Assembly (NCBI RefSeq): GCF_004321985.1
Contig: NZ_SCQN01000034.1
Location: 1-48,538, forward strand
Length of the DNA stretch: 48,538 nt
DNA from: Castellaniella sp.
GTDB taxonomy: Bacteria > Pseudomonadota > Gammaproteobacteria > Burkholderiales > Burkholderiaceae_B
Direction: 5' to 3'
This document shows, piece by piece, positions 1 to 48,538 of this stretch. Made by a program: the position numbers and the translations under genes. Within the stretch, counting starts at the first letter, position 1. Every line of letters starts with the position of its first letter. The notes below the pieces were generated by a model. That model did no database searches, was not told the DNA's origin, and was given only the letters and a program-made list of their open reading frames with translations.

Positions 1-831
1 GAAGCAGCGGATCTATTGAGCATTTCACCGCCTGCCCTGAGCCGGCGGATCGAAAAGCTAGAATCGGCGCTCAATTCGAGGCTGCTGGATCGCACGACGC
101 GGCGGGTCAAGTTGACGAACTCCGGCCGGGCCTTTCTGGAGCGGGCACGGCGGGCACTGGACGAGATCGAAAAAGGTGTCCTGGGTGTCGAAGAACTGGC
201 CGCGCACTATAGCGGAATCGTGACCGTTGCCTGTGTCCCGTCAGTGGCCTATTACTTCCTGCCCAGCGTCGTGGTGCGGTTCACGGCACTTTGCCCCAGC
301 ACGCGCGTCCAGATTCTGGACGAGGGTGCCAACACGGTGCTGAGTGATGTGCTGAATCTCCGGGCAGATTTCGGCGTGAATTTCATTGGTACTCAGGAAA
401 CCGATCTCCATTTCGAACCGATACTGAGTGAACCCTTCGTGCTTGCTGTTCCTGCGAACCATCGGCTGGCCGGGCGGCGTCAAGTGCGCTGGCGGGATCT
501 GAAGTCGGAACGGTTCATTACGGTGGGCAAAAATAGCGGCAACAGGGTGCTGCTTGATTCGGCCCTGGCCAACGCTTCATCCAGGCCTTCCAGCTTCTTC
601 GAGGTGGCGCACGTTTCGTCGCTGCTGGGCCTGGTCGAAGCGGGGCTCGGGGTGGCTGCTGTTCCCAAGCTGGCCCTGGCGGAGGAGAGCCACTCCACCC
701 CCAAGGGGATAGGGCTCATAGAGCCCGAGATCTTTCGAACGCTTGGATTGTTGTACCGCAAAAACGCTTCGCTCTCGCCGAGCGCGCAGATCCTGTACGA
801 TCTGATCAAAAGCGAGGCACTGCGGCGCTAA
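1..831 (+). CDS. LysR-family transcriptional regulator, 5' end outside window
   Basis: The frame is open from the first base, and the first codons read EAADLLSISPPALSRRIEKLE. This is the second half of a LysR winged helix-turn-helix, so the true start lies upstream of the window and the TTG at 16 is not the start. The rest (about 200 residues) is the periplasmic-binding-protein-like effector domain, ending at 831. Effector and target are not readable. The next gene follows 42 bases later on the same strand. LysR proteins usually act on a divergent neighbour, which here would lie outside the window. Confidence 0.9.
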   Translation, partial: EAADLLSISPPALSRRIEKLESALNSRLLDRTTRRVKLTNSGRAFLERARRALDEIEKGVLGVEELAAHYSGIVTVACVPSVAYYFLPSVVVRFTALCPSTRVQILDEGANTVLSDVLNLRADFGVNFIGTQETDLHFEPILSEPFVLAVPANHRLAGRRQVRWRDLKSERFITVGKNSGNRVLLDSALANASSRPSSFFEVAHVSSLLGLVEAGLGVAAVPKLALAEESHSTPKGIGLIEPEIFRTLGLLYRKNASLSPSAQILYDLIKSEALRR

Positions 832-873
832 AGCCCGAGGCTTGCTGACTTCAACAGAACTTCCGAGCTCGAA

Positions 874-1755
874 ATGCCGTCCATTCATAGCCTGTACTCC
901 TATCCGGTGAAGTCCTGTGCGGGGGTCGCGCATTCGAAGATCGCCCTGACAGAAGCCGGACTGGAATACGACCGGCATTGGGTCATTGTGGACGCGCAGG
1001 GCGTTTTCATGACCCAGCGCCAGTATCCGCGCATGGTCCTGATTCATCCGGAGCCAGTCGCTGGTGGCCTGTGGCTGCGGGCTTCGGGCCAACCGGACTG
1101 TTACGTTCCGCTGCCTGCCGCCGATGCGCCGGCTGTGCCGGTGGCCATCTTCAGCGCCAATACACTGGGTGCCGATCAGGGGGATGAGGCAGCGCGCTGG
1201 CTGAGCGCGTTTCTGGGGCTTTCGTGCCGGCTGTTGCACCTGCATCCGCAGGCGCATCGTCCGGCCAGCCCGAAGCATGTGACACACTGGCTGGCGCAGC
1301 ATCCTGATTGGCCGCTGGCCTTCTCGCCGCCTGGCCAGCACCAGTTTGCCTTTGCCGATGGCTTTCCCTTCCTGGTCGTCAACCTGAATTCGCTGCGTGA
1401 GCTGAACGGGCAGCTGGCGGCGCGGGACTTCGCGCCTGTGGATGTGAGCCGTTTCCGTCCCAACATCGTGCTGGATGGCCTGGAGGCCTACGACGAGGAC
1501 CATCTGGCCGGGTTCCGGACAGGTGGCCTGGGGTTTGCCTTCGTGAAGCCGTGCGCATGGTGCCCGATTCCGAACGTCGATCCGAAGACGGGCGGTACCG
1601 CCCAGGAGCCGGGCCGCACACTGGCGCAGCACCGGCAATTCCCGCAGGGGGTGCTGTTCGGTGTGAATGCCATCGTGTCGTTGCCGCAGGAAACGGCCTG
1701 GCTGGCGGTCGGCGACTCGATCGAGCCCGAATACGATTTTGACGAGATCTCTTGA
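874..1755 (+). CDS. MOSC domain-containing protein (YcbX-like, without ferredoxin domain)
   Basis: This 293-residue protein has an N-terminal MOSC_N beta-barrel (IHSLYSYPVKSCAGV near residues 4-18) and a MOSC domain whose sulfur/molybdenum-site cysteines sit in KPCAWCPIPNVD near residue 225. In E. coli, YcbX works with a molybdenum cofactor in reducing N-hydroxylated bases and also carries a C-terminal 2Fe-2S ferredoxin domain. That domain is absent here, so a separate electron donor is needed (inference). The ATG at 874 has only a weak Shine-Dalgarno. Its end converges on dinB 68 bases away. Confidence 0.85.
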   Translation: MPSIHSLYSYPVKSCAGVAHSKIALTEAGLEYDRHWVIVDAQGVFMTQRQYPRMVLIHPEPVAGGLWLRASGQPDCYVPLPAADAPAVPVAIFSANTLGADQGDEAARWLSAFLGLSCRLLHLHPQAHRPASPKHVTHWLAQHPDWPLAFSPPGQHQFAFADGFPFLVVNLNSLRELNGQLAARDFAPVDVSRFRPNIVLDGLEAYDEDHLAGFRTGGLGFAFVKPCAWCPIPNVDPKTGGTAQEPGRTLAQHRQFPQGVLFGVNAIVSLPQETAWLAVGDSIEPEYDFDEIS

Positions 1756-1823
1756 GCCGATCAGGCCGGTGGGAACGCTGGCCGCCCCGTCGACTCGGAT
1801 GCGCATTGACCCGTACGGGGTTG

Positions 1824-2978
1824 TCAGCAGAGCTCGAGCTGCACGGGCCGATGGGGCTCGTGCGGTGCGGCGATGGGTTCCAGTTTGCTGACCCGTACGC
1901 CCAGCAGGCGCAGGCGCCTGTTCAGCGTGACCCGCTTGAGGCACTGGCCGGCCGCCCGGTGAATGGCTTCTGCGTCCGTGACGGGCGCATCGAGCGTCAG
2001 GTCCCGTGTGACGATGCGGAAATCGTCGAACCGCAGTTTGATCCCCACTGTGGCTCCGCGAACGCCCTTCCGGGCCAGGTCCTGCGACAGGTGCTCGCAC
2101 AGCTCCAGAAAGATCTGCGACAGCAGTGCGCGGTCGTGGCGGGCGTGCAGGTCTCGTTCGAATGTGGTCTCGCGGCTGATGGTCTTGGGTTCGGACTCGG
2201 TGACGACGGGACGGTCGTCGCGGCCGTGCGCGACGTCCAGCAGCCATTGTGCCGTGCCCAATCCGAAGTGCTGCTGCAGCAGATCCGGCGCGGCAGCGGC
2301 CAGGTCCGCGATGGTGACGATGCCCAGTGTCTGCAGCTTGCGGGTTGCCTTGGGTCCGATGCCATTGACCTTGGAGGCAGGCAGCGGCCAGATCCGGCGT
2401 TCCAGGTCGCCCGGCCCGATGATGGTCAGGCCGTCGGGTTTGTCCAGATCCGACGCGATCTTGGACAGCAGCTTGTTGGGTGAGATGCCCACGGAGCAGA
2501 CCAGCCCGGTGGCGTCCCGCACGGCCCGCTTGAGCGCGCGTCCCAGCGCCATTGAGTCGTCGTTCAGGTCCGTGAGATCCAGGTAGATTTCGTCGATGCC
2601 GCGGTCTTCGATGCAGGGTGTGATGACCGCCACGGCGGCCTTGAAAAGGCGCGAGTAGTGGCGATACGCTTGAAAGTCCACCGGCAGGACGATGGCGTCG
2701 GGCGCCAGGCGTGCGGCCTTCATCATGCCCATGGCCGAGTGCACGCCCAGCGCGCGTGCTTCGTAGGTGGCCGTGGTGATGACGCCGCGGCCCACGTAGT
2801 CGCGCAGCCGCGCGTACTGCCCGTTTTCGGGCGGCGACGCCCACCCGCCGATCACCACTGGCTGTCCGCGCAGGTCCGGATAGCGCAGCAATCCCACGGA
2901 TGCGAAGAATGCATCCATGTCGAGGTGAGCGATGCGGCGCTCGCGGGGTGGAGCGGATGCGACCCGCGTGGGTGTCAT
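1824..2978 (-). CDS. dinB: DNA polymerase IV (Y-family translesion polymerase)
   Basis: Y-family polymerase of 384 residues. The palm motif IAHLDMDAFFASV lies at residues 16-28 (metal ligand Asp20), and the second catalytic pair is in GIDEIYLD, where the usual SxDEAYLD is slightly changed but Asp-Glu is kept. Helix-hairpin-helix and little-finger regions follow. The C-terminal QLELC resembles a beta-clamp-binding motif. I prefer the ATG at 2978 because it overlaps in ATGA fashion the stop of the SDR remnant (2975-2977), which suggests former translational coupling. The frame stays open to an ATG at 3053 that has a GGGAG Shine-Dalgarno (3060-3064), so a 409-residue form is possible. It lies downstream of the mocR-type gene on the same strand. 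Confidence 0.9.
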   Translation of the reverse strand: MTPTRVASAPPRERRIAHLDMDAFFASVGLLRYPDLRGQPVVIGGWASPPENGQYARLRDYVGRGVITTATYEARALGVHSAMGMMKAARLAPDAIVLPVDFQAYRHYSRLFKAAVAVITPCIEDRGIDEIYLDLTDLNDDSMALGRALKRAVRDATGLVCSVGISPNKLLSKIASDLDKPDGLTIIGPGDLERRIWPLPASKVNGIGPKATRKLQTLGIVTIADLAAAAPDLLQQHFGLGTAQWLLDVAHGRDDRPVVTESEPKTISRETTFERDLHARHDRALLSQIFLELCEHLSQDLARKGVRGATVGIKLRFDDFRIVTRDLTLDAPVTDAEAIHRAAGQCLKRVTLNRRLRLLGVRVSKLEPIAAPHEPHRPVQLELC

Positions 2979-3052
2979 AGGTGGCGTATCAGGCCGCTGT
3001 TGACCCGGAGGTTCTGGCCGGTGATCCAGGCGGCTTCGTCGGAAGTCTGCCA
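2975..3052 (-). pseudogene. 3' remnant of a short-chain dehydrogenase/reductase (SDR) gene
   Basis: On the minus strand, in a frame different from dinB, 25 codons plus a stop read WQTSDEAAW, then ITGQNLRVNSG, then LIRHL. SDEAxWITGQNLRVNGG is the standard C-terminal signature of SDR/FabG-type oxidoreductases. No upstream part of an SDR is present: before it the sequence runs into the end of the mocR-type gene at 3075. The stop codon overlaps the dinB ATG at 2976-2978. I read this as the scar of a deletion or replacement that removed the SDR gene body. Confidence 0.75.
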
Positions 3053-3074
3053 TGCTGTGCTCCCGGGGTATGGG

Positions 3075-4505
3075 TCATGCCGTCTGCTGGATTGCGGCGT
3101 CGCGAAAAAATTTCCACAGGCGTGGATGTCCCGAATAGGCGACATTGAACCGGAACCAGCCTTCGTCGCGCCCGTCGGGATAGAAGTATGCGCCTGGCGC
3201 CAGCCAGATGCCCGACTGCAGGGCCTCGGCGGCGAGACCGATCGTACCGTTTTCGTGTGCGATCGGCACGCGCGGCCGAGCCCACAGGAACAGGCCGGCG
3301 TCGGGTTGGTGCGCGATCTCGAAGTCGGCAGCCTCCATGGCCTGGCAGACCTGGTCGTGCGCGACGCGCAGGCGTTCGCGCACGCCGCGCAAGTAGGCGC
3401 TGTGCCGGCCGTCGCACAGGACCTGGTACACGGCGCGCTCCATGATCTCGGCCGAGGTGAGTCCCAGGGACATCTTGGTGCGCGCGAATTGCCGGAGCTG
3501 GTCGGGTGTCGACACCAGGTAGCCCACCCGAAGGGACGGCATCACGCTTTTGGAAAACCCCGAGACGTACACGACTCGCCCCGGGTTCGCCAGCGCCGCC
3601 AGCGACGGTCTCGGCTCGAGCAGCAGCTCGCGCGAGACGTCGTCCTCGACCACGACGAAGTTGTGCTGCTCGGCCAGCTGCAGCAGCCGGAAGGCACCCG
3701 TCATGGTGAAGCTCGCGCCAGTGGGATTCTGCAGCACCGTGGTGACGAACAGGGTACGTAGCGGGTATTGGGCCGCGAGACTCCGCAAGGTCTTTTCGCA
3801 AAGGCCATCCGGGGTGCGGGGCACCCCGTGCACGACGACGCCGTTGATGGCCAGGATCTGCAGCAGGTTGGCGTAGCAGGGCATTTCCACGGCTGCGTGG
3901 TCCCCCGGGCGCAACAGCGTTCGGGCGGCGATGTCCAGCGCCTGCGTGGCGCCGTGCGTGAGCAGAATCTGGTCCGGGACGGCTTCCAGCCCGTCGCCTT
4001 GGAGCCGTTGGGCAACGTGCTCGCGCAGCGGCTGGTAGCCCAGGGGGTGTCCGTAGGCGGCGATCTGGCTGACCGGTACCCGGGCCAGTTGCCGCAGGGC
4101 ACGCTGGAGCCCTGATTCGTTGTGCCAGTCCGGTGGCAGCCAGCCGCATCCTGCCTTGATGGAAATCGAATGGTCCGCGAAGATGTCCGACAGCAACCAT
4201 GATGGACCCACTGGCGGAGGCTCCCAGTTTGGCAGCGTCCGGGCGCGGGCCGGCGGCCGCTGGCGCGCGACACGGAAGTCGCTCCCTGGGCGCGACTGCA
4301 GCAGCCCCCGCGCCACCAGCCGGTTGTAGGCCGCGACCACCGTAAAGGTGCTGAGCCCATGGTCGCGCGCGAATTGACGCACGGAGGGCAGCGTCATCCC
4401 GGAGCGCAGGGTGCGTTCATGGATGGCCCGCTCGATGGCCAGCGTCGTCTGGTCGACCAGGGTGGGATGACGCCCGGGGTGGCGTTCGGGGATAAAGAGT
4501 TGCAT
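3075..4505 (-). CDS. MocR-family (GntR/aminotransferase fusion) regulator
   Basis: This 476-residue protein has an N-terminal GntR winged helix (LPSVRQFARDHGLSTFTVVAAYN near residues 38-60) fused to a class I aminotransferase-like domain (about residues 110-476). PLP would bind Lys319 in VSGFSKSVMPS. MocR proteins such as GabR, PdxR and TauR sense an amine/PLP adduct and activate a neighbouring, often divergent, gene. Here the divergent neighbour is an omega-amino acid transaminase, so beta-alanine or a similar amine is the likely signal (inference). The open frame runs further upstream, but homology starts at the ATG at 4505. Two direct repeats lie just upstream. Confidence 0.92.
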   Translation of the reverse strand: MQLFIPERHPGRHPTLVDQTTLAIERAIHERTLRSGMTLPSVRQFARDHGLSTFTVVAAYNRLVARGLLQSRPGSDFRVARQRPPARARTLPNWEPPPVGPSWLLSDIFADHSISIKAGCGWLPPDWHNESGLQRALRQLARVPVSQIAAYGHPLGYQPLREHVAQRLQGDGLEAVPDQILLTHGATQALDIAARTLLRPGDHAAVEMPCYANLLQILAINGVVVHGVPRTPDGLCEKTLRSLAAQYPLRTLFVTTVLQNPTGASFTMTGAFRLLQLAEQHNFVVVEDDVSRELLLEPRPSLAALANPGRVVYVSGFSKSVMPSLRVGYLVSTPDQLRQFARTKMSLGLTSAEIMERAVYQVLCDGRHSAYLRGVRERLRVAHDQVCQAMEAADFEIAHQPDAGLFLWARPRVPIAHENGTIGLAAEALQSGIWLAPGAYFYPDGRDEGWFRFNVAYSGHPRLWKFFRDAAIQQTA

Positions 4506-4521
4506 GGTGACGTTCCTGCTC

Positions 4522-4578
4522 GCCAGTACAGTATTCGCTGCTCGGCCAGTACAGTAATCCCGTGATCCTAACACTGTA
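4522..4578. promoter_or_regulatory. Candidate MocR operator: two direct repeats plus an inverted half-site
   Basis: In the 150-base divergent region, GCCAGTACAGTA occurs at 4522-4533 and again, identically, at 4545-4556, spaced 23 bases start to start (about two helical turns). A 6-bp inverted copy, ACTGTA, follows at 4573-4578. Paired direct repeats with an inverted element are typical of MocR operators. The sites lie between the two start codons and could serve both autoregulation and control of the transaminase operon. Confidence 0.65.
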
Positions 4579-4655
4579 TATGGTTCGGGGCGTTCGTCTG
4601 AACCAGAATGGGGATTCCGATTTTCCACTCCGTTTCCGTTTGCGAGGTCACTGCG

Positions 4656-5984
4656 ATGAGTTCCGACACCGCCACACTGGATCTTTCCCATCTGTGGATG
4701 CCCTTTACGGCCAATCGAACGTTCAAGGCCCATCCGCGCCTGCTGTCGGCGGCAAAGGGCATGTACTACACGGATACCGACGGCCACCAGATCCTGGACG
4801 GAACGGCGGGCCTGTGGTGCGTGAACGCCGGCCACGGCCGCCAGCCCATCGTCGACGCGCTGCACGCCCAGGCGCAGAAGCTGGACTACGCCTCCAGCTT
4901 CAACATCGGGCACGTCGATTCCTTCCGGGCCGCCAGCGAAGTCGCCGCCCTGATGCCCCAGAGCATGGACCGCGTCTTTTTCACCAATTCCGGCTCGGAG
5001 TCGGTGGACACCGCACTCAAGATTGCAGTGGCCTACCACCGGGCCAAGGGCGAGGGTCAGCGCACCCGCCTGATCGGCCGCGAGCGCGGCTATCACGGAG
5101 TGGGGTTCGGCGGCATTTCGGTGGGCGGCATTTCCCCCAACCGGAAGGCGTTTTCGGGTGTGCTCTTGCCCGGCGTCGATCATCTTCCGCACACCCACGA
5201 CCTGGCGCACAATGCGTTCTCGCGCGGCCAGCCGGCCTGGGGCGGAGAGCACTTTGCCGATGCCCTGGAAGACATCATTGCACTGCATGATGCCTCGACG
5301 ATTGCCGCCGTGATCGTCGAGCCGCTGGCGGGTTCCACGGGCGTGCTGCTGCCCCCGAAGGGCTATCTGGAGCGCCTGCGTGCCATCACCGAAAAGTACG
5401 GCATCCTGCTGATTTTCGACGAGATCATCACGGGCTTCGGGCGCCTGGGCGCCGCGACGGCCAGCGACTTCTTCGGCGTGAAACCGGACATCATCACTTT
5501 TGCCAAGGGCGTCTGCAACGCAGCCGTCCCGGCGGGCGGCGTGTCGGTGCGCCGCGGAATCTACGACACCATCGTGGATGCCACCGAAGGGGGTATCGAA
5601 TTCTTCCACGGCTATACGTTCTCGGCGCACCCGATGGCCACGGCGGCCATCCTGGCGACCCTGGGCATCTACCGCGCCGAAAAGCTGTTCGAGCGCGCCC
5701 ACGGCCTGGCCGGGAAGTTCGAAGATGCGGCCCATGCGCTCAAGGGCACGGCGCACGTGATCGACATCCGCAACCTGGGACTGGTCGCGGGCATCGAGCT
5801 TGAATCGCGCCCGGGTGCAAAAGGCGCGCGCGCCGCCGAGGTCTTCGCCAAGTGCTTCGACAGGGGCTTGCTCGTGCGCTACACCGGTGACATCATCGCG
5901 ATTTCGCCACCGCTCATCATCGAAGAAAAGCAGATCGACCAGATCTTCTCCACGCTGAAGGACGTCATTTCCGTGGTGAAATGA
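4656..5984 (+). CDS. Omega-amino acid:pyruvate transaminase (class III, beta-alanine type)
   Basis: Class III PLP aminotransferase of 442 residues that would move the terminal amino group of beta-alanine or another omega-amino acid to pyruvate, giving malonate semialdehyde. Recognisable are LDLSHLWMPFTANRTFK at the N-terminus, the PLP-phosphate loop NSGSESVDTALK, the IFDEIITGFGR motif and the Schiff-base Lys284 in ITFAKGVCNA. LSHLWMPFTANR is typical of the beta-alanine:pyruvate subgroup. The ATG at 4656 has a GAGG Shine-Dalgarno; an upstream ATG at 4608 would add 16 unconserved residues. The next gene, a malonate/methylmalonate semialdehyde dehydrogenase, takes the expected product. Confidence 0.92.
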   Translation: MSSDTATLDLSHLWMPFTANRTFKAHPRLLSAAKGMYYTDTDGHQILDGTAGLWCVNAGHGRQPIVDALHAQAQKLDYASSFNIGHVDSFRAASEVAALMPQSMDRVFFTNSGSESVDTALKIAVAYHRAKGEGQRTRLIGRERGYHGVGFGGISVGGISPNRKAFSGVLLPGVDHLPHTHDLAHNAFSRGQPAWGGEHFADALEDIIALHDASTIAAVIVEPLAGSTGVLLPPKGYLERLRAITEKYGILLIFDEIITGFGRLGAATASDFFGVKPDIITFAKGVCNAAVPAGGVSVRRGIYDTIVDATEGGIEFFHGYTFSAHPMATAAILATLGIYRAEKLFERAHGLAGKFEDAAHALKGTAHVIDIRNLGLVAGIELESRPGAKGARAAEVFAKCFDRGLLVRYTGDIIAISPPLIIEEKQIDQIFSTLKDVISVVK

Positions 5985-6031
5985 CGATTGACAAACATTG
6001 GGTGTGCCCTGTCAGACCCGAGGACGACAAT

Positions 6032-7525
6032 ATGAGTGACATTCCGCGCATCCCGCTGTTGATCGGCGGGAAACTGGTCCAGTCCAAAACCAAGGAATGG
6101 CGCGACATCATCAATCCGGCGACCCAAGAGGTCATCGCAAAGGTGCCATTCGCGACGCCGGAGGAATTGAACCACGCCGTGGCCGACGCGGCCCGGGCGT
6201 TCGAGACCTGGCGCAACGTCAGCCAGGCCAAGCGCCAGCAGGTCATGATCAATCTGGCGCGACTGCTGCGCGAGAATACGACCCGCATCGCCGAAGTGCT
6301 GTCGCATGAGCACGGCAAGACGCTGCCGGACGCCGAAGGCGAGGTCGGCCGAGGCATCGAGGCCGTGGAGCACGCGATCTCCGTGAACACGCTGCAGCTC
6401 GGGGAATACGCCGAGAATGCCGCGACGGGCATCGACGTGTATTCCATCGTCCAGCCGCTGGGTGTTTGCGCCGGGATCACGGCGTTCAATTTCCCGGTGA
6501 TGCTCCCGTGCTGGATGTTCCCGGTGGCCATCACGGTGGGCAATACCTTTGTGCTCAAGCCCTCCGAACAGGATCCCAGCGCCTCGCTGATGGTGGCGCA
6601 GCTCGCGCTGGAGGCGGGCCTGCCCCCTGGGGTGCTCAACGTCGTGCATGGCGGGCCGGAGACCGCCAACGCGCTGTGCGACCATGCGGACATCAAGGCC
6701 ATTTCCTTCATTGGGTCGACCCGGGTGGGCACGCACATCTACGAGCGGGCCTCGGCGGCGGGCAAGCGCTGCCAGGCGATGATGGGCGCCAAGAACCACA
6801 GCGTCATCATGCCGGATGCTGACCGCGAGGCGGCACTGAATTCCATGCTGGGCGCGGCCTTTGGTGCGGCCGGTGAGCGCTGCATGGCGATCTCGGTGCT
6901 GGTGCTGGTGGGTTCGGCCCAAAAGTGGCTGCCGGATTTCGTCGAGCGTGCACGCAAGCTGAAGGTCAACGTGGGCATGGATCGCAAGGCAGATCTGGGG
7001 CCGCTGGTTTCGCCACGGGCGAAGGAGCGGGTCCTGGGCCTGATCCAGAAAGGCGTGGACGAGGGCGCGGAGCTCGTGCTCGATGGCCGTGGCATCGAGG
7101 TCTCCGGCTACGAGAAGGGCAACTTCGTCGGCCCCACGATCTTCAGCAAGGTCAAGGGCGACATGACCATCTACAACGAAGAAATCTTCGGGCCGGTGCT
7201 GTCGGTGGTGCTGGTCGATACGCTGGAAGAGGCCGTGGACTTCATCAACGGCAACCCCAATGGCAACGGTACCTCGATCTTCACGCAGGATGGCGGTACG
7301 GCGCGCTATTTCCAGAACAACGTCGGCGTGGGTCAGGTCGGGATCAACATCCCCATCCCGGTCCCCGTTGCGTGGTTCAGCTTCACCGGTTCGCGCGCGT
7401 CCAAACTCGGCGACCTGGGACCCAATGGCAAACAGGCCGTGTATTTCTGGACCCAGACCAAGACCGTGACAGCCCGCTGGACCGCGCATCACACCGAAGT
7501 CAACACCACGATCGCCATGAAGTGA
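6032..7525 (+). CDS. mmsA: CoA-acylating (methyl)malonate-semialdehyde dehydrogenase
   Basis: Aldehyde dehydrogenase superfamily protein of 497 residues. The N-terminal IPLLIGGKLV, the nucleotide-fold ITAFNFPVMLPCWMFP and catalytic Cys284 in GERCMAIS mark the CoA-dependent MmsA/IolA type, which lacks the catalytic Glu of hydrolytic ALDHs. It would convert malonate semialdehyde to acetyl-CoA (or methylmalonate semialdehyde to propionyl-CoA) with release of CO2 and NADH. The start at 6032 has GAGGA at 6020-6024. It lies 47 bases after the transaminase and is very probably co-transcribed, completing beta-alanine breakdown. Confidence 0.93.
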   Translation: MSDIPRIPLLIGGKLVQSKTKEWRDIINPATQEVIAKVPFATPEELNHAVADAARAFETWRNVSQAKRQQVMINLARLLRENTTRIAEVLSHEHGKTLPDAEGEVGRGIEAVEHAISVNTLQLGEYAENAATGIDVYSIVQPLGVCAGITAFNFPVMLPCWMFPVAITVGNTFVLKPSEQDPSASLMVAQLALEAGLPPGVLNVVHGGPETANALCDHADIKAISFIGSTRVGTHIYERASAAGKRCQAMMGAKNHSVIMPDADREAALNSMLGAAFGAAGERCMAISVLVLVGSAQKWLPDFVERARKLKVNVGMDRKADLGPLVSPRAKERVLGLIQKGVDEGAELVLDGRGIEVSGYEKGNFVGPTIFSKVKGDMTIYNEEIFGPVLSVVLVDTLEEAVDFINGNPNGNGTSIFTQDGGTARYFQNNVGVGQVGINIPIPVPVAWFSFTGSRASKLGDLGPNGKQAVYFWTQTKTVTARWTAHHTEVNTTIAMK

Positions 7526-7619
7526 CGTGCACACGGGTCGCTTGCCGGATGGGGCGGCCCGGTTTTGCAGGTGTTTTGCCACATCCTGATTCCATAACAA
7601 CGAGTTGGAGACAAGCATC

Positions 7620-8825
7620 ATGATGGACAGACGCAAATTCTTGGGGACGGTCGGCTCGGCTGCCCTGACGGCTCCGCTTTTCGGGCGCACGGCCTTTGCG
7701 GCCACCGACAAGGTCACCTTCGGCATCCCGCTGCCCATGTCCGGCCCGTTCGCGGCCAATGGCAAATTCGGCGCCATGGGTGCACAGCTCTACGTGGAAG
7801 ACCTGAAGACGCTGCTGGGGCACCCGCTGGCCTACACGGTGCTGGATGCCCAGGGGCAGCCGGCGGCGGGGGTGCGCAAGGTGCAGGATCTCTTCCAGCA
7901 GCAGGGCGCGCATTACTTTGCCGGCGCTTCGCTGTCGTCCGTGGCGCTTGCCCTGGGCGGTGCGCTCGACAAGCTCGGAGGGGTGTTCGTGACGGCCGCC
8001 GGCGCGGACGAGATCACGGGCACCCACTGCAACAAGGCCATGTTCCGCTGGTCGGTGCCCACGTACGGTGCCGTGCAGGAGACCATAGGCCCTCTCCTGA
8101 AACGCTACCCCGACGCCAAGCGCTGGTACACCATCACGCCGCAGTATGTGTTTGGCGAATCGCTGCTCAAGGCCACCAAGGATCTGCTCAAGGCCAATGG
8201 CCGCGAGCTCGTCGGCAACAGCTATCACTCGCTGGACGAGCGTGAATTCAGCGGCTATGTGATCAACGCAATGTCCACCAAGCCCGATGTGCTGGTGCTG
8301 CTCAATTTCAGCTCGCAGAGCTCTGAAACCTTGCGACAGGCCGTGTCCTTCGGAGTCAAGAAGAAGGCCGTGATCGTCATGGTCTGGGCCTCCGGGCTGG
8401 AGCAATTCCAGAGCCTGGGCGCCGACCTCTGCGAAGGCGTGTATTTTGGCGCGCAGTACTGGCACCAGATAGATTCCCCGGGCAACAAGCGGCTGGTCGA
8501 GATCACCAAAAAGAAATTCACCATGAACCCGAACTACAGCCTGGCGCAGATCTACGTGGCCTGCCAGATGATGGGCGAGGGCATCAAGAAAGCCGGTTCC
8601 ATCGACCCCAAGAAGGCGATTGCCGCCATGGAAGGCCTCACCTATGAAGGCCTCACTGGCACCGAGACCATCCGCGCGGGCGACCATCAGGTGCTCAAGA
8701 ACTACTACCTGCTGAGGGGCAAGGCGAAGTCCGCCATGAAGGATCCCGACGACTATTGCGATATCCTGAGTTCGGGGCAGTCTTATCTGTCCCCGGAACA
8801 GGAAGGCTGCAAGATGCCGGCCTGA
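7620..8825 (+). CDS. Liv-type ABC transporter substrate-binding protein (Tat-like signal)
   Basis: Periplasmic binding protein of 401 residues, type I fold (Peripla_BP_6): after the signal it reads KVTFGIPLPMSGPFAANGKFGAMGAQ, split here as KVTFGIPLPMSG and the following gapless helix. DRRKFLG at residues 3-9 is a twin-arginine motif and cleavage is likely after AFA at residue 27. GGAG at 7607-7610 supports the ATG at 7620. It is the receptor for the permease/ATPase genes downstream. Neighbours suggest a beta-amino or N-carbamoyl compound rather than leucine (inference). A long hairpin separates it from the permease gene. Confidence 0.88.
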   Translation: MMDRRKFLGTVGSAALTAPLFGRTAFAATDKVTFGIPLPMSGPFAANGKFGAMGAQLYVEDLKTLLGHPLAYTVLDAQGQPAAGVRKVQDLFQQQGAHYFAGASLSSVALALGGALDKLGGVFVTAAGADEITGTHCNKAMFRWSVPTYGAVQETIGPLLKRYPDAKRWYTITPQYVFGESLLKATKDLLKANGRELVGNSYHSLDEREFSGYVINAMSTKPDVLVLLNFSSQSSETLRQAVSFGVKKKAVIVMVWASGLEQFQSLGADLCEGVYFGAQYWHQIDSPGNKRLVEITKKKFTMNPNYSLAQIYVACQMMGEGIKKAGSIDPKKAIAAMEGLTYEGLTGTETIRAGDHQVLKNYYLLRGKAKSAMKDPDDYCDILSSGQSYLSPEQEGCKMPA

Positions 8826-8843
8826 TCGCAGGCGCTCACAGCT

Positions 8844-8898
8844 CGGTTCAGCCCCGCGCGACGCGTGCCTAGCGGCAGCGGCGCGCGGGGCTGAACCG
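8844..8898 (+). terminator. 17-bp perfect intercistronic hairpin (attenuator or mRNA stabiliser)
   Basis: Positions 8844-8860 (CGGTTCAGCCCCGCGCG) are the exact reverse complement of 8882-8898, with a 21-base loop. There is no T-run. It lies between the binding-protein gene and the first permease gene. Such structures commonly protect the upstream message or cause partial termination, so the receptor is made in excess over the membrane parts. That role is inference; the stem itself is seen directly. Confidence 0.75.
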
Positions 8899-8930
8899 CC
8901 GCATCGCCCGCGCACGGCGGTTGATGCGGC
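8898..8930 (+). other. Second hairpin directly after the first
   Basis: GCCGCATC at 8898-8905 pairs with GATGCGGC at 8923-8930, and an inner GCC/GGC pair (8906-8908/8916-8918) shortens the loop. It abuts the 17-bp hairpin and ends 12 bases before the livH-type ATG at 8943, where it could mask the ribosome-binding region. No clear Shine-Dalgarno precedes that ATG. Confidence 0.5.
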
Positions 8931-8942
8931 AGATGGTTATCG

Positions 8943-9824
8943 ATGATCGAGGGCCTTTTCATCGTGAATGTCTACTTGTCACAGGTCATCAATGGCATCG
9001 GGATAGGAATGCTGTACTTCCTGCTTGCCGTCGGGCTTTCCATAGTCTTCGGGCTGTTGCGGTTCGTGAACTTCGCACATGGAGCCTTCTACTCGCTGGG
9101 CGCCTATGCCGCCTATCAACTGGTGGCTCACGGGGTGAGCTTCTGGGGCGCGCTGGTCGTGGCGCCCATCCTGGTCGGACTGTTTTCCTGGCTGATCGAG
9201 CGTGGGCTGCTGCGCAAGATGTATAAGCTGCCACATGGTTTCCACATCCTGTTCACGCTGGGCCTCGCCTGGGTCATCCAGGAGGCGGTCATCCTCTACT
9301 GGGGGCCGGTGGGATTCAACGTGGCGCCGCCTGATGCGCTCTCGGGCGTCGTCATGTGGGGTCCGTTCATTTACCCGGTCTATCGCCTCTTCCTGATCGG
9401 CTTCACCGCGGTTCTCGCGCTGGCACTGTGGCTGCTGCTCGAACGCACCCGCCTGGGCAGCGCCATCCGCGCGGGCAGCGAAAACTCTGAGATGGTGTCG
9501 CTGCTGCGCATCGATGTCTACAAGGTGTTTGGCTGGGCCTTCGCCCTCGGTGCCACGACGGCGGGGCTTGCGGGCGTGCTGGCGGCGCCGCTGCGCGGCG
9601 TGGAGCCGTTCATGGGCTGGGAGGCCCTCATCATCGCCTTTGTCGTGGTGGTGATCGGCGGTCTGGGCAGCTTCAGCGGCGCTCTGCTGGGTGGCCTGAT
9701 TGTGGGCGTGCTGCAAAGCGTGATGAGCACCTTATGGCCGGAAGGCGCCGGCATGATGATCTACGTGGCGATGGTGCTGGTATTGCTTGCGCGGCCCGAT
9801 GGCCTCATGGGGAGAGCGCAATGA
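8943..9824 (+). CDS. livH: Branched-chain-type ABC transporter permease (LivH family)
   Basis: Integral membrane protein of 293 residues with about eight hydrophobic segments. It opens with the LivH pattern INGIGIGMLYFLLAVGLSIV and FGLLRFVNFAHGAF, and has the cytoplasmic EAA-like loop around GSENSEMVSLLRIDVYKVFG and the GGLGSFSGALLGGLIVGVLQS segment. It forms the inner-membrane channel with the LivM protein. Its stop overlaps the next start as ATGA (9821-9824), so the two are translationally coupled. The substrate is not readable from the permease. Confidence 0.9.
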   Translation: MIEGLFIVNVYLSQVINGIGIGMLYFLLAVGLSIVFGLLRFVNFAHGAFYSLGAYAAYQLVAHGVSFWGALVVAPILVGLFSWLIERGLLRKMYKLPHGFHILFTLGLAWVIQEAVILYWGPVGFNVAPPDALSGVVMWGPFIYPVYRLFLIGFTAVLALALWLLLERTRLGSAIRAGSENSEMVSLLRIDVYKVFGWAFALGATTAGLAGVLAAPLRGVEPFMGWEALIIAFVVVVIGGLGSFSGALLGGLIVGVLQSVMSTLWPEGAGMMIYVAMVLVLLARPDGLMGRAQ

Positions 9825-10810
9825 ATGCTTTCGTCGCCCGTACGCGCTATTTCCTGGTGCCGCTCGTTACCGTGCTGGTGTTGCCGCTGGTACTGAGTTC
9901 CGGTTCACTCGCCACCGAGGTGCTCGTCTTCGCGATGGCTGCGCTGGCCTGCAATCTGCTGTTGGGATATGCGGGCCTCATGTCCTTCGGCCAGGGGATC
10001 TTCTTCGGCTGCGGCAGCTATGCCCTGGGTCTGCTGCTCACCAAAACGGGCGTACCGCTGTTCGCCGTGCTGGTGCTGGTGCTGGCCGCCGGCGCCCTCA
10101 TCGCAGCTGTCGTGGGCTGGATCGCGATCCGCCAGAAGGGCATCTACTTCGTGATGCTGACCCTCGCCCTTGCGCAGGCCTTCTACTTCCTGGCCTTTTC
10201 GGTGCCCAGCGTCACCGGCGGCGACAATGGGCTGCTGGGGGTGCCGATGCCGCCGCTCACACTCTTTGGCGCGACGCTGCTGCCCAACGCAAGCCTCTGG
10301 CAGTATTACACCTTCGTGGCCATCCTGTTCGTGCTGGTCTTCGCGGGCCTGCAGCGGGTGGTGGATTCCATCTTCGGCAGAACCCTGCTGGCGATGCGCG
10401 ACAACCCGGATCGCACGACCGCGCTGGGCTACAACATCAATCACCTCAAGCTCGTGGCCTTCATGATCTCCGGTGCCATCACGGCGCTTGCGGGGGCGTT
10501 GTACGCGATGATGACGGGCGTTGCGCCACTCGAGAACATCGACCTCAACATGAGCGAAATCATCCTGGTCATCGCCATCATCGGCGGCACGGGCAGTCTG
10601 CCGGCGTCGGTACTGGGTGCGATCTTCTACGTCATCGTCTCGAACTGGCTCTCGCACATCTGGCCGCGCTGGCTGATGATATTCGGTTTCCTGCTCATGG
10701 CGATCAGTCTCTATCTGCAGGGCGGACTCTGGAGTGCCTGCCAGATGATCTTCGGGCGCCTGGTGCCGCAACGGCGCACGGGCGCCAAGGGCCGCGGGGT
10801 GGCGCCATGA
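9821..10810 (+). CDS. livM: Branched-chain-type ABC transporter permease (LivM family)
   Basis: Permease of 329 residues with about ten hydrophobic segments. Typical LivM features are LACNLLLGYAGLMSFGQGIFFG near residue 45 (shown here only as the recognised stretch LLLGYAGLMSFGQG) and GGTGSLPASVLGAIFYVI near the C-terminus. It pairs with LivH. The ATG at 9821 overlaps the livH stop, and its own stop overlaps the livG start (10807-10810), both as ATGA. The overlaps argue for one tightly coupled operon. Confidence 0.9.
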   Translation: MNAFVARTRYFLVPLVTVLVLPLVLSSGSLATEVLVFAMAALACNLLLGYAGLMSFGQGIFFGCGSYALGLLLTKTGVPLFAVLVLVLAAGALIAAVVGWIAIRQKGIYFVMLTLALAQAFYFLAFSVPSVTGGDNGLLGVPMPPLTLFGATLLPNASLWQYYTFVAILFVLVFAGLQRVVDSIFGRTLLAMRDNPDRTTALGYNINHLKLVAFMISGAITALAGALYAMMTGVAPLENIDLNMSEIILVIAIIGGTGSLPASVLGAIFYVIVSNWLSHIWPRWLMIFGFLLMAISLYLQGGLWSACQMIFGRLVPQRRTGAKGRGVAP

Positions 10811-11571
10811 TGGCCCCCATCCTCGAAGCTCGCAACGTAGTCAAGCGCTACGGCCGCTTCACCGCAGTCGCTGGCGTCAGCCTGCAGGTGCAGCCACATA
10901 CGGTGCACGCGATCATTGGTCCCAACGGTGCGGGCAAGACGACGCTCTTCCATACGCTGACCGGGGTCGTGCCGCTTACCTCCGGAGCCATCCTCCTCAA
11001 CGGACGGGACATTGGAGCCCTGGCTGGCGATGCCCGTGTGCGGCTGGGCATGTCGCGCTCGTTTCAGGTGACCTCGCTGTTCCCGACGCTCACGGTACAA
11101 GAGAACCTGCGCGTTGCGGCCCAGGGTGTGCGCTCGCGCGAAGCCCTGCATTTCTGGTCGACGCGATTGTTGTTCGGGGCGCATCGCGACCTCATCGACG
11201 GCGTGCTCGAGCGCATCAGCCTGACCGCTTGCCGCGATCGGCTGAGCAGCGAGCTCTCGCACGGTCAGCAGCGCCGCCTTGAAGTGGGCATGGCGCTGGC
11301 GTCGCGGCCGCAGATCATCCTGCTGGATGAGCCCACTTCCGGCATGGGGGTGGATGACATTGGCGCCATGCAGGAGATCATCGGCAGCCTGCGCAAGGAT
11401 CTGACGGTGCTCCTCATCGAGCACAACATGAGCATCGTGATGAGCATCTCCGACACGATCACCGTGATGCAGCTGGGTGCGGTTCTGGTCGAAGGCAAGC
11501 CCGACCAGATCAAGCACGATGAGCGGGTGCGCGAGGCCTATCTGGGCAAGGCTGGACTGAAGGGGATATGA
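10807..11571 (+). CDS. livG: Branched-chain-type ABC transporter ATPase (LivG family)
   Basis: ATPase of 254 residues: Walker A GPNGAGKTT at residues 38-46, signature LSHGQQRRLEVGMAL (His replaces the first Gly of LSGGQ, common in LivG-type proteins), Walker B IILLDEPTSGM and switch His in LLIEHNMSIV. It energises uptake through LivHM together with LivF. The start is the first of two adjacent ATG codons (10807, 10810); the first overlaps the livM stop. Confidence 0.9.
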   Translation: MMAPILEARNVVKRYGRFTAVAGVSLQVQPHTVHAIIGPNGAGKTTLFHTLTGVVPLTSGAILLNGRDIGALAGDARVRLGMSRSFQVTSLFPTLTVQENLRVAAQGVRSREALHFWSTRLLFGAHRDLIDGVLERISLTACRDRLSSELSHGQQRRLEVGMALASRPQIILLDEPTSGMGVDDIGAMQEIIGSLRKDLTVLLIEHNMSIVMSISDTITVMQLGAVLVEGKPDQIKHDERVREAYLGKAGLKGI

Positions 11572-11572
11572 C

Positions 11573-12271
11573 ATGCTCCTGAGTGTGGATCGTATCAATG
11601 CCTACTACGGGCTGAGCCATGTCCTGCAGGACGTGTCGTTCGAAGTCGACCAGGGCGAGGTCGTCTGCCTGTTGGGGCGCAATGGCGCGGGCAAGACGAC
11701 GACGCTCAAGAGCATCGTGGGTGTGGTGCGGGTGTGCGGCGGGCGGGTGCGCTTCAAGGATGAAGACATTACGGCGCTGCCCACGCACCAGATCGCCGGC
11801 CGCAACGTGTGTCTGGTACCCGAGGATCGTGGCGTCTTCCGCGTGCTGACCGTCGAAGAGAACCTCAAGCTCGCGGCGCAGAAGGGTTCACGCTGGTCGC
11901 TGGACGACATCTACGCGATGTTTCCGCGCCTGAAAGAGCGGCGTCACAACGGGGGCGGTCACTTGTCGGGCGGTGAACAGCAGATGCTTTCCATCGGGCG
12001 GGCGCTCATGAATTCGCCTGAGCTCCTGATCCTGGACGAACCGACCGAGGGCCTCGCTCCCGTCATCGTCGACGAGATCGTGGCGCAGCTGCACACCATT
12101 CGCCAGAGTGGCATTGCCATTCTGCTCGTGGAGCAGAACCTGGAAGTCTGCATGGAGCTCGCGAGCCGCCACTACATCCTGGAGAGCGGCCAGATCGTCT
12201 ACCACGCGGACAACGAGGCCTTCAAGGCGGACGAGACCGTCCGTGACAGGTATCTGAGCGTGGGTGTCTGA
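11573..12271 (+). CDS. livF: Branched-chain-type ABC transporter ATPase (LivF family)
   Basis: Second ATPase of the importer, 232 residues: Walker A GRNGAGKTT at residues 35-43, LVPEDRGVFRVLTVEENL typical of LivF, signature LSGGEQQMLSIGRAL, Walker B LLILDEPTEGLAP and switch His replaced by Gln in LLVEQNLEV, which is normal for LivF. It starts one base after the livG stop, so the cassette SBP-LivHMGF is complete and contiguous. Confidence 0.92.
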   Translation: MLLSVDRINAYYGLSHVLQDVSFEVDQGEVVCLLGRNGAGKTTTLKSIVGVVRVCGGRVRFKDEDITALPTHQIAGRNVCLVPEDRGVFRVLTVEENLKLAAQKGSRWSLDDIYAMFPRLKERRHNGGGHLSGGEQQMLSIGRALMNSPELLILDEPTEGLAPVIVDEIVAQLHTIRQSGIAILLVEQNLEVCMELASRHYILESGQIVYHADNEAFKADETVRDRYLSVGV

Positions 12272-12298
12272 ATTCTTTTGATTGACGTGAGGTGAGTG

Positions 12299-13567
12299 AT
12301 GATGGGTGCGGTGACCGAAACGAAGGATATTTCTTTGCTGCGCATCAATGGGCAGCGTCTGTGGGACTCGCTCATGTCGCTGGCCGAAATCGGTGCGACC
12401 ATCAAGGGTGGCGTCTCGCGGCTGGCCCTGACGGATCTGGACCGGCAGGCGCGAGACCGTTTCGTACAGTGGGCCAAAGACGCGGGCTGCACGGTGCGGA
12501 TCGACGAGATCGGCAACATCTTCGCCCATCGCGCGGGCGCCGACGACGATCTGCCGCCGGTACTCGCCGGCAGCCACATCGATACCCAGCCCACTGGCGG
12601 CAAGTTCGATGGCAACTACGGGGTGCTCTCGGGGCTGGAAGTCATGCGCACTCTCAATGATCAGAACATCCGCACCCGGGCACCCATTGAGGTCGTCGTC
12701 TGGACCAACGAAGAGGGATCGCGTTTCGTGCCGGTCATGATGGGCTCGGGCGTCTTCGTCGGTGCCTTCCCTCTGGCAGATACCCTGCGTCAGAAGGACA
12801 CCACGGGCTGCTCGGTGGGCGAGGCGCTCGAGGCCATCGGCTATGCCGGCCCCACGCCCGCGCGCCATTTCCCGGCGCAGGGCTATTTCGAGGCGCATAT
12901 CGAACAGGGCCCTATCCTGGAGGCCACCGACACCACGATAGGCGTAGTCACCGGGGCGCTGGGCCAGCGCTGGTACGACATGGTGGTGACGGGCATGGAG
13001 GCACACGCCGGCCCCACTCCCATGGACATGCGCCACGATGCGCTGCTCGCGGCGGCGCGCCTGATCCAGGAGATCAACCAGGTGGCGCTCGACCACGCGC
13101 CGGACGCACGCTCCACGGTCGGCTGGATGGATGTCTACCCCAACTCGCGCAATGTCATTCCCGGCACGGTCAGGTTCAGCGTGGACTTGCGCGCTGCGAC
13201 CGACGAAAAGCTCGACGCCATGGATGCGCAGCTCAAGACCGTGTGCGACGCGATGAACAAAGGTGGCCGCGTGCAGGTGCAGCTGACGCAGGTCGTGTAT
13301 TTCGCGCCGCAGCCTTTCGACGCCGAGCGCATTGGCAGCGTGCGGGCGGCGGCGCGGATGCTGCAGCTCTCGCATCGCGACATCGTGAGCGGTGCGGGGC
13401 ACGACGCCATCTATCTCGCGCAGGTGACTCCCTCCGCCATGATCTTCATCCCCTGCAAGGACGGCATCAGCCATAATGAAATCGAGTCGGCCCGACCCGA
13501 GCACGTGGAGGCCGGCTGCAATGTGCTGCTGCACGCCATGCTGCAACAGGCGGGGGTGCTGGCGTAG
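12299..13567 (+). CDS. M20-family amidohydrolase, probable beta-ureidopropionase / N-carbamoyl-amino acid hydrolase
   Basis: Zinc-dependent hydrolase of 422 residues that removes carbamoyl groups from N-carbamoyl amino acids. Metal ligands are visible: His93 and Asp104 in GSHIDTQPTGGKFDG and the Glu138-Glu139 pair in WTNEEGSRF. GHDA near residue 365 adds a further ligand region. The DTQPTGGKFDG form is like beta-alanine synthases, whereas L-carbamoylases usually read DSVPxGGxFDG. With the transaminase and semialdehyde dehydrogenase upstream, N-carbamoyl-beta-alanine is the best-supported substrate (inference); allantoate-type substrates are the alternative. GAGG at 12289-12292 supports ATG 12299; 12302 is also possible. 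Confidence 0.85.
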   Translation: MMGAVTETKDISLLRINGQRLWDSLMSLAEIGATIKGGVSRLALTDLDRQARDRFVQWAKDAGCTVRIDEIGNIFAHRAGADDDLPPVLAGSHIDTQPTGGKFDGNYGVLSGLEVMRTLNDQNIRTRAPIEVVVWTNEEGSRFVPVMMGSGVFVGAFPLADTLRQKDTTGCSVGEALEAIGYAGPTPARHFPAQGYFEAHIEQGPILEATDTTIGVVTGALGQRWYDMVVTGMEAHAGPTPMDMRHDALLAAARLIQEINQVALDHAPDARSTVGWMDVYPNSRNVIPGTVRFSVDLRAATDEKLDAMDAQLKTVCDAMNKGGRVQVQLTQVVYFAPQPFDAERIGSVRAAARMLQLSHRDIVSGAGHDAIYLAQVTPSAMIFIPCKDGISHNEIESARPEHVEAGCNVLLHAMLQQAGVLA

Positions 13568-13628
13568 GAAGCTGGATGACGGGTCTCCGGATCCGACGGC
13601 CGGAGTCCTGCAATGGGGAGCTTGAGTG

Positions 13629-15140
13629 ATGAAAGTATTGATTGCCCGGATGAATCACGAGACGAACACGTTTTCTCCGGTACCGACTCCTTTGTCGTCC
13701 TTCGGCAATCACGGACCCGATTTCGGTGCGGATGCCTATCGGGCAAACAAGGGTGCGCCGACGGCCATGGGGGCCTTCATCGATCTGGCCGAGGGTTGGG
13801 GGGCGGAACTGGTGACGCCGGTCTCCGCCATGGCGAACCCCAGCGGACGCGTGGATGCCGGGGCCTATGACGCGATTTGCCAGTCCATTCTGGAGGCGGC
13901 GTCAGGGTGCGATGCGTTGTTGCTGGACTTGCATGGAGCCATGGTCGTCACGGATATCGATGATGGCGAGGGCGAATTGCTCGAGCAGCTGCGCCAGCGG
14001 TGCCTGGGTGTCCCGATCGTAGTGTCGCTGGATCTGCATGGCAATGTGACGGAGAAAATGATCGTCAACGCCGACATCGTCACTGGATTCAAGACTTACC
14101 CCCACCTCGACATGTATGAATCAGGCCGTCTGGCAGGCAGCATCTTCCAGGCCCGACGTGAGGGGCGCGCCACACCTGTCACAGCCTGGCGACGGGTACC
14201 GCTCATGAGCCATACGCTCAAGAGCGCCACAGCGTCGCCGGCCATGAAGGGAGCAGTGGATCGGGCCAAAGCCCTCGAGCGGCGCGACGATATTTATGCG
14301 GTGACCGTCATGGCGGGCTTCGCCCTGTCGGACATCCCGGCCCCCTGTGTGAGCGTCATCGTGGTGGGGAAGGACCATGCGACGGCGCAGGAGGCGGCCG
14401 ATGGCCTTGCGCGCAGCATCTGGCAGCAACGTGAGGGATTCATTTACCAGAGCGCACCGCTGCGCGACTCCATCGCACGTGCAAAGGCCATCTCGAACGG
14501 CGCCGACCCCGGACCGACATCTGGCGGGACACCTTCAGGCCCCGTCCTGTTGCTGGATCACGGTGACAACTGCATGTCGGGCGGTACTTGTGACACCATG
14601 GATGTGCTGCAGGAAGCATTCGCCCAGGGTTTGCGGGGGATCGCGGTCGGCCCCATCTGCGACCCCGAGGCCGTCGAAACCCTGTATGCGGCGGGCCGTG
14701 GCGCTACCGTGACGCTTTCGCTTGGCAACAAGCGCGCAATTCCTGGGCGTACGGCGACACCTATGTCGCTGACCGGCCGGGTTGCCGCCCTGAGCAATGG
14801 CGAATACACGATGTCCGGTCCCATCTATCACGGCATGACGTTCTGCATGGGCCGGACGGCACGATTGAGCGTGGACGGCGCGGAGATCGTGGTCACCGAG
14901 CAGACGCAGGAAGGCTGGGATCTGGGGATCTTCACTTGCGTGGGACTGGACGCCAGGCGCAGCGACTTCATTCTGTTGAAGTCACGCATGTATTACCAGC
15001 CGGTGTTCTTGCCGCTCGCGCGCGGCTATGTGGAATGCGACAGTGGTGGCGTGACGAGCTCCGACTATGGCCTGTTCACTTACACCAAGATAAAGCGCCC
15101 GGTCTATCCGTTTGACAGGGACGCAGAACTGGGCTTCTGA
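13629..15140 (+). CDS. M81 family metallopeptidase (MlrC-like)
   Basis: This 503-residue protein of the DUF1485/MlrC family has an N-terminal MNHETNTFSP motif (residues 8-17), DLHGAM with His102 and SLDLHGNV with His137, all probable zinc-site motifs, plus the C-terminal MlrC domain (about residues 300-490). MlrC finishes microcystin breakdown, cleaving linear peptide to release the beta-amino acid Adda. Most homologues sit in organisms that never meet microcystin, and their substrates are unknown. It is the last gene of the beta-amino compound operon, preceded by GGAG at 13617-13620, and may open an amide of a beta-amino acid (inference). Confidence 0.88.
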   Translation: MKVLIARMNHETNTFSPVPTPLSSFGNHGPDFGADAYRANKGAPTAMGAFIDLAEGWGAELVTPVSAMANPSGRVDAGAYDAICQSILEAASGCDALLLDLHGAMVVTDIDDGEGELLEQLRQRCLGVPIVVSLDLHGNVTEKMIVNADIVTGFKTYPHLDMYESGRLAGSIFQARREGRATPVTAWRRVPLMSHTLKSATASPAMKGAVDRAKALERRDDIYAVTVMAGFALSDIPAPCVSVIVVGKDHATAQEAADGLARSIWQQREGFIYQSAPLRDSIARAKAISNGADPGPTSGGTPSGPVLLLDHGDNCMSGGTCDTMDVLQEAFAQGLRGIAVGPICDPEAVETLYAAGRGATVTLSLGNKRAIPGRTATPMSLTGRVAALSNGEYTMSGPIYHGMTFCMGRTARLSVDGAEIVVTEQTQEGWDLGIFTCVGLDARRSDFILLKSRMYYQPVFLPLARGYVECDSGGVTSSDYGLFTYTKIKRPVYPFDRDAELGF

Positions 15141-15151
15141 TGGTGTCTCGT

Positions 15152-15191
15152 GTGCGGGATGAGGCCGGCGCGTGGTCGCCCCATCCCGCAC
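15152..15191. terminator. Hairpin between convergent MlrC-type and ohr genes
   Basis: GTGCGGGATG at 15152-15161 pairs perfectly with CATCCCGCAC at 15182-15191, and the stem continues after one A-C mismatch to 15165/15178. The loop is 12 bases. There is no T-run on either strand, but its place just after the 15140 stop and before the ohr stop at 15235 fits a bidirectional transcription end. Confidence 0.6.
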
Positions 15192-15234
15192 CACCTGGCG
15201 CCGCCGTACGCAGCATGGCGGCGGGGCTCCGGAC

Positions 15235-15660
15235 CTACAGTACCGTCAGCTTGACGTCCACGTTGTTGCGCGTGGCGTTGGAGTATGGGCAGACGATGTG
15301 CGCCTTATTCACCAGGTCCTGCAGTTTGGCGTGGTCCACGCCGGGGGCGGAGATTTTCAGTTCCACAGCGATGCAGAAGCCCGTCGGGATGGGACCGAAG
15401 CCAACCGATCCGTCGATCTTGGTGCTGTCAGGCAGCTTCACGTTTTCCTTGCTGGCGACCAACTTCAGGGCGCCCAGAAAGCATGCGGAGTAGCCGCAGG
15501 CGAACAGTTGCTCGGGGTTGGTGCCCGGGCCGCCGTCGCCGCCCATTTCCTTGGGGACCGACAGATTGACCGACACGCGGCCGTCGGACGATTTGGCGCT
15601 GCCATCACGGCCGCCTGTGGCGGTGGCGTGGGCGGTATAGAGAACTTTTTCCAAAGTCAT
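15235..15660 (-). CDS. ohr: Organic hydroperoxide reductase Ohr (OsmC family)
   Basis: Thiol peroxidase of 141 residues, the usual Ohr length, that reduces organic hydroperoxides with lipoylated electron donors. Catalytic residues are all present: Arg18, Glu50, peroxidatic Cys60 in ACGYSACF and resolving Cys124 in IVCPYSNATRNN. The start at 15660 (MTLEKVLYTAHATATGGRDG) matches the family; an upstream ATG at 15705 in the same frame adds 15 unconserved residues. It lies 73 bases downstream of ohrR on the same strand and is probably co-transcribed with it. Confidence 0.95.
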   Translation of the reverse strand: MTLEKVLYTAHATATGGRDGSAKSSDGRVSVNLSVPKEMGGDGGPGTNPEQLFACGYSACFLGALKLVASKENVKLPDSTKIDGSVGFGPIPTGFCIAVELKISAPGVDHAKLQDLVNKAHIVCPYSNATRNNVDVKLTVL

Positions 15661-15733
15661 TGCGGACTCCTCGTGGTGCGAATAGGGGGATGTTGCCGGC
15701 ACCACAGACGGCAGCGATCCGTTGACGGTGCGA

Positions 15734-16231
15734 TCAGTCCCGCGCCGCCGTCGTTTCCGGTCGGGTTTGTGCGCCTCGCAGGTGCGCGCGCAGTGCTTCG
15801 AGCTCGGTCTTCAGTGTCTGTGCTTGTGTCGGGGCACAGCCCGTCGCGCACATGACGCCTCCTGGAATGTGCCGGGCCCGCGATTTCAGGGCATGGCCGG
15901 CCGGCGTCAGGGTGACCAGGACCTGGCGCTGGTCCTGCGCCGTGCGGTCGCGATGCAAGAGCCCCAGTGCCTGGAGGCGCTTCAGCAGGGGGGTCAGCGT
16001 GGCCGAATCCAGGTACAGGCGGTCGCCCAGCGCGGTGACGGTCAAGCCGTCACGTTCCCACAGCACCAGCATGACCAGGTACTGCGGGTAGGTCAGCCCC
16101 AGATCGTCGAGATAGCGCCGGTAGACCTTCCCCATGGCCAGATGCGCGGAATACAGCGCAAAGCAGAGCTGCGCGTCCAGCGTGAGGCTGGTGTCGCGAG
16201 GGGTCGAAGGTTCAGTGCTCGTCGTCGGCAT
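15734..16231 (-). CDS. ohrR: MarR-family organic-peroxide repressor OhrR
   Basis: This 165-residue MarR protein has a winged helix (LYLDSATLTPLLKRL near residues 73-87) and the redox-sensing Cys23 in LDAQLCFALYSA, at the position of the sensing cysteine of known OhrR proteins. Two further cysteines in GGVMCATGC near residue 130 could act as resolving thiols, as in two-cysteine OhrR proteins. Oxidation would release it from DNA and induce ohr. An A/T-rich inverted repeat lies directly upstream. Confidence 0.93.
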   Translation of the reverse strand: MPTTSTEPSTPRDTSLTLDAQLCFALYSAHLAMGKVYRRYLDDLGLTYPQYLVMLVLWERDGLTVTALGDRLYLDSATLTPLLKRLQALGLLHRDRTAQDQRQVLVTLTPAGHALKSRARHIPGGVMCATGCAPTQAQTLKTELEALRAHLRGAQTRPETTAARD

Positions 16232-16240
16232 AGATTTATT

Positions 16241-16275
16241 TTATATAGCATGCGATTTAATAGCAAGCTATATAA
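16241..16275. promoter_or_regulatory. Candidate OhrR operator / ohrR promoter
   Basis: TTATATAGC at 16241-16249 and its exact inverse GCTATATAA at 16267-16275 flank a 17-base spacer that includes TGCGATTTAATAGCA. It starts 10 bases before the ohrR start codon. On the minus strand TTGCTA and TATAAA could be -35 and -10 elements within it, so bound repressor would block RNA polymerase. This is typical of OhrR autoregulation. Confidence 0.65.
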
Positions 16276-16382
16276 GTAGCTTGATGGTCCTGGAATAGGT
16301 GCACTGTCTTGCCTGGGCAGTCGGTGACACATTGGCCGGTTCCTTTTTCCCTCGTTGACATTAGGTGGCGGGTATGACAAAG

Positions 16383-16400
16383 TCGTAAAAAAGTTGTATT
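16383..16400 (+). promoter_or_regulatory. Shared element TCGTAAAAAAGT upstream of the FAD flavoprotein gene
   Basis: TCGTAAAAAAGTTGTATT starts 47 bases before the ATG at 16430. The same 12-base core recurs at 20204-20215 before the crotonase gene, and AAGTTGTA recurs at 19181-19188 in the gap between the DapA-like and GntR genes. Such sharing within one small cluster suggests binding of the local GntR regulator (inference). Confidence 0.5.
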
Positions 16401-16429
16401 TTCCTGAATCACCCCATAAAGGTTACCCG

Positions 16430-18094
16430 ATGGATGGAGTCAATGCCGCAGCGTTGCGGAGCGATGAGGCTTTTGATGTCGTGACGAGCGACGTGCTGGT
16501 TTTGGGCGGCGGCGTGGCCGGTTATCAGGCTGCCACTGTGGCCGCGCGCGCAGGTGCCTCGGTCCATCTCGTCGCGCGGGCGCGGGGGGCTTCACCCTTC
16601 ATCCTCGGATTCAACGCAAGCCTTGCACAAGGCGCGCCGGGTGATTCCGCCGAGCAGTTCTACCAGGACACATTCGAAGGCGGCTACCGGCTGGGCGATC
16701 CCAGCCTGATACGGACGCTTGCCGAACAGGCATCCATCGCCTTCGACGAACTGCAGCACCTGGGTGTGTCGTTCGAGAGCCGGGATGGGCGGCCGGCGCT
16801 CCGCCATCTGTCCGGGTCACGTTTTCCGCGTTCCGTTTACGTGGCGAAGGGAACGGGAAACGCGATCTTGCGCGTTCTGGTTGGCGAAGCTAAGAAATCA
16901 GCCGTCACCGAGCACTCGGGGCTCAGGGTGCTGGCATTGTTGAAGCTGGATGGACGAGTCTGGGGTGCCCTGGCCGCGGATCCGCGCACCGGCAGGTCAA
17001 CTGTGTTCCTGGCGGCGAACACGGTGCTGGCCATGGGTGGTATCGGTGGCATTTACGGGGATTCGACCTATCCGGTGGACGTGGAAGGCGGTTCTTACAC
17101 GCTGGCGCTGGACGCCGGCGCGGTGCTGCGCGACATGGAGTTCGTGCAGTTCGAACCCACAGTGGTGGCGACTCCGCCAGGGGTGCGCGGTATGGAAATG
17201 CCCACGGCCATGCTGGGGGATGGCGCTGTGCTCAAGAACACGCTGGGTGAGCGCTTCATGTGCCGCTACCACCCGGACGGCTGCGAAAAGCAGATCGAGA
17301 AGGCGCGCATGGCGCTCTTCATCCAGAAAGAAATTGACGAAGGCCGGGGTACCCCGGAAGGTGCCGTCTACTTCGATGCAACGGTGCTCAGCCCCGATGT
17401 CTTGAATGGCTACGTGACGCATCGGCAACGTCTGCTCAAGGCCGGCGTCGATCCCCAGACCCAGCCCGTGCAGGTCCACCCAGCCGCTCACAGTCTGATG
17501 GGCGGGGTCCGCATCGATGCCCGGTGCCAGAGTGATGTCGCTGGCCTGCTGGTATGCGGGGAAGCCGCTGGCGGTTTGCACGGTGCCAGCCGTATCGCGG
17601 GCAATGGCGCAGCCGATGCCATCACTTTCGGCCGACTGGCTGGGCTATCAGCCTGCGCGGATGGGATGCATCCTGATGATGCCCGGCGAAATCAGGTGAT
17701 GGATCTCGTGCGCCGCCTGCTGGACGGATCGGGCAACGCTGGCGAAGACGAAGGCATGGTGCAGGGGTATATCGACAGAGTCTCTACCGTCATGTCGACG
17801 GCCTTCGGGATCCGGCGCACAAGGAAGGCAATGGAGGAGGGTGTGCGCGTGCTGGAAGCGGTCTACGAGGAAGTACTCGTGCAATGGACAGGCTCGCCGT
17901 TTCATCCGCTGGCGCGCGCCCGCGGCGTCACGTTGGTGGCACTGGCAGTGGCGCGTTCCGCGCTGGCAAGGAACGAAAGCCGCGGAGCCCATTTCCGGAC
18001 CGATTATCCCGAACGTGATGATGCGCACTACGGGCGGTCAAGTTTCGTACGCCTGGGCGAAAATGGACGAATTGTGCTGGATGCTGCCGGGTGA
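16430..18094 (+). CDS. FAD-dependent oxidoreductase, fumarate reductase / succinate dehydrogenase flavoprotein family
   Basis: Flavoprotein of 554 residues. The Rossmann motif is SDVLVLGGGVAGYQAA (Gly26-Gly31). FAD contacts are HPAAHSLMGGVRID and LLVCGEAAGGLHGASRIAGN, and a helical C-terminal domain around STAFGIRRTRKAMEEGV resembles Succ_DH_flav_C. L-aspartate oxidase and fumarate reductases share this build. The usual catalytic Arg-Asp pair region reads KARMALF: Arg is kept, Asp is not. No iron-sulfur or membrane-anchor partner gene is near, so it is an orphan flavin subunit. It converges with the DapA-like gene 10 bases away. Substrate is unknown. Confidence 0.85.
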   Translation: MDGVNAAALRSDEAFDVVTSDVLVLGGGVAGYQAATVAARAGASVHLVARARGASPFILGFNASLAQGAPGDSAEQFYQDTFEGGYRLGDPSLIRTLAEQASIAFDELQHLGVSFESRDGRPALRHLSGSRFPRSVYVAKGTGNAILRVLVGEAKKSAVTEHSGLRVLALLKLDGRVWGALAADPRTGRSTVFLAANTVLAMGGIGGIYGDSTYPVDVEGGSYTLALDAGAVLRDMEFVQFEPTVVATPPGVRGMEMPTAMLGDGAVLKNTLGERFMCRYHPDGCEKQIEKARMALFIQKEIDEGRGTPEGAVYFDATVLSPDVLNGYVTHRQRLLKAGVDPQTQPVQVHPAAHSLMGGVRIDARCQSDVAGLLVCGEAAGGLHGASRIAGNGAADAITFGRLAGLSACADGMHPDDARRNQVMDLVRRLLDGSGNAGEDEGMVQGYIDRVSTVMSTAFGIRRTRKAMEEGVRVLEAVYEEVLVQWTGSPFHPLARARGVTLVALAVARSALARNESRGAHFRTDYPERDDAHYGRSSFVRLGENGRIVLDAAG

Positions 18095-18104
18095 CGCCCC
18101 CGCG

Positions 18105-19025
18105 TCACAGGGCGTTGTCGTGCTTGAGCAGGTCAATGGCGGCGGCTTGTACCCGGGCGCGATACGGTTTCGCCAGTCGTGACATCATCGGCAGCATTGG
18201 CCCCATGTCGGCGATGCCGGAGGCGGTCACCGCCTCATGCAGCACCGGGATGGGTCCCATCGCATCGCGGCAGTCTTCAAGGGGCAAATAAGCAGCACGT
18301 AGCTTTTCCGCGTCCTGGTAGCGGCCTTCTTGCAGCGCTTTCAGCAGAGCCATCGAGCCTCGAGGACCCACGCAGACGGAACCCGACGTGAAGCCTGGAA
18401 GCCCGAATTTGCGCATGTGCACGATGGCCGGCCGTTCGCCGATGCCGCTGATCACCAGTTGTCTGTCAATCGTGCTCAGCAGTCGTGTCAGGAACTCGTC
18501 CTGCTCGGGATTGTCGAGAACCACTGCGTACTTCACCGCCGCGATCCGCCCCTCGGCGACCAATGCCGCAATGTCGTCCGGCTGCAGCGTGTGCGTGTCC
18601 TTCACATAAGCAATCACGCGAAGGCCCGTTTCATCAGTGAAGCGCCGTATGCCCGTGGCGGTGCCTTCGCCAGTGGACGGAAACTTCAACGGCATCACCA
18701 TGACGGTCGGGAATTTGCGGGACTTCAGAATGCGCGCCTCGGCCATGAGCTTGCCATAGTCAGGACCGACCGACGGGATCACCCAGGTGTCGGTACCCGC
18801 CAGCTCCTCGATCATGTCCAGGAGTTCGCCGTATTCCGCCACGTCGATGTTGTAAAGGTTGGCGTTGCCGCCGTAGAGCAAGGTGCGTACGCCGCCCGCT
18901 TCCATATGGTGTATCAACCGCTTGTTCGCTTCTCGGTTCAGCGAAAGGTCTTCATGCCGCGCGAGTGGCGGTACGGCAAGAACGGAGCGGGTGATGTCTG
19001 AGAGCGTGACGGGAGTGGTTTTCAT
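18105..19025 (-). CDS. DapA/NanA superfamily protein with altered substrate motif
   Basis: TIM-barrel protein of 306 residues. Schiff-base Lys165 in IAAVKYAVV and the catalytic Tyr140 in VIAYVKDTH are in the expected places. The canonical GTTGE loop that holds the pyruvate carboxylate reads GGNAN at residues 52-56, so a standard pyruvate aldolase or dihydrodipicolinate synthase role is unlikely. Related proteins are lyases or dehydratases of sugar acids and other oxo acids. It is transcribed in the same direction as the GntR gene, which starts further upstream, and so may form a unit with it. Confidence 0.82.
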   Translation of the reverse strand: MKTTPVTLSDITRSVLAVPPLARHEDLSLNREANKRLIHHMEAGGVRTLLYGGNANLYNIDVAEYGELLDMIEELAGTDTWVIPSVGPDYGKLMAEARILKSRKFPTVMVMPLKFPSTGEGTATGIRRFTDETGLRVIAYVKDTHTLQPDDIAALVAEGRIAAVKYAVVLDNPEQDEFLTRLLSTIDRQLVISGIGERPAIVHMRKFGLPGFTSGSVCVGPRGSMALLKALQEGRYQDAEKLRAAYLPLEDCRDAMGPIPVLHEAVTASGIADMGPMLPMMSRLAKPYRARVQAAAIDLLKHDNAL

Positions 19026-19087
19026 GGCGTGGCCGATGACGCTCTGTTGGGCGTCGGTGAACGATTAAGGAATCTGAGCCCCGTTGC

Positions 19088-19125
19088 AAGAAGCGAAGCA
19101 CCCTTTAAGAAGCGAAGCACCCTTT
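19088..19125. repeat. Perfect 19-bp tandem duplication
   Basis: AAGAAGCGAAGCACCCTTT occurs twice head to tail (19088-19106, 19107-19125), flanked by TTGC and TTGCAA. It lies 63 bases upstream of the DapA-like start, in the 288-base gap before the GntR stop. It could be a slippage product or two protein-binding sites. Confidence 0.85.
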
Positions 19126-19180
19126 GCAAACGACGGTAGCGTGCTGTGAAGCGGTGGGGTGATTGTACTCCGAGCGGCCT

Positions 19181-19227
19181 AAGTTGTAAATTTGTCGTTC
19201 GAACGGCGCGATAAAGTTGTTATTTTC
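19181..19227. promoter_or_regulatory. A/T-rich element with repeated AAGTTGT, upstream of the DapA-like gene
   Basis: AAGTTGTAAATTTG at 19181-19194 and AAGTTGTTATTTTC at 19214-19227 resemble each other and the AAGTTGTATTTTC at 16391-16403. With the tandem repeat this is the main content of the 288-base gap 19026-19313; I see no small gene there. Best guess: promoter/operator region of the DapA-like gene. Confidence 0.4.
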
Positions 19228-19313
19228 GCGTCTTTCTCGTCCGTTTCTGCCTCTGTGTCTGCTGGTGGCCGTCGGCTCTTCCATCAACCGGCCTGCGTCG
19301 TGTGGTGTCTGCC

Positions 19314-20075
19314 TCAGGCACCTGGGTCGGGTTCCACGCTGTCGGTCAGGAGCCGGGTGCGCGCGTTGTCGATGTGTTTGCGCATTTGCTCGCGCGCGGC
19401 GGATGGATCCTGTGCCTCGATGGCCTTATAAATAGCCAGGTGTTCCTTTTGAACCAGTTCGAGCCGCGCCAGATCCATCTGCAGTGAGAGGTTGCGCGCA
19501 ACCGTCATGCCTGCGAAGATCAATGCGGATAGTGACTCCATGGTGGAGACGAACAGCTCGTTTTTGGTGGCGGCTGCGATGGCGGCGTGAAATTCGGCGT
19601 CCGAGCCGGTGGCCACCGTGCGCGAGGCCACGGCGTCGTCCATATCGCGCAGCGCGTCGCCCATCCGCTTCAGGTCCGCGCTCGTGCGGCGCCTTGCGGC
19701 AAGCCATGCCGCCTCGCCTTCAAGCGCGATCCGGTATTCGAAGCAGCGCACCAGGTCGGCCACGCCGCCAATGGGTGCGAAATCGAAGAATTCCTTTTTG
19801 GGCCGACGCTGGATGTAAGAGCCCGAGCCGTGGCGCGAGATGATGATTTCGTCGGAGCGCAGACGAAGCAGGGCCTGGCGCACGACCGGGCGTGATACGC
19901 CGAACTGTTTGGCGAGACGTTCTTCTGATGGAAGTTTGTAGCCCTCCTTCAGATCCTCGTGGGTGATCCAGGTCAGCAGGTCCTCGTAGAGCTTGTCGGC
20001 CAGCCTTCCGTGCATGACTGGAGTAGCAGAGGCGGCTGTCCCCTTTGCAGTGGGAGATTCCATGTTTTCTAGCAT
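19314..20075 (-). CDS. GntR-family regulator, FadR/FCD subfamily
   Basis: This 253-residue protein has a winged helix at about residues 25-92 (LPSEERLAKQFGVSRPVVRQ, then GSGSYI) and an all-helical FCD ligand domain (about 110-235) with metal-binding-type positions Asp/His in DAEFHAAIA and KEHLAIYKAI. Such regulators usually sense the organic acid of the pathway beside them. It sits between the DapA-like gene and the divergent crotonase/CoA-transferase/ABC operon, so it is the probable regulator of the whole set. ATG 20075 or ATG 20063 could be the start; neither has a clear Shine-Dalgarno. Confidence 0.88.
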   Translation of the reverse strand: MLENMESPTAKGTAASATPVMHGRLADKLYEDLLTWITHEDLKEGYKLPSEERLAKQFGVSRPVVRQALLRLRSDEIIISRHGSGSYIQRRPKKEFFDFAPIGGVADLVRCFEYRIALEGEAAWLAARRRTSADLKRMGDALRDMDDAVASRTVATGSDAEFHAAIAAATKNELFVSTMESLSALIFAGMTVARNLSLQMDLARLELVQKEHLAIYKAIEAQDPSAAREQMRKHIDNARTRLLTDSVEPDPGA

Positions 20076-20203
20076 TCCATTTGATTGGCGTTGATATCCG
20101 CGGGCGGGCCACCCCTGTGGAACGCTGCCGTGTGGATGACATCGGTCGCATCAAGGCTGCGCTGGCGAAAATGGTTGCCTTTCTCTTCGATCACGAACTA
20201 CAC

Positions 20204-20221
20204 TCGTAAAAAAGTAGTAAT
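20204..20221 (+). promoter_or_regulatory. Shared element TCGTAAAAAAGT upstream of the crotonase operon
   Basis: TCGTAAAAAAGTAGTAAT lies 81 bases before the ATG at 20285, in the 209-base region divergent from the GntR gene. Its first 12 bases are identical to those at 16383-16394 before the FAD gene, and the last six (AGTAAT against TGTATT) are similar. It is a candidate operator or promoter part for the local GntR regulator. Confidence 0.5.
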
Positions 20222-20284
20222 AGAAAAAAGAACAGCATTTCTCGTGTTGTAACAATACATCGAAGTTTTCGCAAGGGTGTCCTG

Positions 20285-21061
20285 ATGGCCGATCTACTGT
20301 GCGAACGTAAGGATAGTGCACTGATCCTGACGCTGAACCGCCCCGAGGTGATGAACGCACTTTCGAGCGAATTGGCGGCTGCATTGCAGGCTGCGGTCGA
20401 GAAGGTGCGCGACGACAACAGCGTTCGGACCATCATTCTTACGGGTGCCGGTGATCGCGCGTTTTGCGCCGGGATGGACCTGAAGCAGCGCAGCGCGCTC
20501 ACGCCCGATCAGAAGTGGGCGCAAAGCCGCGCGGGCTGGCATCTGTACCAGAGCCTGATCAATTCGCCAAAAGCTGTCATCGCTGCCATCGGAGGCTGGT
20601 GCCTCGGGGGCGGCTTCGAGCTGGCACTGGCTTGCGATCTGCGCTATGCCGCTACTGACGCTCGCTTTGGATGGCCCGAGATGACGCTGGGTGCCTATCC
20701 GGGTGGAGGTGCGGCCATATTCCTCCCGCGCCTTATCGGCCGGGCGCGCGCCAAGGAGCTGTTTTTCACCGCGCGTCGCGTGGGTGCCGAAGAAGCGCTC
20801 GGTCTAGGAATTGTCCAGCATGTCGTCGCCCGGGATGAACTCATGAGTTACGTGCTCGGGGTCGCGCATGACATCGAAGCGACCAGCCCGCTTGGGCTGG
20901 CCGCGGTGAAGCGCTCGGTCAATGATGGGTCCGATCTGTCGATGGATGAGGCAGCCGCGCTTGACCAGCGACTGAGGCGCCCTCTGGAAAGTACCCATGA
21001 TTACGAAGAAGGAATCCGGGCACACTTCGAGAAGCGAAAACCGGTGTTCAAAGGTGAGTAA
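20285..21061 (+). CDS. Enoyl-CoA hydratase/isomerase (crotonase) with both catalytic Glu
   Basis: Crotonase-fold protein of 258 residues. Oxyanion-hole segments are FCAGMDL (60-66) and WCLGGGFE (105-112). Both acid/base residues of true hydratases are present: Glu112 in GGGFE and Glu132 in FGWPE. It would hydrate an enoyl-CoA made from the acid activated by the CoA-transferase next to it. The following gene starts 10 bases after its stop (GTG 21072), indicating an operon. The acyl chain is unknown. Confidence 0.9.
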   Translation: MADLLCERKDSALILTLNRPEVMNALSSELAAALQAAVEKVRDDNSVRTIILTGAGDRAFCAGMDLKQRSALTPDQKWAQSRAGWHLYQSLINSPKAVIAAIGGWCLGGGFELALACDLRYAATDARFGWPEMTLGAYPGGGAAIFLPRLIGRARAKELFFTARRVGAEEALGLGIVQHVVARDELMSYVLGVAHDIEATSPLGLAAVKRSVNDGSDLSMDEAAALDQRLRRPLESTHDYEEGIRAHFEKRKPVFKGE

Positions 21062-21071
21062 GGAATACAGA

Positions 21072-22271
21072 GTGGACAGATTGTCTTCGAATCCCGCAGT
21101 TTCCAAGCCTCTCTCGGGTATTCGCGTCGTCGACTTTACCCGTGTCCTTGCCGGGCCGTACTGTGCGCAATTGCTCGGCGATCTGGGCGCGGATGTCGTC
21201 AAGGTGGAACTTCCGGAGGTCGGCGATCCGTTGCGTCATCAAGGACCGCCGTTCGTGCATGGCAACGGGATCAGCTTCTACGCGGCCAATCGCAACAAGC
21301 GTTCCATTGCGCTGGATCTCAAGTCCGACGAGGGCCGGCGCATCGCGAAAGACCTGTGCGGCAAGGCCGACGTCGTGCTCGAGAACTTCCGGCCGGGTGT
21401 CATGGACCATCTCGGTCTGGGGTACGAGACGCTGTCCCGCGACAACCCGCGTCTGATTTATGCCTCCATTTCGGGTTTCGGGGCAGATGGTCCTGATAGC
21501 GGCAGGCGGGCTTACGATCTGACCGTCCAGGCGATCGGCGGCTACATGAGCATCACCGGCCAGCGCGATGGCGAGCCCGTCAAGCTTGGGACTTCGGGTT
21601 TCGATGTGCTGGCCGGCACGAACTGTTATGCGGGGATTCTCGCAGCGCTTTTACAGCGCACCACGACGGGTCGGGGCCAGAGGATCGAGACCAGCCTGTT
21701 GGAGTCGCAAGTCGCCTTTCTGGTGGGTTCCGCACTCGAGTATTTGCTCACAGGGGTGGAGCCCGGCAAGTGGGGGTCGGAGCACCCACAGCAGGTCCCA
21801 TACAAGGCCTTCAAGGCGGCTGATGGGTGGGTCGTCATCGCTGCTGGTTTCGAAAACCTTTACCCCGAATTTTGCAAAGTTCTGAATCGTGCGGATCTGG
21901 CCACGGATGCACGCTTCAGAACCATGGCTGATCGGGTCGAGAATCGCGAATTGTTATACGGCATTCTCGATGCGGAGGTGGCCAAGTTTCCGTCAAGCCG
22001 GATCCTCGCGGCGCTTGAGGCGGCTGGCGTGCCCTGCGCGCCCATCAACACCATGAAACAGGTGTTCTCCGATGCGCAGGTGCTGCATCGGGACATGAAG
22101 CAGGTACTGCGGCATCCGCAGTATGGCGAGGTCTCGTCGCTGGGCGCAGCCGTGAAGTTCTCCGCGTTCGACGTGACATCCGACTGGCGGGCGCCACCCA
22201 TGGTGGGGGAGCACACCGCCGACGTTCTTCGCGACTGGCTAGGCGTGGAGGCGCCGCCCGTAGGGAAATAA
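21072..22271 (+). CDS. CaiB/BaiF (family III) CoA-transferase
   Basis: Family III CoA-transferase of 399 residues that moves CoA between carboxylic acids by way of an aspartyl-CoA adduct. Characteristic stretches are RVVDFTRVLAGPYCAQ at 18-33, NKRSIALDLKS near 77-87 and catalytic Asp149 in AYDLTVQAIGG. I chose the GTG at 21072 because AAGGA (21060-21064) precedes it by seven bases and homology begins just after; GTG 21054 overlapping the crotonase stop is the alternative. It activates the substrate of the neighbouring crotonase (inference). Confidence 0.9.
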   Translation: MDRLSSNPAVSKPLSGIRVVDFTRVLAGPYCAQLLGDLGADVVKVELPEVGDPLRHQGPPFVHGNGISFYAANRNKRSIALDLKSDEGRRIAKDLCGKADVVLENFRPGVMDHLGLGYETLSRDNPRLIYASISGFGADGPDSGRRAYDLTVQAIGGYMSITGQRDGEPVKLGTSGFDVLAGTNCYAGILAALLQRTTTGRGQRIETSLLESQVAFLVGSALEYLLTGVEPGKWGSEHPQQVPYKAFKAADGWVVIAAGFENLYPEFCKVLNRADLATDARFRTMADRVENRELLYGILDAEVAKFPSSRILAALEAAGVPCAPINTMKQVFSDAQVLHRDMKQVLRHPQYGEVSSLGAAVKFSAFDVTSDWRAPPMVGEHTADVLRDWLGVEAPPVGK

Positions 22272-22359
22272 GACATAGACGCTGGCGTCCGTCGGGACTC
22301 CCGGTGCAAAACCTTGACGCGGCAAAACCTGGCCGCGTCGACATAAGGAGGATGACAAA

Positions 22360-23475
22360 ATGAAACGCACGAATGAAACGGGGTATCGGGCCGGTGTCGG
22401 TTTCGGCGGGTCGAGCCGACGGCAGTTCCTGACGGCGCTGGGTATGGGCGCCGCGGGGCTCGGGATTCCATTGATCATGACCCCGCGCATGGCGTTTGCA
22501 CAAGCCGTTGACAATACGCCGCCCGACATGGAGGCCGCTCGCAAAGAAGGGCCCTTGCTGCTCTGGCACGGCGACCAGGAAGCCGACGTCGTCAAGTTCA
22601 CCAAGCTCTTCACGGAGAAGACAGGTATCCAGGTGAACCAGCAGCGCTTGCTACCGGGAGCGGCGTGGCCCAAGCTGAACGCGGAACTGCGTGCCGGGAA
22701 GGTCGACGTCGATGTCTACGATACCTCCGACCCTGGCACCATGGACAAGATGCGTCAGCAAGGGCATCTGCTGCGCTATGAACCCCCCGGGCTGGATGCC
22801 TTCGATCAGCGCGCGCTCAGCAATCCGCGCGGCTACTGGGCGACCTATTTCATCAATGTCGGGCCGATGATGTATGACCCGCGCTATGTGAAGAAGGACG
22901 AGGCGCCCAAAACATTCGTCGACCTCTTGAATCCACGCTGGAAAAACGGGATCGGCTTTCAGAACGCGGCGGCCGGCACGTCTTATGCAACGTGGTTCGT
23001 GTTGCGCAATATCCTCGCCAAGGACTATTGGACCAAGCTCGCCGCGCAGAAACCGAGAGGATATGCGTCTTCGACACAGATCATGAGCGACATGCATCGC
23101 GGTGACATCAAGGTAGGCGGGCGCGTGAGCATCTTCCAGTACCTGAAGTCCAAGCGGAGCAATCTGCCTGTCGAGTTGGTTTTTCCGTCGGAGGGGACTC
23201 CGTCCGTGAATGAGGTGACCGCGATCTTCAAGATGACGAAGCGTCCCAATGCGGCCAAAGCCTATGTCAACTATCTGCTTTCTGCAGAAGGACAGAAGGC
23301 TTGGAACGAGATCCAGGGGTCATATTCGGCGCGCAGCGATGTCGATATCGCCGGTCTGCCGCCCATTTCGTCGATCAAGGTACTGTTTCCAACGCCGGAC
23401 GAGTTCGAGGCGTTTGGTTCGCAGAAGCTCCACGCGGAGTATCTGAAGGTCTGGAACGACATGGTGGGGCTGTAG
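22360..23475 (+). CDS. ABC transporter substrate-binding protein, Fe3+/polyamine-type (Tat-like signal)
   Basis: Extracellular solute-binding protein (type II, SBP_bac_1/FbpA-like) of 371 residues. SRRQFL at residues 19-24 is a twin-arginine motif and cleavage is likely after AFA at 47. An ideal AAGGAGG lies at 22345-22351, eight bases before the ATG. Mature sequence starts with EGPLLLWHGDQEADVVKFTK, as in the iron(III)/2-aminoethylphosphonate group. The neighbours (CoA-transferase, crotonase) point to an organic acid rather than iron (inference). Confidence 0.85.
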   Translation: MKRTNETGYRAGVGFGGSSRRQFLTALGMGAAGLGIPLIMTPRMAFAQAVDNTPPDMEAARKEGPLLLWHGDQEADVVKFTKLFTEKTGIQVNQQRLLPGAAWPKLNAELRAGKVDVDVYDTSDPGTMDKMRQQGHLLRYEPPGLDAFDQRALSNPRGYWATYFINVGPMMYDPRYVKKDEAPKTFVDLLNPRWKNGIGFQNAAAGTSYATWFVLRNILAKDYWTKLAAQKPRGYASSTQIMSDMHRGDIKVGGRVSIFQYLKSKRSNLPVELVFPSEGTPSVNEVTAIFKMTKRPNAAKAYVNYLLSAEGQKAWNEIQGSYSARSDVDIAGLPPISSIKVLFPTPDEFEAFGSQKLHAEYLKVWNDMVGL

Positions 23476-23482
23476 GCCGGTC

Positions 23483-25204
23483 ATGGCTGTTGTCAACCTG
23501 CCTGCGCGAGCCGGTCCTCTCGTCCGCAGCCGGGCCCGGGGTGGTTTTTCGATCAGGGTCTGGCTGCCCCTGGCATTCATACTGGCGTGTCTGGGTTACC
23601 CGCTGTTCCTGCTGTTTACCAGCGCGTTCAATGTGGGTGACCCGCAGGCCCTTCCTGCGACGGAATACGGCCTGGCGAATTTCGCCGAGTTGGGGCGGCA
23701 TCTGGACTGGATCGGCAACACCCTTCTGGTCGCATCCATTGGCACGGTCATCGCGATTGCCATTGCAGTCGTGCTGGCCTGGATACTGTACCGGACAACG
23801 GTGCCCGGGCAGCGCGTGTTCGAGGTGCTGATTTCCCTGCCGTATCCCTTGGGGCCGCTGGTCGGCGCGCTGGCGTGGAGTGCACTCGCTTCGCCGGGTG
23901 ATGGAATCCTGAACCAGGTCTACCGGGGGCTCACCGGTGCCACGGACCCGTTGTTCAACATCTACACGGTGCCGGGCATCATCTTCGTCATGGCCATTTT
24001 CGAGGCGCCTGTCGCGGTCCTCATGATAGGCGCGGCCATGCAGCGAATGGATTCGTCGCTGGAGGAATCATCCGCCATTTTTGGCGCCGGCCGGTTCCAT
24101 ACGGCGGTGCGCATCACGCTCCCGCTGCTTCTGCCTGCGATCCTGAGTGCGGCCTTGTTCGTCTTCACCTCCATGATGGGTGCGTTCGCGATTCCCACCA
24201 TGCTTGGAACCAACGCCCGGTTCTACGTGGCAACGACGGCCATCTATGTGATGTTCCAGAGCTACCCGCCAAACTATCCGCTGGCGGCGGCGATCGGTGT
24301 CGTGCTCATTGCCATTGCCGCACTGGGCGTGTGGCTCTACACGCGGGCCGTGAAGTCGCGCAGCTTTGCCGTGGTGAGCGGCAAGACCTATCGTCCGCGA
24401 CGCCTGGACATGCGCGGCTGGACGCCGTTGCTGATGGGGATTGAGTGCCTCTACGTGCTGGTGGCGCTGGTGCTGCCTATTGGCGTACTGCTGATCGCGT
24501 CGCTGCAGAGCAGCGGCGACCTCTCGCTCAGCCCGTCGCACTGGACGCTCAGCAACTTCCACTACGTGCTGATCGATTTTCCCACGACGCGGGAGGCGAT
24601 CGGCAACAGCTTGCTGCTGGGCCTGGGTACCGGTACGCTGGGCGTTGCGCTGGCCACTGTGATTGCCTGGACGGTGTACCGGTCGCACAGTGCGGGGCGT
24701 CAGTTGCTCGAACAGGTGACGATGCTGCCGCAGGCGTTCCCACGCCTCATTTTCGCGTTCGGGTTCCTGTGGATGGTGCTTTCGCTGCCCATCCCGTTGT
24801 ATGGGACGTTGTGGGCCGTGCTGCTTGCTTATCTGATCGTGTTTCTGCCGCTGGCGTATCGGGGCATGAGCGGGGTCATCGTGCAAATTGACCGCTCGCT
24901 GGAAGAGGCGGCGCGTGTGGAAGGCGCGAGCTGGTCCAGGATGATGCGCACCATCACCATGCCGTTGCTCAAGGCCGGGATCGTCGCAAACTGGGCGCTG
25001 CTTTTCATGATTTCAGTGCGTGAGGTGAGTGCTTCCCTGTTCCTGTCGGGGCCCGGGACGCAGGTGCTTGGCCCGGCCATCTTCAGTTTCTGGGATTCGG
25101 GCGGTCTGCCGAAGGTGAGCGCGCTGGCGGTCGTCCAGGCCGGCATCATCATGATCTGTCTGATTGCTGTGCGCCGCCTCAGTGGCGGCCGGTCTCAAGC
25201 CTGA
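23483..25204 (+). CDS. ABC transporter permease, fused two-domain (FbpB-type)
   Basis: This 573-residue membrane protein has two copies of the binding-protein-dependent permease domain. Each holds about six hydrophobic segments and an EAA loop: SSLEESSAIFGAGRFHTAVRI in the first half (given as the conserved SLEESSAIFGAG) and SLEEAARVEGASWSRM in the second. One chain therefore supplies both halves of the channel, as in FbpB. It starts seven bases after the binding-protein stop. Confidence 0.9.
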   Translation: MAVVNLPARAGPLVRSRARGGFSIRVWLPLAFILACLGYPLFLLFTSAFNVGDPQALPATEYGLANFAELGRHLDWIGNTLLVASIGTVIAIAIAVVLAWILYRTTVPGQRVFEVLISLPYPLGPLVGALAWSALASPGDGILNQVYRGLTGATDPLFNIYTVPGIIFVMAIFEAPVAVLMIGAAMQRMDSSLEESSAIFGAGRFHTAVRITLPLLLPAILSAALFVFTSMMGAFAIPTMLGTNARFYVATTAIYVMFQSYPPNYPLAAAIGVVLIAIAALGVWLYTRAVKSRSFAVVSGKTYRPRRLDMRGWTPLLMGIECLYVLVALVLPIGVLLIASLQSSGDLSLSPSHWTLSNFHYVLIDFPTTREAIGNSLLLGLGTGTLGVALATVIAWTVYRSHSAGRQLLEQVTMLPQAFPRLIFAFGFLWMVLSLPIPLYGTLWAVLLAYLIVFLPLAYRGMSGVIVQIDRSLEEAARVEGASWSRMMRTITMPLLKAGIVANWALLFMISVREVSASLFLSGPGTQVLGPAIFSFWDSGGLPKVSALAVVQAGIIMICLIAVRRLSGGRSQA

Positions 25205-25239
25205 GTCGGGCCATGCGCGAATACCAAGAGAGGACATCG

Positions 25240-26349
25240 ATGGCTGCGGTAGCACCCTATATCGAAGTGAAGAATCTGACGGCCGCATATGGCGGCAAGG
25301 TAGTGGTGCACGGGATCTCCTTTGCCGTGGCGCCGGGCGAGCACCTGTCGCTGCTCGGGCCTTCGGGTTGCGGGAAATCCACGACCTTGCGTTGCATCGC
25401 CGGCCTTGAGACACCAGCGTCCGGCGAGATCGTGATCGATTCGCGCGTGGTGTTCTCCTCCGAGAAGGGCATCAACATCCCCACCGAGAAGCGCAATCTC
25501 TCGATGGTTTTCCAGTCGTATGCCATCTGGCCGCACATGACGGTGTTCGAGAACGTGGCGTATGGTCTGCGGACGCGCCGGCCACACAACGTCGACATCC
25601 GGGCAGAGGTTGCGAGGGCGCTCGAAATGGTCGGCATGAAGGATTTCGCCGCGCGACCGGCCACTGATCTGAGTGGCGGACAGCAGCAGCGCGTGGCGCT
25701 TGCGCGCAGCTACGCGTGCCGTCCGAAGGTCATCCTGCTCGACGAGCCGCTCTCGAATCTGGATGCTCGCCTGCGCACTCGCATGCGCGAGGAAATGAAG
25801 GAGCTGCAGCAGCAATTCGAGGCGAGCACGTTGTACGTCACGCATGATCAGGAAGAAGCGATGGCGATGTCGAATCGGGTGATCGTGATGCGCGAAGGTC
25901 GCATCGAACAAGAGGGGCCGCCACTGGAGATTTACGATCGCCCACGCAGCCGTTTCGTGGCCGATTTCATAGGGGCGGCCAACATCATCACGGGCCATTT
26001 GACGGGAGCTGCCGATGCCGACCCTGTGTTCGACGCGGGCAATGGTGTTGCGCTTCGCTGTGCGCCACGGGACAAGGCGCCCGAACCCGGCCCGGATGGC
26101 AGGCAGGCGGTCGCCGTGCGCTCGGTCTATGCCGAGTTGCAGACACAGCCTTCGGCGTCGTCCGAGAATCAGTGGCCGGCAACGGTCGAGCGGCGCATCC
26201 TTCTTGGCGACATCGTGACGTACTTCGTGCGTTGGCCGGGTGGTCTCATTCGGGTCCATGGGTTCCCGGGAGCCTTGCTGGATGAAGGTGCGGCCGTGTA
26301 TCTGTCCATTCCGGCAAAGCGGGCCATCCTGGTGGACGCCGACGCGTGA
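25240..26349 (+). CDS. ABC transporter ATPase (FbpC/PotA-type, with TOBE domain)
   Basis: ATPase of 369 residues: Walker A GPSGCGKST with Lys46, signature LSGGQQQRVALARS, Walker B VILLDEPLSNLD and switch His in LYVTHDQEEAMAM. The last 110 residues form a TOBE-type regulatory domain. AGAGAGGA precedes the ATG at 25240 by six bases, better than the ATG at 25213. It completes the importer and probably ends the operon that starts at 20285. Confidence 0.92.
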   Translation: MAAVAPYIEVKNLTAAYGGKVVVHGISFAVAPGEHLSLLGPSGCGKSTTLRCIAGLETPASGEIVIDSRVVFSSEKGINIPTEKRNLSMVFQSYAIWPHMTVFENVAYGLRTRRPHNVDIRAEVARALEMVGMKDFAARPATDLSGGQQQRVALARSYACRPKVILLDEPLSNLDARLRTRMREEMKELQQQFEASTLYVTHDQEEAMAMSNRVIVMREGRIEQEGPPLEIYDRPRSRFVADFIGAANIITGHLTGAADADPVFDAGNGVALRCAPRDKAPEPGPDGRQAVAVRSVYAELQTQPSASSENQWPATVERRILLGDIVTYFVRWPGGLIRVHGFPGALLDEGAAVYLSIPAKRAILVDADA

Positions 26350-26433
26350 CGGGTAGGCCCTTCGCCGGGGCACATCTGGCTTCATAAGCGGCATAATGCC
26401 ACTTTGCCACTTTTTCCCAGCACAGGAGCCCCC

Positions 26434-26724
26434 ATGATCCGCGAACTCTGCCACATCGTCGTGAAGCCCGGCACGCAGGCCGGCTTTGAAGCCGCCGTCC
26501 ACCAGGCGCTGGCGATCTTCAAGCGGTCCAAGGGCTGCCACCAGGTCGAACTGCATCACGTCATCGAGAAGCCCGAAGAATACATGCTCATCATTCATTG
26601 GGAGAAGCTCGAAGATCACCTCGAGGGCTTTCGCAAGTCGCCGGACTATCAGGAATGGCGCGGGCTGGTGGGGGGGTTCTTTGCCCAGGCGCCCGACGTC
26701 GTGCACGCCAGCGCTGTCATCTGA
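26434..26724 (+). CDS. Antibiotic biosynthesis monooxygenase (ABM) domain protein
   Basis: Small ferredoxin-like alpha+beta protein of 96 residues: IRELCHIVVKPGTQAGFEAA at the N-terminus, KGCHQVELHH in the middle and EYMLIIHWEKLEDHLEGF, the usual ABM pattern. Members include quinol monooxygenases and heme-degrading enzymes, but many are uncharacterised. AGGAG lies five bases before the ATG at 26434; the ATG at 26404 has no Shine-Dalgarno. An 84-base gap separates it from the ABC operon, so it may have its own promoter. Confidence 0.8.
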   Translation: MIRELCHIVVKPGTQAGFEAAVHQALAIFKRSKGCHQVELHHVIEKPEEYMLIIHWEKLEDHLEGFRKSPDYQEWRGLVGGFFAQAPDVVHASAVI

Positions 26725-26808
26725 TTCCCCGGCTTCTGCCGATCCTGCCCATCTGGGGCGTCATGAGGCGGTCTGCGCTGCGTGGTGCGGGCGTTGCCCG
26801 GAGTCTTC

Positions 26809-27702
26809 ATGCCCTTCAAGGACATCGTCGCCGCCCTGATCGTGATTGTGGTCTGGGGCGCCAATTTCGTCGTCATCAAGGTGGGCGTGGATACGGTCCC
26901 GCCGATGCTGCTGGGCGCGTTGCGGTTCTTCTTCGTCGCCTTTCCCGCCGTGTTTTTCGTCCCGCACCCGCGAGTGCACTGGAAGTACGTGGTGGGCTAT
27001 GGTGCGACCATCTGCCTCGGTCAGTTCGTCTTCCTGTTCCTTGCGATTTATCTGGGCATGCCCGCCGGCCTGGCGTCGCTGGTGTTGCAGGCGCAGGCCT
27101 TCTTCACGGTCATGATCGCCGCAGTGGTCCTGCACGAACGCGTCCGGCCGCATCATGTGTTGGGAATGGGGCTGGCAGTCGCGGGACTGGTGTTGCTGGA
27201 CACGGGGGGTGGCCAGACGGCAGTCCCGCTCCTCGGTTTCGTCTTGACGCTTGTGGCAGCCCTGAGCTGGGCTACAGGAAACGTGACGCTGAAGTGCGCC
27301 GGCCCCGTCAGCATGCTGTCGCTGGTGGTGTGGGGCGCGCTCCTGCCGCCCGTCCCGTTCCTGCTGCTGTCGTTGGGGTTCGAGGGTACCGGACGGGTCG
27401 CCGATAGCCTGATGCATGCCGGGTGGCGGCTCGTCTGGGTGGTGGTGTATCTGTCGGGGATTGCGACACTGGTGGGTTATGTGCTGTGGGGGCGGCTGCT
27501 TGCCAGACATCCGGTGGCCAAGGTGGCACCGCTGAGCTTGCTGATTCCGGTCGTTGGCCTGCTATGCGCCGACTGGTTTCTGGGTGAACACCTGGGGTTC
27601 TGGCAGTGGGCGGGCGGCTTTGTGGTGTTGATCGGACTGGTGATCAATCTGTTTGGCGGCCGGTGGCTCGCGAGGCTGCGGGGTGTCCTGCAACCGTCCT
27701 AA
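26809..27702 (+). CDS. eamA: EamA-type drug/metabolite exporter (O-acetylserine/cysteine exporter family)
   Basis: DMT-superfamily inner-membrane protein of 297 residues with ten hydrophobic segments in two EamA repeats. The stretches VVWGANFVVIKVG and GMPAGLASLVLQAQAFFT are very close to E. coli EamA (299 residues), which exports cysteine-pathway metabolites. GGAG at 26800-26803 supports the ATG at 26809. It lies alone between the ABM gene and the aminotransferase gene. Confidence 0.88.
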   Translation: MPFKDIVAALIVIVVWGANFVVIKVGVDTVPPMLLGALRFFFVAFPAVFFVPHPRVHWKYVVGYGATICLGQFVFLFLAIYLGMPAGLASLVLQAQAFFTVMIAAVVLHERVRPHHVLGMGLAVAGLVLLDTGGGQTAVPLLGFVLTLVAALSWATGNVTLKCAGPVSMLSLVVWGALLPPVPFLLLSLGFEGTGRVADSLMHAGWRLVWVVVYLSGIATLVGYVLWGRLLARHPVAKVAPLSLLIPVVGLLCADWFLGEHLGFWQWAGGFVVLIGLVINLFGGRWLARLRGVLQPS

Positions 27703-27715
27703 AATAAGCGCTTTG

Positions 27716-27733
27716 GCGGCGCGCGTGCGCCGC
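27716..27733 (+). terminator. Short GC hairpin after eamA
   Basis: GCGGCGC at 27716-27722 pairs with GCGCCGC at 27727-27733 around a four-base loop. It has no T-run. It lies between the eamA stop and the aminotransferase start at 27758 and could act as a weak terminator. Confidence 0.35.
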
Positions 27734-27757
27734 GCTTCCTGGAGTGGAAACTGACCC

Positions 27758-28948
27758 ATGGCTATTGATCGTGCAGGGCTCAACGCCCTGATGGAAATCA
27801 CTTCGCGGCCCGAACTGATCTTCGTGCGCGGCCAGGGCTCCTGGCTGGAAGACCAGACCGGCAAGCGTTATCTGGATTTCATGCAGGGCTGGGCGGTGAA
27901 CTGTCTTGGGCACAATGCCCCGGTGATGATAGAGGCGCTGATGCGCCAGGCGAATACGCTGTTCAATCCGTCGCCCGCTTTCTACAACCAGCCGTCGATC
28001 GACCTGGCCAGGCGCATCGTCGATGCGTCCTGCTTCGATCGGGTGTTTTTCGCCAATAGCGGGGCTGAAGCCAACGAAGGCGCGATCAAGCTCGCCCGCA
28101 AATGGGGGCAGCTGCACCGCAAGGGCGCCTACAAGATCATCACCTTCGATCACAGCTTCCATGGCCGCACGCTAGCCACCATGTCGGCATCTGGCAAGCC
28201 GGGTTGGGACAAGAAGTTTGCACCCCAGGTGGACGGTTTCCCGAAGGCGAACCTGAACGACCTGAATTCGGTGCGGGCGCTGATCGACGACCAGACCGTG
28301 GCTGTCATGCTCGAGCCTGTGCAAGGCGAGGGTGGCGTCATCCCGGCGACGCGCGAGTTCATGCAGGGCCTGCGCACGCTCACGCGTGAGCGTGGGCTGC
28401 TGCTCATCGTGGACGAAGTCCAGACGGGCATGGGCCGCACGGGGCGTCTCTTCGCCTATCAGCATTCAGGTATCGAGCCCGATATCATGACCCTGGGCAA
28501 GGGCATCGGTGGTGGTGTTCCGCTCTCGGCGCTATGCGCGCGCGAGGCCGTGAGCTGCTTCGAGCACGGCGACCAGGGCGGGACCTACAACGGAAACCCG
28601 CTGATGACTGCTGTCGGTGTGGCGATCTTTGATACGCTGACCGCGCCGGGGTTTTTGGATAGCGTGAATGCGCGCGCGCAGCAGCTGTCCGATGGCCTGA
28701 ACCGGCTGTCCTCGAAGTGGGGCATGAAGGGAGAACGCGGCGCGGGCCTGCTGCGTGCGCTGATCATGGATAGGGACGACGGGCCGGCCCTGGTGAAGGC
28801 GGCGCGCGAGCGTACACCCGAGGGGCTGCTGCTGAACGCCCCACGCGGCAATCTGCTGCGCTTCATGCCGGCGCTGAACGTCAGCGCCGACGAAATCGAC
28901 ACAATGCTGCTGTGGCTGGATGAACTGGTCACCCAGGTGCGCCGCTGA
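27758..28948 (+). CDS. argD: Acetylornithine-type class III aminotransferase
   Basis: Class III PLP aminotransferase of 396 residues, the length of ArgD. Seen are the phosphate loop [18 protein letters not shown], the substrate-region FDHSFHGRT, the cofactor Asp in [15 protein letters not shown], and Lys248 in [12 protein letters not shown]. This compact type acts on acetylornithine, and relatives on succinylornithine or 4-aminobutyrate. No other arginine gene is nearby, so the ArgD name is moderate. It is a shorter and different subgroup from the omega-transaminase at 4656. Confidence 0.85.
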
Positions 28949-28968
28949 TCTGCCTGACGCCATGATGT

Positions 28969-28995
28969 CCCGGCCTGCCTTCAGGGCGGGCCGGG
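28969..28995. terminator. GC-rich hairpin between convergent argD-type and glcB genes
   Basis: CCCGGCCTGCC at 28969-28979 pairs with GGCGGGCCGGG at 28985-28995 (11 pairs, one G-U) around a five-base loop. Neither strand has a T-run. Its place, between the stops at 28948 and 29005, fits a bidirectional terminator. Confidence 0.6.
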
Positions 28996-29004
28996 GCGGC
29001 GTGA

Positions 29005-31179
29005 TCAGGCTTTCTTCGCCTGTTCGGCCTTTTTCACCTGGCGCCAGTGGTGCAGCAGCGGCTCCGTGTAGCCATTGGTCTGTTCCAGGCCCCGGAAAAT
29101 CAGGTCGCTGGCCGCCTTGAACGCGCAGGACGTGTCGAAATGGCCATCCATGGGCTCGTACAGCGGATCACCGGCGTTCTGCTTGTCCACCACGGCGGCC
29201 ATGCGGCGCAGGGTCTTTTCGACCTGATCGCGTTTGGTGATGCCATGCATCAGCCAGTTGGCAATGTGCTGGCTGGAAATGCGCAGCGTGGCGCGATCTT
29301 CCATCAGCCCGACGTCATGGATGTTGGGGACTTTGGAACACCCCACGCCTTGGTCGATCCAGCGCACCACATAACCCAGGATACCCTGGCAGTTGTTGTC
29401 CAGCTCCTGCTGGATCTCGTCCGGCGTCCAGTTGGTATTCGCGGCGACCGGCACGGTCAGAATGCGGTCGGTGTAGTCCTCGTGGTGGCCCTCCAGCGAC
29501 TTCTGGACCTGCACCACGTCCACCATGTGGTAGTGCAGGGCATGCAGCGTCGCGGCTGTGGGCGAGGGCACCCACGCGGTGTTGCCGCCAGCCTTCACAT
29601 GACCAATTTTCTGTTCCAGCATGGCGGCCATCAAGTCGGGCATGGCCCACATGCCTTTGCCGATCTGGGCATGGCCGCGTAGACCGCATCCCAGGCCGGC
29701 CTGGACGTTATTGAGTTCGTACGCCTTGATCCACGGCTCGTTCTTCATGTCGCCTTTGCGGACCAGGGCTCCAGCGCGCATGGATGTGTGGATCTCGTCG
29801 CCGGTGCGATCCAGGAAGCCGGTATTGATGAAGATCACGCGCGCGGTGGCGGCCGCGATGCAGGCCTTCAGATTCACACTGGTCCGGCGTTCCTCGTCCA
29901 TGATGCCCATCTTGATCGTGTCGGGGGCAAGGCCCAGGACCTTCTCGACACGGCCAAAGAGTTCGCTGGCGAAGGCGACCTCGTCCGGCCCGTGCATCTT
30001 GGGTTTGACGATGTAGATCGAGCCTGTGCGCGAGTTCAGGCGCGCCTTCAGGTCGTGCATCGCGATGAGCGACGTGAAAGTGGCGTCCAGAATGCCTTCG
30101 GGAACCTCGTGGCCGTCGCGATCCAGGATGGCCGGATTCGTCATCAGGTGACCGACGTTGCGGATGAACAGCAGCGAGCGCCCGTGCAATGCGCCTCGGC
30201 TGCCGTCGCGGGCTGTGTATTCGCGGTCCGGGTTCAGGCGGCGGGTGATCTTCTTGCCGTTCTTGACCAGATCCTCGGTCAGGTCGCCCTTCATGAGGCC
30301 CAGCCAGTTGCGGTACGCCAGGACTTTGTCCTCGGCGTCTACGGCGGCGATCGAGTCTTCCAGGTCGATGATGGTGGTGACTGCTGATTCCAGCAGAATG
30401 TCCTTCATGTGCGCGGGGTCGGTCTTGCCGATGGCGTGCTGTGCGTCGAACTGAATTTCGAAGTGCAGGCCGTGATGGCGCAGCACGACCGCCTCGGGCG
30501 ATTCAGCGTGACCCCGATGGCCCAAAAAGGCTTCCACGTTGCGCAAGCTGGTCTTGCTGCCGTTCTTCAGACCGATTTCCAGCACGCCGCCCACCACCCG
30601 GTAGCTCACCGCGTCGGCGTGCGAGCCGCTGGCCAGCGGAATGTTGTCGTCCAGGAACTGGCGACCAAAGGCGATGACCTTGGCCCCGCGCTTCGGGTTG
30701 TAGCCGGCCGTCTTCGCGGCGCCGCCCTCGTCCGAAATTGCGTCGGTCCCATAGAGCGCGTCGTACAGGCTGCCCCAGCGGGCGTTGGCGGCATTTAGCG
30801 CATAGCGCGCATTCGTGATCGGCACCACGAGCTGCGGGCCCGCCTGCTCGGTGATCTCCGTGTCCACGTTGGCCGTGGTGACCGCGACGTGTGCCGGTGC
30901 GTCCTTCAGGTAGCCGATCTTTTTCAGGTGGGCACGGTAGGCCGCCGGGTCTTTCACAGCGCCCGGATGCTGCTTGTACCACTGATCCATGTCTGCCTGG
31001 ATGCGGTCGCGCTCGGCCAGCAAGGCCCGGTTTTTGGGAGCCAGATCGTGGACGATGGCTGAAAGACCTTCCCAGAAGGCAGCCGGCTTGACGCCGGTGC
31101 CGGGCAGGGCTTCGTGTTCGATGAATTGGTGCAGCGAGGCTGCCACCTGGAGTCCGTGAACGGAGATTCGGTCAGACAT
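29005..31179 (-). CDS. glcB: Malate synthase G
   Basis: Cytosolic enzyme of 724 residues (E. coli GlcB has 723) that condenses glyoxylate with acetyl-CoA to malate. The magnesium/substrate region [17 protein letters not shown] and the catalytic base Asp628 in [11 protein letters not shown] are present, as is [20 protein letters not shown] (quoted only in part). It removes the glyoxylate made by the plus-strand operon that begins at 32265. Its promoter carries a perfect TATAAT and a palindrome. The GntR gene upstream is on the same strand, 167 bases away. Confidence 0.97.
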
Positions 31180-31214
31180 ATGGCCTTCCTGTTGGAGCTT
31201 ATGCGTTAAAGGGC

Positions 31215-31243
31215 ATTATAGGTAGTCTTATATAAGAGTTGAA
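31215..31243 (-). promoter_or_regulatory. glcB promoter with a 12-bp palindrome in the spacer
   Basis: On the minus strand TATAAT (31220-31215) is a perfect -10. A poor -35 (TTCAAC, 31243-31238) lies 17 bases upstream. The spacer holds the perfect palindrome TCTTATATAAGA (31226-31237), inside a larger AGTCTT...AAGACT inverted pair (31224-31229/31243-31248). A repressor bound there would exclude RNA polymerase; the adjacent GntR protein is the natural candidate. Confidence 0.6.
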
Positions 31244-31346
31244 AGACTGGAGGGTATATTCAGCATGTATTTAAAGTATGTACTCAAGCCGTGATTCGAC
31301 CGTTTCCGTATCACAACTTCAGTGACAGGCCACCCGTGGCGGGTCT

Positions 31347-32081
31347 TTAGGCGATTCCTTTTCCGCCCGTCGGATCGTTCGATCTGTCGCTGGCCAGGAC
31401 GCGGAGGACGGCGTCGCGTTTTTCCAGCAGATGCTGGCGCAGGATGGCGGCCAGCCGTTGGCCGTTGCGGGCTTCCAGCGCCTCGATCATCTCGCTGTGT
31501 TCGGCCATTGCCTTGTCCCACTTCGCCGTTTCGAAGTTGGACCGAAAGCGCAGTGCTTGCAGGCGGCGGTTGGTCGTCAGATAGACCTGGCGCAACGCGG
31601 CGTTTCGGGCGGCCTGGTTGATGTGGTCGTGAATCAGGCTGTTCTGCTTGTAGTAACCCGGCAGGTCCTTCTGGGTGTGGCAGGCCTGCATGACATAATG
31701 CATGGCCTTGATCCGCGTCACTTCTTCTGCCGTGATGCGTTCGCACGCCAGCTGCCCTGAAAAGCTTTCCAGACAGCTCATGAGTTCGAACATTTCGCGG
31801 AGTTCGGCCTCGGACATGCGGTAGATCGAGGCGCCTCGGTTGGGGGTGATCTCGACCAGGCCCTCGGCGGCCAGCACCTTGATGGCTTCACGCAGCGGAG
31901 TGCGGGAAATGCCGAATGTGTCGCACAGTTCGCGCTCGTTGAGCTTGGTCCCCGGCGCGACCGAGCCCTCTACCACGAAGTTGCGCAGGCGCTCCACGAT
32001 CACGTCGTGGAGCTGGAGGCGCGTCACCTTAGAGAGCGGTGTCGACTCGGACGGACTGAGTAGAGGAGACGAATTTTGCAT
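31347..32081 (-). CDS. GntR-family regulator, FCD subfamily (glyoxylate block)
   Basis: This 244-residue protein has a winged helix at about residues 24-88 (LNERELCDTFGISRTPLREA, then NRGASIY) and an FCD domain (about 95-220) with the metal-type His in NSLIHDHINQAA and LVEHSEMIEAL-like AEHSEMIEAL. It lies between glcB and the divergent hydroxyacid dehydrogenase operon. Its own start codon sits inside a TTTTG-N4-CAAAA palindrome that recurs before the dehydrogenase gene, so it probably represses itself and the operon, relieved by glycolate, glyoxylate or the operon's substrate (inference). Confidence 0.9.
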   Translation of the reverse strand: MQNSSPLLSPSESTPLSKVTRLQLHDVIVERLRNFVVEGSVAPGTKLNERELCDTFGISRTPLREAIKVLAAEGLVEITPNRGASIYRMSEAELREMFELMSCLESFSGQLACERITAEEVTRIKAMHYVMQACHTQKDLPGYYKQNSLIHDHINQAARNAALRQVYLTTNRRLQALRFRSNFETAKWDKAMAEHSEMIEALEARNGQRLAAILRQHLLEKRDAVLRVLASDRSNDPTGGKGIA

Positions 32082-32087
32082 ACAAAA
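32074..32087. promoter_or_regulatory. Operator-like palindrome TTTTG-CATA-CAAAA over the gntR start codon
   Basis: TTTTGCATACAAAA has perfect 5-bp arms. The gntR ATG (minus, 32081-32079) lies inside it, so bound protein would block both transcription and translation initiation. The same arms with a different centre occur at 32207-32220. Confidence 0.6.
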
Positions 32088-32177
32088 AATAATGTAACGA
32101 GTCGACTAAATCTTATCACATCCGTTTTTTAGGGCTCTTCTAGGGAAATTACGGATGCTGGACGTCACCGCGGTAGT

Positions 32178-32203
32178 TTCTTTTGATAAGTTCTTTTGAT
32201 AAA
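32178..32203. repeat. 13-bp tandem repeat upstream of the dehydrogenase operon
   Basis: TTCTTTTGATAAG (32178-32190) is followed directly by TTCTTTTGATAAA (32191-32203), 12 of 13 bases alike. Each copy contains a TTGATA that could be a -35 element and a CTT-N5-AAG pair resembling the CTTATATAAG in the glcB promoter. It abuts the palindrome at 32206. Confidence 0.7.
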
Positions 32204-32205
32204 GT

Positions 32206-32221
32206 ATTTTGAATTCAAAAT
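32206..32221. promoter_or_regulatory. Perfect 16-bp palindrome, candidate GntR operator of the hydroxyacid operon
   Basis: ATTTTGAATTCAAAAT is perfectly self-complementary and contains TTTTG-AATT-CAAAA, the same arms as over the gntR start at 32074-32087. It lies 43 bases before the ATG at 32265, downstream of the TTGATA repeats, where bound repressor would block the promoter. Confidence 0.7.
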
Positions 32222-32264
32222 TAAGGCGCGGCCGACCTCTGGCTTGCTGCGGCGACACCTGATC

Positions 32265-35200
32265 ATGGACATAGCGGTTCCAGCGAAGGTCATTCATCCG
32301 GGTGCCAAGCGCAACGAGCTTGCAGAGCGCCTGGCGCGCGACGTTCAGGGCGAGGTCCTGTTTGGTCGGGCAGATCGGGGGCGGTATTCCACCGACGCGT
32401 CCATCTACCAGGTGGATCCCATCGGGGTCCTGGTGCCCAGGACGTTCGAGGACGTTCGTGCCGCAGTCGATATCTGCAACGAACTGCAGGCGCCTTTCGT
32501 CGCGCGTGGGGCCGGGACTTCCCAATGCGGTCAGACCGTGGGCCAGGCGCTGGTGCTGGACCACAGCAAGTATCTGAATCGTGTCGTGGGTTTCGACGCT
32601 GAGGGCATGACCGTGACCGTAGAGCCGGGGATCGTCCTCGATCAGCTCAATGCCTGGCTGCGCCCGCATGGTCTCTGGTTTCCGGTGGACGTCAGCACCT
32701 CGGCCCAGTGCACCCTGGGCGGCATGGCGGGTAACAATTCCTGCGGATCCCGTTCCATCGTCTACGGGAACATGGTGCACAACGTCCTGGGGGTGGATGT
32801 CCTTCTGGCCGATGGCGCCGAGGGACATTTCGGGCCGTTGAAGCAGATGACAGCCAATGGTTCCCGCTTCGACCAGATCGTGCAGCAACTGCGCAGGATC
32901 GCGGTGCGCGAGCATGACGAAATCGCCCGCACGGTGCCTAAGGTCCTGCGCCGGGTGGGCGGCTACAACCTGGACATCTTCAACCCGCAAAGCGTACGGC
33001 CCTATACCGCCGATGGTCGCGTCAATCTGGCGCACCTGCTGGTCGGTAGCGAGGGCACGCTGGCCATTACGCGCCGGCTCACGCTCAAGCTCTCCCGCCT
33101 GCCGGAACACAAAGTTCTCGGCGTCGTGAACTTCCCCAGCCTGTATCGTGCGCTGGATGCAGCCCAGCACATCGTGAAATTGGGTCCCGAAGCGGTGGAG
33201 CTGGTGGATCGGACCATGATCGATCTGGCGCATGACAATCCAGCATTCGGTCCGGTCATCGACCGCGCCCTGACGGGCGATCCCAAGGCGCTGCTGCTGG
33301 TGGAATTCACCGGATATTCCCGGGGGGCCCCGCTAGGCAACCTGGATCGCCTGGCGGAGCTCATGGGTGATCTGGGCCTGCCCGGCAGCGTGGTGCGGAT
33401 TCCTCAGATGGCGGACCAGAAGGCCCTGTGGGGGGTGCGCAAGGCGGCCCTGAATATCATGATGAGCATGCGGGGCGATGGCAAGCCCGTGTCGTTCATC
33501 GAGGATTGCGCAGTGCCGCTGGAGCACCTGGCCGAGTACGCCAGCCGGCTGACTGATGTCTTCAAGAAGTATGGAACGAGCGGTACCTGGTACGCCCATG
33601 CATCGGTGGGAACCCTGCACGTCCGGCCGATTCTGGATATGCGCACGGGGGGTGCAGCGCTCATGCGTTCGATCGCCCAAGAGGCCAGTGAGCTGGTCCG
33701 GGAGTACAAGGGGGCCTACTCCGGCGAGCATGGCGACGGCCTGTCACGCACCGAATGGATTTCCTGGCAGTTCGGGCCGTCCCTGACGAAGGCTTTTGAG
33801 GAAATCAAAGAGCTGTTCGACCCAAAGGGGCTGATGAACCCGGGCAAGATCGTGCGCGGCCCGAAGATGGACGACACCACGCTGTTCCGGTTCAAGCCTT
33901 CGTACCAGGTGTTGCCTTTCGAGCCGGCGCTGGACTGGTCGGCCTGGAATGTCACGCAGGATCCCGCGAGCCAGACGGTGGGTGCGCCTGGTTCGGGTAG
34001 TGACCCGACCAAGGGTTTCAGCAAGGCCGTCGAGATGTGCAACAACAACGGTCATTGCCGCAAGTTCGATGCCGGTACCATGTGCCCGAGCTATCGCGTC
34101 ACGCGCGACGAACGCCATCTGACGCGCGGCAGGGCCAATACCCTCCGCCTGGCGCTGTCGGGGCAGTTAGGGCCGGGGGCATTCACGTCCGAGGAAGTGC
34201 GCGAGAGCCTGGATCTGTGCGTCGGGTGCAAGGGCTGCAAGCGCGAGTGCCCGACTGGCGTCGACATGGCCAAGATGAAAGTCGAGTTCCTGTACCAGTG
34301 GCACAAGGGACACCGCATGAGCCTGAAGGACAGGCTCATCGCCTCCATGCCGAGGTGGGCTCCGTGGGCGGCGCGCTTCCCCATGGTCTTCAATTTGCGT
34401 GATCAGGTTCCAGGGGCGGCTTGGCTGTCCGAAAAGCTTCTCGGTTTCTCCGCACGGCGATCGCTGCCCAGATGGCGGCGCGACACCTTTCTCTCGGGGG
34501 CGCCGCGCGACCATCTGGAAGATGCCGACGTGGTCCTGTTTGCCGACACGTTCAACAATTATCTGGATTCCGAAAACGCCCGTTCAGCCCTGAAGGTGCT
34601 GCAGGCGGCCGGCTACCGCGTGCATGTCGCCCGCGCTGCTGCCTCGGATCCGGAACAGGATCGGGCGCTCTGCTGCGGCCGCACCTACTTGTCCGTCGGT
34701 CTGGTCGACCAGGCGCGCGAGGAAGCACGCCGAGTCATCCGGGCCTTGCAGCCTTTTGTCGCCAGAGGCGTCCCCATCGTGGGCCTGGAACCGTCCTGCC
34801 TGCTCTCCTTGCGGGACGAATTCCTGGTCATGGGGCTGGGCGAAGACGCCAAGGCGCTGGCGCATCAGTCGTTCCTGTTCGAGGAATTTCTGGCGCGCGA
34901 GCATGGTGCGAGGCGGTTGAACCTGCCGCTCAAGGCGCTGTCGTCGAAGCGCGCTCTGCTGCATGGTCATTGCCACCAGAAGGCTTTCGATGCGGTGCGG
35001 CCCGTGCAGACCGTGCTGGGGCTGATCCCGGATCTGGAAGTCAGCCTCATCGAATCCAGTTGCTGCGGCATGGCCGGGAGCTTTGGCTACGATGCCGGCC
35101 ACTTCGACGTGTCGATGAAGATGGCTGAGCTGTCGCTGCTTCCGGCGGTGCGGCAGGCTGGCCCGGACGATCTGATCGTGGCGGACGGCACGAGCTGCCG

Positions 35201-35273
35201 GCATCAGATCGCGGATGGTTCCGGCCGTCACGCGGAGCATGTGGCGAGGGTGCTGGAGCGTGCTCTGGCGTAA
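32265..35273 (+). CDS. Fused FAD-linked / iron-sulfur 2-hydroxyacid dehydrogenase (GlcD-GlcF or YdiJ type)
   Basis: A 1002-residue chain joins a VAO-type FAD domain (PFVARGAGTSQCGQ near residue 85, GGMAGNNSCGSRSIVYG near 157) and FAD-oxidase C domain (to about 545) with a GlcF-like part. Cluster ligands are Cys592, Cys598 and Cys607 in CNNNGHC...MCP, and CVGCKGCKRECP (Cys652-Cys662). CCG motifs lie at 803-805 and 933-935. Such proteins oxidise glycolate, D-lactate or D-2-hydroxyglutarate and pass electrons to quinone. A GlcG-like gene, a glyoxylate aminotransferase and glcB around it favour glycolate or another glyoxylate-yielding acid (inference). In E. coli the same functions are split among glcD, glcE and glcF. 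Confidence 0.9.
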   Translation: MDIAVPAKVIHPGAKRNELAERLARDVQGEVLFGRADRGRYSTDASIYQVDPIGVLVPRTFEDVRAAVDICNELQAPFVARGAGTSQCGQTVGQALVLDHSKYLNRVVGFDAEGMTVTVEPGIVLDQLNAWLRPHGLWFPVDVSTSAQCTLGGMAGNNSCGSRSIVYGNMVHNVLGVDVLLADGAEGHFGPLKQMTANGSRFDQIVQQLRRIAVREHDEIARTVPKVLRRVGGYNLDIFNPQSVRPYTADGRVNLAHLLVGSEGTLAITRRLTLKLSRLPEHKVLGVVNFPSLYRALDAAQHIVKLGPEAVELVDRTMIDLAHDNPAFGPVIDRALTGDPKALLLVEFTGYSRGAPLGNLDRLAELMGDLGLPGSVVRIPQMADQKALWGVRKAALNIMMSMRGDGKPVSFIEDCAVPLEHLAEYASRLTDVFKKYGTSGTWYAHASVGTLHVRPILDMRTGGAALMRSIAQEASELVREYKGAYSGEHGDGLSRTEWISWQFGPSLTKAFEEIKELFDPKGLMNPGKIVRGPKMDDTTLFRFKPSYQVLPFEPALDWSAWNVTQDPASQTVGAPGSGSDPTKGFSKAVEMCNNNGHCRKFDAGTMCPSYRVTRDERHLTRGRANTLRLALSGQLGPGAFTSEEVRESLDLCVGCKGCKRECPTGVDMAKMKVEFLYQWHKGHRMSLKDRLIASMPRWAPWAARFPMVFNLRDQVPGAAWLSEKLLGFSARRSLPRWRRDTFLSGAPRDHLEDADVVLFADTFNNYLDSENARSALKVLQAAGYRVHVARAAASDPEQDRALCCGRTYLSVGLVDQAREEARRVIRALQPFVARGVPIVGLEPSCLLSLRDEFLVMGLGEDAKALAHQSFLFEEFLAREHGARRLNLPLKALSSKRALLHGHCHQKAFDAVRPVQTVLGLIPDLEVSLIESSCCGMAGSFGYDAGHFDVSMKMAELSLLPAVRQAGPDDLIVADGTSCRHQIADGSGRHAEHVARVLERALA

Positions 35274-35298
35274 ATGCAATTGATTGACAGGAGTGAAT

Positions 35299-35712
35299 AT
35301 GAAAACGAAGCCAGTACTGGCGATGGACGATGTGCAAACAATCATTGAGGCGGCCAGCCGATATGCGGTTGAACATGACTGGAAGGTCACGATTTCGGTG
35401 GTCGATGATGGCGGCCATCTGCTGGGCCTGAAGCGGCTGGATGGTGCAGCTCCCGCGACGGCGGTGATCTCTCCGGGCAAAGCCCGGGCGTCCGCGCTAG
35501 GCCGTCGGGAGTCGAGCGGATACGAGGAGATGATCAATGGGGGGCGGTACGCCTACCTCTCCGTTCCTGGGGGCGTGATGCTGGAAGGCGGTGTGCCCAT
35601 CGTGGTGGACGGGGCGGTGGTGGGCGCGATCGGTGTCTCGGGCGTGAAATCCAGCCAGGATGTGGAGATCGGCAAGGCTGGTATCGCTGCATTCATGGCG
35701 ACACAACGCTGA
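35299..35712 (+). CDS. GlcG/HbpS family heme-binding-type protein
   Basis: This 137-residue protein of the GlcG family has VVDDGGHLLGLKRLDGA at residues 36-52 and VPGGVMLEGGVPIVVDGAVVGAIGVSG in the second half (recognised by PGGVMLEGGVPI). In E. coli, glcG is in the glycolate operon glcDEFGBA, role unsettled; homologues bind heme or corrinoids. AGGAG is five bases before the ATG at 35299. It lies 25 bases after the fused dehydrogenase gene, which repeats the E. coli gene association. Confidence 0.88.
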   Translation: MKTKPVLAMDDVQTIIEAASRYAVEHDWKVTISVVDDGGHLLGLKRLDGAAPATAVISPGKARASALGRRESSGYEEMINGGRYAYLSVPGGVMLEGGVPIVVDGAVVGAIGVSGVKSSQDVEIGKAGIAAFMATQR

Positions 35713-35771
35713 ACGGACCTTCTTGCAAAGATCTGCCCGTTTTCAATTCAATCACTCAAGGACCCTACACG

Positions 35772-36980
35772 ATGCTGCAACTGAGCACCCACCCGTCCGG
35801 GCGCCACTTCCTTCAGATTCCTGGCCCCACGAACGTCCCCGACCGGATTCTTCGCGCCATCGACCATCCGACCATCGATCACCGCGGGCCTGAGTTCGGC
35901 GCGCTGGGGCGGTCCGTCCTGGCAGGCATGAGAAAGATCTTCCGCACGGAAGGCCACGTCGTGATCTATCCGGCCTCCGGCACCGGGGCCTGGGAGGCCG
36001 CGCTGGTGAATACACTGTCTTCCGGTGACTTGGTGCTCATGGCCGAGACCGGCCACTTTGCCACGTTGTGGAAGAAGATGGCCGAGCGCCTGGGCATCCG
36101 GGTCGAATTCCTGCCGGGGGACTGGCGCCGCGCCGTGGACCCGAAGGACATCGAGGCACACCTGCGGAAGGATGCGCGGCATGAAATCAAGGCCGTGTGC
36201 GTCGTGCACAACGAGACGGCTACCGGGGTGACCAGCGACATCAAGGCGGTACGCGATGCCATCGACCGCGCGGGTCATCCCGCGCTGCTGATGGTAGACA
36301 CGATATCGTCGCTGGGCTCGATCGACTACCGCCATGATGAATGGGGCGTGGACGTCACCGTCGCCGGCTCTCAAAAGGGGCTGATGCTGCCGCCAGGCCT
36401 GTCTTTCAACGCGGTCAGCAGCAAGGCGCTCGCCGCCAGCGAAAAGAACACACTGCCGCGCTCGTTCTGGGATTGGCAGGCCATGATCACCAGTAATGAA
36501 ACGGGGTACTTTCCGTACACGCCATCCACCAACCTGCTCTATGGGCTGCATGAAGCGCTGGAAATGCTCTTCGCCGAGGGGCTGGAAACCGTCTTCGCCC
36601 GGCACAAGCGTCATGCCGAAGCCACACGGCGGGCCGTGCGCGCCTGGGGACTGGAGATTCTGTGCTCGGATCCCGAGCGTTACAGCCCTTCGCTGACCGC
36701 AGTGATGATGCCCGAAGGCCACGGAGCCGACGCCTTTCGCAAGGTGGTGCTGGAGCATTTCAACATGTCCCTGGGCCAGGGGCTGAGCAAGGTCAAGGAC
36801 AAGGTTTTCCGCATCGGGCACTTGGGTGACATCAATGACCTGACGGTGTGCGGGACACTGGCAGGTGTGGAAATGGGGCTCGAACTTGCGCATGTGCCCC
36901 ACCAGAAAGGGGGTGTTCAGGCGGCCATGGCATACCTGGCTGAGCAATCCGAGGTGCGATCCAGGCCACTACAGGAATGA
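35772..36980 (+). CDS. Serine/alanine--glyoxylate aminotransferase family (class V)
   Basis: Class V PLP aminotransferase of 402 residues. Key features are the N-terminal FLQIPGPTNVPDRILRAI, HRGPEFGALGRSV, the SGTGAWEAAL cofactor loop, the Asp in LLMVDTISSLGSID and Lys202 in VAGSQKGLMLPPGL. This pattern is that of serine-glyoxylate aminotransferases of serine-cycle and photorespiratory type. It would convert glyoxylate to glycine, a second outlet besides malate synthase G. AAGGA at 35758-35762 lies nine bases before the ATG. Confidence 0.9.
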   Translation: MLQLSTHPSGRHFLQIPGPTNVPDRILRAIDHPTIDHRGPEFGALGRSVLAGMRKIFRTEGHVVIYPASGTGAWEAALVNTLSSGDLVLMAETGHFATLWKKMAERLGIRVEFLPGDWRRAVDPKDIEAHLRKDARHEIKAVCVVHNETATGVTSDIKAVRDAIDRAGHPALLMVDTISSLGSIDYRHDEWGVDVTVAGSQKGLMLPPGLSFNAVSSKALAASEKNTLPRSFWDWQAMITSNETGYFPYTPSTNLLYGLHEALEMLFAEGLETVFARHKRHAEATRRAVRAWGLEILCSDPERYSPSLTAVMMPEGHGADAFRKVVLEHFNMSLGQGLSKVKDKVFRIGHLGDINDLTVCGTLAGVEMGLELAHVPHQKGGVQAAMAYLAEQSEVRSRPLQE

Positions 36981-37054
36981 GAAGTGGTGCCGCGTGGAGG
37001 CGCGGCGCCGACGTCCCCGCAGTTCACAGGTGGTTCAATCTACAGGAGACAACG

Positions 37055-38074
37055 ATGAAATTCCATCAAAACGGATTCAGGAAGATGGCGCTGGCGGCGG
37101 TTCCGCTGGCCATGGCGGTTGGTTTGGCGACGCCCGCTGCGGCTGCAGGCTGGGAGCCCACGCGCAACGTCGAGGTGATCGTCCCGGCAGGAGCGGGCGG
37201 GGCTTCGGACCAGATGGCGCGCATGATTCAGCACATCGTGCTGGAGCACAAGCTGATGAAACCCTCGATGCTGGTTGTCAACGAGGGCGGCGCGAGCGGT
37301 GCGGAAGGGATCATGGATACGAAGGCATCCAAAGGCGATCCCTACAAGCTGATGGTGGCCTTCTCAGCCATTTATACCTTGCCGATAGCCGTCAAGCTTC
37401 CCTTCAACTGGCGCGATCTCAACCCGGTTGCGATGATTGCTCAGGACGAGTTCCTCCTCTGGGTCAATTCGGCCACGCCCTACAAGACGGCGAAGGAATA
37501 TCTGGACGCTGTGAAGGCGGCACCTTCCGGCAAGTTCAAGATGGGCGGCACGGGCGCCAAGCGTGAAGACCAGATCGTCACCGAGGCGTTGGACAAGGCC
37601 GCTGGTGTCCGCTTCACGTATGTGCCATACAAGAGCGGCGGGGAAGCCGCGACCCAACTGGTGGGCAAGCACATCGATTCCAACGTCAACAACCCCAGCG
37701 AAAACATCGCCCAGTGGCGCGGTGGGGCGCTCAGGCCGCTTTGCGTGTTCTCGGAGCATCGCATGGTCTACAACGACGTCGTCACCAACGGCATTTCCTG
37801 GCATGACATCCCGACCTGCAAGGAAGCGGGCTACGACGTTCAGTACCAGATGCTGCGCGCATTCTTCCTGCCTCCGGACACGACCAAGGAACAGGCCGAT
37901 TTCTACGCCAACATGCTGAAGAAGGTGGTCGAGACGCCCGAATGGAAGGCTTATGTGACCAAGCAGGCGCTCCACTCGGACTATCGGACCGGCAAGGCGT
38001 TCACGGACTTCCTGACCCAGGACGAGGCCTATCACAAGAAGGTCATGGAAGAAGCTGGTCTCGCGGCCAAATAG
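37055..38074 (+). CDS. tctC: Tripartite tricarboxylate transporter substrate-binding protein (Bug/TctC)
   Basis: Periplasmic receptor of 339 residues with a Sec signal (about 31 residues, ending PAAAA). The Bug-fold pattern is VEVIVPAGAGGASDQMARMI after the signal and GGTGAKREDQIVTEAL in the middle (seen as the conserved MGGTGAKREDQ). It captures a carboxylate for the TctA/TctB proteins encoded next. AGGAG lies six bases before the ATG at 37055. Alcaligenaceae carry many such receptors. Ligand unknown; the operon suggests a hydroxy- or unsaturated carboxylate. Confidence 0.92.
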   Translation: MKFHQNGFRKMALAAVPLAMAVGLATPAAAAGWEPTRNVEVIVPAGAGGASDQMARMIQHIVLEHKLMKPSMLVVNEGGASGAEGIMDTKASKGDPYKLMVAFSAIYTLPIAVKLPFNWRDLNPVAMIAQDEFLLWVNSATPYKTAKEYLDAVKAAPSGKFKMGGTGAKREDQIVTEALDKAAGVRFTYVPYKSGGEAATQLVGKHIDSNVNNPSENIAQWRGGALRPLCVFSEHRMVYNDVVTNGISWHDIPTCKEAGYDVQYQMLRAFFLPPDTTKEQADFYANMLKKVVETPEWKAYVTKQALHSDYRTGKAFTDFLTQDEAYHKKVMEEAGLAAK

Positions 38075-38107
38075 CGATCCATCACCCGGAACCTACAGGA
38101 GACACGA

Positions 38108-38617
38108 ATGGATCCGACACCTGTTGAACGAAGCGGGAAGGGGCTGACCTACAGCGGTGTCGGAGCCATCACCGCTGTTGTGATCTTCTTCCTCGGTGTA
38201 GTCATGATGGCCGATAACTCGCGCATCGGTGCCGGCTGGGGCACCGGCGGGCCCCAGCCCGGCTATTTCCCGTTTCATATCGGCGCAATCCTTTGTATCG
38301 CGGCGGCTGTCGTCTGCTTTCAGGCGCTCTTTGGCAAAGGCCGGAATCTCAAGGTCTTCGTCACATGGGATCAGCTCAGGCGCGTGCTGATCGTGCTGAT
38401 ACCGACGGTGGCTTATGTCTTTCTGATTCAGTACGTCGGCATCTATGTGGCATCGGCCATCTTCATTGGTGGGTTCATGCGTGCCCTGGGCAAAACCAGT
38501 TGGCTGCAGACCATCGCGGTCAGCATTGGCGTGAACGTGGTGCTGTTCTGGATGTTCGAGATTCAATTCATGGTGCCCCTGCCAAAAGGGCCACTTGAAG
38601 CCTTCTTCGGCTACTGA
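38108..38617 (+). CDS. tctB: Tripartite tricarboxylate transporter small membrane subunit (TctB)
   Basis: Small membrane protein of 169 residues with four hydrophobic segments and the TctB-type loop GTGGPQPGYFPFHIGAIL near residues 44-61. It forms the membrane part of the importer with TctA. It lies 33 bases after tctC and 21 before tctA. Confidence 0.92.
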   Translation: MDPTPVERSGKGLTYSGVGAITAVVIFFLGVVMMADNSRIGAGWGTGGPQPGYFPFHIGAILCIAAAVVCFQALFGKGRNLKVFVTWDQLRRVLIVLIPTVAYVFLIQYVGIYVASAIFIGGFMRALGKTSWLQTIAVSIGVNVVLFWMFEIQFMVPLPKGPLEAFFGY

Positions 38618-38638
38618 GACGAGCAGGAGTCACATTTC

Positions 38639-40162
38639 ATGGAAAACATAGAAGCCCTGTTCCACGGCTTTTCCATCCTGATGACTTGGTACAACGTCGG
38701 GATGATGATCATCGGCCTGGTGCTGGGTGTGATCATCGGTGTTCTGCCCGGGCTGGGGGGGCCAAACGGTGTGGCGATTTTGCTGCCGCTGACGTTCGGC
38801 ATGTCTCCCACCTCGGCGATCATCATGCTGTCCTGCATCTACTGGGGATCACTGTTCGCGGGTGCCATTACCTCCATTCTGTTCAATATCCCGGGCGAGC
38901 CTTCGTCGGTGGCGACCACCTTCGACGGCTATCCGCTGGCGCAGCAGGGCAGGGCCGGCGAGGCTTTGACGACGTCCTTCACGGGTTCGTTCATCGGTGC
39001 GTTGGTCGGCGTGTTGCTGATTACCTTCCTGGCGCCGTTGGTGTCCAGGTTCGCCTTGAGATTCGGGCCTGCCGAGTTCTTTGCCGTCTTTTTCCTGACG
39101 TTCTGCAGCTTTGTGGGGACGGACAGGAAGGCGCCGTTCAAGACCATCATCTCCATGATGCTGGGGTTCGGCCTGTCGGAGATCGGGATGGACACGGTGA
39201 GCGGCCAGCTTCGCATGACTTTTGGCATGCCGGGCCTGCTGCGGGGCATCGATTTCCTGGTGGTGGTGATCGGCCTGTTCGGCATTGGCGAGATCCTGGT
39301 CAGCATGGAAGAGGGGCTGGCCTTCGAGGGGAAGACCGGGAAGATCAATCTCAAGGTCGTCCTGCAAACCTGGAAGAAATTGCCACGCTACTGGGCGACC
39401 ATCATCCGCAGCACGCTGATCGGCTGCTGGATGGGAGTGACGCCGGGGGGTGCCACGGCGGCGTCCTTCATGGGATACGGAATTGCGCAACGCTTCTCGC
39501 CACGCCGGGACAGGTTCGGTACGGGCGAACTCGAGGGCGTCATTGCGCCTGAGACGGCGGCGCATGGCGCGGGTACGTCGGCCCTGCTGCCCATGCTGGC
39601 GCTCGGGATCCCGGGCTCGGCGACGGCAGCCGTGCTGTTGGGCGGGTTGATGATCTGGGGGCTGGATCCTGGCCCCATGCTGTTCACCGAGCACAAGGAC
39701 TTCGTCTGGGGGCTGATTGCCAGCATGTATCTGGGCAATATCGTCGGATTGATCCTGGTGATGTCCACCGTGCCGTTCTTTGCCGCGGTCCTTCGGATTC
39801 GGTTCGCCATCATCGCCCCCATCATCATCGTGCTGTGCGCGATTGGCGCTTACACCGTACACAATGCGCTGCTGGATGTGTGGTACATGGCGCTCTTCGG
39901 TGTGGTCGGCTATGTCCTGAAGAAGCTGGATTACCCATTGGCGCCGCTGGTGCTGGCATTGGTGCTGGGTGACCGGATGGAAGACGCCTTCCGGCAGGCC
40001 ATGCTGGGGCCCAACACCGGGTTGCACGTTTTCTGGTCCAACGGGCTGGTGGCGACCATCACCGGACTCGCCGTCCTGCTGTTGATCTGGCCGCTGGTGC
40101 TGTTCGTATGGCGCCTGCTGCGCCGGGGCGTGTCCCATCAAGCCGTAGAGAGCAGGTCGTGA
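38639..40162 (+). CDS. tctA: Tripartite tricarboxylate transporter large membrane subunit (TctA)
   Basis: This 507-residue protein has about twelve membrane segments. The paired family motifs are GVLPGLGGPNGVAILLPLTF from residue 34 and GVTPGGATAASFMGYG from residue 266, one in each half. It is the ion-driven channel of the carboxylate importer. Gene order tctC-B-A is standard, and short gaps on both sides place it inside the 32265-42217 operon. Confidence 0.94.
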   Translation: MENIEALFHGFSILMTWYNVGMMIIGLVLGVIIGVLPGLGGPNGVAILLPLTFGMSPTSAIIMLSCIYWGSLFAGAITSILFNIPGEPSSVATTFDGYPLAQQGRAGEALTTSFTGSFIGALVGVLLITFLAPLVSRFALRFGPAEFFAVFFLTFCSFVGTDRKAPFKTIISMMLGFGLSEIGMDTVSGQLRMTFGMPGLLRGIDFLVVVIGLFGIGEILVSMEEGLAFEGKTGKINLKVVLQTWKKLPRYWATIIRSTLIGCWMGVTPGGATAASFMGYGIAQRFSPRRDRFGTGELEGVIAPETAAHGAGTSALLPMLALGIPGSATAAVLLGGLMIWGLDPGPMLFTEHKDFVWGLIASMYLGNIVGLILVMSTVPFFAAVLRIRFAIIAPIIIVLCAIGAYTVHNALLDVWYMALFGVVGYVLKKLDYPLAPLVLALVLGDRMEDAFRQAMLGPNTGLHVFWSNGLVATITGLAVLLLIWPLVLFVWRLLRRGVSHQAVESRS

Positions 40163-40201
40163 TCATGACCCTGGAACCCATGGACATTGGAGGCCGGTCG
40201 A

Positions 40202-40981
40202 ATGCCTGAATTCGTGATGCTGGAACGTGACGCAGGGGTGGCCACTGTCACGCTGAACCGGCCGGAGAAGCTCAATGCGCTGACCAAGCCTCTGTGGCGC
40301 GAGCTGGGAGAGGCCATGCGCCAGCTATCGGACGATGATTCGGTCCGTTGCGTGGTGGTTCGGGGTGCCGGTGAAAAGTCCTTTTCGCCGGGCAACGACA
40401 TTTCTGAGTTCCGGACGGAACGGGCCAACAAGGCCCAGGCCATTCGCTATGGGCAGGTGATGCGCGACACGCTCCAGGCGCTGGAGCAATGCCGGCATCC
40501 TGTGGTGGCTCAGATCCATGGTATCTGCGTCGGGGGCGGGCTGGAGATCGCGTCTTTGTGCGATCTTCGGATCTGCGGTGAGTCCAGCCGCTTCGGGGTG
40601 CCGATCAAGAATTTGGGGCTGGTCATGTCCTACCACGAGCTCGCGCCCCTGGTCGCTCTGGTGGGGCCCGGTATTGCGCGGGAGATCCTGCTGGAAGGCC
40701 GGGTCTTCGGTGCGCAGGAGGCCCTGGCCAAGGGCCTGGTCACGCGGGTGGTACCCGACGATCAGGTGGCCGAGGAAGTCCGTGCGACGGTGCAGCGCAT
40801 CGTGGAGGGTGCTCCGCTGGCGGCACGCTGGCACAAGGCATTCATTCGGCGCATCCAGGAGCCTGAGCCGATTTCCGATGCGGAGCACGAGACCTGTTTC
40901 GATTGCTTCGATACCGAAGATTTCCGCGAGGGCTATGACGCCTTCCTGGCCAAGCGCAAGCCGGCCTTCCGTGCACTTTGA
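40202..40981 (+). CDS. Crotonase-fold protein lacking the second catalytic Glu
   Basis: Enoyl-CoA hydratase/isomerase family, 259 residues. Oxyanion-hole segments are FSPGNDI (61-67) and ICVGGGLE (108-115). Glu115 is present, but the second hydratase Glu is replaced: FGVPIKN has Ile135 where hydratases have FGxPE. It is therefore unlikely to be a simple hydratase; isomerase, hydrolase, lyase or decarboxylase activity on a CoA ester is possible. GGAGG precedes the ATG by eight bases. The CoA-transferase gene follows 12 bases later. Confidence 0.87.
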   Translation: MPEFVMLERDAGVATVTLNRPEKLNALTKPLWRELGEAMRQLSDDDSVRCVVVRGAGEKSFSPGNDISEFRTERANKAQAIRYGQVMRDTLQALEQCRHPVVAQIHGICVGGGLEIASLCDLRICGESSRFGVPIKNLGLVMSYHELAPLVALVGPGIAREILLEGRVFGAQEALAKGLVTRVVPDDQVAEEVRATVQRIVEGAPLAARWHKAFIRRIQEPEPISDAEHETCFDCFDTEDFREGYDAFLAKRKPAFRAL

Positions 40982-40993
40982 GGGAATGAGCCA

Positions 40994-42217
40994 ATGAGCA
41001 CGACTAGCAGGCATCCGGGACCGCTTGCGGGCATGCGGGTCCTGGAGCTTTCCCAGATCATGGCGGGCCCCACGTGCGGCATGATGCTGGCCGACATGGG
41101 GGCCGATGTCATCAAGATTGAGAAACTGCCGGGCGGCGACGATTCGCGCGGCTACCGCGAGCCCGCCGTCAATGGCGTCTCGGCGCCCTTCATGATCCTG
41201 AACCGGAACAAGCGCGGGATGGCCATCAACCTGAAGGATCCCGAGGGCAAGGAAATCCTGCTGCGCATGGTCCGGGATGCCGATGTGCTGACCGAAAATT
41301 ACCGGCTGGGCACCATGGAAAAGCTGGGACTGGAATATGACGTGCTACACGCGATCAACCCAGGGCTCATCTATTGCGCCGTCTCGGGGTATGGCCGGAC
41401 GGGCCCCTATCGCGCCAAGGCCGGTTTCGACCTGATCGCTCAGGGCTTTTCGGGGCTCATGTCCGTGACTGGTGAGCCTGGGCGCCCGCCAGTCAAGACG
41501 GGCAATTCGGTGGCCGACATCAACGCGGGCCTTTTGTCGGTCTCCGGGATCCTGGCGGCTTACGCCCACAAGCTGAAGACCGGCCAGGGACAGGTCGTGG
41601 ACACCTCCCTGATGGAGGCGGCCATGCAGCAGACGTACTGGCAGGCGGCGAGCTATTTTGCGACGGGCGAGTCCCCTGGACCCACCGGGTCGGCCCATTT
41701 GCTGACGGCGCCCTATCAGGCATTTCCCACGCGTGATGGCTGGGTCAACATCGGTGGTGCCAACCAGGGGAACTGGCAGCGGATCGCCGAGGTTCTGGGA
41801 CATCCAGAATGGCGCAGCGACCCCCGGTTCGAGACCAATTCCAGGCGCATGGAGAACATCCAGGACCTGTGCGCAGTCATGAGCGACGTGCTGAAGATGC
41901 AAGATACGGCCTTCTGGGTGGAAGCGTTTGACGCCGCAGGGGTGCCCGCAGGTCCGGTGAACACGATCGGCCAGGCACTGAGCCATCCGCAGGCCCTCGC
42001 GCGCGGCATGGTGATCGAGCTGGAGCACCCGCAGGCGGGGCACACGCAGGCGCTGGGGTGTCCGATCCATTTTTCCCTGACTCCCACGCGGGTCGACCGT
42101 CCGGCGCCGGTGCTGGGTCAGCACACACGTGAACTGCTCCTGGAGTATGGCTATGACGAGGGGCAGATTGCACACTTCGTTGCCGCTGGTGTGGTTGTCG
42201 ATGCATCGGAGGTTTGA
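40994..42217 (+). CDS. CaiB/BaiF (family III) CoA-transferase, second copy
   Basis: This 407-residue family III CoA-transferase has MRVLELSQIMAGPTCGMMLA near residue 15, NKRGMAINLKDPEGK near 72 and catalytic Asp146 in GFDLIAQGFSG. It activates a carboxylate, probably one imported by TctCBA, for the crotonase-like protein just upstream. It seems to end the long operon that starts at 32265. It is clearly diverged from the copy at 21072, so the two are not a recent duplication. Confidence 0.91.
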   Translation: MSTTSRHPGPLAGMRVLELSQIMAGPTCGMMLADMGADVIKIEKLPGGDDSRGYREPAVNGVSAPFMILNRNKRGMAINLKDPEGKEILLRMVRDADVLTENYRLGTMEKLGLEYDVLHAINPGLIYCAVSGYGRTGPYRAKAGFDLIAQGFSGLMSVTGEPGRPPVKTGNSVADINAGLLSVSGILAAYAHKLKTGQGQVVDTSLMEAAMQQTYWQAASYFATGESPGPTGSAHLLTAPYQAFPTRDGWVNIGGANQGNWQRIAEVLGHPEWRSDPRFETNSRRMENIQDLCAVMSDVLKMQDTAFWVEAFDAAGVPAGPVNTIGQALSHPQALARGMVIELEHPQAGHTQALGCPIHFSLTPTRVDRPAPVLGQHTRELLLEYGYDEGQIAHFVAAGVVVDASEV

Positions 42218-42269
42218 ATGGCTCCGGTTCTGGACATGATGCGGAACGTTCCTCAGAGGCCGATCTGAA

Positions 42270-42971
42270 ATGGCTTTGGATACACCGGCTTTCTGGCTGG
42301 GTTTGCTGGAGGTCATTTGGGTCAATATTCTGCTCTCGGGCGACAACGCCGTCGTGATCGCGCTCGCGGCCCGTTCGTTGCCGGAGTCCCGGCAGGTCCC
42401 GGCGATTGCCCTGGGGGCGGGGGCTGCTGTGGTGCTGCGTGTCGTGCTCACGCTGGTGGCGGCCGAGCTGTTGCTGTTGCCCTGGTTGAAGGTGGTGGGC
42501 GGGTTCCTGCTGCTTTATATCGGGATTTCGCTGGTGCTGCCCGACAAGAACGGTGGTGAATCGATCCGGCAGCAGAACAGCATGCTGGCCGCGATCCGGA
42601 CCATCATCGTTGCCGATCTGGTGATGAGCCTCGACAACGTCGTGGCCGTTGCTGCGGCGGCCAACGGCAGTCTCGTGCTGCTGATTCTGGGGCTTGGAAT
42701 CAGCATTCCCTTGGTGGTATTCGGCAGCGCGTTGCTCTTGAAGGTGACGGAGCGTTTTCCGTTCATTGTCTGGGTGGGCGGCGCTCTGATCGGCTATATC
42801 GCAGGCGAGATGCTGGTGTCCGACCCTGGCCTTCATGACTGGGTTGCGGCTGTGCTGAGGGCATTGAGCGTGTCGCAAGAGGCGTTGATCGCAGCCGCCG
42901 GCGGGCTGGGTGCCGTCATCGTCCTGGCGACGGGGAAGCTGATGGGGCGCGGCGCCGAATCAGACTGCTGA
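42270..42971 (+). CDS. TerC family integral membrane protein (YjbE/YkoY type)
   Basis: This 233-residue protein has about seven hydrophobic segments and the two TerC motifs SGDNAVVIALA (Asp25) and MSLDNVVAVAA (Asp122). Members of this family are linked to manganese or calcium export and are often under manganese (yybP-ykoY) riboswitch control. Only 52 bases precede the start and I see no riboswitch there. It may be transcribed from the operon upstream. Its link to the glyoxylate genes is unclear. Confidence 0.9.
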   Translation: MALDTPAFWLGLLEVIWVNILLSGDNAVVIALAARSLPESRQVPAIALGAGAAVVLRVVLTLVAAELLLLPWLKVVGGFLLLYIGISLVLPDKNGGESIRQQNSMLAAIRTIIVADLVMSLDNVVAVAAAANGSLVLLILGLGISIPLVVFGSALLLKVTERFPFIVWVGGALIGYIAGEMLVSDPGLHDWVAAVLRALSVSQEALIAAAGGLGAVIVLATGKLMGRGAESDC

Positions 42972-43118
42972 TTCCCCGGCTCCTCCATGAACTCCCAGCG
43001 TGTGAAATTGCCCATCCGTTCGAACAGAAGTCGCGGGCGCATCGGGCGGACGGCTGAGTTCCATCAACCCGAGCTCCGGTGAGGATCCGGGGGTCGGAGT
43101 TTTTCCAGGGAGGAGTGT

Positions 43119-44678
43119 ATGAGACGGAATGCAATCTTGCTCATGGCTGTCTTGACGGGAGTAGCCGCAGCTCCGGCGCAGGCGAAACCGGATGCGGCCA
43201 AGCTAATGGAAGCGACGATTCAGGGTACGCGGGCACAGTTTGCAGCAGGCGCGCTGACGTGTCATGACCTGGTCGAGTTCTATCTTGACCGGATTCATGC
43301 GTACGACCAGAAGGGCGCAGCCATCAACACGATGTTGTATGTCAATCCCGCGGTGTTGAAAGAGGCCGACCGCATGGATGCTGCGCACAAGGCGGGCAGC
43401 AGCCTGCCGCCGTTGTGGTGTGTGCCTGTCGTCCTGAAAGACAATTACGACACAAAGGATATGCCGACCACAGGTGGTTCGAAGTCATTGCAGAAGGCCC
43501 AGCCCGCCAAGGATGCCACTGTCGTGGCACGGTTGCGCAAGGCAGGTGCACTGGTGCTCGGCAAGACGAATCTGTCCGAATTTGCGCTGACGGGTGTCAC
43601 GCGGAGCTCGCTGGGTGGCCAGACGAAGAATCCCTATGATCTGACGCGCACACCGGGCGGGTCTTCTGGCGGGACAGGCGCTGCACTCGCGGCCAATTTT
43701 GCGCTGGCGGGCACGGGCAGCGACACGGTCAACTCCGTTCGGTCGCCGGCTTCTGCCAATAGCGTGGTGGGTTTCCGCGCGACGAATGGGCTGGTTAGCC
43801 GTGCCGGGATTATTCCGGTATCGGCGACGCAGGATTCCGCAGGCCCTCTTGCCCGTACGGTTAGCGACGTGGCGATCATGTTGCAAGTGATGGCTGGATA
43901 CGATCCGGAGGACCCCAAGACTGGCCTGGCAGTCGGCCATGTCGCACCGTCCTATGTCAGCGCACTGAAGCCGGATGGGCTGAAGAATCTGCGTGTTGGT
44001 GTCCTGAAGACGCTGTTCGGAAACGAGGAGAAAAATCGGCCCGTCAACAAGGTCATGGCGCACGCCATCGACATCATGAAGCAGCAAGGGGCCGTTGTTG
44101 TCGAAGTCGAAAACCCGAAGTTCTTTACCGACATGCTGGGCAAGACAGATGATGTGCAGAAGTTCGAGTACCAGCAACTGCTCAATGGTTATCTTGCGGG
44201 CCAAGGCGATCATGTTCCCGTGCATACCTTGCAGGAGGTTCTGGCGTCCGGAGGCTATGACAAGCAGACACTGCAGAGCTTTCTGCTCGATGCTGAAAAT
44301 CATGGCATGAACGAACCGGAGTACTGGAAGCGCATCACCAACATCCGGGACCTGCGGATTGAACTGGCGAACTTCATGGCCAAGAACCAGCTGGACGTCT
44401 TGGTATTCCCGGAACAGCGGGAGCTGGTTGCGGAGATCAGTACGCTCAATCAGCCCGCCCGGAACGGGCACCTTGCGGCGTTGACCGGATTCCCTGAAAT
44501 TACCCTTCCGGCAGGTTTTTCAGCCCCCACACAGGCTGCCCCGCTCGGGGTCCCGGTAGGATTGTCGATCCTGGGCCGGCCATGGTCCGAGTTCACGCTG
44601 CTGCATGCGGCCTACAGCTTCGAGCAGGCTGCGAACGCGAGAAAACCGCCTCGGTCCACACCACCGTTATCGGAGTGA
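43119..44678 (+). CDS. Secreted amidase (amidase signature family)
   Basis: This 519-residue enzyme has a Sec signal (residues 1-22, AQA at the cleavage site), unusual for an otherwise cytosolic family. The Ser-cis-Ser-Lys triad is complete: Lys107 in VVLKDNYD, Ser182 in GGSSGG and Ser206 in SDTVNSVRSPAS. Spacings of 99 and 24 equal those in fatty acid amide hydrolase. The usual GGS before the nucleophile is changed to VNS. It would hydrolyse an amide in the periplasm. A strong GGAGGAG precedes the ATG. Substrate unknown; it converges with the GntR gene. Confidence 0.9.
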   Translation: MRRNAILLMAVLTGVAAAPAQAKPDAAKLMEATIQGTRAQFAAGALTCHDLVEFYLDRIHAYDQKGAAINTMLYVNPAVLKEADRMDAAHKAGSSLPPLWCVPVVLKDNYDTKDMPTTGGSKSLQKAQPAKDATVVARLRKAGALVLGKTNLSEFALTGVTRSSLGGQTKNPYDLTRTPGGSSGGTGAALAANFALAGTGSDTVNSVRSPASANSVVGFRATNGLVSRAGIIPVSATQDSAGPLARTVSDVAIMLQVMAGYDPEDPKTGLAVGHVAPSYVSALKPDGLKNLRVGVLKTLFGNEEKNRPVNKVMAHAIDIMKQQGAVVVEVENPKFFTDMLGKTDDVQKFEYQQLLNGYLAGQGDHVPVHTLQEVLASGGYDKQTLQSFLLDAENHGMNEPEYWKRITNIRDLRIELANFMAKNQLDVLVFPEQRELVAEISTLNQPARNGHLAALTGFPEITLPAGFSAPTQAAPLGVPVGLSILGRPWSEFTLLHAAYSFEQAANARKPPRSTPPLSE

Positions 44679-44682
44679 AATC

Positions 44683-44713
44683 CGGCCCGTTTGCGATTCT
44701 GCGAAACGGGCCG
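44683..44713. terminator. Hairpin between convergent amidase and GntR genes
   Basis: CGGCCCGTTT at 44683-44692 pairs perfectly with AAACGGGCCG at 44704-44713 around an 11-base loop. It lies five bases after the amidase stop and directly beyond the GntR stop (44716, minus). No T-run is seen; it is a probable bidirectional terminator. Confidence 0.65.
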
Positions 44714-44715
44714 TG

Positions 44716-45456
44716 TCAGTCCTGTGTGAACAGTGCCTCGAGATCCACCTCGGTATCGACCGGATCCAATGCCAGGCTTTCCTGGATATGGTCGAGATGG
44801 CGCACGATCAGTTCGACGGCGGATTTCTCGTCTTTTTCGGTGATGGCGTGGACGATGCATGCGTGTTCGTCCGCCCGGCAACTAAGCGTGGTGGATGCGC
44901 TATAGAGGCTGATGATCAGGCAGGTCTGGGTCGAGAGCTCGCGGGTCGTGCGCAGCAGCGCCGAGTTCTCGACGAGTTCGGCCAGCAGGACGTGGAATTC
45001 GCCGGACAGCCGGATGATGCTGGGCTGATCGTGCCGCCGGCGGGCTTCCTCTTCGCGTGCCAGATGCTGCTGCAACTGCGTCTTCGTTCGGTCGGTCAGC
45101 GTGGTGATCAATTTGCGAACTGTGAATGGCTCGATCAGGCGGCGTGCCTCGAAAACGTCTCTGGCGTCCTGAACGGTCGGCTTGGCTACGTAGGCGCCCT
45201 GGTGCGGCACCAGTTCGACCACCAGGTCGTGCGCCAGACGCGCCAGCACCTCGCGGATGCGGGCCCGGTTGACGGAAAAGATGGTCGCCAGACGCCCTTC
45301 GGCCAGCTTGGTCCCCGGCGGAATGCGGTGTTCGAGAATGGCCGTGTACAGCTTGTCCGCGATCTCGGAAGGACCGAGGTCGCGTGGTTTGTGCGGTGTG
45401 CGCGCTGGCACGTCGTCGGTGGTGTTGTCTGACGCTTTCAGTTGCATGTCCAGCAT
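44716..45456 (-). CDS. GntR-family regulator, FCD subfamily (last gene of the MFS operon)
   Basis: This 246-residue protein has a winged helix at about residues 30-92 (LAEGRLATIFSVNRARIREV, then HQGAYVA) and an FCD domain with SGEFHVLLAEL and DEHACIVHAI as the probable ligand/metal segments. It is downstream of the MFS, AMDase-like and racemase-like genes on the same strand and 62 bases from the last of them, so it is probably co-transcribed and controls their promoter near 48450. ATG 45456 or 45447 could be the start. Confidence 0.88.
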   Translation of the reverse strand: MLDMQLKASDNTTDDVPARTPHKPRDLGPSEIADKLYTAILEHRIPPGTKLAEGRLATIFSVNRARIREVLARLAHDLVVELVPHQGAYVAKPTVQDARDVFEARRLIEPFTVRKLITTLTDRTKTQLQQHLAREEEARRRHDQPSIIRLSGEFHVLLAELVENSALLRTTRELSTQTCLIISLYSASTTLSCRADEHACIVHAITEKDEKSAVELIVRHLDHIQESLALDPVDTEVDLEALFTQD

Positions 45457-45518
45457 TTTAGCAGCGCGAGATGGTTCTCATGGCGTTCGGCGAACGTGTT
45501 CTGCGTGATCCGGCGGCC

Positions 45519-46265
45519 TCAGCTGCGGCGGGCCAGCAGGTCGGCCAGCGCAGTGGGCAGGCCGGTGTTCGGTTTGATGGGCGGCCGGGCGAAGCTGCCT
45601 TCGACGGCGCCCGTTGGGGCGAGCTTGGCCAGGGTCTCGGCGTGGCAGACGGCGCTCGAGACGCCGTCCACCACAGGGACCGGCAGCCGGTCCTTGACCC
45701 GGCGGGCCAGCCCGGCCAGCGGGGCACCAGCCAGAATGATGACGTCGGCATGATCGTGCGTCACAGCTTCCTGGCACAGTGCGACCAGTTTTTCGGCGTG
45801 GTCATCCTGGACGGTCCCTATGTCGCGCAGTGGATCCTGAAGGTTTCGGATGCTGGCCAGACGCGACGACAGGCCATTGCGTTCCACATTCTCCCGATAC
45901 CAGGACGTGATCCGTGACGAGATGGCGATGATGGAGAAGCGCTGGCCGAGCATGCTGGCCGTCATCAGTGCGGCCTCGGTCAGGCCCACGACCGGGATGT
46001 CCATGGCCTCTCGCAACCCTGTGATGCCGGGGTCCCCAAAAGCCGCCACGATCATCGCGTCGTGGTTTGACGCGTGTTCGGCCGCCAGCAGTGCGGTGGC
46101 GTAGCCGGCAATCAGGGATTCGAAACGCGTCTCGATGTAGGCGACACCGAGTTGTGCCGTCAGCGTCGTGATTTGCGTATCCGGCGCGGCGACACGGCGG
46201 GCTTCAGCGTCGATCAGGTCGCTGACGCTGGTGGATGTGTTTGGGTTGATGATCAGTAGCCGCAT
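45519..46265 (-). CDS. Asp/Glu/hydantoin racemase-fold protein lacking both catalytic cysteines
   Basis: This 248-residue protein of the Asp/Glu racemase superfamily, hydantoin-racemase branch, has LLIINPNTSTSVSDLI at the N-terminus and AAFGDPGI, VVGLTEAAL and FSIIAISSR further on. Hydantoin racemases use two cysteines, in ACFGDPG (about 76) and GCAGMA (about 181). Here these are Ala75 and Ala181 (LAGAPLAG), so two-base racemisation is ruled out if the alignment holds. It might bind rather than racemise, or use another chemistry. It lies between the AMDase-like gene (46 bases) and the GntR gene. Confidence 0.85.
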   Translation of the reverse strand: MRLLIINPNTSTSVSDLIDAEARRVAAPDTQITTLTAQLGVAYIETRFESLIAGYATALLAAEHASNHDAMIVAAFGDPGITGLREAMDIPVVGLTEAALMTASMLGQRFSIIAISSRITSWYRENVERNGLSSRLASIRNLQDPLRDIGTVQDDHAEKLVALCQEAVTHDHADVIILAGAPLAGLARRVKDRLPVPVVDGVSSAVCHAETLAKLAPTGAVEGSFARPPIKPNTGLPTALADLLARRS

Positions 46266-46311
46266 GGTGGGATCCTGTGGATGTGTGGTTTGGGCGTTTG
46301 GCCTGGGGCGG

Positions 46312-47031
46312 TCAGTCGAACAGTTTCCCCCAGCCCTTGACGGTTCCAGGTGGGAATCCCATCATCTGCAGCGCCTTCCAGACAACCACCGAGACAGAAT
46401 CGTAGATGGGGATGCCGGTTTCGCGCTCCAGCGCGTCGGCCAGATGCGCGGCGCGCAGGTTCGTGCACATCACGGTCATGGCGTCCGGGCGGGATTGGGC
46501 GACGGTTCGCAGCAGTTGCGCCAGCGTGTCCGGTTCCACGAGCCCGAATTCGTGATTGACTGTCAACCCCAGGTGCGCCTCTTGTGAGCAGTCGATCCCC
46601 ATCGCCCGATAGTTGCCGATGATGCGCCGTTGCACCTCTTCGATATAGGGTGATACGAGTCCCAGTTTGCGGACGCCGGCGCGCTGCAGCAGTTCGTTCA
46701 GGGCCAGGACCGAGGTGGTCGCGGGGATGCCCGTTTCCCGTTCGATGGCGCGGCACAGCGCGATGTCTTGTTCGACGCCCAGCCAGCTTGCGGCCGTCCC
46801 GCTCCAGCAGATGACGCCGACTTTGGCGTCAGCCAGCAGGCGTGCCGCTTGCAGGATGGTGTTGATATCGAATTGGCCCACCGACTGCTGGCGCATGGAG
46901 ATCTCCGTCACCGTAAAGCGCGAGAAGTGGGCCGATACACCGGGGACTCCGGCCACGATCGCGCTGGTCAGCGGCTCCAGTGCCGTGTTCGAAGACGGGG
47001 TCAGCACCCCGATGAATTTTCTGGCTGTCAT
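46312..47031 (-). CDS. Maleate isomerase / arylmalonate decarboxylase family enzyme, Gly/Cys type
   Basis: This 239-residue protein (AMDase of Bordetella has 240) has Asn15 in PSSNT, Gly78-Thr79 in ICWSGTAAS, Tyr129 in SPYIEEV and Cys189 in VMCTNLR. In maleate isomerase the position of Gly78 is a cysteine; in arylmalonate decarboxylase it is Gly74, followed by Thr and paired with a single Cys188. The C-terminal WGKLFD also resembles AMDase. It therefore looks like a single-cysteine enzyme that may decarboxylate a substituted malonate, though PSSNT is the isomerase form (inference). It starts 10 bases after the MFS stop. Confidence 0.82.
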   Translation of the reverse strand: MTARKFIGVLTPSSNTALEPLTSAIVAGVPGVSAHFSRFTVTEISMRQQSVGQFDINTILQAARLLADAKVGVICWSGTAASWLGVEQDIALCRAIERETGIPATTSVLALNELLQRAGVRKLGLVSPYIEEVQRRIIGNYRAMGIDCSQEAHLGLTVNHEFGLVEPDTLAQLLRTVAQSRPDAMTVMCTNLRAAHLADALERETGIPIYDSVSVVVWKALQMMGFPPGTVKGWGKLFD

Positions 47032-47041
47032 GCCTGGCCTC

Positions 47042-48358
47042 TCAGATGGGGATCTTCTTGTCGTAGTCGATCAGCATCGTCGAGGTGATGAGGAGCCCGA
47101 TGCCGGCGCCGGTGAACATCATCAGCGCGTAGAAGTATGAACCAGTGTTCTGAACGATCAGGCCAACGATGATGGGCACCCCGATCCCGGCGAAGTTGCC
47201 GCCGAGGTTCATGAAACCGCCCAGGAAACCGACCCGCTTCCGGGTGCCGATGATGGATGGGATTGCCCAGAAGACTCCGCACCAGCGCAGGAAGAACAGC
47301 GTGGCCGACAACAGGGCGACGACGGCGATGGGGTTTTTCACTTCAGACACGCTGAAGATGGCGATTGTCGCGAGGATGGATGCGATCCCGAACAGGGTCC
47401 GCAGGACCCGTCCCTGGCGGGCGCCGGCGCTGATCCATTTGTCGGCGATCCAGCCGCCTACGAGTTCGCCGATGAAGCCGGCAAAGAACATGATGAAGAC
47501 CGCCCCACCCATTTCCTTGATGTTGAAGCCATGTACTGCGGCCAGGTAATTGGGCATCCAGGTCAGCAGCCCATAAAAGAGGGTGTTGAAGAACATCCAG
47601 CCGAAAAACATCCCCCACACAGACCGGTAGCCCAGGAACTGGATCAGGGTTCCCCTGGATGTGTCCGGTTCCAGGGCTGCGTCGGCGGCGTGGGCGGATT
47701 CAATGTATTCGGCTTCCGCATCATTGACAGCCGGGTGCTGCCGCGGGTGATCGCGGATGACGCGCCAGGCCAGCCAGCCCGCGAACATCGTCCCGACGCC
47801 GGCCACGATGAAGGCGATTCGCCAGGACCCGAACCAGGCAATCAGCCCGGAAATCACCAGGGCGCCCAGGGCGGAGCCCAGTGGCGCGCCGCCATCGAGC
47901 AGCGTGGCACCGCGCCCGCGTTCGGTCTGCGTCATCCAGATGCCGTTGAGCTTGCCGCCGGCCGGGTAGATGGGCGCTTCGGCGGCACCCAGCCCCAGAC
48001 GTGTGGCAGCCAGGCCGACCCAGCCGGTGCAGACGCTGGCGATGGCCTGGAACAGACCCCATCCGATCGTCGCGCCGACGATCGTTTTCCGGGGGCCGAA
48101 TCGGTCGGCCAGCATGCCGCCGGGGATCTGCATGAAAGCGTAGGTCCAGAAGAACGAGCTCAGGAGTATCCCCTGGGTGGCGGGTCCGATGTCGAAGTCC
48201 TTGCCGATCAGGGGCATCGCCACCGAGATGGAGGCACGGTCGATGTAGTTGATGGAAATCAGCAGAAGCATCAGCAGAAAGATGCGCCATCGAACGCGCG
48301 TCGGCTCGGCGGCGTCAGAGAGTGCGAGTGCGGGCATCGCAGTTGCGGCTTTGTTCAT
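47042..48358 (-). CDS. MFS transporter, anion:cation symporter (ACS) type
   Basis: This 438-residue protein has twelve membrane segments in two halves with a hydrophilic loop near residue 205-235. The ACS-type signature NYIDRASISVAMP follows the first segment, and GGMLADRFGPRK is motif A. Relatives take up sugar acids, phthalate or other organic anions. GGAG six bases upstream favours the ATG at 48358 over 48373. First gene of the operon with the AMDase-like, racemase-like and GntR genes, so it probably imports their substrate. Confidence 0.92.
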   Translation of the reverse strand: MNKAATAMPALALSDAAEPTRVRWRIFLLMLLLISINYIDRASISVAMPLIGKDFDIGPATQGILLSSFFWTYAFMQIPGGMLADRFGPRKTIVGATIGWGLFQAIASVCTGWVGLAATRLGLGAAEAPIYPAGGKLNGIWMTQTERGRGATLLDGGAPLGSALGALVISGLIAWFGSWRIAFIVAGVGTMFAGWLAWRVIRDHPRQHPAVNDAEAEYIESAHAADAALEPDTSRGTLIQFLGYRSVWGMFFGWMFFNTLFYGLLTWMPNYLAAVHGFNIKEMGGAVFIMFFAGFIGELVGGWIADKWISAGARQGRVLRTLFGIASILATIAIFSVSEVKNPIAVVALLSATLFFLRWCGVFWAIPSIIGTRKRVGFLGGFMNLGGNFAGIGVPIIVGLIVQNTGSYFYALMMFTGAGIGLLITSTMLIDYDKKIPI

Positions 48359-48440
48359 GGTTGTCTCCGTCATATGAGCCCGGGTGGGCGCTTATCTTTG
48401 ACGAGCCTATGCTACCTTCCTGGTGAGGGTGTCAGAATTA

Positions 48441-48471
48441 GTGTTTACACTAGTGTCAACAATATTGTTGA
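48441..48471. promoter_or_regulatory. Palindrome cluster in the MFS operon promoter
   Basis: Three abutting symmetric elements: GTGTTTACAC (48441-48450), ACACTAGTGT (48447-48456, perfect) and TCAACAATATTGTTGA (48456-48471, perfect 16 bp). On the minus strand TTGACA (48459-48454) is a perfect -35 and overlaps the 16-bp palindrome. This strongly resembles a repressor site, most likely for the GntR protein encoded at the end of the operon. The remaining bases to 48538 hold no gene I can support. Confidence 0.65.
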
Positions 48472-48538
48472 GAAAATATGATTTCATTCATGAGTTGCCT
48501 GGAGCCGGCCTCGGCGTGATCGAGAGCCAAGAATGGAG

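Follow-up and report, generated by a model that had tools for sequence, protein, structure and literature searches.

Organization of the locus

The gene under study (P0001) lies near one end of the window, the whole 48,538-nucleotide stretch of DNA that was analyzed. Its reading frame runs on the minus strand from ATG to stop and encodes 239 amino acids; the corresponding plus-strand frame is interrupted by stops. The earlier note had placed the gene correctly without naming its strand, which is supplied here together with the positions of the neighboring genes and active-site codons (Table 1). The gene belongs to a tight minus-strand run of four in the order MFS transporter, focal gene, racemase homologue and GntR/FCD regulator, the last of which is likely to be the regulator of this locus. 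The source genome (G000) is available as 86 contigs and carries a paralogue of the focal gene, 48% identical, next to a TRAP transporter on contig C27.

Further along the window, a separate plus-strand cluster for carboxylate uptake and CoA activation contains a TctC-type receptor, an enoyl-CoA hydratase and a CaiB-type CoA-transferase, all recognized by Pfam; two ORFs lying between these genes resemble TctB and TctA in location and sequence.

Table 1. Genes of the locus and codons of the focal protein discussed in the text
Feature	Position	Strand	Remarks
Focal gene P0001, 239 aa	46312..47031	minus	Single-cysteine Gly78/Cys189 protein; AMDase/maleate isomerase branch, Asp/Glu racemase superfamily
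Asn15 codon (TPSSNT)	46987..46989	minus	Isomerase-type; N in 42/43 family rows
Cys75 codon	46807..46809	minus	Variable; C in 8/43 family rows
Gly78-Thr79 codons	46795..46800	minus	Gly78 on AMDase Gly74 and on the first Cys of maleate isomerase 4fq7
Tyr129 codon	46645..46647	minus	On AMDase Tyr126 and the PY tyrosine of 4fq7; Y in 43/43
Asn159 codon	46555..46557	minus	At the AMDase Val156 position; matches an Asn of 4fq7; N in 43/43
Cys189 codon	46465..46467	minus	Sole cysteine at a superfamily catalytic position; C in 43/43 family rows
MFS transporter	47042..48373	minus	10 bp upstream of the focal gene; also adjoins it in L048–L050 and others
Hydantoin/allantoin-racemase homologue	45519..46265	minus	46 bp downstream of the focal gene; both catalytic Cys positions replaced
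GntR/FCD-family transcriptional regulator	44716..45456	minus	62 bp gap after the racemase homologue; a GntR gene near the family gene in 31/40 loci
Amidase-signature enzyme	43119..44678	plus	Convergent with the GntR gene (ends face each other)
Carboxylate uptake and CoA activation cluster	36977..42217	plus	

Family assignment and predicted fold

Searches against Pfam gave 73.5 bits with the Amdase family (PF17645; cut-off 25.9), above chance, and a score just short of the cut-off with the Asp/Glu racemase family (PF01177; 30.8 against 31). The best NCBIfam score was obtained with EutA (TIGR02990), at 80.8 bits and far under its cut-off of 318, and the arylmalonate decarboxylase equivalog (arylmal_decarb, NF052327) gave 61.4 bits, far under its cut-off of 225. 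The predicted structure, built from only 5 sequences, had a mean pLDDT of 70.9 and a pTM of 0.72, with low-confidence segments at residues 13–17, 38–53, 157–163 and 235–239; pLDDT was below 50 in the two segments around Asn15 (13–17) and Asn159 (157–163). Foldseek ranks 1–28 were taken by AMDase, maleate isomerases and 4ix1 and 2dgd, two relatives without assigned function, with TM scores of 0.71–0.84; AMDase and the maleate isomerases scored 0.76–0.84, and racemases followed at about 0.6. On both sequence and fold similarity, the protein belongs to the AMDase/maleate isomerase branch of the Asp/Glu racemase superfamily.

The view in the earlier note that its body is not close to AMDase agrees with the 21–25% identity found among the Foldseek alignments listed, and identity to the maleate isomerases was 22–23% (2xec/2xed) and 19–20% (4fq5/4fq7). 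A profile made from 19 family members gave similar scores for AMDase (77.7 bits) and maleate isomerase 4fq7 (72.6 bits).

Active-site residues

Conservation was scored over 43 family rows, comprising 42 relatives, one of which is the paralogue from G000 itself, and the window gene refetched as L002, with P0001 itself uncounted. These rows were chosen by possession of Trp76 and Gly78, so that the presence of both residues in 43/43 rows is by construction. Both are also invariant in a 19-row alignment (A2), and the tree clade described below, built without this filter, contains the same rows only (L002 and L075 left out) and no row without the two residues. Thr79, Pro128, Tyr129, Asn159, Cys189, Asn191, Asp211 and Trp218 are invariant in all 43 rows; the single exception at Asn15 is L075, in which the N-terminal part is unaligned. 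Cys93 is invariant in alignment A2 and sits in a predicted helix.

The five residues on which the earlier note was built (Asn15, Gly78, Thr79, Tyr129 and Cys189) were found at the numbers it gave. Phmmer, profile and MAFFT alignments all place Gly78-Thr79, Tyr129 and Cys189 on AMDase Gly74-Thr75, Tyr126 and Cys188, as it had claimed, and Cys189 also aligns with the second catalytic cysteine of maleate isomerase. Its reading of Asn15 as an isomerase signature was borne out by alignment with the Asn of the PSSN motif in maleate isomerase 4fq7. Asn15, Tyr129 and Asn159 together align with an Asn, a Tyr and an Asn of 4fq7 that we take to be the carboxylate clamp of that enzyme, and Gly78 occupies the position of its first cysteine, which is presumably catalytic. 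With these residues present in all family rows, or in all but one for Asn15, the mixed active site, with an AMDase-like Gly-Thr…Tyr…Cys arrangement and isomerase-like Asn15 and Asn159, is, as judged from the alignments, real and conserved.

Cys189 occupies the position of the cysteine in (R)-selective AMDases. The pair Gly74 and Cys188 is listed as criterion 10 for AMDases in PMC4996985, which gives Gly/Cys as their normal state, and Gly78/Cys189 reproduces it here. The alignments and the 43 family rows thus uphold the description of a natural Gly/Cys protein with one cysteine at the superfamily's catalytic positions. A second cysteine in the pocket, for which Cys75 had been named in advance, would have contradicted that description; position 75 is Cys in only 8 of the 43 rows and Ala, Gly, Ser, Thr, Val, Ile or Leu in the others, and this variability rules out Cys75 as a second catalytic cysteine. 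The further suggestion of an intermediate type stands as regards the mixture of AMDase and isomerase residues; it does not as regards a lone intermediate, the protein being one member of a large conserved family.

Comparison with AMDase, maleate isomerase and EutA

The protein shares with AMDase (EC 4.1.1.76, Bordetella bronchiseptica; PDB 3dg9/3ip8) the fold family, the Gly-Thr and Tyr residues, the single second-position cysteine and a G.LF-type C-terminal end. The AMDase dioxyanion hole (Thr75, Ser76, Tyr126 and Gly189) is retained at Thr79 and Tyr129 but not at the remaining positions: Ser76 corresponds to Ala80 (Ser in 33 and Ala in 10 of the 43 rows) and Gly189 to Thr190 (Thr in 42, Ser in 1). 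Pro14 and Pro15 of the large AMDase binding pocket are Pro12 and Ser13, and the hydrophobic pocket residues Leu40, Val43, Tyr48, Val156 and Met159 are replaced by Met46, Gln49, Phe54, Asn159 and Phe162; the change of Val156 to Asn was confirmed by profile alignment, the placement of 43–54 being less certain. The AMDase motifs LMGTSLSF and ILLSCGGL read WSGTAASW and MTVMCTNL. In the alignment behind the pocket and motif comparisons, identical relatives were collapsed. Val156 is among the residues forming the hydrophobic pocket that destabilizes the leaving carboxylate in AMDase (PMC4996985), and its replacement by the polar Asn159 speaks against the new decarboxylase that had been proposed.

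Maleate cis-trans isomerase (4fq7, 2xec) offers the complementary likeness, in its TPSSN/PSSN start, PY tyrosine, Asn159 equivalent and second cysteine. It differs at the first cysteine, in place of which the focal protein has Gly78 followed by Thr79, so the two-cysteine arrangement is absent. EutA, of ectoine utilization, resembles the focal protein in the CT motif at the second cysteine and in its tie to N-heterocycle catabolism, but the two EutA proteins compared have a cysteine at the first position (YGCTAAS, YSCTSAS), and the four genes of the window operon include no eut gene.

Distribution and phylogeny

Matches at 1e-20 were found in 41 of 200 genomes of the window's taxonomic family, and 30 of these 41 (G000 included) carry a copy at 41% identity or above. 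Among 348 genomes sampled across the phylum, in which all matches other than G000 fall outside that taxonomic family, 17 matched at 1e-40. The gene also occurs in plasmid records of Paraburkholderia, Cupriavidus, Rhizobium, Azospirillum, Klebsiella, Paracoccus and others; the annotated plasmid copies listed are mostly named "aspartate/glutamate racemase family protein", with one "Asp/Glu/hydantoin racemase" and one "hypothetical protein".

In a tree of rows cut to 260 residues (L002, which is the window gene again, and L075 left out; several branches long), the focal family formed a clade of 42 rows (support 100/99) apart from 15 AMDases (100/100). Joining the focal clade and AMDase as one group was not rejected by the AU test (p 0.25), and the tree requires a minimum of 2 changes at the first catalytic residue; on these two results, a twofold, independent origin of the Gly/Cys pair is not shown. 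The focal family is not alone in lacking the first cysteine, since distant relatives have Cys, Gly or Ala at this position. Single-cysteine relatives that keep the second cysteine have either Gly in first place (L120, L121, L123, L124 and L130; FGGTSAS) or Ala (L046, L112–L116, L122 and L125; GATAPS, SATAPS, AATAPS or AATAPT).

Association with hydantoinase genes

At 31 of 39 relatives' loci, a gene for a hydantoinase/dihydropyrimidinase (HydA) is found no more than 7 kb from the family gene, compared with 0 of 15 AMDase loci, a small control in which 9 of the 15 come from one genus (g2) and one (L109) spans only 8 kb. Over 40 loci including the window, a GntR gene was found near the family gene in 31 (window included), a TRAP transporter in 15, an ABC transporter in 13, an MFS transporter in 11 and a racemase homologue in 15. 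Neighbors were labeled by BLAST to named proteins at 35% identity or above, a threshold at which the labels "ABC", "GntR" and "TRAP" are loose. The 40 loci include near-duplicates (L048–L050, L053/L076, L068/L069 and L060/L073) and more distant members (L047 and L070–L072), and leave out L034 and L035 (contigs of L068/L069), L067 (the own-genome paralogue) and L111.

The same association was seen in the phylum sample, where HydA at 1e-80 was present in all 17 family-carrying genomes, G000 among them, and in 73 of 331 without the family, a figure possibly undercounted where relatives are many, as at most 4 candidates were scored per genome. Fisher's test, which ignores relatedness, gave p 3e-11, or 1e-10 without G000. 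For 12 of the 17 copies outside G000, HydA is at most 5 kb away, and for 9 of these the distance is no more than 100 bp; HydA is not nearby at 5 of 17 copies in this sample and at 8 of the 39 relatives' loci. The HydA proteins of L048 and L036 exceeded the cut-offs of the NCBIfam models for D-hydantoinase and dihydropyrimidinase.

The nearest relatives by tree, L048–L050, have the order MFS transporter, focal gene, HydA, racemase homologue and GntR. In the laboratory strain Cupriavidus metallidurans CH34 (L038), the order is MFS transporter, family gene, HydA and racemase homologue, with a divergently oriented GntR gene. The window has the same order minus HydA: a 46 bp gap stands at its place, and tblastn across the window gave a best E value of 1.4, at chance level. 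HydA was likewise not seen near the paralogue on contig C27. G000 has two HydA genes, on contigs C57 and C86, one of which is cut by a contig end. The C57 HydA shares 83% identity with its counterpart in a TRAP-linked Castellaniella locus (L034); between C57 and either the window or C27, no end overlap of at least 15 bases was found.

The annotation of two relatives' neighborhoods also includes DUF3830 genes (L036, 11031–11450; L040, 11073–11480), the former confirmed by PF12903; no paper under the name DUF3830 was found in the literature collection searched.

A racemase homologue without catalytic cysteines

The PDB matches closest to the racemase homologue of the window are allantoin/hydantoin racemases, but its two catalytic cysteine positions are occupied by Ala and Gly (AAFGDPG and LAGAPLAG). 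Both cysteines are absent in 14 of 14 rows at least 60% identical to a named reference (the window and 13 from relatives' loci); four further rows, at 28–40% identity, have other motifs. Racemases of the superfamily use two cysteines (PMC4996985, on the second active-site cysteine). Two members of this superfamily, one with a single catalytic cysteine and one with none, are thus encoded side by side in the operon.

In its relatives, the locus resembles hydantoin-utilization operons, with a D-hydantoinase/dihydropyrimidinase neighbor, a racemase homologue, a transporter and a regulator. It differs from them in having two racemase-superfamily proteins, with one and zero catalytic cysteines, respectively, and in that HydA is missing beside the window copy.

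Proposed function

Because its relatives usually lie beside a hydantoinase gene, the focal enzyme probably contributes to the bacterial breakdown of cyclic nitrogen compounds and not to that of arylmalonates. This hydantoin/dihydropyrimidine-type ring opening, indicated by the neighbors, was absent from the earlier note. The fold family, the pattern of residues and the association with the operon are results of the analysis; from them we infer a chemistry and a substrate class, and we tentatively favor a role in which the family acts alongside a HydA-type cyclic amidohydrolase as a cyclic ureide or imide is taken up and degraded, contributing a one-cysteine proton transfer. A small two-carbonyl substrate would be held at both ends, as in maleate isomerase, by Asn15, Tyr129, Asn159 and the Thr79 and Thr190 loops; a two-end hold is favored since the residue matching AMDase Val156 is an invariant Asn common with maleate isomerase. 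An enediolate-like intermediate may then form without a cofactor, and Cys189, which is proposed to act alone because the opposite cysteine is Gly78, would donate or accept the proton. The net reaction would most likely be a one-sided proton-transfer isomerization of the cyclic substrate or of its ring-opened N-carbamoyl or half-amide product. Decarboxylation would rank second, although it is equally compatible with one cysteine, since single-cysteine AMDases decarboxylate.

A more specific form of this proposal, which we consider possible but hold with some doubt, is an undescribed cofactor-free enzyme that has a maleate isomerase-type clamp, has lost the nucleophilic cysteine and performs a one-cysteine, stereospecific step in cyclic ureide or imide catabolism, paired with a Cys-less protein of the racemase fold. 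The partner would then have to rely on another chemistry or play no part in catalysis.

In the main alternative, decarboxylation would act on a substituted malonate made by the pathway itself. HydA would open a carboxylated ring (5-carboxy-dihydropyrimidine, with its carboxylate next to a ring carbonyl, would serve as an example), and the resulting ureido-substituted malonate would be decarboxylated, with Cys189 protonating as in AMDase. The Gly78-Thr79/Cys189 arrangement of AMDase, the rank of AMDase as top PDB sequence match and top Pfam family, and the AU test result all accord with such a reaction. We nevertheless regard it as doubtful, as the AMDase hydrophobic pocket is not kept (Val156 is the invariant Asn, and Val43 aligns, with less certain placement, with Gln49), Gly189 and Pro15 have become Thr190 and Ser13, none of the 15 AMDase loci has a HydA neighbor, and the window operon, with its four genes, shows no likely producer of such a malonate.

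The enzyme might instead be a cis-trans isomerase for a maleate-like or a maleamate- or ureidoacrylate-like ring-opening product, with Cys189 replacing the missing first-cysteine nucleophile. The HydA family includes imide-opening enzymes, an amidase lies near the family gene in 4 of 40 loci (window included), and maleate isomerase 4fq7 has the same residues at the positions of Asn15, Tyr129, Asn159 and Cys189. This is unlikely, however, in that the first cysteine of maleate isomerase, reportedly its nucleophile, is Gly throughout the focal family.

Hydantoinase operons often contain a racemase, and with both catalytic cysteines missing from the neighboring homologue in every close row, the focal protein could be its replacement, a one-cysteine racemase or epimerase that acts on a hydantoin or an N-carbamoyl amino acid and uses a residue other than cysteine as its second base. 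We consider this more unlikely still: position 78 is Gly, no second base is obvious, and a racemase homologue at only 15 of 40 loci means that the focal gene does not track it.

An ordinary arylmalonate decarboxylase, in spite of the PF17645 score and the Gly/Cys pair, is hardly credible and was rejected, given the failed NCBIfam cut-off (61.4 against 225 bits), the departures from several of the 12 published AMDase criteria (dioxyanion hole, Pro-Pro, hydrophobic pocket and motifs among them), the separate tree clade and the different neighbors. An ergothioneine-type desulfhydrase was also considered and found unsupported, the literature search giving nothing useful.

Relation to published work and annotation

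The natural substrate of AMDase is stated to be unknown in the discussion of PMC4996985. The focal family has the Gly/Cys arrangement of AMDase yet sits inside recognizable catabolic operons with a hydantoinase, which makes its physiological substrate findable. The titles and starts of abstracts searched contained no description of the focal subfamily, and by title none of the 10 matches listed out of 78 on the cyclic imide pathway dealt with it; the subfamily appears to be uncharacterized. The window operon provides a natural comparison of the effect of one versus no cysteine on the chemistry of one fold, and the family supplies new cofactor-free enzymes whose pocket is polar. The label "racemase" carried by most of the annotated plasmid copies listed sits uneasily with these residues, as a two-base racemase needs a second base and none is evident here.

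Three relatives at 41–42% identity (L071, L072 and the second copy in L070) have about 150 additional C-terminal residues. The tail of L072 contains a GAF domain according to Pfam and the other two tails look alike, which suggests, from sequence, sensory or allosteric control of a racemase-type fold.
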